Assembly: GCA_030431525.1 (NCBI GenBank)
Contig: JAUIJC010000039.1
Coordinates: 1 to 36,143 of the forward strand
Origin: Bacteroidia bacterium
Lineage (GTDB): Bacteria; Bacteroidota; Bacteroidia; Cytophagales; JAAEPT01
Reading direction: 5' to 3'
DNA: 36,143 bases
Below the pieces are notes generated by a model, which saw only the letters and a list, made by a program, of their open reading frames with translations, made no database searches and was not told the DNA's origin. Positions 1-36,143 of this stretch are shown here, one piece after another. Numbering within the stretch: position 1 is the first letter of the stretch; each line of letters begins with the position of its first letter. Made by a program: the position numbers and the translations under genes.

Positions 1-1126
1 AGAGCTCTTTTTGTGGGGTGTTTCCATGTTGAATAGGGGAATTGATTATGCACTGTTTGATAACCATTGAATGGAGATTAGCTACAAAAATCATGGCGTG
101 GAAGTCCTGTTTTATGGCTTCGGCCTTATGGCCTGTGAAGCACTCTGCTTGTAACTTATTTTTGAACCGATCATAGAAGGTCTCAATTCCCCAACGACGG
201 AAATAAAGGTCCTTAAAAACTGCTGTGGGATACTTTTGGGAATCTTTGAGAGAGGTCATCAAGACCTCGACCTCTCCAGTGGAAAGGATGACTTTGACCA
301 GCCTCACCCTGACAGTTGTGTCACGGTTTACCTTGTTTGGAAGGCGAGCAATCGCCCTGTCTCCAGCTTTTAAGGTGATTTCCTTTGAGAAGGCCTTGGA
401 GGCCAAAAAAGCCTTCACCTGTGCATTGAAGTTTCTTTTGCACCGGAATACAAAATCTTTTTTGTGCTCCCCCAGCCAAAAAGCCAATGCAAAACAGGCA
501 AAATATCGGTCAAAGATAAATAGGGAGTCATCAGGAAGTTTAGGTACCCACTCCATGGCTGTGTCCAGTTCAGTATTAGTCAACGGCGTGATGTCAACCA
601 GTTGTGCCATGTTGTTAAGCACATCGTAGCAGACCATGCTTCTTGCCATGGGGATGTCCATGCATTGGTTGGAGTGCTCTCCAAACTCTTTGCGGATATC
701 ATCCTTGTCGAACAAGTAAAACATGCTCCCATCAATGCCAAACAACCGAAACCCCTCCCAACGGAGGACTTGACTGCTGGGACAAAAGGATTCAAAACAT
801 TTTACAAGCTCAGCGTTCCACTCTATAAAAAACTCATGTTTGAGCTTGTAGCGGGCTCTGCTGAAACTGCTCTTGTTCACAGGAAGGGGTTCGCTGAAAA
901 GATCAAAAAACTTGTCCAGCTCAACCCCAAGTGATTTCTTGGAAAGGTTGATTAAGAATAATATAGTCTTTGAAAAGGTCAGACGACGGTCGCGGACGAA
1001 AGCTTGAGGAGAGCTACAAAATTCGGATCGATTCTTAGAGGCCTTCTCAACAAATTCCTTTAGTTTGGAAATCATGCATGGCAACATGCTGACGGGGGGT
1101 AAGGTGGTCTTTGTTGTGCAAAACAT
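1..1126 (-). CDS. IS4-family DDE transposase, partial (C-terminus beyond window edge)
   Basis: Reverse-strand translation is open for about 375 codons with no stop before position 1. It would cut and rejoin DNA at the element ends. The IS4 catalytic pattern is visible: first Asp in GIDGSMF (near 722-739), second Asp in FIFDRYFACF (near 500-515), and a perfect Y-(2)-R-(3)-E-(6)-K signature in YFRRWGIETFYDRFK (near 160-205). IS4 enzymes are usually about 370-450 residues, so little is missing. Three in-frame ATGs at 1126, 1087 and 1075 could start it; the one at 1126 directly follows an in-frame stop, and 1075 gives MISKLKEF. Plus-strand reading frames over this region are shadows. No frameshift was seen, so the gene may be intact. 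Confidence 0.9.
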   Translation of the reverse strand, partial: MFCTTKTTLPPVSMLPCMISKLKEFVEKASKNRSEFCSSPQAFVRDRRLTFSKTILFLINLSKKSLGVELDKFFDLFSEPLPVNKSSFSRARYKLKHEFFIEWNAELVKCFESFCPSSQVLRWEGFRLFGIDGSMFYLFDKDDIRKEFGEHSNQCMDIPMARSMVCYDVLNNMAQLVDITPLTNTELDTAMEWVPKLPDDSLFIFDRYFACFALAFWLGEHKKDFVFRCKRNFNAQVKAFLASKAFSKEITLKAGDRAIARLPNKVNRDTTVRVRLVKVILSTGEVEVLMTSLKDSQKYPTAVFKDLYFRRWGIETFYDRFKNKLQAECFTGHKAEAIKQDFHAMIFVANLHSMVIKQCIINSPIQHGNTPQKEL

Positions 1127-1170
1127 TTAACCAACCTTAGCCCCTTTTCATTCCTTAATGCAACAGCATT
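1..1170 (-). mobile_element. IS4-family insertion sequence, partial (other end outside window)
   Basis: The element is read on the minus strand and consists of a transposase gene that runs off the left edge plus a short non-coding end. Its outer boundary must lie between the transposase start (1126) and the stop of the next gene (1182). The stretch 1157-1170 (AATGC-AACA-GCATT) is a short palindrome and may be the terminal inverted repeat or a terminator. The opposite end is not in the window, so neither the inverted repeat nor a target duplication can be confirmed. It lies directly downstream of the radical SAM gene, so it may have cut that gene off from former neighbours. Confidence 0.75.
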
Positions 1171-1181
1171 GGGGTCCGCCC

Positions 1182-3035
1182 CTACATATCCGTCCAATAA
1201 AACTCAACATTCTGGAAGGGCAGGTTGATGGCTTGAATATGGTAAAATGCGTTTTCCTTTTGCTTGGCGTAGTGATAATCCCGCAAGGCATTCGTTGTCA
1301 CAAACAGGTTATTCAACACCCCGTCCTGATAGGTTGGCGCATAGAGCTTTAGCAATGGCCCAAGGTCGTATTCTAGATGGGTGCCCAAATCGGTTGATGA
1401 AGCCTCCAAAATGTTGTGGAAAACCTGATGGGTGAAGGTGTGCTCCTGCTTGGTGCGTTGCTCATCGCCATACACCACAGGCGTGTCGCGGAGCATCATC
1501 AAGTAGAGCGTGTTGCGAATGGCTTCCTTGCAATTGGCCTTCAGCCAAGATTTGCGAATCCTCAGCTTGATGTCGCTCTCATTGTCCAAAAAGAGAATGG
1601 AACGTGATTTTTTTAGGATTTGAGATTCCAAGGGATGTTCCTCGCCATCTAATAGGAGGCTGATGGCCATCGGATTGTAGAGCTCACGCAATGTATCGTC
1701 CGCTTCAATCAGTTTTACCAAAGCATTTTTGTCATCTTCCAAATCGTTCGGAAGGATGATGGCCGGAGGATTCTCTCGGTCGTAGAATATTTCTTGGGGA
1801 TGGTTCACACTCAAGAATTCACGTAGTCCTTCCTCTTGCTCATCGGGCGTTTCATTTGGAGTGGAGAGCTCAGGGAAATCCTTGTACAATTCCCGTTGCA
1901 CATCACAGGAATAGGACTTCGGATTCTGCTGTTCGTATTTCACAAAGGCGCATCCCGTGTTGCAGGTGTTGAGATGGCTACATGAACGGCAGGATTCATC
2001 CACGCCCAATTGGTTGTGAACTGTCTGGATTTTATTGACTGCCGTGTTGAAGATATCCTCCACGGAATCCTTGAAAATATTGCCGTAATGGAAGGCTTCT
2101 ACGCCTTGTCCGCGGACGCAGGAATATATTTCGCCATCACCTTGAAGCAGGAAAAACTTCTCCCCGCAATTGACGGCATTGGTGCAAAAGGCGGGCGTGA
2201 ACTCCTCAAACCAAAGGGTGTTCAGGCCTTTTTCCAGCTCCGTTCCCTTGAAGTTCTCCTTCATGAATTCATAAAACTCCACCTGTTGCGGACCCGAAAG
2301 TGTTTTCAGGGTTTCCGTGTGTTCGTCCCCAAACTTGTCTTGGTTGAGCTCCGATTCAAAGCCGAACATGAAGTTGTAGTTGTTCATGTCGAAGCCCAGT
2401 TCGTTGTGGATAAACCAAATGTCCTTCACGATTTCCTCCTTGCGGAGAAGGTGTTCATGGCAGATAACACTGGAGAATTTTGCGCGATGCGGATACTTGG
2501 CCAGCCTTCGCAAGTTGTCCAAGGTTTTTTCCAAGGTGGATTTTCCAGCTTTGGTAGTGCGGTATTTTTCGTGCATCGAGAGGGGTAGGTCGATGCTGGC
2601 GCTGATGGACACCTCGTTCTTGATGAAAAGCTCCTCGTAGCGGTCGAAGTTGTAGAGGTTGGTTTTGATGTGCGGCTTGTCCTTTTTGAAGCCGAAAAAC
2701 TCAAGGTCGGTGCGGTTCTCCCCGTAATAATCTTTGATGAAGCCAAAAAGTTGGTCAAGCGTATTTTCCTTCAACACCGTCACTTCCCCGCCATGTAGCG
2801 ACACGTTGAAGGGCAATGCGCCTTCTTGCATGAACTTTTCCACGGCAAATTGGAGCGTGTGCAGGGCGCGGTCGTTTTCTGTGGAAAGATGTCCCGTATC
2901 AGTCTGAGAGCCCAAATAGCAATAGCTACAACCAAGGTTGCAAAACAGGGTGGGTACGTAAAGTAAATGGATGGTTTTGTGGAAGCCGTTTGGGCTAAGG
3001 GTTGTTTCCACAATGTTTTCAGGAGAAAAATCCAT
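1182..3035 (-). CDS. Radical SAM/SPASM domain protein with C-terminal extension, probable peptide-modifying enzyme
   Basis: 617 residues. The radical SAM cluster motif CNLGCSYC places Cys at 32, 36 and 39. A full SPASM set follows at C284, C290, C306, C349, C352, C358, C362 and C377, with spacing very like anaerobic sulfatase maturases, so two auxiliary [4Fe-4S] clusters are expected. The residue after C306 is Val, whereas sulfatase maturases carry a catalytic Asp there, which argues against that exact activity. Residues about 400-617 form an extension I do not recognise. Family knowledge says SPASM enzymes modify peptides or proteins; the substrate here is unknown and no obvious precursor peptide lies next to it. 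ATG at 3035 is the only good start. The gene is followed at once by an IS element. Confidence 0.85.
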   Translation of the reverse strand: MDFSPENIVETTLSPNGFHKTIHLLYVPTLFCNLGCSYCYLGSQTDTGHLSTENDRALHTLQFAVEKFMQEGALPFNVSLHGGEVTVLKENTLDQLFGFIKDYYGENRTDLEFFGFKKDKPHIKTNLYNFDRYEELFIKNEVSISASIDLPLSMHEKYRTTKAGKSTLEKTLDNLRRLAKYPHRAKFSSVICHEHLLRKEEIVKDIWFIHNELGFDMNNYNFMFGFESELNQDKFGDEHTETLKTLSGPQQVEFYEFMKENFKGTELEKGLNTLWFEEFTPAFCTNAVNCGEKFFLLQGDGEIYSCVRGQGVEAFHYGNIFKDSVEDIFNTAVNKIQTVHNQLGVDESCRSCSHLNTCNTGCAFVKYEQQNPKSYSCDVQRELYKDFPELSTPNETPDEQEEGLREFLSVNHPQEIFYDRENPPAIILPNDLEDDKNALVKLIEADDTLRELYNPMAISLLLDGEEHPLESQILKKSRSILFLDNESDIKLRIRKSWLKANCKEAIRNTLYLMMLRDTPVVYGDEQRTKQEHTFTHQVFHNILEASSTDLGTHLEYDLGPLLKLYAPTYQDGVLNNLFVTTNALRDYHYAKQKENAFYHIQAINLPFQNVEFYWTDM

Positions 3036-3073
3036 GTTCAGGCTGATATTGATGTAATGTTTAGAGTTGCGGA

Positions 3074-3188
3074 GAAATGTTGTTCATATCACCTGCCAAC
3101 AGCTGAAAGCTTTGGCAGTGTGGTATGAACGACATTTCTGTATGGAGCATCACACTGCCAAAGCCTACGGCTGTTGGCAGGTGATGCC
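3074..3188. repeat. Twin imperfect hairpins, REP/BIME-like
   Basis: Two palindromic units lie head to head in the gap between the acetyltransferase and the radical SAM gene. Unit 1 (3074-3140) folds into one long stem: AGAAATGTTGTTCATATCAC pairs with the complementary 3121-3140 side, then CTGCCAA-C-AGC pairs with GCT-TTGGCAG around the loop TGAAA, with only single-base bulges. Unit 2 (3148-3188) has the same core, GCATCAC-A-CTGCCAAAGC / GCT-G-TTGGCAGGTGATGC, with loop CTACG. The segment 3089-3123 is an inverted copy of 3152-3186 (32 of 35 bases). Bulged stems in inverted pairs are typical of REP/BIME elements. It could also terminate the acetyltransferase transcript, although no clear T-run follows. 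Confidence 0.8.
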
Positions 3189-3202
3189 CTGCGGAATTTC
3201 TA

Positions 3203-3751
3203 TCAAATGTTTTTTATCGCCTCTTCCAGTTGGATGGAGAGGATAATTTGGTCCCAATATTTTCCGTTGAACCAACGGTGTTCTTTTAGGCGGGCCTCCT
3301 CCGTAAATCCGTTTCGTTGGCAGATTTTCAACGATGGACTGTTGAAAGCCATAACCTCTGCATAAACCTTTCGGAAACCATATTGGGCGTACAAATAGTT
3401 GCCGAACATTTGTCCCGCCACCGCGCCGATGCCTTGTTGTGTTGCTTCAGGAATGAGGTAGATGCACAAATAGGTGTATTTGTCGATTAGACTGGTGTTA
3501 TAGGAATAAACCATTCCGATCAGTGCTTTAGTTTCCTTGTTCTCGATAAGGAATAGCGTATCGATATGCCTGCGGAGTCGGCGTTGGAAGTCCTCCACAA
3601 ATGCTTCGTAAGGAAGAATTTCCCGATCATCCCACCAAAGGTGGAGGCTCCTCAAATCGGAATGCCACTCAAAAATGGTTTCGTAATCACTTTTCAGCAG
3701 TGGGCGTAGCCGAATGTGTTCGTTTTGGAGAGCGATGGGGGACTCAAGCAT
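3203..3751 (-). CDS. GNAT-family acetyltransferase (RimJ/RimL-like)
   Basis: About 182 residues starting MLESPIALQNEHIRLRPL. The frame extends upstream to 3823, but that codon is TTG and would run into the promoter region of anmK; the ATG at 3751 aligns with the usual N-terminus of this family. Acetyl-CoA-dependent N-acetyltransferase fold: ALIGMVYSYN strand, then the acetyl-CoA binding turn in PEATQQGIGAVAGQMF, then FGFRKVYAEVMAFNSPSLK and the NGFTEEARLKEH ending typical of ribosomal-protein or aminoglycoside-type acetyltransferases. The substrate cannot be inferred. It is divergent from anmK and co-directional with the radical SAM gene, from which the twin hairpins separate it. Confidence 0.85.
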   Translation of the reverse strand: MLESPIALQNEHIRLRPLLKSDYETIFEWHSDLRSLHLWWDDREILPYEAFVEDFQRRLRRHIDTLFLIENKETKALIGMVYSYNTSLIDKYTYLCIYLIPEATQQGIGAVAGQMFGNYLYAQYGFRKVYAEVMAFNSPSLKICQRNGFTEEARLKEHRWFNGKYWDQIILSIQLEEAIKNI

Positions 3752-3831
3752 ATTGAAAAAGCGATTTGGGATAGAAGAAATATTTCTAAAAAGCGGTTGC
3801 CGTTTTTCTTTTAGAAGGTCCAATTTACAGT

Positions 3832-3839
3832 ACTTTAGC
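3832..3839 (+). promoter_or_regulatory. Candidate -7 box for anmK
   Basis: TACTTTAG is one base from the Bacteroidota -7 consensus TAnnTTTG and lies 18 bases before the anmK ATG. No convincing -33 TTG is placed at the right distance, so this is tentative. Confidence 0.35.
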
Positions 3840-3856
3840 CCCTAATTCAATTGCTT

Positions 3857-4939
3857 ATGCCAACCTACAATGCTCTCGGTTTGATGTCAGGTACCTCGCT
3901 GGACGGGGTGGATATTGCCTATTGTTCTTTCGAAGAAAAGAATGGACAATGGCATTTTGAGATTTTGCAGGCTGAGACGGTGGGATATGGGAGTGATTGG
4001 AAAAAACGCTTGGAAGAGGCGCCTAAGTTAGATGCCCTAAATTTTATGCGATTTGATGCAGAGTACGGGAGTTATTTGGGAGATTTAGTCTCTCAATTCA
4101 TTGCAAAGCATCAGATCCAACCACAATTGGTGGCTTCCCATGGGCATACGATTTTCCACGAACCCGACGCGAAGCCTGTGGGGCTGACCACCCAAATTGG
4201 TCATGGCGCTTACCTTTTTGCCCAATGCGGAATTCCTGTAGTGTGTGATTTTCGCACGGTGGATGTGGCCTTGGGTGGGCAGGGTGCCCCTTTGGTACCG
4301 ATTGGTGACAAGCTCCTCTTTGCCGATTACGATTATTGCCTGAACCTTGGTGGTATTGCCAACGTGTCTTTTGAGGATTCAAATGGTGAAATGATCGCCT
4401 TTGATACCTCGCCCTGTAACTTGGCCTTGAATCATTTGGCCAGCCAAAAGGGCTTGGAATATGATAAAGGCGGAGTTTTGGCAAAAGCTGGAAAACTCAA
4501 TTCGTCGTTGTTAAAAACCTTGGATGAGCTTCCGTTTTATGGGCTTTCAGCCCCAAAATCTTTGGGCAGGGAATGGATGGAGGAGGTTTTTCTGCCGAAG
4601 GTGGATGCCGTTGAGGATTCCGTGGAAAACAAGTTGCATACAATCTGTGTCCATATTGCCCGTCAGATTTCAGCCGTACTTCCCCGAAGCGGGAATTTGT
4701 TGGCCACAGGTGGAGGGGCGCTGAATGTGTTTTTGATGGACTGTTTGAGAGAAGAGTTGGAAAAGAGAGAAGTGGAGCTTAAGATTCCTTCTAAATTGGT
4801 TTTGGAATACAAAGAGGCGCTTGTTTTTGCCCTGCTCGGATTGCTAAGGCTTCAAGGCCGTATGAATACTTTTTCCTCAGTTACGGGCGCAAAAAGCGAT
4901 AATCTTGGAGGAGCTCTTTATGGAGGAGGGATGAGTTAA
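3857..4939 (+). CDS. anmK: Anhydro-N-acetylmuramic acid kinase
   Basis: Phosphorylates and opens 1,6-anhydro-MurNAc to MurNAc-6-phosphate in cytoplasmic peptidoglycan recycling. About 360 residues, a normal length. The N-terminal phosphate-binding motif GLMSGTSLDGVD is intact, DFRTVDVALGGQGAPLVP carries the catalytic Asp region, and NLGGIANVSF, FDTSPCN (usually FDTGPGN) and ATGGGALN complete the ATPase-like fold. The frame opens with TTG at 3851, but the ATG at 3857 (MPTYNALG) gives the usual N-terminus. It heads a plus-strand group with aroK 43 bases downstream. No MurNAc-6-phosphate etherase is in the window. Confidence 0.95.
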   Translation: MPTYNALGLMSGTSLDGVDIAYCSFEEKNGQWHFEILQAETVGYGSDWKKRLEEAPKLDALNFMRFDAEYGSYLGDLVSQFIAKHQIQPQLVASHGHTIFHEPDAKPVGLTTQIGHGAYLFAQCGIPVVCDFRTVDVALGGQGAPLVPIGDKLLFADYDYCLNLGGIANVSFEDSNGEMIAFDTSPCNLALNHLASQKGLEYDKGGVLAKAGKLNSSLLKTLDELPFYGLSAPKSLGREWMEEVFLPKVDAVEDSVENKLHTICVHIARQISAVLPRSGNLLATGGGALNVFLMDCLREELEKREVELKIPSKLVLEYKEALVFALLGLLRLQGRMNTFSSVTGAKSDNLGGALYGGGMS

Positions 4940-4982
4940 TTGTGAAAAATCCCTTAAATTATTGCGTAGGATTGAATTGAGA

Positions 4983-5492
4983 ATGATGCGAATTTACCTT
5001 GTTGGATTGCCGAGTTGCGGAAAAACTACTTTGGGAAGAATTGCTTCAGGTCGTTTGGGCTTGAGGATGATGGACATGGATGAGTTGATTGAGAAACGTG
5101 AAGAAATGACCATTCCCGAGATTTTTGCCCAAAAAGGTGAGGACTATTTCAGGAAGGTAGAGGCGGAGGTATTACGCGATTTGGCCGAAGAGGAGGATGT
5201 CATTATTTCCACTGGTGGAGGCGCGCCGTGTTTCCATGGAAATATGGATTTCATCAAAGAAAATGGCCGTAGCGTTTACGTGAAGGTTTCCGTGGAAGAA
5301 ATTGTCCGCCGTTTGGTGGAGGCCAAGGGAACGGCGCATCGTCCGTTATTGAAGGATAAAACCGCAGAGGATTTGGCGGATGAGCTAAACGCCAAGCTGA
5401 ATGAGCGGGAACTTTTTTACGCTCAATCGGATATAGTATTGAGAGGTGATTCCCTTTCGGCGGATGATTTGGTCAGGGCGATTAAGTCCTGA
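4983..5492 (+). CDS. aroK: Shikimate kinase
   Basis: Transfers phosphate from ATP to shikimate in the chorismate (aromatic amino acid) pathway. About 170 residues. The Walker A loop GLPSCGKTT is at the N-terminus, the shikimate-binding DMDELIE follows, and TGGGAP is the substrate-binding glycine motif; GTAHRPLLKD is the lid region with the adenine-binding Arg. The frame reaches back to a TTG at 4962, but ATGATG at 4983/4986 gives MMRIYLVG or MRIYLVG; the second may be the true start. It lies between anmK and the ceramidase-like gene and is probably cotranscribed. Confidence 0.95.
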   Translation: MMRIYLVGLPSCGKTTLGRIASGRLGLRMMDMDELIEKREEMTIPEIFAQKGEDYFRKVEAEVLRDLAEEEDVIISTGGGAPCFHGNMDFIKENGRSVYVKVSVEEIVRRLVEAKGTAHRPLLKDKTAEDLADELNAKLNERELFYAQSDIVLRGDSLSADDLVRAIKS

Positions 5493-5569
5493 TTCTGAAA
5501 GGTTTTTTGTCAAGATTGGTTCGAAATCCCGAACTTGGTCGTTACCCTATTGTAAAAGGAGTCTTGCTT

Positions 5570-6937
5570 GTGAAGTTTAGAAAGTGGCATAAATGGATAA
5601 TTGGAGTGCTGGTCAGCCTGTTGGTCTTGGCCGGTGTCCTTATTGTGCATGTGCCACAGACTGATTTTCACGAAGAGGCTTATTACAAAGCCAGTATTGA
5701 GCGCATTGAAGCGTTAGAACTTCCTGAGGAGGCAGTAAATGCTTTTGAGGTGGGTTGGGCTAAACAGTCTATCCTCCCCGAAAAACCCCAGAAAATGGCG
5801 GGCTATGGTTTCCGAAAAGAATATGACGGAATTCATGATAGCCTGTATGTGCGCTGTTTTTACTTTTCTACAGAGGAAGGGAATTATTTATGGCTGAACT
5901 ATGACCTTTTGGTGGTCCATTCCACCTATCGGAAGGCAGTTGAAAAGGCCCTTTATGCCAAGTATCCTGACTTGTCAGGTATCTATTTTTCGTGTGCGCA
6001 TACCCATAGTGGATTTGGAGGATGGGCTGAAGGTGTTTTGGGAGAGGCAATTCTGGGGGGAGACTCCAAGGAAGTCGTGAAAATGCTTGCCGATCAAACG
6101 GTTAAAGTGGTAGAAGATGCCCATCAAAATCGTCGTCCAAGTGAGGTGGCGTATATGGAAACTCCTCTTGTAGGTTGGGTGAGTAACAGGGTAAGCCCAG
6201 GTGCTTATGTTGATTTGGCTTTGCGCTTGATCGCTTTTAAAAAGAATGATGGTAAAATAGCCCTCCTGAGTACATTTTCTGCACACCCAACCTTGGTGAT
6301 GCCTGATTCCACCAAGCTTTCGGCGGATTATCCTGGAATGTATAGCCAGATGATGGTTGAGTCAGGAGCAGTTGATTTTTCCATGATGGCAATGGGAGCC
6401 GTAGGAAGTACTCAAAGTGATTGTGGGGATAAAGGATTTGATATTGCCACCAACTTCTCTGTTGATATGAAGAGGGTGAGCACCTCCAATCTTAAAAAAA
6501 TGGAGTTCCATCCTGTGCACCATTTTTCTTTCACCACCACTGATGTGGAAATGCCACCGCTTTATTTCAAGGTGAAAGGAGGCTGGGCCTTTCGGCCAAT
6601 GGTTGGTGAATGGGTATTTGGGGAGAGTTCTCCGAGAATATCTACCCTAAAAATCAATGACATCCTGTTTTACGGAGTCTCTGGGGAAATATCTGGAGAA
6701 GTCACTCAGGAAATTGAGCAGCAGGTTGGGCTGAATGGAACCCATTTGGTCCCTACAAGCTTCAATGGAGATTATGTGGGCTATTTCACCCACGAGCGCC
6801 ATTACTTTTCACTCCGTCGCGCAGAAACGCGTGACATGAACCTTTACGGCCCCCAAAACACGCCGTTCTGGAGGGCCTTACTGGTCAGCTACCTTTCTAA
6901 GTTCAAAGAACAGGAGCCAGTGGCTCAGTTCAAGTAA
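5570..6937 (+). CDS. Membrane-anchored neutral ceramidase-like protein
   Basis: About 455 residues. A basic N-terminus and one hydrophobic segment (WIIGVLVSLLVLAGVLIV) suggest an N-terminal anchor or uncleaved signal with the body outside the cytoplasm. The body resembles the neutral/alkaline ceramidase N-terminal domain: VGWAKQSILP with MAGYGFR, the His-rich AHTHSGFGG, and a later SAHPTLV that would supply a zinc ligand. The classic ceramidase C-terminal domain is not evident, so lipid amidase activity is a guess; many Bacteroidota carry such proteins with unknown substrates. The frame opens with TTG at 5507; the GTG at 5570, preceded by AAAGGAG eight bases upstream, is the better start. Its last 13 bases overlap the convergent phosphoribosyltransferase. 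Confidence 0.75.
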   Translation: MKFRKWHKWIIGVLVSLLVLAGVLIVHVPQTDFHEEAYYKASIERIEALELPEEAVNAFEVGWAKQSILPEKPQKMAGYGFRKEYDGIHDSLYVRCFYFSTEEGNYLWLNYDLLVVHSTYRKAVEKALYAKYPDLSGIYFSCAHTHSGFGGWAEGVLGEAILGGDSKEVVKMLADQTVKVVEDAHQNRRPSEVAYMETPLVGWVSNRVSPGAYVDLALRLIAFKKNDGKIALLSTFSAHPTLVMPDSTKLSADYPGMYSQMMVESGAVDFSMMAMGAVGSTQSDCGDKGFDIATNFSVDMKRVSTSNLKKMEFHPVHHFSFTTTDVEMPPLYFKVKGGWAFRPMVGEWVFGESSPRISTLKINDILFYGVSGEISGEVTQEIEQQVGLNGTHLVPTSFNGDYVGYFTHERHYFSLRRAETRDMNLYGPQNTPFWRALLVSYLSKFKEQEPVAQFK

Positions 6938-6944
6938 ACTGAGC
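6923..6944. terminator. Shared hairpin inside overlapping convergent stop codons
   Basis: GCTCAGTT (6923-6930), loop CAAGTA, AACTGAGC (6937-6944) is a perfect 8-bp stem followed by TGTTTTCC on the plus strand. It contains the plus-strand stop (6935-6937) and the last codons and stop of the minus-strand gene (6925), so it could end both transcripts. Confidence 0.6.
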
Positions 6945-7425
6945 TGTTTTCCTCGTCAAGTGTAACTTGAATATGCTCTTGCACTGTGGTGGAAAGGGCA
7001 TATCCTACATAATCTGCCGCTACAGGGAACTGGCGATAGCTACGCTCCACAATAACGGCAATTTGCAACCTGTTCAAAGCGCATTTCAGGAAAGGCTTCA
7101 GGCTGTAGGCCAATGTGCGGCCTGAGTTCAGCACATCATCGGTGATAATGACGGTTTTGCCTTGCAACTCTTCGGATGAAATATCCAAGTCAATGTCGCT
7201 TTGCATAGGACTGGATTTGTCCACAGAAACCTGCACCAATTTTGTTTTGATCGGGGAGATGGCTTCCAATTCCTCTTGAAGGAGTTTGGCGAATTCATAG
7301 CCACGGTCATAGATGCCCGCAAAAATAATTTCCTCCTCCTGAAAGTTTTGCTCGTATATTTCAAAAGCGATGCGCCTGATCTTTTGCATCGTCTGTTGGT
7401 GGTCGAGGATTAAAGTCTTATCCAT
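6925..7425 (-). CDS. Phosphoribosyltransferase family protein (PyrR-like)
   Basis: 166 residues of type I phosphoribosyltransferase fold. The PRPP-binding signature VIITDDVLNSGRTL is intact, AGIYDRGYEFA forms the pyrophosphate loop region, and the family hood follows. It resembles short Bacteroidota PRTases related to PyrR (uracil PRTase/pyrimidine attenuator), but no pyrimidine genes are nearby, so the base used and any RNA-binding role are unknown. The ATG at 7425 is the start. The gene is monocistronic and its 3' end overlaps the ceramidase-like gene by 13 bases. Confidence 0.85.
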   Translation of the reverse strand: MDKTLILDHQQTMQKIRRIAFEIYEQNFQEEEIIFAGIYDRGYEFAKLLQEELEAISPIKTKLVQVSVDKSSPMQSDIDLDISSEELQGKTVIITDDVLNSGRTLAYSLKPFLKCALNRLQIAVIVERSYRQFPVAADYVGYALSTTVQEHIQVTLDEENSSVYLN

Positions 7426-7531
7426 AGCAGGTTATATTATTTCGTGTGTGGCGTTTTCTTCAGAAAGATAGGCGCCAAAGGGCACTTAATGGTTTCATAT
7501 ACAGTTCTGTAGATGAATCTCTTTCTAATGA

Positions 7532-7563
7532 TTGCGCAAGCGATAGAAAAATTCCTATCTTTG
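7532..7563 (+). promoter_or_regulatory. Bacteroidota-type promoter of rpmE2
   Basis: TATCTTTG at 7556-7563 matches the -7 box TAnnTTTG exactly, and TTG at 7532-7534 lies 21 bases upstream, close to the expected spacing for a -33 box. The gene starts 41 bases downstream. Confidence 0.7.
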
Positions 7564-7604
7564 TAGCCCTAAAATTAGGACATTCAGAAGTAAGCATCCA
7601 AGAT

Positions 7605-7856
7605 ATGAAAAAAGGTATTCACCCAGAGTATCGCGATGTTGTCTTTCGTGACACTACCGCTAATACTGAGATCATCACTCGTTCTACGATTGACGCTAAA
7701 GAAACGACTACTATCGACGGCAAAGAGTATCCGTTGGTAAAAGTCGAGGTTTCTTCTGCTTCACACCCATTCTACACTGGTAAGTCAATGTTCGTTGACA
7801 CTGCTGGTCGTGTGGACAAGTTCCGTCAGCGTTACGGCAGCCGCAGCAAGAAATAA
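7605..7856 (+). CDS. rpmE2: 50S ribosomal protein L31 type B
   Basis: 83 residues, [16 protein letters not shown] onward, with HPFYTGKS and a basic C-terminus [16 protein letters not shown] typical of L31. It lacks the four zinc-binding cysteines of type A, so it is the zinc-independent form. The frame is open back to 7446, but the ATG at 7605 gives the normal protein and follows the promoter at 7532-7563. Monocistronic, with its own strong terminator. Confidence 0.95.
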
Positions 7857-7878
7857 GTTTTTGCGATTCGCAAAACCA

Positions 7879-7910
7879 AAAGGCCTCTGTATTGTACAGA
7901 GGCTTTTTTT
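7879..7910 (+). terminator. Rho-independent terminator of rpmE2
   Basis: GCCTCTGTA (7883-7891), loop TTG, TACAGAGGC (7895-7903), then TTTTTTT. An A-run before the stem lets it also act in reverse. Confidence 0.9.
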
Positions 7911-7959
7911 ATGCTTTTTAGCTCACGGTATTTGTTCCTCTTTTTGGGTGAAAAATGAG

Positions 7960-7993
7960 AAAGGCTCAGCGGAAATAATCCGTTGAGCCTTTT
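7960..7993 (-). terminator. Terminator downstream of tRNA-Pro
   Basis: AAAGGCTCAGCGGA, loop AATAA, TCCGTTGAGCCTTT forms a 14-bp stem with one G-T pair. On the minus strand it lies just after the tRNA 3' end and is followed by TTTCTCATTTTTC. Confidence 0.8.
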
Positions 7994-8000
7994 AATTTGT

Positions 8001-8073
8001 CGGGGTGAGAGGATTCGAACCTCCGACCCCTCGCACCCCATGCGAGTACACTACCTGGCTGTGCTACACCCCG
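8001..8073 (-). tRNA. tRNA-Pro (anticodon GGG)
   Basis: Minus-strand cloverleaf: acceptor CGGGGTG/CACCCCG, anticodon stem CTCGC/GCGAG around the loop ATGGGGT (anticodon GGG), and T-arm GGAGG-TTCGAAT-CCTCT. The 3' CCA is not encoded. It would read CCC and CCU proline codons. Confidence 0.95.
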
Positions 8074-8175
8074 AACAAAGTGATGCAAATGTAGCTTTGA
8101 ACGATAATATTGGCAACTTTTTGAATTAATCCTTGTAACCATTTTGTTGCTCACTCATTCTGTAAGAAAAAGACT

Positions 8176-8505
8176 ATGAAAAAGCTCTTCCCTCTATTGC
8201 TCGCTCTTTTGTTGTTCGGTTGTGAGGCCAAAAACATGGCGCCTCTGGAAACAACATCTTCGGATGGTCGGATAACCATTAAGCTATCTGGTAGCCAGCA
8301 TTCCCAATTTGATCCGTGGACGGTGAATATTGAGGCCTCGGCCTATGGAAAGGAGTACTCCACCTTTCAGGAGGTTTATGCAGACGAATTGGATACTTCC
8401 AACGTTACTTTCAAGTGGGTGTCTGAGGAGACCTGCAAGGTTACTTTCACGCAACGGGACGGCACTACGGTGACGGTTCCGATTACCATTCAAAAAAGGG
8501 AGTAG
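8176..8505 (+). CDS. Small predicted lipoprotein
   Basis: 109 residues. A type II signal MKKLFPLLLALLLFGC ends in lipobox LLFGC with the acylated Cys at 16. The mature part (about 94 residues) is rich in beta strand and Thr/Ser (DGRITIKLSGSQ, TVTVPITIQ) and resembles no family I can name. It is likely attached to a membrane facing the periplasm or outside. The YugP-type peptidase follows 39 bases downstream with no terminator between, so they are probably cotranscribed. Confidence 0.75.
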   Translation: MKKLFPLLLALLLFGCEAKNMAPLETTSSDGRITIKLSGSQHSQFDPWTVNIEASAYGKEYSTFQEVYADELDTSNVTFKWVSEETCKVTFTQRDGTTVTVPITIQKRE

Positions 8506-8544
8506 GCGAGCAATTGGCTGCTTTCGGATAGTCTGTTATTGATT

Positions 8545-9252
8545 ATGCTAACCAGTCCGATTTTTATCATCAGCATAGTGTTTATGCTCCTTGGCATGCT
8601 TGTCAGCGGTGTGCTGAAGCGAAAGTTTGCCAAGTACAGTAAAATTCCATCAGCCAATGGCATGTCTGGGGCTGAGGTGGCCCAACGGATGCTTGATGAG
8701 AACGGCATCCATGATGTTCGTATCGGATGCGTTCCAGGCCGTTTGAGCGACCATTACAATCCAATGGATAAGACGGTCAACCTGAGTCCCGAGGTGTATG
8801 AAGGGCGCAACGCAGCCGCCTTTGCCGTAGCCTCCCATGAATGTGGGCATGCCGTGCAACACGCAAGAGGCTATGCGCCTCTGAAGTTCCGTTCTGCATT
8901 GGTTCCCATTCAGAATGTTAGTGGCAAGGTGCTGAACATTGTGGTGATGGTTTCCATTTTTGGTGGGGCATTCTTGTATCAAACTTTCCCCATTGATTTG
9001 GTGCTGATTGTAATTATTGGCTGTTATGGTGTCTTGACGCTTTTTAGTCTGGTCACTTTGCCTGTGGAATTTGATGCTAGCGCCCGTGCACTGCACTGGA
9101 TGGAGGAAAGGAGGGTGGTGACCAGTCAAGAGCATGAAATGGCTAAGGATGCGCTTAAATGGGCTGCTATGACCTATGTGGTAGCGGCTTTAGCTTCTTT
9201 GGTAACGTTACTTTATTACCTGAGTTTATTACTGGGTAGGAGTCGAGATTAA
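8545..9252 (+). CDS. YugP-type zinc-dependent membrane peptidase
   Basis: About 235 residues. One N-terminal transmembrane segment (PIFIISIVFMLLGMLVSG), then a soluble part with the zinc motif HECGH (residues about 98-102), then at least two further hydrophobic segments (LNIVVMVSIFGGAFLY and LVLIVIIGCYGVLTLF) and a hydrophobic C-terminus. The family (Pfam Zn_peptidase_2, B. subtilis YugP) is widespread; natural substrates are not established. FDASARALHWMEE after the membrane region is also conserved in the family. The frame opens with TTG at 8539, but the ATG at 8545 is the better start. A strong terminator follows. Confidence 0.9.
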   Translation: MLTSPIFIISIVFMLLGMLVSGVLKRKFAKYSKIPSANGMSGAEVAQRMLDENGIHDVRIGCVPGRLSDHYNPMDKTVNLSPEVYEGRNAAAFAVASHECGHAVQHARGYAPLKFRSALVPIQNVSGKVLNIVVMVSIFGGAFLYQTFPIDLVLIVIIGCYGVLTLFSLVTLPVEFDASARALHWMEERRVVTSQEHEMAKDALKWAAMTYVVAALASLVTLLYYLSLLLGRSRD

Positions 9253-9294
9253 TGCGTTATAGGAGGTGCTGAGTGTGCTTTTATCTTATTGGAC

Positions 9295-9324
9295 AAAAGG
9301 TTTCCCAAAATGGGAAACCTTTTT
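9295..9324 (+). terminator. Rho-independent terminator after the zinc peptidase
   Basis: AAAAGGTTTCCCA, loop AAA, TGGGAAACCTTTT forms a 13-bp stem with an A-run before and a T-run after. It could act in both directions. Confidence 0.9.
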
Positions 9325-9398
9325 CTTTGAGGGTGGTATAAGAGTGTAGAATTTAGAAACCTGATTTTTGTCACTTTTTGAGTTTATCCATTTTTCAG

Positions 9399-10664
9399 AT
9401 GAAGAATCTTTTTACCAAGCTCGTCCTTTCTGTCCTCTGCAGCTCACCCTTTATAGCTGTGGGACAAAGTACTCCTATTCTTTCTTTAGAAGAGGTTTCC
9501 AGTAATCTCAGCTTTGCTGACACCTCCTCTTTTTTGAATCAGTTATTAGGTGACCTCGTCACCTTGCCTATTTTGCTTGAGTCATCTGAGTGGCATGCAG
9601 AAGGTGGGGCTTCCAGTTACTTGGAGGCTGTTGAGGCGCAGGATTCAAAGTATTTGAGGTCAACAAGTGTTGCGTCAGCCCTTGGTGGTCAGACCGAGTA
9701 TTTGCAGTTGACTGGCTTCGATTTCAATGTTCCCTCCGATGCTGTGATTACAGGAGTGGAATTAAAGATGAGAAGAATGGTGGATAGGCCAAGCCTTGGG
9801 TTGTTGGAGGGGGTGTTAGGCCCTGTTCTGGATGCGTTGGTTGGCTCCATGAAGGACCATGTTATCATGTTAGTTAAGGACGGAGAGCCAATGGGTGATA
9901 ACATGGCAAGCTCATCTGCATGGTCCAGAGATGCTTGGGAGACTGAGACATATGGTGGTCTGACGAATTTATGGGGGGCGTTGTTAACACCGGATGATGT
10001 TAACGACCCTGATTTTGGGGTGGTGATTTCAGCTCAATATGGTTCTGGTCTGTCATTAGGTGTCTTGCCCAGCTTCTTCATAGACCACGTGGAGTTAGTT
10101 GTGCATTATCAAGAGAATATTGTTTTGCCTATAACACAAACTGATATGGACCTTCGACTAGAAGAGGAGGGAGTGGTATTCGACTGGGAGGTTGTACCTG
10201 ATGACAAGATGCTGTATTTCGCTGTTGAACGCTGCTATGTTTCAGGTGCCTGGGAAATGATCGGTTTGGTACATGAAATGGAGTCCAATACAGGCTTCTA
10301 TTCCTTTACGGATGTAGATCTTCCCATGGAAAACACCTATTACCGAATTCGCCAAGTCAATAGTGATGGTCAGCAATATTACTCTTGTGTAATGAGCTTG
10401 AAGATGCAACCAAGTGATAAGAATGAGATAGAAGCACGGGTTTATCCAAATCCCGCCGTTGAAAATGCCTTTATCTCCATAATAAATCCAAGCTGTTGGA
10501 GGGTAAGGTTGCTCGACAATTTGGGAGCCCCAAAAGAGGTAGATTTCACTATTCAGGCTGATGGGATTAATGTGGAGGTAACGGACCTCCCAAATGGAAG
10601 TTATTTGTTGATGTTAGATAATGGGGTGGATGTGGTGCAAAAGCGGTTGGTGGTGGGGATATAA
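9399..10664 (+). CDS. Secreted protein with T9SS type A C-terminal sorting domain
   Basis: About 421 residues from the ATG at 9399 (the frame extends to a TTG at 9378). A signal peptide MKNLFTKLVLSVLCSSPFIAVGQ is followed by a region of about 200 residues that reads as a beta-sandwich (TGFDFNVPSDAVITGVELKM, then FFIDHVELVVHYQ), a fibronectin-like segment (FDWEVVPDD...YYRIRQVNSDGQQYY), and a terminal sorting domain starting VYPNPAVENAF and ending LPNGSYLLMLDNG...KRLVV. That ending marks export by the type IX system and attachment to or release from the cell surface. No enzyme motif is visible; adhesion or structural roles are possible. Confidence 0.85.
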   Translation: MKNLFTKLVLSVLCSSPFIAVGQSTPILSLEEVSSNLSFADTSSFLNQLLGDLVTLPILLESSEWHAEGGASSYLEAVEAQDSKYLRSTSVASALGGQTEYLQLTGFDFNVPSDAVITGVELKMRRMVDRPSLGLLEGVLGPVLDALVGSMKDHVIMLVKDGEPMGDNMASSSAWSRDAWETETYGGLTNLWGALLTPDDVNDPDFGVVISAQYGSGLSLGVLPSFFIDHVELVVHYQENIVLPITQTDMDLRLEEEGVVFDWEVVPDDKMLYFAVERCYVSGAWEMIGLVHEMESNTGFYSFTDVDLPMENTYYRIRQVNSDGQQYYSCVMSLKMQPSDKNEIEARVYPNPAVENAFISIINPSCWRVRLLDNLGAPKEVDFTIQADGINVEVTDLPNGSYLLMLDNGVDVVQKRLVVGI

Positions 10665-10690
10665 ATTGGTTAGGGATGTTCTTAAAATCG

Positions 10691-10726
10691 AAAAGCCCAC
10701 CTTCATCGTTTGAAGGTGGGTTTTTT
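10691..10726. terminator. Bidirectional terminator between convergent genes
   Basis: CCCACCTTCA (10696-10705), loop TCGTT, TGAAGGTGGG (10711-10720), followed by TTTTTT on the plus strand and by CTTTTCGATTTT on the minus strand. It would serve both the T9SS cargo gene and the Rpn-like gene. Confidence 0.9.
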
Positions 10727-10734
10727 AGGTTTGG

Positions 10735-11598
10735 TTAAAGGCCTTCAATGTCTTCCTCGGGTAACTGTGTGGCTTCAGCAATTGTTTTTGTGTCAAATCC
10801 CAGACCCTTAAGCCGTTTGGCGGTATCGAGTTGTTCTTGCAGTTTTCCTTTTATTATCCCCTTCTCGATCCCCTTTTTAAGCCCTTTTTCTTCAGCGGTG
10901 TCAATCACGTTTGTCCAGTCACGGTATATCTTTAAACTCTCTTCATAAGCATCTTTCTCAACAGGGTTGTATTGAGCTATTTCGGCAAGTTTGAAGATTT
11001 TTTCAAACACCCTCTCTTGCAGTTTGATGGGGCGCTCTTGCAAACGAGAAAGGTTTTTAAGGGTGTACATCCACTTGTCAAATTTGGTTTCCAGTTCATC
11101 AAGTGTCTTGTTGAATTTGGCCATTTCCAAGTAAATGAAGGAAAGCTTGTCATAAAAAACAGTGTTGCTCTTGGTGTTCATGAGCTGAACGTGTTGCAAC
11201 ATTTCTTCGCCGCTATCCTCACGGAGTTCAAAATCCAAAATGCAGATAGTATAAACAGCCTTTAGCTTAAAGTCCCAACGGCCAGATTCGGCTTGTTCTT
11301 GAATGGGAAAAGTGGCGTAGAAGATGCTACGGTCCTTGAAGTATTTTTGGTAGGCTCGCTGAATTTCGACAATGAATTTCTCACCCTCTTCATTTTCACA
11401 ATAGATGTCAAAAATGGCCTTTTGGTCAATGGGGCTGTTCTGAAGTTGCTCATTCTTCTTAAAAGTAACGTCTTTGACAAGCTCTCTACCTGCTAATAGC
11501 TGGTTCAAGAAATCGATAAGTAAGTCCTTGTTGACTTCCTCTCCAAAGATTTTTTTGAAACCGAAGTCGGTGAACGGGTTGATGTAGCGAGCGGTCAT
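10735..11598 (-). CDS. Rpn family PD-(D/E)XK nuclease / putative transposase
   Basis: 287 residues. The N-terminus YINPFTDFGFKKIFG is the hallmark of the PDDEXK_2/Rpn family. Nuclease residues are visible as an Asp in IFDIYCENEEG and an ExQ motif in FIVEIQRAYQ. The C-terminus has a charged helix (EEKGLKKGIEKGIIKGKLQEQLDTAKRLKGLG) and the usual ending on helix breaks (TKTIAEATQLPEEDI). Rpn proteins are DNA nucleases linked to recombination or phage defence in some species; they occur in many Bacteroidota copies, often highly repetitive. Here it stands alone between two terminators, in keeping with a mobile accessory gene. Confidence 0.9.
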   Translation of the reverse strand: MTARYINPFTDFGFKKIFGEEVNKDLLIDFLNQLLAGRELVKDVTFKKNEQLQNSPIDQKAIFDIYCENEEGEKFIVEIQRAYQKYFKDRSIFYATFPIQEQAESGRWDFKLKAVYTICILDFELREDSGEEMLQHVQLMNTKSNTVFYDKLSFIYLEMAKFNKTLDELETKFDKWMYTLKNLSRLQERPIKLQERVFEKIFKLAEIAQYNPVEKDAYEESLKIYRDWTNVIDTAEEKGLKKGIEKGIIKGKLQEQLDTAKRLKGLGFDTKTIAEATQLPEEDIEGL

Positions 11599-11629
11599 AG
11601 GTTTTTCTTTAAAAAGTGTAATTAAAGAA

Positions 11630-11662
11630 AAACCCTGTTACCAAATCAAGGCAACAGGGTTT
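11630..11662 (-). terminator. Terminator of the cysC-cysD-cysN operon
   Basis: AAACCCTGTT (11630-11639) pairs with AACAGGGTTT (11653-11662), with extra CC/GG pairing in the interior. On the minus strand it is followed by TTCTTTAATT, just after cysN. Confidence 0.8.
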
Positions 11663-11687
11663 CATTTTGATAATGTTGTTTTGCTAA

Positions 11688-12965
11688 TTAAAGCACCATC
11701 CCAGCAGCAACAGTCTCGTTGCTGAATGGATCAATCAAAATCACGGCGCCAGTAGCGCGGTTCTTTTTGTAAGCATCAGTGAAGATCGGCTTGGAAGTAC
11801 GGAGGCGAACACGTGCTACGTCGTTCAAACCTACGTTCAAGTCGTCCTCTTTTTTGTGCAAGGTGTTGATGTCCATTTTGTAGACAACCTCCTTGGCGAT
11901 AGCTTGAGCCTCCTGAGAGGTGTGGCGAACGATGTACTTGCCACGTGGCTGCAACGGTTTGTTGCTCATCCAAGTCACCATCAAATCAATATCCTGAGTG
12001 GAATTAGGCTGATTGTTTGGCTTGGCAATCATGTCACCACGGCTGATGTCGATTTCATCCTCGAGGGTAATGGTCACGGACATTGGAGGGAATGCTTCCT
12101 CCACAGGGCCGTCCATGGTTTCGATGGATTTGATCTTGCTGGAGAATCCAGAAGGAAGGACAACGATGTCGTCGCCTGGCTTGAATACGCCACCTTCTAC
12201 CATGCCAGCGAATCCACGGAAGTCGCGGTACTCGTCGTCAGTCTGAGGGCGGATCACGTACTGCACAGGGAAGCGTGCGTCCACGAAGTTGCGGTCAGAA
12301 GCAATCTGAACGTTTTCGAGGGTGTACATCAAGGTTGGGCCGTCATACCAAGTCATGTTCTCGGAGCGGTCAACTACGTTGTCGCCAAGAAGGGCAGAGA
12401 TTGGAATGAAACGGATGTCCGGAATATCCAACTTGGAGGAGAACTCCTTATAGTCAGCTTTGATTTTTTCGAACTGCTCTTCGCTCCAGTCAACCAAGTC
12501 CATTTTGTTGATACAAACCACCACGTGCTTGATGCCCAAAAGGTTGGCGATGAAGCTGTGACGCATGGTTTGCTCGATAACGCCGTGACGGGCGTCCACC
12601 AAAATGATGGCGAGGTTTGCCGTGGAAGCACCAGTCACCATGTTACGGGTGTACTGGATGTGTCCTGGAGTGTCAGCGATGATGAACTTACGCTTTGGCG
12701 TAGCGAAGTAGCGATAAGCCACGTCAATGGTGATACCTTGCTCACGCTCGGCTTTGAGGCCGTCCGTCAAAAGGGCGAGGTCAACTTTTTCAGCACCACG
12801 GTTTTTAGAGGTCTCTTCGATGGCCTCCAATTGGTCCTCAAAAATGGACTTTGAATCGTACAACAAACGTCCAATGAGGGTACTCTTTCCATCGTCCACG
12901 CTTCCTGCGGTAGTGAAGCGCAGGAGGTCCATGTCGAGGTATGCTTTATCTGTAACTTGTTCCAT
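11688..12965 (-). CDS. cysN: Sulfate adenylyltransferase subunit 1 (GTPase)
   Basis: 425 residues, the length of a CysN without a fused kinase. With CysD it makes adenosine-5'-phosphosulfate (APS) from sulfate and ATP, driven by GTP hydrolysis. EF-Tu-like G motifs are intact: GSVDDGKS (21-28), DTPGH (98-102) and NKMD (153-156), followed by two beta-barrel domains. It is last in the minus-strand operon cysC-cysD-cysN, 81 bases after cysD; that gap holds a heptamer repeat. A terminator follows. The long plus-strand frames over it are shadows. Confidence 0.97.
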   Translation of the reverse strand: MEQVTDKAYLDMDLLRFTTAGSVDDGKSTLIGRLLYDSKSIFEDQLEAIEETSKNRGAEKVDLALLTDGLKAEREQGITIDVAYRYFATPKRKFIIADTPGHIQYTRNMVTGASTANLAIILVDARHGVIEQTMRHSFIANLLGIKHVVVCINKMDLVDWSEEQFEKIKADYKEFSSKLDIPDIRFIPISALLGDNVVDRSENMTWYDGPTLMYTLENVQIASDRNFVDARFPVQYVIRPQTDDEYRDFRGFAGMVEGGVFKPGDDIVVLPSGFSSKIKSIETMDGPVEEAFPPMSVTITLEDEIDISRGDMIAKPNNQPNSTQDIDLMVTWMSNKPLQPRGKYIVRHTSQEAQAIAKEVVYKMDINTLHKKEDDLNVGLNDVARVRLRTSKPIFTDAYKKNRATGAVILIDPFSNETVAAGMVL

Positions 12966-12975
12966 TGTATCAAGA

Positions 12976-13046
12976 AAGACGTTAGAGTGTAGACATTAGA
13001 GTTTAGCTATGGCTGTTGTCTAATGTCTAATGTCTCAAGTTCTAAA
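12976..13046. repeat. Heptamer-period repeat, locus 1 (cysD-cysN gap)
   Basis: Fills the gap between the cysD stop and the cysN start. Units such as TTAGAGT, GTAGACA, TTAGAGT run at a 7-base period on the left, and on the right the complementary units TCTAATG TCTAATG TCT. The two halves are inverted around TATGG, so the transcript could form a hairpin. Confidence 0.75.
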
Positions 13047-13952
13047 TTAGAAGTAACCCTGCATTTTACGCTCCTCCATGGCGGCTTCGGAACGCTTGTC
13101 ATCGGTACGACCACCACGCTCTGTTACACGAGCAGCGGCAACTTCACCAATGATGTCATCCATGGTAGAGGCTGTAGATTCAACCACACCAGTACAGGTC
13201 ATGTCACCAACGGTACGGCAACGAACGATTTTCTCTTCCCATTTTTCGCCTTCGCGAAGGTTGATGTATGGGGATTTAGCCAAGAAGATGCCGTCACGAG
13301 CTACAACCTCACGCTTGTGAGTGAAGTAGATGTTTGGCAACTCGATGCCTTCCATCTTGATGTACTGCCACACGTCCATCTCCGTCCAGTTGGAGATTGG
13401 GAAGATGCGGAAGTGCTCGCCGATTTGCTTTTTGCCGTTGTAGAGGTTCCACAACTCAGGGCGCTGGTTTTTCGGGTCCCACTGGTTGAACTCGTCACGG
13501 TGAGAGAACATACGCTCTTTTGCACGAGCTTTTTCCTCGTCACGACGACCACCACCGAAAGCGGCGTCAACCTTGAAGTGCTCAAGGCTTTCAGTCAATG
13601 TGATGGACTGAAGGGCGTTACGGCTAGCGTTAGGGCCTTTTTCCTCAACAGCAGTACCGCGCTTAATGGAATCTTCTACCAACCCAACTTCCAGTTTGCA
13701 ACCATATTTTTCCACCAAAGCGTCGCGGAATTCAATGGTCTCTGGGAAGTTGTGACCAGTGTCAATATGAAGGAGAGTGAAAGGGATTTTGGCAGGCCAA
13801 AAAGCTTTGCGAGCCAAGTGAACCATTAAGATGGAGTCCTTTCCTCCAGAAAAAAGAAGATAAGGGCGCTCGAACTGGGCGGCCACCTCACGGAAAATGT
13901 GGATGGATTCGCTTTCAAGCTGTTTGAGGTGATTGAGGTTGTATGAGGTCAT
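13047..13952 (-). CDS. cysD: Sulfate adenylyltransferase subunit 2
   Basis: 301 residues, typical for CysD, the catalytic ATP sulfurylase subunit. The PP-loop SGGKDS is at residues 35-40 (LLFSGGKDSILMVHL); HIDTGHNFPETIEFRD and the Gly/Arg-rich AAFGGGRRDEEKARAKER are family landmarks. It lies 28 bases after cysC and before cysN on the same strand. The product APS is the CysC substrate. The overlapping plus-strand frame of 268 codons is a shadow. Confidence 0.97.
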   Translation of the reverse strand: MTSYNLNHLKQLESESIHIFREVAAQFERPYLLFSGGKDSILMVHLARKAFWPAKIPFTLLHIDTGHNFPETIEFRDALVEKYGCKLEVGLVEDSIKRGTAVEEKGPNASRNALQSITLTESLEHFKVDAAFGGGRRDEEKARAKERMFSHRDEFNQWDPKNQRPELWNLYNGKKQIGEHFRIFPISNWTEMDVWQYIKMEGIELPNIYFTHKREVVARDGIFLAKSPYINLREGEKWEEKIVRCRTVGDMTCTGVVESTASTMDDIIGEVAAARVTERGGRTDDKRSEAAMEERKMQGYF

Positions 13953-13980
13953 AATCTCTGTGTCTGGAGTATGCTGTACC

Positions 13981-14577
13981 TTATTTCAAAGTGATTATTG
14001 GCAATACCGCGTCCAACAATTCCTGCTCGCTTTCTTCGAGTGATTGCTGGTCGGTACGGATTTCCTTGAAGGGATTTACTGGGGCTTCAAAAGGGGAGTC
14101 GAGGCCTGTGAAGTTTTTGATCTCGCCGTTCATCGCCTTTTTGTAGAGGCCTTTCACATCGCGCTGTGCGCAAACCTCGAAAGGAGCGTTGATGTACACC
14201 ACATGGAAATCATCTTCCCCGATAATTTCCTTGGCCATATCGCGGATTTCCTCGGTTGGGGAAATCAAGGAGCAGATGGTGACAATGCCACATTGAGCAA
14301 AAAGCTTGGACACCTCAGCGGCACGGCGGATATTCTCTAAGCGGTCTTCCTCAGAAAAGCCGAGGTTGTTGTTTACCCCAGTGCGGAGGTTGTCTCCGTC
14401 GAGCAATTGCGTCAAATGGCCCTTTTTGTGGAGCTCGTGCTCAAGGCCACGCGCCAAGGTACTCTTGCCTGAACCCGAAAGTCCAACCATCCAGATGACG
14501 GCCCCTTTTTGCTTGAGTAGCTTTTCGCGTTCCTCCCGCGGAAGAATGGTATCAAATATCGGATGTATGTTTTCCAT
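13981..14577 (-). CDS. cysC: Adenylylsulfate (APS) kinase
   Basis: 198 residues, stand-alone APS kinase producing PAPS. Walker A GLSGSGKS (32-39), the APS-binding region LLDGDNLRTGVNNNLGFSEEDR, and VYINAPFEVCAQRDVKGLYKKA match the family. It is the first gene of the minus-strand cys operon; the ATG at 14577 lies about 110 bases after a candidate -7 box. Because CysC and a PAP phosphatase are both here but no reductase is seen, PAPS may serve sulfation, assimilation, or both. Confidence 0.97.
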   Translation of the reverse strand: MENIHPIFDTILPREEREKLLKQKGAVIWMVGLSGSGKSTLARGLEHELHKKGHLTQLLDGDNLRTGVNNNLGFSEEDRLENIRRAAEVSKLFAQCGIVTICSLISPTEEIRDMAKEIIGEDDFHVVYINAPFEVCAQRDVKGLYKKAMNGEIKNFTGLDSPFEAPVNPFKEIRTDQQSLEESEQELLDAVLPIITLK

Positions 14578-14686
14578 GGATTTTGCGGGCTAGAAATTCG
14601 TTCTGAGTGGCAATAGGCTGAATTGAGCGCTTTACGAATGTGACAAAAGGCACAGACAAACTCACTGCTACTCATTCCTTAAACCG

Positions 14687-14694
14687 CAAAAATA
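14687..14694 (-). promoter_or_regulatory. Candidate -7 box for the cys operon
   Basis: The minus strand reads TATTTTTG, matching TAnnTTTG, about 110 bases upstream of the cysC ATG. No clear -33 box was found. The 275-base gap between cysC and the divergent cysQ fusion holds both divergent promoters and no gene. Confidence 0.5.
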
Positions 14695-14792
14695 ATCAGA
14701 TTTTATCTTTTTTGTTGGATTTCGGTGGTTTTACCTTGTCTGTTGCTTCCTACAAATCGGGTTTCAAAAGTTATCCTCCTCCGATTATTCCC

Positions 14793-14800
14793 TAACTTTG
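14793..14800 (+). promoter_or_regulatory. Candidate -7 box for the DUF2061-CysQ gene
   Basis: TAACTTTG matches TAnnTTTG and lies 52 bases before the ATG at 14853. Together with the minus-strand box at 14687-14694 it gives a divergent pair about 100 bases apart, suggesting common control of sulfate activation and PAP removal. Confidence 0.6.
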
Positions 14801-14852
14801 CGTCTTCGACGGCAGTCCGCCAAATGGTGGGTGGGGGAAAAATGAATTGCTG

Positions 14853-16085
14853 ATGCAAGATTCAAATGCCAGAAGTTTTGCCAAGGGTGTGACATGGAGG
14901 GTAGTAGGGACTTTAGATACGCTGATGATCACATTTTTATGGACAGGTAGTCTTGTGGCAGGCGTTAGCGTGGCTGGTTCAGAAGTATTCACGAAGATAT
15001 TGTTGTTCTATCTCCATGAAAGGGGGTGGAACGGTATCCCTTGGGGTCGAAAGTCTTATGGTCCAACCAAATGGCGAAGCGTTACCAAGATGTTGAGTTG
15101 GAGGGCGCTGGGAACATTGGATACGATGTTGGTGGCTTATATCAACCTTCACTTTTTTGGAAAGGCCGGTAATGAAGGAGAAGAAGGGACCTTGGCCGCC
15201 AAGATTGGAGGCAGTGAATTGATTACAAAACCGATTTTATACTACTTTCACGAACGCGCTTGGGGCCATGTGAAATGGGGCCGAATCAAAGGTTCGGTGA
15301 ACCCAAGTATTTTGAACAAGGATATGTTAGATGCATTGAACATCGAGGATGTCAAGGAAATCGCTCGTAAGGCGGGAGCCAAAATCATGGACATCTATGA
15401 GAACGAGGACTTTGAGAAAACAGTCGATTTTAAGTCGGATGACTCTCCGCTGACTGTGGCCGACAAAGCTTCTCATGAAATCATCAACCACGATTTGGAA
15501 CTCTTGAACTTGGGGATTGCCATCCTTTCCGAGGAAGGCGCTGAGGTTCCTTATGAGACACGTTCCACTTGGAAAACGTTTTGGTGTGTGGATCCGTTGG
15601 ACGGCACCAAGGAGTTCATCAATAAGAATGGAGAGTTCACCGTCAATATCGCATTGATCCGTGAGGGCGAGCCTGTATTGGGTGTAGTTTACGCTCCAGC
15701 TATCAATACCATGTATTATGGTAAGAAAGGAGAGGGCGCCTTCATGCAGAAGGATGGTGAAGAGCCAGTGAAAATCAGTGTGAACCATAAGGACGCACAG
15801 CGTGTCGCAGTTCGCAGTAAGTCACATGCCAATCCTGCTGAGGAGGAAGTGTTGGAGCAATATGATGTGGTAGACACCATTTCTGTAGGTAGCTCCTTGA
15901 AGTTCTGCATGGTGGCTGAAGGCAAGGCAGACCTTTACTACCGTCATGGACCAACGATGGAGTGGGATACAGCTGCAGGTCAAGCAGTGGTTGAAGCTGC
16001 AGGTGGAAAGGTCTTGGATGGTGATACGGCTTTCCGTTATAATAAGGAGTCTTTGTTGAATGGAAGCTTCCTTTGCGTAGGCTGA
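14853..16085 (+). CDS. cysQ: Fusion of two DUF2061 domains with CysQ-type 3'(2'),5'-bisphosphate nucleotidase
   Basis: About 410 residues. Residues about 8-65 and 75-145 are two copies of a DUF2061 membrane domain, each with SW/TW-R-x-x-GTLDT near its start and a second half FTKILLFYLHERGW or ITKPILYYFHERAW ending in a WG motif. From about residue 160 follows an inositol-monophosphatase-fold CysQ: SEEG metal ligand, DPLDGTKEF catalytic loop and MEWDTAAGQAVVEAAGG. CysQ converts PAP to AMP. The fusion would tether it to the membrane through the DUF2061 segments. The frame opens with TTG at 14847; ATG at 14853 is preferred. It is divergent from cysC. From memory, DUF2061 genes occur beside cys genes in Bacteroidota, supporting a true functional link. 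Confidence 0.9.
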   Translation: MQDSNARSFAKGVTWRVVGTLDTLMITFLWTGSLVAGVSVAGSEVFTKILLFYLHERGWNGIPWGRKSYGPTKWRSVTKMLSWRALGTLDTMLVAYINLHFFGKAGNEGEEGTLAAKIGGSELITKPILYYFHERAWGHVKWGRIKGSVNPSILNKDMLDALNIEDVKEIARKAGAKIMDIYENEDFEKTVDFKSDDSPLTVADKASHEIINHDLELLNLGIAILSEEGAEVPYETRSTWKTFWCVDPLDGTKEFINKNGEFTVNIALIREGEPVLGVVYAPAINTMYYGKKGEGAFMQKDGEEPVKISVNHKDAQRVAVRSKSHANPAEEEVLEQYDVVDTISVGSSLKFCMVAEGKADLYYRHGPTMEWDTAAGQAVVEAAGGKVLDGDTAFRYNKESLLNGSFLCVG

Positions 16086-16103
16086 TTTTTCCGAAAAAAA
16101 TAG

Positions 16104-16133
16104 GAAAGGCGAACTCTCGGGTTCGCTTTTTTT
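16104..16133 (+). terminator. Terminator after the DUF2061-CysQ gene
   Basis: GCGAAC (16109-16114), loop TCTCGG, GTTCGC (16121-16126), then a run of seven T. Confidence 0.85.
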
Positions 16134-16160
16134 GTTTTTAAGCTGTTGTACTAGAGAATT

Positions 16161-16574
16161 ATGTGCAGGGAAAACTTTCAGTTTGGCAAGAAATACTACA
16201 CACGGACTTGCGTCCAATGGCTAACAGAGGATAATGTTATGTATTCAGAATCCTTTGAGGGGGTGAAGGTGGATTTTGACGATGCTAAGGAAAATATGGC
16301 CTTACGGGAATGGATGAGGCAAGACCAAAAAGTGTGTGGGATTTTAACCTTTAGAATGTTGGGCACCACGCTTGATGCAAGGCGGCATTATGAAGAGGTG
16401 ATGTCCCGAGGAGGGTATTCGGCTCTGGCTATTGTGGTGACCAATCCTGTCACCAGAATGATAGCTAATTTTTCTGTAGGCTTTGTGAGACCTAAAGCGC
16501 CCGTTAAAGTTTTTGCCTCTATGGACGATGCCAAATGCTGGGTGGAAGGGTTACGAGAAAGAGGGGTGTTTTAA
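16161..16574 (+). CDS. Small STAS/SpoIIAA-like cytoplasmic protein
   Basis: 137 residues without signal or membrane segment. The pattern of strand and helix, with LREWMRQDQKVCGILTF (about residues 48-64), LDARRHYEEV, then ALAIVVTNPVTRMIANF and FASMDDAKCWVEGL at the end, resembles the small SpoIIAA/STAS-like proteins (DUF7793-like) common in Bacteroidota. They are thought to bind partners or small molecules; no activity is established. The ATG at 16161 is taken; a second ATG at residue 27 is less likely because the N-terminal strand fits the fold. It stands alone after a terminator. Confidence 0.6.
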   Translation: MCRENFQFGKKYYTRTCVQWLTEDNVMYSESFEGVKVDFDDAKENMALREWMRQDQKVCGILTFRMLGTTLDARRHYEEVMSRGGYSALAIVVTNPVTRMIANFSVGFVRPKAPVKVFASMDDAKCWVEGLRERGVF

Positions 16575-16732
16575 GTAAGGTTTTGTTACTTGCCTTTTTC
16601 TAATGAATTATAGTACAATTTTTACATTTTGAGGTCTCTTAAACATTCACACTAAATTTTTTTCGAACTTTGCACGTCCAATTAATGTTCTCTTTTTGAG
16701 CATTTTTTACACATCAAACTATTACTCCAACC

Positions 16733-18382
16733 ATGAATAAAAAATACTTGGCTTGGGGACTAATGTCTAGCTTAGTTGTTTTTGGATCCTGTGTTAAAGA
16801 GGATGCCTTTGAAGACATTAGCCTACCCAATTATCAGGGAGAGTGGGTATTTCCACTGGTGAACAGTAAAGCCACTTTCGCCGAAATGCTTGAGCCTTTC
16901 CAAGAGGATATCCCTGTGGAGATTTCCACTGACGAACGGGATGTCTATATCATTTCATATCTCGACACCATTGAGACGGGAGTGGCCAGCGACTATTACC
17001 AGTTGCAGGAAGAGTCATTTTCCGAAACCATTGGAGCGCCAGAAGATCTTAATTGGATTCATGGTGTGCCTTTGCAGGCAGGTATTTCCGCCAGTGAGAG
17101 TTTTGAGTTCGATTATGATATGAAGCAGCCTTTGGATTTTCAAGGGCAGGACATTGATGCGGATCTCAGAAGGGTGGGGATGAATGACGGTGAACTCGAT
17201 TTTTCAATTAGCTCAGATTTGCGTCATGATGTTGAATTGAGACTTAAGTTCACCTCTTTGCAAAAAGGAGGTCAGCCTTTTGTGAAAACTGTCAACTTGG
17301 ACTATGCAGGCACCACGCCTGTAGTGGCCAATGTGAAGGAAAACTTGGAAGGCTATGTGATGGAGTTGGAGCAGGGTGGGAACCTGAATACTATTCGGGT
17401 GGAAGTTACTGCCAGTGTGGTAACTCAGAATGAGCCAATTTACAGCACGGATGAGATTTCATTGAGCCTGGCTTTAAATCGAATTGAGTTTTCCTACATC
17501 GAAGGTCGTGTGGGTGTGTTTGACCTACCGATTGCCAGCGGTGATATTGGTATCAACTTTTTTGAGAATTCCGAAGATTTCTCGGTGGCGCTTAGAGATC
17601 CAAAAGTGACCATGAATGTGGTAAACTCCTTGGGTGTTCCTGTATCGATTATCCCTGAGGATTTGGTCTTTACTAATGCCGATGGCAAAACGGCTACAGC
17701 TTCTCCTACGGGCGGAGATATAGCACTTAACCACCCAACGGTTTTATATGATTCTGCTGAAACAGAGATTGTGTTGGATGGGCAGAACATGAAGGACTTA
17801 GAGGATGCCTTTAATATAGGCCCAAATAATGTGGCTTATGATGTCAGCCTTAAGGTGGGTGACAATGCGGGGACGGATTTCTTCGTCACTGAAGAGTCTA
17901 AAATTAAGGTAGCTGTAAAGGCTCAGATTCCTGCTGGCGGGCGCGTGCAGTCTTATGTGGTTAAGGATACCATTAACGACTTGGGCTTAGCTGATTTTGA
18001 GGATAGCTTGGTGGCTTATGCTGAGTTGAAGTTCCGTGCCAATAATGCCTTGCCGTTGAATGCACAGATTCAAGGATATTTTGTGGACGAGCAAGGGAAT
18101 TTGGTGGATTCTCTCTTCACTGAAGCGAAGGGTGAGTCATTGTTGTTGGCTGGAGAGGTCGATGCTGAGGGATTGGTTACGGCCCCAACGTTCAAGGAAA
18201 CAATTATCCAAGTGGATCGTGAGCGTTTCTCCGTGATCAAAAACGCTGAGCGCATTGTGTTCGTGGCCAAGTTTAGTACGGCCAATGCCGATTCCCAAGA
18301 TGTGTTTATTCGCTCGACGGACTGGCTTCAGGTGAATCTTGGTGCCAAGGTGAAATTCGATGCCAACTTGAATGAACTTTAA
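16733..18382 (+). CDS. Large predicted lipoprotein, first gene of an envelope cluster
   Basis: 549 residues. Signal MNKKYLAWGLMSSLVVFGSC has a lipobox ending at Cys20. The rest is acidic, strand-rich and without transmembrane segments; repeated phrases such as VPIEISTDERDVYII and IPAGGRVQSYVVKDTIND suggest several beta-sandwich modules. I do not recognise the family. It precedes, on the same strand, a DUF5723 outer-membrane protein, DUF4870 and an OmpA/PD40 protein, so an outer-membrane-linked role is likely. The ATG at 16733 is the only good start; GAACTTTG at 16665-16672 is a weak -7 box candidate. Confidence 0.75.
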   Translation: MNKKYLAWGLMSSLVVFGSCVKEDAFEDISLPNYQGEWVFPLVNSKATFAEMLEPFQEDIPVEISTDERDVYIISYLDTIETGVASDYYQLQEESFSETIGAPEDLNWIHGVPLQAGISASESFEFDYDMKQPLDFQGQDIDADLRRVGMNDGELDFSISSDLRHDVELRLKFTSLQKGGQPFVKTVNLDYAGTTPVVANVKENLEGYVMELEQGGNLNTIRVEVTASVVTQNEPIYSTDEISLSLALNRIEFSYIEGRVGVFDLPIASGDIGINFFENSEDFSVALRDPKVTMNVVNSLGVPVSIIPEDLVFTNADGKTATASPTGGDIALNHPTVLYDSAETEIVLDGQNMKDLEDAFNIGPNNVAYDVSLKVGDNAGTDFFVTEESKIKVAVKAQIPAGGRVQSYVVKDTINDLGLADFEDSLVAYAELKFRANNALPLNAQIQGYFVDEQGNLVDSLFTEAKGESLLLAGEVDAEGLVTAPTFKETIIQVDRERFSVIKNAERIVFVAKFSTANADSQDVFIRSTDWLQVNLGAKVKFDANLNEL

Positions 18383-18456
18383 GACCTTAGGTTTTAGACC
18401 TTAGGTTTATGGCTTCATTGAGGCGCTAAATTCTAACGTCTAAGGTCCAAAGTCTC
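18383..18456. repeat. Heptamer-period repeat, locus 2 (lipoprotein-DUF5723 gap)
   Basis: Begins at the lipoprotein stop. Left half reads TTAGACC TTAGGTT TTAGACC TTAGGTT at 7-base period; right half carries TCTAACG TCTAAGG TCCAAAG TCT in inverse orientation. Ends 15 bases before the DUF5723 ATG. Confidence 0.75.
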
Positions 18457-18471
18457 CCACATAGACTATCC

Positions 18472-19869
18472 ATGAAAAAGACTTTAGTAAGTATTTTGTT
18501 TCTCGCACTGGGCATGCAGGCTTTTGCCCAGCGGGAAATGACCATGTATCACTTTGACGGGTTGTATCAGGCCACTTATGTGAATCCTGTGGCGCGCCCC
18601 GTTTACAAGGCGTCCATTGGCTTGCCGTTTTTCCCAAGCTTTCAGTTTGGGGTGGCACACGGACGCTATGGGATGAGTGATGTGTTTCGAAAACAGGAGG
18701 GTTCAACAGTTCCTGATTATCACAAACTGCCTTCATTGGTGGGGAACAGGAATCCCATCTTGAGCAACTTTTCCTATGACTTGCTTTCTGTGCAAGCAAA
18801 CCGTTTGAACCATTCCATTACATTCCATGTGCGCACCAAGTACGATGGCATTTTTACCTATCCTGGTGATTTGGTGAAGATTGCTGTTGAGGGTAATGCG
18901 CAGTTTGAGAATGAGGAGGCAGATTTGTCAGGCCTTTCGGTGAACCAAAGCGTTTATCAAGAGATTGCTTTGGGTTATGCCCGAGGAATCAATGAAAAAT
19001 GGCGTGTTGGTGGCCGTGTCAAAGTGCTTTTCGGTTTGGCTAACGTTTCCACGGATATTGATGAATTGGCTTACTCCGTTGACGAAAATTATGGCTGGAA
19101 TGGTCGTGTCGATGGCCGAGTGAATGTTGGTGGTGTGCCAGGTTACCTCATCCAGAATGAAGACGCCGATGAGAGTGACATCGATGCCATGGTAAAAAAT
19201 GCACTTTCCAACTGGGGTTTGGGTCTTGATCTTGGTGTAGGTTACCAGTTCAATGATCGTTTGGACCTTTCTGCTTCCTTGGTTGATTTGGGCTTTATCC
19301 GTTGGCGAGGTGCTCCTCAGAACTACTCCTTGAAAGGTGAGGCCATAGTTGAGGGAGTTGATATGTTAGGCACTTTCCTCCGTGATGAGGAGGTGGATAC
19401 GGAAGAAATGGCGGACTCGCTACTCGGATTGTTCGACACTGCTTCTTCACAAAACGCCTACACCACAGCATTACACTACAACCTCTACATCGGAGGTAAA
19501 TACAAGATTACTCCTCGCTCTTCTGTAACAGGTTTGTTGAATGTGACAGGTTACAAAGGATTGCGTTCAGCGTTCTCCTTGGGTTTCCATCATGAGTTGG
19601 GCCGTGTGTTCCAATTCACTATTACAAACACCAGCCAGTACGGTCAATTGATTAACCCTGGGTTTGGATTCACCTTCAAGCCTGGTCCGTTCCAAATCTT
19701 TATGATGGCGGACAACCTGAAGGGATTGACCCAGTTGCCTCTTGACCCAACGACCTTCTCCACGAATAATGTCAATTTCCGATTCGGTATCAACCTCGTG
19801 TTCGGCAAGTTGTATTCGGAGGATATGCTGGTTTGTCCTGATATGACCAAGCAGTTCCAAGGGCATTAA
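18472..19869 (+). CDS. DUF5723 family outer-membrane beta-barrel protein
   Basis: 465 residues. Signal peptide MKKTLVSILFLALGMQAFAQ, then HFDGLYQATYVNPVARPVYKASIGLPFF, the start typical of DUF5723 proteins, and many amphipathic strands (FRFGINLVFG, LYIGGKYKITPRSSVTG, LSASLVDLGFIRWRG). It would form an outer-membrane barrel of unknown function, broadly like the PorP/SprF type. The gene follows the lipoprotein across a repeat-filled gap and precedes DUF4870 by 27 bases. Confidence 0.85.
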   Translation: MKKTLVSILFLALGMQAFAQREMTMYHFDGLYQATYVNPVARPVYKASIGLPFFPSFQFGVAHGRYGMSDVFRKQEGSTVPDYHKLPSLVGNRNPILSNFSYDLLSVQANRLNHSITFHVRTKYDGIFTYPGDLVKIAVEGNAQFENEEADLSGLSVNQSVYQEIALGYARGINEKWRVGGRVKVLFGLANVSTDIDELAYSVDENYGWNGRVDGRVNVGGVPGYLIQNEDADESDIDAMVKNALSNWGLGLDLGVGYQFNDRLDLSASLVDLGFIRWRGAPQNYSLKGEAIVEGVDMLGTFLRDEEVDTEEMADSLLGLFDTASSQNAYTTALHYNLYIGGKYKITPRSSVTGLLNVTGYKGLRSAFSLGFHHELGRVFQFTITNTSQYGQLINPGFGFTFKPGPFQIFMMADNLKGLTQLPLDPTTFSTNNVNFRFGINLVFGKLYSEDMLVCPDMTKQFQGH

Positions 19870-19896
19870 TCTTATTGACTGAGAACCTTTTTTACG

Positions 19897-20277
19897 ATGA
19901 TTTTAGACGAGGAAAACTTGAACAACTCCAATTATTCCAATAGAAAGGAGGAGTTGAACTGGGCCATGGGTGCCCATTTGGCGGGCTTTGCAGGAATGTT
20001 CATCCCATTCGGAAACATTATTGGCCCATTGGTCATCATGTTAATGAACAAGGACAAGTCAGAATTTGTGACAGAGCATGCTAAGGAGTCGTTGAACTTC
20101 CAGATTAGCATCATGATTTACCTGATTGTGAGCATCATCCTGTGCTTCGTAATTGTTGGTTTTGTAACCATGTTTGCAGTGGTCATACTTCAGTTGGTAT
20201 ACACTATCATTGCGGCCGTCAAAGCCTCCGAAGGAAAGGAGTATCATTATCCATTGACTATTCGATTCATTAGCTAA
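19897..20277 (+). CDS. DUF4870 (Tic20-like) small membrane protein
   Basis: 126 residues. After a hydrophilic Asn/Glu-rich N-terminus, LNWAMGAHLAGFAGMFIPFGNIIGPLVIML is the first membrane part, followed by a conserved loop DKSEFVTEHAKESLNFQ and two helices (ISIMIYLIVSIILCFVIVGF, MFAVVILQLVYTIIAAVKA), then EYHYPLTIRFI. The pattern fits DUF4870. Function unknown. Placed between DUF5723 and OmpA/PD40 genes, likely in one operon. Confidence 0.9.
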   Translation: MILDEENLNNSNYSNRKEELNWAMGAHLAGFAGMFIPFGNIIGPLVIMLMNKDKSEFVTEHAKESLNFQISIMIYLIVSIILCFVIVGFVTMFAVVILQLVYTIIAAVKASEGKEYHYPLTIRFIS

Positions 20278-20283
20278 GTCTGA

Positions 20284-20315
20284 GTACAGGGTCTTTATAA
20301 AGGACCTTACTGTAC
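20284..20315 (+). other. Hairpin in the DUF4870-ompA gap
   Basis: GTACAG (20284-20289) pairs with CTGTAC (20310-20315), enclosing GGTC...GACC pairing around TTTATAAA. No T-run follows, so it is more likely an mRNA processing or stability element, or a binding site, than a terminator. It ends 16 bases before the OmpA-family ATG. Confidence 0.5.
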
Positions 20316-20331
20316 CGCATACATAGTACTT

Positions 20332-22443
20332 ATGAAAAATATTTACCTCTCGTTGGTTGCTTTGGCCTTGGGTATTTCCACGGCTTTTGCCCAACAACAG
20401 AACCCCTTTGAGGCGATCCGCTTGGGGGATAGCGTAAACTCCCAGTTTGCGGAGATTAACCCAGTTATCTCACCTGACGGAAACACGCTTTACTTCTCTC
20501 GGGTGAATCATCCGAACAACCGTTACGGAACGAACAAAAGCCAAGACATCTGGTATTGCGAGCGATTGGCTGATGGCAACTGGGGACCAGCCCAGCGTAT
20601 GCCCGATAATGTGAATTTGAGTCGTTATAATGCCCTTTATGGGGTTTTTGACAACGGAAATACCTTGTTGATTAGCGGCTATTACAGTCCAAGAAAAGCT
20701 CAATGGGAAGCTCGTGGACTTTCGTATGTGCGCAAGAACGATGACGGCACTTGGTCGGCTCCAGAGGATTGTTTTGTGGAGAAATTCCATAAGAAAAACC
20801 GTGGTGTTTTTTCCAGCGTGGTGATGGATCCAGATTCAGGTCTGATCATCTTGAGCTACGCCAAGAAGAAATACAGCCAGCGAAACAGCCTTTATGTGGC
20901 TAATCGTAGCAAGAATGGTCGTCGTTGGAAGAAGCCACGCAAAATGAAAGGCGGTGTAAACCAAGGTCGTTCCTCCAATATTTCTCCATACATCTCTGCG
21001 GGTGGGGACACTGTTTTCTACGCTTCGAACCGAAAGGACAAGGAAGGTTTTGACATTTGGTACATCACCAAAGTCAAGGACGAGAAGAACAAACAGAACA
21101 AGAAGTGGACAGAGCCTCAGTTGGCTGAGCGCTATAATTCCACCAGTTGGGATGCCTTCTTTGTGAAAAACCTCAAAGGCGACTTGGCTTATTTCGTGTC
21201 TGACCGTGAAGGGAATTCAGACATCTACCGCATTCGCATTTATGAGGAGCGCCCTTATGCCAAGCTGAATGGTATCGTTTTGAACAAGTTCAAGAACGAG
21301 GCGATCGGCGAACAGCATGATTATGAGGTCAAGGTGTTTGATGGCAACGGCGAGCCAATCAGTTTGGACTCCATGATGGTGGATTCTGCTACCGCAAACT
21401 TTGAAATGAATTTGCCTTTCGGGCAGGTTTATGAATTGCGCGCCGAGTCTGAGCACTTTGTAACTCATCCTGTGACTATCGACTTGACCAATTACTACGA
21501 GTACACCGAAATGAGCAAAGACCTGTTCTTGGAGCCGCTTACTTTCGGACGTCTCAAGGGTAAAGTCTTAGACAAAAAGACAGGACAACCATTCCAGCCA
21601 GAAACGGGAGTTGTGGCCATTGCCGTAAACGGTAAGCCGTTTGGTGAGGCAGAGGTGACTGAGTCTGGGGATTATGTGTTGAAGCTCTCATTGGGAACGC
21701 AATATCAAGTTGAGGCTTTGGCTGAAGACCATAACTCCTTCCCAGAAGAAGTGGACTTTAGTGGAGCAGAAACTTACATCGAGTTGGTGCAAGACCTAAT
21801 GGTGGAACGCAAGCCAGATTTGTCTGCTTATGTCACCTTGGATCTTCAGGATACTGAGGGCAATCCGTTGCCAAAAGATGCCAACTACGTGGTTTCTATG
21901 AACGGAAAAGTGTTGTCTGATGCCGATTACTTGAAAAAGGCAGGAGCCAAGCTTGAGTTGAAACTTCCGTTGGATTCGTTGTACGCTTTCGAGGTTTCAG
22001 CGGAGGGATACCTTCCAGCTTCGGACTCTGTTGATGCTTCAGGCTTGACTGAGCGCACAGAGATTTCTCAGGTAATCAAATTGCCAAAGATCGAAGTTGG
22101 TAAGACCGTTCGTTTGAACAATATTTTCTTCGAAACAGGAAAGGCCTCCTTGTTGCCAGAATCCTATGCCGAGTTGAACAAGGTGGTGGATATCTTGCGT
22201 ATGTCGGGAACGATTAACATTGAAATCGGTGGTCACACGGATAATGTTGGTAATGCCCGTTTCAACAAGAAACTTTCTAAGGAGCGTGCAGAGGCCGTTC
22301 GAAACTACTTGGTAGGCCACGGCATCGGAGCGGACCGCGTGACTTCGAAAGGTTATGGTTTCGATAGTCCTATTGCCTCCAATGATGACGAAGAAGGTCG
22401 TGCCTTGAACCGTCGTGTGGAGTTTATGGTCCTTGAAAAGTAA
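20332..22443 (+). CDS. OmpA family protein with PD40 repeats
   Basis: 703 residues. Signal peptide MKNIYLSLVALALGISTAFA; residues about 25-310 hold PD40/WD40-like beta-propeller repeats (INPVISPDGNTLYFS, ISPYISAGGDTVFYAS, YFVSDREGNSDIYRI); 310-590 carry CarboxypepD/CNA-like beta-sandwich modules (LNGIVLNKFKNEAIG, LKGKVLDKKTGQPFQ); the end is an OmpA domain that binds peptidoglycan (NNIFFETGKASLLPES, GGHTDNVGN, NRRVEF). It would tie an outer-membrane complex to the cell wall. Relatives are found near PorP/SprF-type proteins and in T9SS accessory sets; here it follows a DUF5723 barrel. Confidence 0.92.
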   Translation: MKNIYLSLVALALGISTAFAQQQNPFEAIRLGDSVNSQFAEINPVISPDGNTLYFSRVNHPNNRYGTNKSQDIWYCERLADGNWGPAQRMPDNVNLSRYNALYGVFDNGNTLLISGYYSPRKAQWEARGLSYVRKNDDGTWSAPEDCFVEKFHKKNRGVFSSVVMDPDSGLIILSYAKKKYSQRNSLYVANRSKNGRRWKKPRKMKGGVNQGRSSNISPYISAGGDTVFYASNRKDKEGFDIWYITKVKDEKNKQNKKWTEPQLAERYNSTSWDAFFVKNLKGDLAYFVSDREGNSDIYRIRIYEERPYAKLNGIVLNKFKNEAIGEQHDYEVKVFDGNGEPISLDSMMVDSATANFEMNLPFGQVYELRAESEHFVTHPVTIDLTNYYEYTEMSKDLFLEPLTFGRLKGKVLDKKTGQPFQPETGVVAIAVNGKPFGEAEVTESGDYVLKLSLGTQYQVEALAEDHNSFPEEVDFSGAETYIELVQDLMVERKPDLSAYVTLDLQDTEGNPLPKDANYVVSMNGKVLSDADYLKKAGAKLELKLPLDSLYAFEVSAEGYLPASDSVDASGLTERTEISQVIKLPKIEVGKTVRLNNIFFETGKASLLPESYAELNKVVDILRMSGTINIEIGGHTDNVGNARFNKKLSKERAEAVRNYLVGHGIGADRVTSKGYGFDSPIASNDDEEGRALNRRVEFMVLEK

Positions 22444-22455
22444 TGAATTGGAGCT

Positions 22456-22520
22456 GTGTTTAGGGATTGGTATTGAGAGGAATAGCAGCAGCTGAATCCT
22501 AAGGGCCAATCTCTAAACAC
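22456..22520 (+). repeat. Inverted repeat downstream of the OmpA-family gene
   Basis: GTGTTTAGGGATTGG (22456-22470) pairs with CCAATCTCTAAACAC (22506-22520) with one mismatch and a 35-base loop. No T-run follows. It lies directly before a -7 box-like sequence. Confidence 0.6.
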
Positions 22521-22527
22521 AATCCCT

Positions 22528-22535
22528 TATCTTTG
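22528..22535 (+). promoter_or_regulatory. Candidate -7 box before the glycosyltransferase pair
   Basis: TATCTTTG matches TAnnTTTG exactly. Transcription would begin near 22542, at the foot of the hairpin that follows. No clear -33 TTG was found. Confidence 0.45.
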
Positions 22536-22541
22536 TGGAAG

Positions 22542-22570
22542 GCGTTGCCTATGGGTAACGCTTTTTTTTT
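22542..22570 (+). terminator. Rho-independent terminator or leader attenuator
   Basis: GCGTTGCC, loop TATG, GGTAACGC (one G-T pair), followed by nine T. It ends transcription from the OmpA cluster, or acts in the leader of the glycosyltransferase gene if the -7 box at 22528-22535 is used. Confidence 0.85.
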
Positions 22571-22608
22571 GTGATATAAGAGAGAAAAAGCGATCCTGTC
22601 GGAGAGTC

Positions 22609-23652
22609 ATGAGAGTTTTGGTGACAGGGGTTTATGACCCTGGATACAATCGGAATCGAGTAGTGGTATCTGGTCTCCGAAAGTTGGGGGTTGAAGTAAA
22701 AGAATTCCCTTACGTTTCGAAGGGGAAGGTGGATAGGAGCGAGCTGAAGGCTTTGGGTGAATGGGCCGATGTGGTTTATTTGCCTCCTTTCACTCATTTC
22801 GATGTCCGATTCATCAAACGATTGATCAAGAAGCCATTGGTTTTTGATCCGTTGATTTCCAAATACATGACCAAGGTCTATGACTACAAAAAGGTCTGGA
22901 AATACTCTCCCCGAGGTTTTAAGAATTACTTCAAGGACAAGCTGGCTCTCATTAAAGCCGATTTTATTCTCTGTGATACCCATCAACACTTAGAGTATTT
23001 TCATCAAACATTCAATGTGCCTCGCCATCGACTGGGCGTTGTTCCAGTTGGGGTAGTTGAGGAAGATTTTTCACTTGAGCCAAAGACTAAAGAGGATGGC
23101 ATTTTTAGGGTTGGGTTTTATGGAAGTTTCAATCCCTTGCAGGGAGTTCGAAAGATTGTTGAAACCGCAAACCTATTCCAGATCGATAAGACCGTTCATT
23201 TTGATGTGATCGGAGATGGCCCACTATTTAAGGAAATCCATGAGTTGGCCACAAACAGGTTTGGGCTCACAAACATCACTTTTCATGGCTTGGTGCCTTA
23301 TGATGAGTTAGCCAAAAAGATGGCGCCTTTTGATGTGTGTCTAGGTATTTTTGGTGATTCCAAAAAGGCTGATATCGTGGTGCCTAACAAGGTGTATCAT
23401 TACGCTTCGCTGAAAAAGCCAATCATTACAAAGGATACGGTCGGCATAAAGGAAGTCTTCACCAATGAAAAGGATGTTTTTCTTGTCAATAACACTCCTG
23501 AGGCCATTCGGGAAGGAATTCTTAAGCTCAGGGAAAATCCTGCTCTGCGAGCGTCCTTAGCCGACCAGGCATACAATACCATCCATACGGGCTATAATGA
23601 AGTAGCCATCGCACAAAAATTCCTGGACGTCATTAAGCCCGTTTTGAAATGA
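22609..23652 (+). CDS. GT-B fold glycosyltransferase (GT4-like)
   Basis: 347 residues, cytoplasmic. It begins MRVLVTGVYDPGYNRNRVVV, a Rossmann-type acceptor domain; the C-terminal donor domain shows FRVGFYGSFNPLQGVRKIVE, FDVIGDGPLFKEI, ITFHGLVPYDELAKKM and a nucleotide-sugar region PNKVYHYASLKKPII. It would add a sugar to a growing glycan. Sugar specificity is not predictable. The ATG at 22609 follows GGAGAG. It overlaps the next glycosyltransferase by four bases (ATGA), indicating translational coupling. Confidence 0.88.
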   Translation: MRVLVTGVYDPGYNRNRVVVSGLRKLGVEVKEFPYVSKGKVDRSELKALGEWADVVYLPPFTHFDVRFIKRLIKKPLVFDPLISKYMTKVYDYKKVWKYSPRGFKNYFKDKLALIKADFILCDTHQHLEYFHQTFNVPRHRLGVVPVGVVEEDFSLEPKTKEDGIFRVGFYGSFNPLQGVRKIVETANLFQIDKTVHFDVIGDGPLFKEIHELATNRFGLTNITFHGLVPYDELAKKMAPFDVCLGIFGDSKKADIVVPNKVYHYASLKKPIITKDTVGIKEVFTNEKDVFLVNNTPEAIREGILKLRENPALRASLADQAYNTIHTGYNEVAIAQKFLDVIKPVLK

Positions 23653-24761
23653 AGGTATTGCAGTTGAGCTATGAGCCCATTTGGCGAGGCGCAGAGCAGC
23701 AAATGGCCTTTTTGGTGGAAGGCTTAAAAGAAAAGGGTATTGAATGCGTGGTCGCTTGTAGGAAAGATTCCCCTTTCGAGGACTATTGCCAAAGGACGAA
23801 TGTACCTTATTTTTCCCTGTCTTTTGCCAATGAACTCGATTTGGTAAGTGCATATCGCATTGCGTCCTTTTGTAAAAAGAACCAGGTGGATGTCATTCAT
23901 ACCCATAGTGGTCATGCTTTGGCGATGGGGGTTTGGGCGAATATTTTAGGGGCGAAATCTCATCATATCTACAGTCGCCGAGTGCTATATCCAGTCAAGG
24001 ATAATATGGCCTCTCGCTTCAAATTTAACCATTCCAGTATCCGTCGTATTGCTTGTGTTTCAGAGGCAGTCAAACAGGTAATGCAGGAGGGGAATAAGGT
24101 GCCAGAGCGGTGTGTGACACTTCACAGTGGAATAGATTTAAAACGATTCCCTGAGGGATTAACTGGGCAAGCGTTTAGAAAAGAGTTTAACATCTCTTCT
24201 GATGAATTGGTCGTCACCAATATTTCTGCGCTCAGTGCTGAAAAGGACTGTTTGACTTATGTCAGGGCTGTTAAGCAAGCCAAAGAGCTTGGAGTGAGAG
24301 CGAAGTTCTTCTTGGTAGGAGAAGGTTCAGAACGGGAAAGTATTGAATTGCTTGTTGAGGAACTAGGGCTCCAAGGTGAGCTCATTTTGACAGGGCACAG
24401 AACTGATATCCCAGAGATTTTATCTACTACAGATATTTTTATGATGACCTCAAGGGTTGAGGGTTTGGGCAGTAGCATTCTCGATGCTTTTGCCAATGAA
24501 TTACCCGTCATTGCCACTCGCTCTGGAGGGATTCCAGAAATGGTAAAGCATGAAGCTACAGGTCTTTTGGCTTCCGTTGGTGATGTGGATATATTAGCCA
24601 ATTCCATAAAGACTCTGGCCTCAGACGAGGAACTTAGGAAACGCTATGGTAGAAATGGCAGGGCTTTATTAGAAAAGGAATTTACCAAGGAAGTCATGGT
24701 GGAAAACACCATTAAGCTTTATCAGGAGGTTTTGGAGGAATTCTCTGGCCGAAGCCAATAG
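23649..24761 (+). CDS. Glycosyltransferase family 4
   Basis: 370 residues, GT-B fold. N-terminal LSYEPIWRGAEQQMAFLVEG and VIHTHSGHA; C-terminal donor domain with VTNISALSAEKDCLTYVRA, FLVGEGSERESIE and LILTGHRTDIPEIL; the nucleotide-sugar motif is EGLGSSILDAFANELPVIA, where the second Glu of the usual E-x7-E is Asp. It acts with the preceding gene in polysaccharide or lipopolysaccharide synthesis. Its last 40 bases overlap the 3' end of the convergent polymerase gene. Confidence 0.92.
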   Translation: MKVLQLSYEPIWRGAEQQMAFLVEGLKEKGIECVVACRKDSPFEDYCQRTNVPYFSLSFANELDLVSAYRIASFCKKNQVDVIHTHSGHALAMGVWANILGAKSHHIYSRRVLYPVKDNMASRFKFNHSSIRRIACVSEAVKQVMQEGNKVPERCVTLHSGIDLKRFPEGLTGQAFRKEFNISSDELVVTNISALSAEKDCLTYVRAVKQAKELGVRAKFFLVGEGSERESIELLVEELGLQGELILTGHRTDIPEILSTTDIFMMTSRVEGLGSSILDAFANELPVIATRSGGIPEMVKHEATGLLASVGDVDILANSIKTLASDEELRKRYGRNGRALLEKEFTKEVMVENTIKLYQEVLEEFSGRSQ

Positions 24762-25954
24762 ATAAAAAGGGTGATAAGCGCCACACTGAAGTTAGTACCA
24801 CTTTGGGTTTCCAGGGGAGCCTCAACCAGAAAAATAAGTGACAGGGCGCCATACAGGAGTAATAATAGAGACTCCTTTCTGTAGCACCAAAGCGGATAAT
24901 AATAGGCGATTAGGAAGGCGATAAAGCCAACCACTCCAAAGCCTGAGAGGTAGCGAATGTATTGGTTGTGGGCAAGTGCCTGATGGTTTTTATCCACCTG
25001 TGGCAAATACCGAATATATGCTTTTTGGGTAGCCCGCTCGATGTTGCCAATGCCTACTCCTGCCACAGGATGTTCCTCAAAAATTATCCAGCCAATATCA
25101 TAAGAATAGAGTCTAAGGCTGAGGGAATACCACTGGCCTTGGCCTGGATTGTCATAATATTTAAGGTCTTCCAAGCTGTTTTCAATCTTATGTTTGATGG
25201 TAGGAACAGTTTGGCTGGCGATACCCAAGGCCAGAAGAATTCCTACCATTCCTGAAATTCCCCAACCCAATTTTTTTCGTCTTTTTGCTTCATAAAGAAG
25301 CGCCCCAATCCCTAAAGCATAAAGGCATAGTAAGCCGATGCGAACGGCTAATATGTGGAGAAAAATGACCAAGAATAGTGAGGCGATTCCCGTTAGTATT
25401 TTTGAGCCAATACCTTCTTGAATAAAGAATAAGCCAACAAATACAGCAAAAGCTACCATCATGCTGAAATGCGGATGATGGACGGGGAGAGGTAGTACTT
25501 TCGAAGCTTTATAGGAGGCAAGAATTTCTTGAAAGTGGAGCCCAAAATTGACAAGTGCGCCAAAGGAAGTTAGCACGGCTGTCCAAAAGAAAACTTGAAG
25601 CAGACCATAGAACTGCCTTTTTGAGAGCTTAGGTAAAAAGGCGCAGGCCAAAGGCAAGAGGAAATACGGGAGTTTTTGGAGGGCGCGCGTTTCGTAGAAC
25701 GACAGGTTGATGCGATCAGTTTGGAACCCTGAGAGTAGGAAAATCAGGAAGAAAAGACTGAACACCCAGCTCGCCTTGTCTTGAAAAAAGCGTTGAAATC
25801 CACCTTTGTAGTCTTTAGTGAAAAGCGCTGTGCCCAATAGTCCAAGCATTCCGATGCTTGGAAGGATTCGGAAGAATTTTTGGGTGAATAGCCCGATAAT
25901 CAACAAAGAGAAGAAGAAAAGGGCAATCTGGTGGCGTGTCAGGAATTTGGGCAT
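24722..25954 (-). CDS. O-antigen ligase/polymerase family membrane protein
   Basis: 410 residues with about 10-12 hydrophobic segments. A periplasmic loop between late helices carries HPVAGVGIGNIERATQKAY and HNQYIRYLSGFGVVGFIAF, features of the Wzy_C (O-antigen ligase/polymerase) family. It would join glycan units or transfer them to an acceptor on the periplasmic side. It converges on the glycosyltransferase pair and overlaps the second by 40 bases, so the two RNAs can pair at their 3' ends. The ATG at 25954 lies just past the def terminator. Confidence 0.85.
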   Translation of the reverse strand: MPKFLTRHQIALFFFSLLIIGLFTQKFFRILPSIGMLGLLGTALFTKDYKGGFQRFFQDKASWVFSLFFLIFLLSGFQTDRINLSFYETRALQKLPYFLLPLACAFLPKLSKRQFYGLLQVFFWTAVLTSFGALVNFGLHFQEILASYKASKVLPLPVHHPHFSMMVAFAVFVGLFFIQEGIGSKILTGIASLFLVIFLHILAVRIGLLCLYALGIGALLYEAKRRKKLGWGISGMVGILLALGIASQTVPTIKHKIENSLEDLKYYDNPGQGQWYSLSLRLYSYDIGWIIFEEHPVAGVGIGNIERATQKAYIRYLPQVDKNHQALAHNQYIRYLSGFGVVGFIAFLIAYYYPLWCYRKESLLLLLYGALSLIFLVEAPLETQSGTNFSVALITLFIYWLRPENSSKTS

Positions 25955-25970
25955 CCCACAAAAATAAAAA

Positions 25971-25998
25971 ACTGACGCAAGCCGAGACCTGCGTCAGT
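25971..25998 (-). terminator. Terminator of the folP-cdaA-yqgF-def operon
   Basis: ACTGACGCA (25971-25979) pairs with TGCGTCAGT (25990-25998). On the minus strand it is followed by TTTTTATTTTTG, just after the def stop. Confidence 0.88.
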
Positions 25999-26005
25999 AG
26001 TAGTA

Positions 26006-26560
26006 TTATTTCCCCAAAGGAAATCTCATCCGGTAACCAGCCCGAACATTTCCCTTTGAAATATTAGCCAGCTTCTTTTTCAGCAGGCGCTTTTTCAAGT
26101 TGGAGAGGTGGTCTGTGAACAGGATGCCCTCGATGTGATCGTATTCGTGTTGGATGATTCGGGCCTTCATGCCATCGAATTCCTCCTCGTGCTCCTGCCA
26201 GTTCTCATCGAAGTAGTGGATACGGAGCTTTTCTGGGCGGAAAACCTCGCCACGAACGTCAGGAATGCTTAGGCAACCTTCCTCATAACCCCATTCTTCG
26301 CCTTCCTCCTCGATGATGGTTGGGTTGACAAACACCTTTTTGAAGTCCTCCATGCCTTCGTCTTCGATGGGGGTGCCATCAACGATAAACATACGGATGC
26401 CTTTGCCGATTTGGGGAGCGGCCAGACCGATGCCTTGAGCGCCGTACATGGTCTCAAACATGTCCTGAGCGAAGGCTTTTACATCAAAATCTTTGTCGGT
26501 GATATCTTCGGCAACTTTTCTAAGTACAGGGTCGCCGTAAGCAACGATTGGGTAAATCAT
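26006..26560 (-). CDS. def: Peptide deformylase
   Basis: Removes the formyl group from the N-terminal methionine of new proteins. 184 residues. All three metal-site motifs are intact: GIGLAAPQIG (43-52), EGCLSIP with Cys96, and HEYDH (138-142). The ATG at 26560 is preceded by a heptamer repeat. It lies downstream of yqgF on the same strand, separated by about 210 bases holding repeat elements. Confidence 0.97.
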   Translation of the reverse strand: MIYPIVAYGDPVLRKVAEDITDKDFDVKAFAQDMFETMYGAQGIGLAAPQIGKGIRMFIVDGTPIEDEGMEDFKKVFVNPTIIEEEGEEWGYEEGCLSIPDVRGEVFRPEKLRIHYFDENWQEHEEEFDGMKARIIQHEYDHIEGILFTDHLSNLKKRLLKKKLANISKGNVRAGYRMRFPLGK

Positions 26561-26569
26561 GGGATATTT

Positions 26570-26603
26570 GTCAGTTAACAGTGATCAGTTAACAGTGATC
26601 ATT
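26570..26603. repeat. Heptamer-period repeat, locus 3 (upstream of def)
   Basis: CAGTTAA CAGTGAT CAGTTAA CAGTGAT, two exact 14-base units made of two heptamers each, starting about 10 bases upstream of the def ATG and thus in its mRNA leader. Confidence 0.85.
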
Positions 26604-26652
26604 CAGTATGTGGTTGGTGTGGGCTGTCTCCGTAGCGTCAGGTTTTAGCCTC

Positions 26653-26764
26653 AATGTTGTCAACTTAAGCATCGAGTGATGTCTGCAATCCATTCCTGAG
26701 AGCCCTGTAAGGGCGAAATATATCAGAGTGGGGCGTATAGCCCTACTCTTAAGTTGACAGCAAT
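26653..26764. repeat. MITE-like structured element (112 bp)
   Basis: Flanked by inverted repeats AATGTTGTCAACTTAAG (26653-26669) and CTTAAGTTGACAGCAAT (26748-26764), with 11 bases perfectly paired next to the interior. Inside are two more hairpins, GCCCT-GTA-AGGGC (26702-26714) and GGGC-GTATA-GCCC (26731-26743). No reading frame of note. The inner part resembles a short intergenic repeat I recall from many Bacteroidota genomes. Confidence 0.65.
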
Positions 26765-26772
26765 ATTCTCCC

Positions 26773-27201
26773 TTACAACAGTCCAGCGTTGGCGCGCTTC
26801 TCCATGAAGTCTTTTAGGATGATGGCTGCACTGACCTTGTCAATGGCTCCTTTTTCCTGACGCTGTTTCTTTGTGGAACCTCCGGCAATCATGGCGTCCA
26901 AGGCCAAGGAAGAGGTAAAGCGTTCATCCATTAAATGGAGCGGCATGTCAGGGAAAGCCTTGGCCAATTTGTACTTGAATTGTACAACATGCTGGGTCGC
27001 ATGGGTGGCCTTGTTTTTCAAGTTCTTGGGCATGCCCAACACAATGGCCTCAACCTCCTCATTCTTAAAGTATTCCTTTAAGTATTCAATGATGTCCTTG
27101 GAGTGTACCGTTTCCAGTGGACTGGCGATGATTTGCAAGGGGTCTGTAACGGCCAAACCTACGCGCTTGGTGCCGTAATCGATGCCGATGATGCGAGCCA
27201 T
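26773..27201 (-). CDS. yqgF: Putative pre-16S rRNA nuclease / Holliday junction resolvase-like YqgF
   Basis: 142 residues, RNase H-like fold. The N-terminal IIGIDYGTKRVGLAVTDP carries the first catalytic Asp, VLGMPKNLKNKATHATQ the glycine region, and LMDERFTSSLA the DERFTS motif. E. coli YqgF/RuvX acts in 16S rRNA 5' end maturation. It lies in the folP-cdaA-yqgF-def group. The ATG at 27201 is preceded immediately by a heptamer repeat. Confidence 0.95.
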   Translation of the reverse strand: MARIIGIDYGTKRVGLAVTDPLQIIASPLETVHSKDIIEYLKEYFKNEEVEAIVLGMPKNLKNKATHATQHVVQFKYKLAKAFPDMPLHLMDERFTSSLALDAMIAGGSTKKQRQEKGAIDKVSAAIILKDFMEKRANAGLL

Positions 27202-27206
27202 GGGAG

Positions 27207-27238
27207 ATCAGTTATCAGTTAACGGTTATCAGTTAACC
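27207..27238. repeat. Heptamer-period repeat, locus 4 left arm (upstream of yqgF)
   Basis: CAGTTAT CAGTTAA CGGTTAT CAGTTAA C, starting six bases upstream of the yqgF ATG. It is the inverse of the copies at 27317-27349, so the cdaA-yqgF intergenic RNA could pair over a loop of about 80 bases. Confidence 0.85.
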
Positions 27239-27316
27239 ATGAATTCGTTTTGGGAAATTTGAGCCTTAAACATCCGTTCCAACGAGTTACCAGCCAAGTT
27301 CAGGGAACCGCAATAG

Positions 27317-27349
27317 GTGATAACTGCTAACTGTTAACTGTTAACTGAG
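27317..27349. repeat. Heptamer-period repeat, locus 4 right arm (overlaps the 3' end of cdaA)
   Basis: TAACTGC TAACTGT TAACTGT TAACTG at a strict 7-base period. The minus-strand reading of this repeat supplies the last CdaA residues SQLTVNS and the stop codon at 27327. Confidence 0.85.
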
Positions 27350-28133
27350 ACACAAGTTTCGTTCTCAGTTCGGCAGTTGACAAGTTATGGTCGATCAAGC
27401 CCTCATAGGCGAGTGACATGTAGCCCGTTTCTTCGGAAACGATGAGCACCAAGGCATCGCTGGCTTCCGTGAGGCCAATGGCGGCACGGTGACGTAGTCC
27501 AAAGTAGGCTGGCAGGTTTTCCTGTTGGGTTACAGGAATGATGCAACGTGCGGCTCTGATGTGGCCTTCGCCGATAATGACGGCGCCATCGTGCATCGGG
27601 CTCTGCTTTTGGAAGATAGTGAGCAATAGTCGCTTGGAAATGATGGCGTTAATCAAATCACCAGATTCCACGAAACTATTGAGGCTGTCCGTCCTTGCGA
27701 ATACGATAAGGGCACCCGTTCGGGATTTTCCCAGTTCGTCAGCCGCTTTTACCACAGAGTTCAATCGACTACTAAGTTCCTCTTCATCTACGGTGTTTTT
27801 GTAGATGTGGAGAGCCTTGAGCAGCTTTTCGTTATTCATGACCGTACTACGGCCAATCATCAACAGGAATTGACGGATTTCCTGCTGGAATAAGACTACC
27901 GAGGCGATGACGCCAACTCCAATAAATTGACCAAGAATGGAGCTTAAAAGTTCCATTTCAGCGGCCTTTACCACCAAATAGAAGAGGTAGATGGACAGGA
28001 GTCCGAGGAAAATCTTAACCGCAACACTTCCTCGCATCAGCTTGTAAAGCTGATAAATCAGAAAGCCCACCAACAAGATGTCGATGGCGTCAATCAGACC
28101 AAAATCGAGAAAAGCTATGGCGAAAAGCGGCAT
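27327..28133 (-). CDS. cdaA: Diadenylate cyclase (c-di-AMP synthase)
   Basis: 268 residues. Three N-terminal transmembrane helices (GLIDAIDILLVGFLIYQLY, AVKIFLGLLSIYLFYLVV, ILGQFIGVGVIASVVLF) are followed by a DAC domain with MHDGAVII and GLRHRAAIGL, the DGA and RHR catalytic motifs. It makes c-di-AMP from two ATP, regulating potassium and cell-wall balance. It follows folP on the minus strand with a 35-base gap. Its last residues come from a repeat and are probably not functional. Confidence 0.97.
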   Translation of the reverse strand: MPLFAIAFLDFGLIDAIDILLVGFLIYQLYKLMRGSVAVKIFLGLLSIYLFYLVVKAAEMELLSSILGQFIGVGVIASVVLFQQEIRQFLLMIGRSTVMNNEKLLKALHIYKNTVDEEELSSRLNSVVKAADELGKSRTGALIVFARTDSLNSFVESGDLINAIISKRLLLTIFQKQSPMHDGAVIIGEGHIRAARCIIPVTQQENLPAYFGLRHRAAIGLTEASDALVLIVSEETGYMSLAYEGLIDHNLSTAELRTKLVSQLTVNS

Positions 28134-28160
28134 TGGGTTATGGCTATCAAGCTTGACAAT

Positions 28161-28191
28161 GACTTTTACTAAAGTCTCTTATCTAAAGTCT
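28161..28191. repeat. Heptamer-period repeat, locus 5 (overlaps the 3' end of folP)
   Basis: CTAAAGT CTCTTAT CTAAAGT CT at 7-base period, with GACTTT-TACT-AAAGTC (28161-28176) able to form a hairpin. Its minus-strand reading supplies the C-terminus KTLDKRL and stop codon of FolP (stop at 28169-28171). Confidence 0.7.
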
Positions 28192-28987
28192 TTGCTATTA
28201 ATGTTCGAGCCTCTACGGCTTCCTTTACATCGTGAACACGCAGAATATTAGCGCCTTTCAGCAGGGCCACAGAATTAAGAACCGTAGTACCATTCAGCGC
28301 TTCCTTGGGCGTGGAACCGAGTGTTTTCCAAATCATCGATTTTCGGGAAACACCCACTAATAAAGGACAATTTAGCTCACGAAGTTCTTCAAGTTTAGCC
28401 AAAAGCTCAAAGTTCTGCTCAATTGTCTTGGCAAAACCGAAGCCTGGGTCAAGGATTATTTCATTCTGGTAGCCCAATTCACGGAGTTTTGAGGCTTGTT
28501 CAGTGAAAAAATCTTTTACATCGGTGATTAACTCCCTGTAATAGGTGAGCGATGTCATGGTTTGTGGCGTGCCCCGCATATGCATCAAAATGTAGGGCAT
28601 GTTAAGCGCGGCCACAGTGGGGAGCATGCGCTCGTCCAATGTTCCTCCGGAGATGTCATTGATGATGTCTGCACCTTCTTCCACAGCGCTTTTGGCCACA
28701 TTCGCACGAAAGGTGTCCACTGAAATGATGGCTTTTGGGTAAGCCTTTTTTATGGCTTCAATGGCTATCGTGACTCTTCTTGTTTCCTCCTCCACTGAAA
28801 TATCATCGGCACCCGGACGTGAGGAGTAGCCTCCGACATCCAATATATCAGCGCCGTCGTCCAGCATTTGGCCCGCAGTGGCCACTAATTCTCCCATGTC
28901 CATTTTTCGGCTTTCCGAAAAAAAGGAGTCTGGGGTAATGTTCAATATGCCCATGATGTTGGGCTGGGAGAGGTTTAAGGGATTCAT
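28169..28987 (-). CDS. folP: Dihydropteroate synthase
   Basis: Joins p-aminobenzoate and the pterin pyrophosphate in folate synthesis; the sulfonamide target. 272 residues. NIMGILNITPDSF, DVGGYSSRPGADDISVEEE, DIINDISGG, DPGFGFAKT and LVGVSRKS all match the family. First gene of the minus-strand group. A -7 box TATTTTTG lies 48 bases upstream. Confidence 0.97.
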   Translation of the reverse strand: MNPLNLSQPNIMGILNITPDSFFSESRKMDMGELVATAGQMLDDGADILDVGGYSSRPGADDISVEEETRRVTIAIEAIKKAYPKAIISVDTFRANVAKSAVEEGADIINDISGGTLDERMLPTVAALNMPYILMHMRGTPQTMTSLTYYRELITDVKDFFTEQASKLRELGYQNEIILDPGFGFAKTIEQNFELLAKLEELRELNCPLLVGVSRKSMIWKTLGSTPKEALNGTTVLNSVALLKGANILRVHDVKEAVEARTLIAKTLDKRL

Positions 28988-29034
28988 GCCTTTGTATCCT
29001 TTCGGCGAAAACAGCTAACTTCCGAGCTTAGATA

Positions 29035-29042
29035 CAAAAATA
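29035..29042 (-). promoter_or_regulatory. Candidate -7 box for folP operon
   Basis: The minus strand reads TATTTTTG, matching TAnnTTTG, and would start RNA about 40 bases before the folP ATG. The gap to the divergent DUF1599 gene is only 62 bases, so the two promoters must overlap. Confidence 0.6.
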
Positions 29043-29049
29043 CAGAGAA

Positions 29050-29652
29050 ATGGGTAGGGAGAGAACTCCAATCTCAATACCCGATGCTCATAAAATAGTG
29101 TTGGTTGTGGCAACTACAGAAGAGAAATTCAGGAAGATTGTGGCAGATTGCCGTGAGGTGTTTGTAAAAAAAACCAAAGATTACGGCACTGCGTGGCGCA
29201 TTTTGCGTCCTTCTTCTTTGACCGATCAGATTTTGATTAAGGCCAAACGTATCCGTTCCATTCAGGAGAAGGGGGTGGCCAAGGTAGATGAGGGCGTGGA
29301 AGGCGAGTTTATGGCGATCATCAATTATTGCTTGATGGCCTTGATGCAATTGGACCTCACAGAGGATGACGGTGTGGATTTGCCTTTGGAGAGGGTAGAA
29401 AAGTTGTACGATAAATACGCCCAAGCCACTTTGGATTTGCTCTTAGCCAAAAACCATGACTATGGTGAGGCTTGGCGTGATATGCGTGTTACTTCCATCA
29501 CGGACATCATCTTGATGAAGTTGCACCGCACGCGTCAGATTGAGGAGAACGAGGGGAAAACCCTAATTTCCGAAGGTGTGGATGCCAATTACCAAGACAT
29601 GCTGAACTATTCGGTGTTTGCATTGATTTTGATGGGTGAAGGGAAGGAGTAG
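29050..29652 (+). CDS. DUF1599 (Nmad1) tandem-domain protein
   Basis: 200 residues made of two copies of one domain: about 30-105 (VKKTKDYGTAWRILRPSSLT...ILIKAKRIRSIQEKG) and 125-195 (LAKNHDYGEAWRDMRVTSIT...ILMKLHRTRQIEENEG), each ending in a helix with NY and LM. The family is called nucleotide modification associated domain 1 and resembles all-alpha NTP pyrophosphohydrolases, but no activity is established. It is divergent from folP and followed by the DoxX-like gene; I recall this order as common in Bacteroidota. Confidence 0.9.
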   Translation: MGRERTPISIPDAHKIVLVVATTEEKFRKIVADCREVFVKKTKDYGTAWRILRPSSLTDQILIKAKRIRSIQEKGVAKVDEGVEGEFMAIINYCLMALMQLDLTEDDGVDLPLERVEKLYDKYAQATLDLLLAKNHDYGEAWRDMRVTSITDIILMKLHRTRQIEENEGKTLISEGVDANYQDMLNYSVFALILMGEGKE

Positions 29653-29704
29653 TAGCGGTTTGATTCCGCAACATCTCCAAAAATGATATTTCAAACGGCT
29701 TACG

Positions 29705-29723
29705 CCTGCTAACCGTTAACTGA
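29705..29723. repeat. Heptamer-like repeat remnant, locus 6 (upstream of the DoxX-like gene)
   Basis: CTAACCG TTAACTG AT ends two bases from the DoxX-like ATG. It is the same word family as the repeats at 26570 and 27207, in a shortened form. Confidence 0.45.
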
Positions 29724-29724
29724 T

Positions 29725-30840
29725 ATGAAGAATTTCTGTCGTTTTTTCGTCGGGTTGCTATTCATTTTCTCGGGCTACGTGAAGATTGTGGACCCTATTG
29801 GAACGTCTATCAAGCTGGACAAGTACTTCCAGATTTTCGCCACGAATTTCCATCCCGTTTTTGAATACCTTATTCCAATCTCACTTGGGATTGCAGTTTT
29901 CGTGATCTCCTTGGAAATCATCCTTGGCTTTGCCCTTTTGTTTGTCTACAGGATGAACATCACTTCCTGGGCATTGCTCCTCTTGATAGGGTTCTTCACG
30001 ATACTTACTTTCTATACCGCGATTACCGGTGAGCCTTCCGATTGTGGTTGTTTCGGAGATGCCCTTGTCATCAGCCCTTGGATGTCTTTTTCTAAGGACG
30101 TGGTCTTGACTATCATGATTTTGGTGATTTTCATTAACCGAAATGACTATTTCTCACGTACCAATGCCCCTGGTGGACACATTATCATGGGGATTCTTTC
30201 TGGACTTACCATCTGGTTTGCTTTCCGTAATATCAACCATCTGCCTTTCCAAGATTTCCGTCCATACAAGGTTGGCAATAACATTCCTGAGAAGATGAAT
30301 GATGGAAAGCCGGGAATCGTTAAGACGACTTATGTCCTTGACAAGGAAGGCGAGCAGATCGAAGTGGCTGACTCTGTTTACATGAAGGACAGCAAGTATT
30401 GGAAGGCGCCTTATAAATATGTGGACAACAAGAAGGATGTGATTAAGGAGGCTGAATCGCCGAGTATTACCGATTTTGGTTTGAGCGATAAAGCGGGGAA
30501 TGATCGCACTTCTGAAGCCTTTGAAGGCAAGGTACTTTTCTTGGTGATGCGTAAGGCAAAACCATTGGATAGCGAGCTTATGGCTAAGCTTTCCTCCTTG
30601 GAAAAGGAGGCCAAAAATGCAGGTTATAAAGTGCTTGTGGTGTCTTCCATGCCTCCTAATGATTTCCAAGAAGTGAATTCCCAAATGAAGTTGACCAGCG
30701 AGGTGTTGGGAATTGATATGGACGTTTCCAAGGCCATGATTCGTGCTGATGTGGGTGTCATCACTTTACAAGACGGCACGGTCACAGGCAAGTGGCACTA
30801 CAATGACTTCCCGACGATTGAGGAGGTGAAAAATCCGTAA
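29725..30840 (+). CDS. BT_3928-like membrane protein: DoxX/MauE-like domain plus thioredoxin-like domain
   Basis: 371 residues. Four N-terminal helices (residues about 1-145) carry SGYVKIVDPIGTSIKLDKY and the cysteine motif SDCGCFGDAL typical of MauE/DoxX-type proteins linked to redox chemistry. After a linker, residues about 255-371 read as a thioredoxin-like fold (EGKVLFLVMRKAKPLDSELM, YKVLVVSSM, GVITLQDGTVTGKWHY) but lack a CxxC, so the domain is not a normal oxidoreductase. Such BT_3928-like proteins are known in Bacteroidota, usually beside DUF1599 as here. Function unknown. Confidence 0.85.
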   Translation: MKNFCRFFVGLLFIFSGYVKIVDPIGTSIKLDKYFQIFATNFHPVFEYLIPISLGIAVFVISLEIILGFALLFVYRMNITSWALLLLIGFFTILTFYTAITGEPSDCGCFGDALVISPWMSFSKDVVLTIMILVIFINRNDYFSRTNAPGGHIIMGILSGLTIWFAFRNINHLPFQDFRPYKVGNNIPEKMNDGKPGIVKTTYVLDKEGEQIEVADSVYMKDSKYWKAPYKYVDNKKDVIKEAESPSITDFGLSDKAGNDRTSEAFEGKVLFLVMRKAKPLDSELMAKLSSLEKEAKNAGYKVLVVSSMPPNDFQEVNSQMKLTSEVLGIDMDVSKAMIRADVGVITLQDGTVTGKWHYNDFPTIEEVKNP

Positions 30841-30926
30841 TAGACATTAGACCGCTACGCTTTTGGACATTAGACTTTAGCTGATTCTAATGTCTAAGAG
30901 CGAAGCGGTCTAAAGTCTAAAGTCTT
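30841..30926. repeat. Heptamer-derived inverted repeat, locus 7 (DoxX-permease gap)
   Basis: Left arm 30841-30880 and right arm 30887-30926 are complementary over 32 bases with four mismatches, sharing an insert (GACCGCTACGCT / AGCGAAGCGGTC) between copies of TAGACAT and TCTAAAG words. The loop is about six to thirteen bases. It fills the gap and ends about eight bases before the permease ATG. Confidence 0.85.
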
Positions 30927-30934
30927 TAATTTTT

Positions 30935-31990
30935 ATGCTCCAATTTCTTCTCAAGCGTTTGTTGAATGGTGTGCTCGTCTTGATAGGCGTGGCCTTGGTG
31001 GTGTTTGGCATCTTTCAGGTGTTGCCGGGTGATCCGGTGGCCATGATGGTGGGCCAACGGGCCGATGCTTCCACTAAGCTGGCCATTCAACGGGAATATG
31101 GCTTGGACAAGTCATTGCCGGCGCAGTTGGGGCATTACATGAATGATCTTTCGCCCTTATCCTTTCACGAGGATACGGAGCACAATCAAAAAAAGTACGG
31201 CTACCTTCCTTTGCTGACTTTTGGTAAGGAGGCTTTTGTATTGAAATGGCCTTATCTGAGGCGCTCGTTTCAGTCGGATCGGGCGGTTTCGGACATTCTC
31301 GCAGAGGGATTGGTGGGCACCTTGTGGCTGGCGATTTCTGCCATTGTCATCGCTTCGGTATTGGGCATTGCCATGGGCGTTTTCTCGGCGTTGAAGCGAG
31401 GAACTTGGATTGACCACGCCTTGGTGACAGGTTCTGTGATTGGTATTTCGGCGCCGTCGTTTGTGGCGGGAACGCTGATTGCCTATGTGTTTGCTTGGTT
31501 ACTCCACGATTGGACCGGGCTATACCTAACGGGAAGCCTCTATGAGACCGACCCGTTTACTGGTCGTCATTTAGCCCTTCAAAACTTGATTCTTCCTGCC
31601 ATCACCTTGGGCATCCGCCCCTTGGCCGTTATCGTCCAATTGACACGTGGTTCCATGTTGGAGGTGATGAATCAAGACTTTATCCGAACGGCACGGGCTA
31701 AGGGTTTGTCCGAAAAGGCTGTAGTGGTTCACCATGCTTTGAGGAATGCCTTGAATCCTGTGGTGACTGCTATTTCGGGTTGGATGGCCTCCCTGATGGC
31801 CGGAGCCTTTTTCGTGGAATACATTTTTGGATGGAAAGGCTTGGGTGCCATTACCGTTGAGGCCGTATTTGCGCGCGACTATCCTGTGGTGATGGGAGCG
31901 ACCTTGGTTGTGGCCGTCATTTTTGTGTTTGTGAACGTCTTGGTGGATTTGGTTTACGCTTGGATTGATCCGAGGATAAAGGTGGGGTGA
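30935..31990 (+). CDS. ABC transporter permease, DppB/OppB type
   Basis: 351 residues. N-terminal helix LLKRLLNGVLVLIGVALVVFGIF with the family's LPGDPVAMMVGQRA, then about five more helices with the cytoplasmic EAA loop DFIRTARAKGLSEKAVVVHHALRNALNPV, and the ending [14 protein letters not shown]. It forms half the membrane channel of a peptide or related uptake system. No DppC-type partner, ATPase or binding protein lies next to it. Its 3' end is duplicated about 360 bases downstream, with a small gene in between that overlaps its stop (TGATG). Confidence 0.92.
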   Translation: MLQFLLKRLLNGVLVLIGVALVVFGIFQVLPGDPVAMMVGQRADASTKLAIQREYGLDKSLPAQLGHYMNDLSPLSFHEDTEHNQKKYGYLPLLTFGKEAFVLKWPYLRRSFQSDRAVSDILAEGLVGTLWLAISAIVIASVLGIAMGVFSALKRGTWIDHALVTGSVIGISAPSFVAGTLIAYVFAWLLHDWTGLYLTGSLYETDPFTGRHLALQNLILPAITLGIRPLAVIVQLTRGSMLEVMNQDFIRTARAKGLSEKAVVVHHALRNALNPVVTAISGWMASLMAGAFFVEYIFGWKGLGAITVEAVFARDYPVVMGATLVVAVIFVFVNVLVDLVYAWIDPRIKVG

Positions 31991-32214
31991 TGAGTAAAGA
32001 GGAAAAAATGATACTTTTTGTCATTTATAAATATGGCCGACCAATTGGGATACAGCCGTTATATCGTGGTATTCAGGTTCAAAGAATTAAGGTTAGTTTA
32101 AAAGAGTTTGATGTTTTTCAACTTTTGGTAAGGTTGCAAGAACAAGAGTTGATTCAACGTCAAGATGGCTTTTGGAGCTTGACGTCCAAAGGGCAAATAG
32201 CATTAGGAGCCTAA
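31990..32214 (+). CDS. Small winged-helix-like hypothetical protein
   Basis: About 74 residues (MSKEEKMILFVIYKYGRPIG onward). The layout of helices, a short strand pair and the ending VRLQEQELIQRQDGFWSLTSKGQIALG resembles a winged helix-turn-helix, as in PadR or MarR proteins, though too short to be certain. The start ATG at 31990 overlaps the permease stop TGA by one base, suggesting translational coupling. It lies exactly between the permease gene and the copy of its 3' end, so it may have come with that insertion. Confidence 0.55.
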   Translation: MSKEEKMILFVIYKYGRPIGIQPLYRGIQVQRIKVSLKEFDVFQLLVRLQEQELIQRQDGFWSLTSKGQIALGA

Positions 32215-32347
32215 ATGATTCTTCTTTAAAGTCTGAAGCTTTTGGGGAGTTAGCCCTGTGTAAAGGGTGGTTTGGTCCGAGGGTTCACCGTTTTTGAGCA
32301 TTTCAATCGCAATTGCCTCCTTTTCTTTCTATCGCCCATCCTCTTCG
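32215..32347 (+). other. Non-coding interior of the tail-duplication segment
   Basis: About 130 bases after the small gene. I see no gene, terminator or clear repeat. It could be the remnant of a further sequence that entered with the duplicated tail. Confidence 0.4.
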
Positions 32348-32476
32348 GCTGTATCCGTGCGCGACTATCCTGTGGTGATGGGAGCGACCTTGGTCGTGGC
32401 CGTCATTTTTGTGTTTGTGAATGTCTTGGTGGACTTGGTATACGCTTGGATTGATCCGAGAATCAAGGTTGGTTGA
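32348..32476 (+). pseudogene. Orphan 3' fragment of a DppB-like permease gene
   Basis: Encodes [18 protein letters not shown] to the DPRIKVG end but lacks the first 300 residues of a permease. A frame of 69 codons opens at 32267, but its upstream half resembles nothing and has no support as a gene. It is either the displaced original tail of the permease or a relic of a deleted tandem copy. The following 165 bases to the FG-GAP gene hold no gene. Confidence 0.85.
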
Positions 32477-32641
32477 CGGGGAGTTTTAATTCGTAAAAAT
32501 GTATTGATTTCTTCATTTGAGGGACGATTCTGTGAGAATTGACTGATTTGGGGACTTGTTTGAACGATTTGTGTCTTGGCGATTTATCTAATTGTGCAAT
32601 GCATGTTTTAATCGATTTTGTTCACTTAAGTCTCAACATCT

Positions 32642-35557
32642 ATGAAGAAACAGTTACACAAAAAATCCCTGTCTCATCTGGGATCAGCCTTCTGTCTTTT
32701 AGGCCTTTTTAGTATTCATTCGGCAACTGCTCAAATACGTTTTGAAGGCGTCAATCAATTTGACCAACAACCCGCCCCGCCGGAGCTAAAATGGATGAAT
32801 AACGGCACCAAGGATTTGGTTGATTTGGACGGGGATGGCGATTTGGACTATTTCCTAACCGGATTCGCCATTTCAAGCAGTCGCGAAGCTTGGTTATATA
32901 CCAATGATGGTTCTGGCAATTTTACTTTAGACACCTCAAGTGTTTTTGATGGCGTCCGTTATTCCGCAGTGGCCTTTGATGACATTGATGGCGATGGGGA
33001 TAAGGACATTGTGCTGACAGGTGAGAAATCCAATTCAGAGAATATTGCCAAACTCTATCGGAATGATGGTACAGGAAAGTTCAGCGAGATTCCTGACGCT
33101 GGTTTGGTTGGGGTTGAAAACTCCTCTGTGGATTTTGCTGATGTCGATGGCGATGAGGATAAGGACTTGCTGTTGAGTGGAAGGGATATCGAAGGGAATT
33201 TTGTAACCAAGCTTTATCTGAATGATGGAACCGGAGCCTTTACTGAGTCTTTGGAGAACACCTTTCCGCAGGTTCAAGGGCAGGTGATTTTTGCTGACTT
33301 CGATAATGATTTGGACATGGATTGTCTGCTTGCCGGTTATGATGGCACTGATCAACTCCTAAAATTCTTCGAGAATGATGGCACAGGTAAGTTTTCTGAA
33401 GTAGTACATCCAAACGTGGTTACACCAACCGGTCCAAGGGTGGCCTTGACGCACTTGAATAATGACGCTTTTATTGATTTGGTGGCGCTTGGGACCAGTG
33501 GTGAATCAAGTGTTTACCTGAATGATGGCGCAGGAGTTTTCCAGACGGCGATTGATTTTCCGTTGTCTTCAGTCACTCGAGGAAGTTTTAGGGTAGGGGA
33601 TGTCGATGGTGATACGGATATGGATCTGGTCGTCTATGATGATATCGGTGGTAAGGAGAAAACCCGAGCATTCCTCAATGATGGCTCAGGTAATTTTGCT
33701 GATGGTGTAGATGTTGGTTTGGCTGGTTGGGATCAGTTTGTCTTGGGACATATTGATGACGATGATGATTTGGATGTCATCCTTGGTCCTACATTTTACT
33801 TGAATGATGGAGCTGGAAGCTTCGAGGAATGGAAAGATTCCCCATTTATGGGCATGTATGGGGCTTCATCGGCCATGGCGGATGTGGACGGTGATTCCGA
33901 CCTTGATATCATGGTGATGGGTAAGGGACCTTATGGCAATGTTTCCACGGCTTTGTATCTCAATGATGGCTCTGGGCATTATGAGGGAAAGCCAGACCAC
34001 GGAGTAGAGAGCCTTTATGGTGGAACCTTGGATTTTGCTGATGTGGATGGTGATAAGGATCAGGATGTGTACGTGACTGGCCGAAAAAGTTCAGGAGGTT
34101 ATTATGCAGAGGTGTATCTAAATGATGGTGCAGGTAATTTCACCTTGAAGGCTGGAAATAGTTTTATCAGGGCTATGTATTCCTCCGTTGATTTTGCGGA
34201 TGTTGACGGTGATGAAGATTTGGATCTTTTTGTTGCTGGAGTGGTCTCAGGTACGCCAACCTCAGGCTTGTATATCAATGATGGCACAGGCTTGTTTTCA
34301 AAGTCTTCCCAAGCCTTTGATGGGGTGGCCTATGGATCGATTTCTTTTGCAGATTTGAATGGGGATGAGTTTCAGGATATCATGGTTGTTGGTCAGAATA
34401 CCCCTTCAAAGAAGATTTTCAAGGCCTATGAGAATGATGGGCAAGGGAATTTCTCTGCGATGAGTGGGCTTTCTGTCAAAGCGGGTAGGAGCTCTGTGGC
34501 TGTGGCGGGTGATACCGACGGTGATGGTGACTTGGATCTAATCGTGACAGAGGGAAGTGGCAGAACATCATATTACCGCAATCAGGGTGAAGGGGAGTTT
34601 GTGGTGGACCAGCAGATTACCAATAATTCGAATGTGGATGCCTCAATGCATCTGGTCGATGTAGACCATGATGGAGATTTGGACCTGTTTGTATCAAGCA
34701 CTACGCCTGCGATTTATGAAAATGATGGAGAGGGGAACTTTAGCTTGGTAGAAGGACTTGATTTGCCAGCTGTCAGCGAAGGTGATTCCCAAGTGGGGGA
34801 CATTGATGGTGATGGCGATTTGGACCTGTTGATAGTCGGTGAGAATGCGAATGCCCAAGGAATTGTGAAACTGTTCCGCAATGAATCGGTCAACACTGGT
34901 ATTAAGCTGGACAATGGCACTTTGACAGCGGTCGGCATGGATGCCAGCTATCAGTGGGTGGACTGCATGAATGGTAATGCTCCAATAGCGGGTGCTACGG
35001 AAATGACCTTTATACCTGAAAAAGACGGGGTGTTTGCCTTGGAAATAACTTATAACGGAAATGTGGGCGTTTCCGACTGCATGGCGATGCTCAATACCGA
35101 AGTGGAGTTGGTGGATGATAATTTGGTTTCTCAGGCGGAGGGCGTCAACTATCAATGGTTGGATTGTTCCAATAATGAGCCTGTGCTTGGTGCAGATACC
35201 AAGGAATGGAACCCTGAGGAGTCAGGAATGTTTGCCGTGGAGGTAAGCTTGGGAGCTTATAAGGATACTTCTGATTGCTTTAGCTATGCAAAGCCATTGG
35301 GTGTTGAGGATGAAAATGGCATGGGAATCACGCTTTCCCCTAACCCTACCTCGGGCCAATTGCATGTTGAGTTCGGGCAAGTCCATGAGCAGGTTCGATT
35401 GACCGTTCGCTCTGTGACAGGACAGGAAATGTATTCCGTTGATTTTGCTCAAGGAGATGCCATTGACCATGAGCTTCAGGTTGAAAAAGGCGTTTATTTC
35501 CTTACGTTCAGCACTCCAAATCAACTGCTAAAAACCATGAAGGTGGTGAAGGAGTAA
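32642..35557 (+). CDS. FG-GAP/VCBS repeat protein with T9SS sorting domain
   Basis: 971 residues. The signal peptide ends near HSATAQ. Residues about 55-740 contain some fourteen repeats around a calcium-binding D-x-D-x-D core (VDLDGDGDLDYF, FADVDGDEDKDLL, VGDIDGDGDLDLL and others), alternating with YLNDGTGxF motifs; they should fold as one or two beta-propellers. Two Ig-like modules of about 60 residues follow (SYQWVDCMNG... and NYQWLDCSNN...), then a C-terminal T9SS sorting domain (LSPNPTSGQLHVEF ... KGVYFLTFS). A large secreted, surface-attached protein, possibly an adhesin or part of matrix; substrate unknown. The ATG at 32642 is the first good start. Confidence 0.93.
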   Translation: MKKQLHKKSLSHLGSAFCLLGLFSIHSATAQIRFEGVNQFDQQPAPPELKWMNNGTKDLVDLDGDGDLDYFLTGFAISSSREAWLYTNDGSGNFTLDTSSVFDGVRYSAVAFDDIDGDGDKDIVLTGEKSNSENIAKLYRNDGTGKFSEIPDAGLVGVENSSVDFADVDGDEDKDLLLSGRDIEGNFVTKLYLNDGTGAFTESLENTFPQVQGQVIFADFDNDLDMDCLLAGYDGTDQLLKFFENDGTGKFSEVVHPNVVTPTGPRVALTHLNNDAFIDLVALGTSGESSVYLNDGAGVFQTAIDFPLSSVTRGSFRVGDVDGDTDMDLVVYDDIGGKEKTRAFLNDGSGNFADGVDVGLAGWDQFVLGHIDDDDDLDVILGPTFYLNDGAGSFEEWKDSPFMGMYGASSAMADVDGDSDLDIMVMGKGPYGNVSTALYLNDGSGHYEGKPDHGVESLYGGTLDFADVDGDKDQDVYVTGRKSSGGYYAEVYLNDGAGNFTLKAGNSFIRAMYSSVDFADVDGDEDLDLFVAGVVSGTPTSGLYINDGTGLFSKSSQAFDGVAYGSISFADLNGDEFQDIMVVGQNTPSKKIFKAYENDGQGNFSAMSGLSVKAGRSSVAVAGDTDGDGDLDLIVTEGSGRTSYYRNQGEGEFVVDQQITNNSNVDASMHLVDVDHDGDLDLFVSSTTPAIYENDGEGNFSLVEGLDLPAVSEGDSQVGDIDGDGDLDLLIVGENANAQGIVKLFRNESVNTGIKLDNGTLTAVGMDASYQWVDCMNGNAPIAGATEMTFIPEKDGVFALEITYNGNVGVSDCMAMLNTEVELVDDNLVSQAEGVNYQWLDCSNNEPVLGADTKEWNPEESGMFAVEVSLGAYKDTSDCFSYAKPLGVEDENGMGITLSPNPTSGQLHVEFGQVHEQVRLTVRSVTGQEMYSVDFAQGDAIDHELQVEKGVYFLTFSTPNQLLKTMKVVKE

Positions 35558-35583
35558 TTAGGTTTTAATCTTTATTAAAAAGG

Positions 35584-35618
35584 AACTGGCTGGACCTCTT
35601 TGGTTCAGCCAGTTTTTT
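35584..35618. terminator. Terminator of the FG-GAP gene, also at the 3' end of the convergent gene
   Basis: AACTGGCTG-G-ACC (35584-35596) pairs with GGT-T-CAGCCAGTT around TCTTT, followed by TTTTTTG. The stop codon of the minus-strand small membrane protein (35605) is inside the stem. Confidence 0.85.
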
Positions 35619-35940
35619 GTTTTCGGATAGGTGCTCGATGTTTTCTGCCAGTTTGAGGCGGGGTAGGTACTTTCTGTTTCCTTGTAAACAGCTGGGTATA
35701 ATAGAATGCCTTTTCTACTTGATGACGGATTTTTAGGAGGTCTATAAAGCCGAACAAGCTGAAGAATGCAAAAAGCCCCAGAGGAATGATGATAAGGTGA
35801 GGTTGGAACCCTAAATCCGAGTTGAAATTCAGGTAGGTCATTATTCCGAATGAAGGCGAGAAAAGTAGGAGAATCAGCCAATAGTGTAAGGTATAATGAA
35901 GCTTGAGTTCATTTTTGTCTTGGCTGAGTTTGAATTTCAA
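35605..35940 (-). CDS. Small two-helix membrane protein, start uncertain
   Basis: 111 residues from a TTG at 35940. Two hydrophobic segments (YWLILLLFSPSFGIMTYL and HLIIIPLGLFAFFSLFGFI) are followed by a very basic tail (TRKQKVPTPPQTGRKHRAPIRKQKTG). The frame stays open about 75 bases further upstream to near 36025 with plausible coding text (TGKPNFWKIGPDKTQ), but I find no ATG in it; GTG is also absent. So the start may be a TTG or the gene may be decaying. Convergent with the FG-GAP gene. No family recognised. Confidence 0.4.
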   Translation of the reverse strand: MKFKLSQDKNELKLHYTLHYWLILLLFSPSFGIMTYLNFNSDLGFQPHLIIIPLGLFAFFSLFGFIDLLKIRHQVEKAFYYTQLFTRKQKVPTPPQTGRKHRAPIRKQKTG

Positions 35941-36046
35941 ACGATTGAAGATTATCCTTTGGGTCTTGTCAGGTCCAATTTTCCAAAAGTTGGGTTTTCC
36001 TGTGAGTGTATTTTTTGAGGTTACAAATTACATAGATGGGTATAAC

Positions 36047-36079
36047 AAAAAGCAAAGTCTGATAAAACTTTGCTTTTCA
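36047..36079. terminator. Terminator-like hairpin at right edge
   Basis: AAAGCAAAGT (36049-36058), loop CTGATAAA, ACTTTGCTTT (36067-36076). It has an A-run before and TTTT after and could serve a gene beyond the window on either side. The remaining bases to 36143 hold no gene I can support. Confidence 0.65.
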
Positions 36080-36143
36080 TGTACTTACAAAAAGAGTTTG
36101 ATGTTTCTAATATCTTTTTTCACCTGTCTTTCAAATGAAGTAC

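Follow-up and report, generated by a model that had tools for sequence, protein, structure and literature searches.

Why a PAP phosphatase should begin with two copies of DUF2061, a membrane domain by family name, and what this arrangement says about the domain, is the question raised by one gene of a Cytophagales bacterium. The gene lies in the window, that is, the whole stretch of 36,143 nucleotides that was analysed (contig JAUIJC010000039.1, assembly GCA_030431525.1).

The fusion gene and its host

The fusion frame runs stop-free from ATG 14853 to the stop codon at 16083-16085. It had been described from the letters alone as two DUF2061 domains in frame with a PAP phosphatase, divergent from cysC-cysD-cysN, and this held: one frame of 410 residues was found, with Pfam and TIGR01331 matches above the cut-offs (Table 1). 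Residues 10-60 and about 78-137 correspond to DUF2061, and CysQ extends from residue 165 onward. In Pfam, DUF2061 was matched in two stretches at 108.1 bits (cut-off 23.1), and each domain by itself exceeded the gathering cut-off of PF09834 (67.2 and 51.8 vs 23.1 bits); the second carries a 10-residue insert in its turn. A stop codon or frameshift near 15300, which would split the fusion, is absent from the assembled sequence, and the same fused frame was found in a genome of another genus (G001). An alternative start, TTG 14847 (two additional residues), was set aside; ATG 14853 was kept because the fusion of G001 begins with the same MQDS. The fusion gene and cysC-cysD-cysN diverge from one common intergenic space. 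The next gene 3′ of the fusion (16161-16574, + strand) matches DUF7793 (52 bits; cut-off 26) and is weakly SpoIIAA-like.

Table 1. Positions of the fusion gene, its parts and neighbours in the window, and of related features at other loci.
Feature	Position	Strand	Remarks
DUF2061-DUF2061-CysQ fusion gene	14853..16085	+	single open frame, 410 aa; Pfam/NCBIfam
DUF2061 domain 1, helical hairpin	14880..15032	+	67.2 bits; AlphaFold2 helices at residues 5-31 and 34-61
DUF2061 domain 2, helical hairpin	15084..15263	+	51.8 bits; AlphaFold2 helices at residues 73-102 and 110-138
Linker between DUF2061 pair and CysQ	15264..15344	+	limits derived from domain matches
CysQ, 3'(2'),5'-bisphosphate nucleotidase domain	15345..16079	+	TIGR01331
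cysC, APS kinase, divergent neighbour	13981..14577	-	Pfam/NCBIfam
cysD, ATP sulfurylase small subunit	13047..13952	-	Pfam/NCBIfam
cysN, ATP sulfurylase large subunit	11688..12965	-	Pfam/NCBIfam
Fusion gene of G001	L047:5386-6594		
Viral kinase-like partner	L268:6003-6761, L276:473-1246, L352:7511-8287		about 255 aa

The CysQ domain is intact and is a predicted PAP phosphatase. It scored 286.3 bits with TIGR01331 (NCBIfam; equivalog cut-off 228.8) and 185.6 bits with Inositol_P (Pfam; cut-off 27); with the E. coli-type CysQ model NF008182 the fusion reached 249 bits, under that model's cut-off of 379. The motifs SEEG, DPLDGT and EWDTAA, which serve to bind metal in inositol monophosphatases, are intact and align with PDB entry 3b8b and with the CysQ part of 12 relatives. 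The closest solved structure is 3b8b itself, CysQ of Bacteroides thetaiotaomicron (42 % identical over the Foldseek alignment). Bacterial CysQ (TIGR01331; 3b8b) has the same whole catalytic domain and motifs as the fusion; 3b8b and the 79 other CysQ compared are without DUF2061, whereas the window CysQ has two such domains in front.

In the host genome, the fusion is the only CysQ above the TIGR01331 cut-off (a second match, at 87 bits, falls below it), and no DUF2061 matches were found other than those in the fusion. Besides cysD, the host has one PAPS_reduct-domain gene, the protein of which has CC and CxxC at positions presumably typical of iron-sulfur APS reductases, and one sulfotransferase frame above the cut-offs of two sulfotransferase families. 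Either the sulfotransferase or the reduction of PAPS could thus be the source of PAP in the host.

Distribution, gene neighbourhood and further fusions

The fusion of G001, a genome from the same family as the host, is 58 % identical to the window protein. Its frame has 408 residues and is likewise divergent from cysC-cysD-cysN; the linker motif WGRIKGxVNP is common to both proteins. A sequencing slip is unlikely because a second genus carries the same fusion at this level of identity. In the order sample, DUF2061 was detected in 93 of 390 genomes, with frames longer than 400 residues in G000 and G001 only and fusion to CysQ in two. A wide scan (one genome per species) with two CysQ heptapeptide patterns, which fusions with a diverged CysQ would escape, gave 434 pattern matches, 409 of which were confirmed. 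One fusion was found among the best 80 of the 409 confirmed CysQ loci, on a contig of 10,092 bases from a Cytophagales metagenome assembly (L166); judged by length and content, this contig is evidently that of G001 (L047), and the two were counted as one case. DUF2061 was not found in the flanks of the other 79 of the best 80 loci (50 of the 80 loci had at least 12 kb of sequence), and CysQ therefore does not need DUF2061. In the samples examined, fusion of DUF2061 with CysQ is rare and restricted to a single family. Among the same best 80, cysC or cysD lies near cysQ in 68 of the 79 non-fused loci and on the opposite strand in 55 of these 68; the divergent layout is therefore the usual one, and what is specific to the lineage is the fusion. 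G003 (locus L048) has an unfused counterpart, in which a DUF2061 gene of its own, with one domain, lies immediately 5′ of cysQ and cysC-cysD is divergent; the domain encoded there is not the closest relative of the window domains.

The neighbourhood of DUF2061 was surveyed in two samples. DUF2061 was found in 42 of 395 genomes of the phylum sample; one locus per positive genome, the window's own excluded, gave 41 loci, which served as the sole basis for the linkage rate. A CysH, CysC, CysD or CysQ gene is fused to DUF2061 or lies within 300 bp of it at 29 of the 41 (CysH 20, CysC 6, three of them fused, CysD 5, CysQ 2). No sulfate gene was found within 6 kb at 12 of the 41, three of which (L063, L085, L090) have less than 6 kb of sequence on one or both sides. 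The order-sample loci were taken from some of the 93 positive genomes, selected with a preference for unusual frame lengths; after L147 and L148 (weak Pfam matches, missed by the DUF2061 profile) had been left out, 38 remained, with a sulfate gene within 6 kb at 24 and none at 14. As a control, 12 GtrA loci (1.5-kb flanks) gave no sulfate-gene matches. The preliminary description had read the fusion as tying DUF2061 to the handling of PAP. The tie to sulfate metabolism stands (29 of 41 loci), but the tie to PAP does not (CysQ at 2 and CysH at 20 of the 41). In the survey of fusions and neighbours that it proposed, sulfate-activation genes recur, and fusions to CysC and CysN were also found. 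The common factor around DUF2061 is sulfate activation, not PAP.

The commonest operon has the order Rrf2-DUF2061-cysH-cysD-cysN-sulfite reductase-siroheme enzyme, and neither CysQ nor CysC was recognised in it. Across 87 loci (both samples and relatives), a CysH cluster was found at 33, CysH with Rrf2 at 28, and CysH with Rrf2 and sulfite reductase at 21, one representative each of the Rrf2, CysH and sulfite reductase assignments being confirmed with Pfam; an Rrf2-type regulator lies near DUF2061 at 29. A second locus type has the order cysQ-DUF2061x2-cysC-cysD-cysN (L066, L079), with other order or content at L073, L130 and L131. At the last two, a 584-residue frame (L130:4452-6203, L131:8215-9966) lies directly 5′ of cysQ-DUF2061x2-cysC; Pfam gave no match for the copy at L130.

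DUF2061 is fused to three enzymes of one pathway (CysQ, CysC and CysN), in three phyla. It stands at the N-terminus of CysC at eight Bacteroidota loci (L124 and L092 confirmed with Pfam) and on a Gemmatirosa plasmid (Gemmatimonadota), where a cysQ frame lies immediately 5′. On three Microvirga plasmids, of which two are from one strain, it follows CysN at the C-terminus (L248 above the CysN cut-offs). These proteins, like that of the window, join DUF2061 to an enzyme of the same pathway; partner enzyme, DUF2061 copy number and attachment end differ.

The plasmid collection contained 15 DUF2061 records, of which nine regions were inspected, including one of five from Mesorhizobium; four of the nine lacked a gene table and were searched with sequence queries. 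In a nodulation gene cluster on the Mesorhizobium huakuii plasmid (L246), DUF2061 is flanked by a sulfotransferase and cysD-cysN, with nodB, nodC and nodI alongside, and may belong to Nod factor sulfation. On a Bradyrhizobium and three halophile plasmids, no sulfate-activation genes were found within 6 kb of DUF2061; two of the halophile copies have sulfur genes of rhodanese or TusA-like type in their vicinity. Since these copies are located elsewhere, DUF2061 is not solely a sulfate protein. In the archaeal DUF2061 of the halophile plasmids (L249, L250, L265), YER replaces HER, and the helix Asp and Glu are missing.

DUF2061 is present in bacteria, archaea and viral contigs. With the whole fusion as query, no relative was detected among viral contigs. 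At least 120 viral stretches (L266-L385) carry the DUF2061 motif, and 119 of the 120 listed match the profile (L384 does not), an agreement for which the motif pattern itself selects. An APS-kinase-like frame was found in 58 of the 120 listed stretches, within 110 bp of DUF2061 in 43 and within 700 bp in 57; random placement within the available stretch (2000 trials) gave means of 10.6 and 19.2 and maxima of 21 and 30, respectively. The kinase is upstream of DUF2061 on the same strand in 57 of the 58 listed pairs. Its N-terminal part is similar to the 90 N-terminal residues of APS kinase (about 58-63 bits with PF01583, above the Pfam cut-off); the protein falls below the NCBI apsK cut-off, its C-terminal part is weakly like nucleotidyltransferases, and in PHROGs it corresponds to PHROG 10255, annotated only "kinase". 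Judged by these matches, the viral partner need not be a true APS kinase. Three DUF2061 proteins had no match in PHROGs. The sole record from the phage collection, MW202753.1 (L386), has a DUF2061-like stretch (45 % identity, tblastn) about 800 bp past an M15 peptidase gene and 1.4 kb past a holin gene; hypothetical proteins are annotated there on both strands.

Structure model and conserved residues of DUF2061

The full fusion was modelled with AlphaFold2 from 32 aligned sequences (mean pLDDT 87.8) as four helices of about 27-30 residues followed by a separate CysQ, with a low-confidence linker at residues 145-154; the DUF2061 pair modelled alone gave a pLDDT of 88.2. Comparison of the DUF2061 model with the PDB by using Foldseek gave no match at E ≤0.001, and the best VIA-align Z score of 5.8 is inside the range of common helical arrangements. 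In BFVD, the only matches at E ≤0.001 were two phage DUF2061 proteins (4e-6, 7e-5), so the window model agrees with other models of the DUF2061 family. The DUF2061 profile gave five matches against PDB sequences, which were taken as chance (best E 0.41). Homology to GtrA (PF04138), suggested by the repeated two-helix pattern, was rejected (hhalign 0.2 %, E 0.27; 21 DUF2061 vs 12 GtrA sequences), and Pfam searches with four DUF2061 proteins, extended to E 10, gave no GtrA match.

A membrane location is implied by the family name, and we infer it for the window pair; the hydropathy of DUF2061 is moderate and overlaps that of soluble control enzymes. The 19-residue mean reached at least 1.6, by aligned helix, in 20 of 107 domains; the helices of the window gave 1.04/1.36 in domain 1 and 1.12/0.71 in domain 2, and a free scan of the protein had peaks of 1.67 and 1.65 in domain 1 and of 1.12 in domain 2. 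Values of at least 1.6 were obtained for 36 of 78 stand-alone DUF2061 proteins vs 5 of 13 CysC and 19 of 23 sulfite reductases as controls.

The pattern K..WR..GT.DT...E..TK..LYY.HER.W is conserved in stand-alone DUF2061 and in the window. Stand-alone proteins (PF09834) have one or two such domains; the window pair differs from them in its fusion to an enzyme and in the insert in the turn of domain 2. Among 99 stand-alone Bacteroidota domains, K11, R16, E56 and W59 are each present in 97 (the other two are gapped), H55 in 96, R57 in 89, K48 in 88, E44 in 86 and D22 in 82. Fused copies examined retain K11, W15, R16, K48, E56, R57 and W59, which argues against a mere anchor and suggests that DUF2061 may do more than hold its partner in place. 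D22, the Asp of helix 1, was lost from four of nine CysC fusions, two of three CysN fusions and both domains of G001. In the latter protein (L047), which is without this conserved Asp, one His is also replaced by Tyr, and its DUF2061 pair looks as if it were relaxing toward a plain anchor.

Possible roles of the DUF2061 pair

The reading that we favour, with a probability of about 0.5, is that two DUF2061 hairpins at the inner membrane hold CysQ, and that DUF2061 serves sulfate-activation enzymes in general as a membrane-side partner that brings them together. What is observed is one frame joining the domains, a CysQ with its motifs intact, a linkage that recurs and fusions of three kinds. The N-terminal hairpins would sit at the inner membrane and would keep a normal CysQ on the cytoplasmic side, so that the tethered enzyme could clear PAP, possibly also PAPS, where the activation and use of sulfate take place; that CysQ may be bound to the membrane is plausible, though the DUF2061 helices are only moderately hydrophobic. 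Depending on the lineage, the module would be a separate small protein of the cys operon or would be fused to CysQ, CysC or CysN, and in the host's family the joining of the pair to cysQ would place PAP removal at the site of sulfate activation and use. CysQ, CysC and CysN act on cytoplasmic nucleotides. Since DUF2061 carries such partners at its N-terminal end in some proteins and at its C-terminal end in others, the two ends of each hairpin are predicted to lie on the cytoplasmic side. Co-localisation with the other enzymes would be part of this picture, and DUF2061 may have an active role beyond holding them. Against the favoured reading stand the moderate hydropathy, the 79 of 80 CysQ loci without DUF2061, the DUF2061 loci without a sulfate gene (12 of 41 and 14 of 38), the halophile and Bradyrhizobium plasmid copies and the loss of Asp in G001.

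The animal PAP phosphatase gPAPP (BPNT2) has a membrane anchor, which is not known to be related to DUF2061. If the model of a tethered CysQ holds, the two would work alike, in that a PAP phosphatase is kept in place; unlike the window fusion, gPAPP is lumenal and eukaryotic, and it is likened here by description, not by sequence. The part of the source drawn on places it in the Golgi, the compartment of sulfotransferases (PMC7216085).

A more far-reaching version, which we consider rather unlikely, makes DUF2061 an active component of sulfate activation: the paired hairpin would bind or pass the sulfate or adenylyl-sulfate anion and would recruit CysN, CysC or CysQ into a membrane assembly; phages carry the domain beside an APS-kinase-like enzyme.

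Also improbable, though worth weighing, is a transport role, in which paired DUF2061 hairpins would form a small channel or permease, carry sulfate or a similar anion across the membrane and pass it on to the sulfate-activating enzyme that is fused to them or encoded next to them; in the window, cysQ would have become the fusion partner as the pathway gene closest by. The conserved K11, R16, K48, H55 and R57 could bind an anion, and no known permease was recognised in the core of the Rrf2-DUF2061-cysH-cysD-cysN operon (representatives checked with Pfam). An analogy, by gene context only, is provided by the fpr2-cysIXHDNYZ cluster of C. glutamicum, which includes the membrane protein CysZ, a putative sulfate transporter; growth tests are called strong evidence for this function in the part of the source drawn on (PMC1266029). 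CysZ resembles DUF2061 in its place within a cysH-cysD-cysN cluster and, if DUF2061 is membrane-bound as predicted, in being a membrane protein; it has 309 residues, unlike the 52-residue DUF2061 domain. Against transport speak the small size of a domain with two helices, the loss of the conserved Asp from several fused copies and the lack of a fold match in its favour. Moreover, sulfate import is not missing, since at least four SulP matches were found in the host and at least three in G001 (336 of the 390 order genomes have such matches, with at most a few candidates scored per genome). These matches rule out the lack of a sulfate permease as the sole reason for DUF2061.

We regard it as doubtful that DUF2061 is a passive anchor or chance passenger, that is, a harmless lineage-specific fusion with no part in sulfate handling. 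The restriction of the CysQ fusion to one family in the samples and the G001 domains without residues common elsewhere fit this account; fusions to three pathway enzymes in three phyla together with tight linkage would be hard to obtain by chance, and the core residues are conserved within the fused copies. Least probable is a DUF2061 that senses a sulfur metabolite, the redox state or iron and tunes the fused or neighbouring enzyme: Rrf2-type regulators near DUF2061 (29 of 87 loci, one representative checked), DUF2061 genes in excerpts of iron-related regulation tables of Caulobacter and Shewanella (PMC3751524, PMC12442407) and the impaired polymyxin B resistance at elevated calcium reported, in the part seen, for mutation of PA3237 (PMC12632274) speak for it, but the domain alignment has no conserved cysteine, the Pfam matches of the fusion and of the DUF2061 proteins checked include no sensory domain, and the neighbouring regulator already fits such a role.

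CysQ and DUF2061 are known families. Neither the fusion of the two nor the recurrence of three enzymes as partners was found in print in the literature searched; domain databases may list such fusions. Where DUF2061 is named in the excerpts consulted (two iron-related regulation tables, a mutant screen and a mutation table), no function is assigned to it; no mention of COG3205 was found in the literature searched, nor of DUF2061 in that on nodP/nodQ.

The fusions to three enzymes and the tight operon linkage make the role of DUF2061 a concrete, testable question: whether there is a membrane-bound assembly for sulfate activation, and whether a domain of 52 residues only holds enzymes or also acts on the anion. 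For such tests the fusion protein of the window is well suited, as it is apparently the only clear CysQ of the cell and its two parts are separable.
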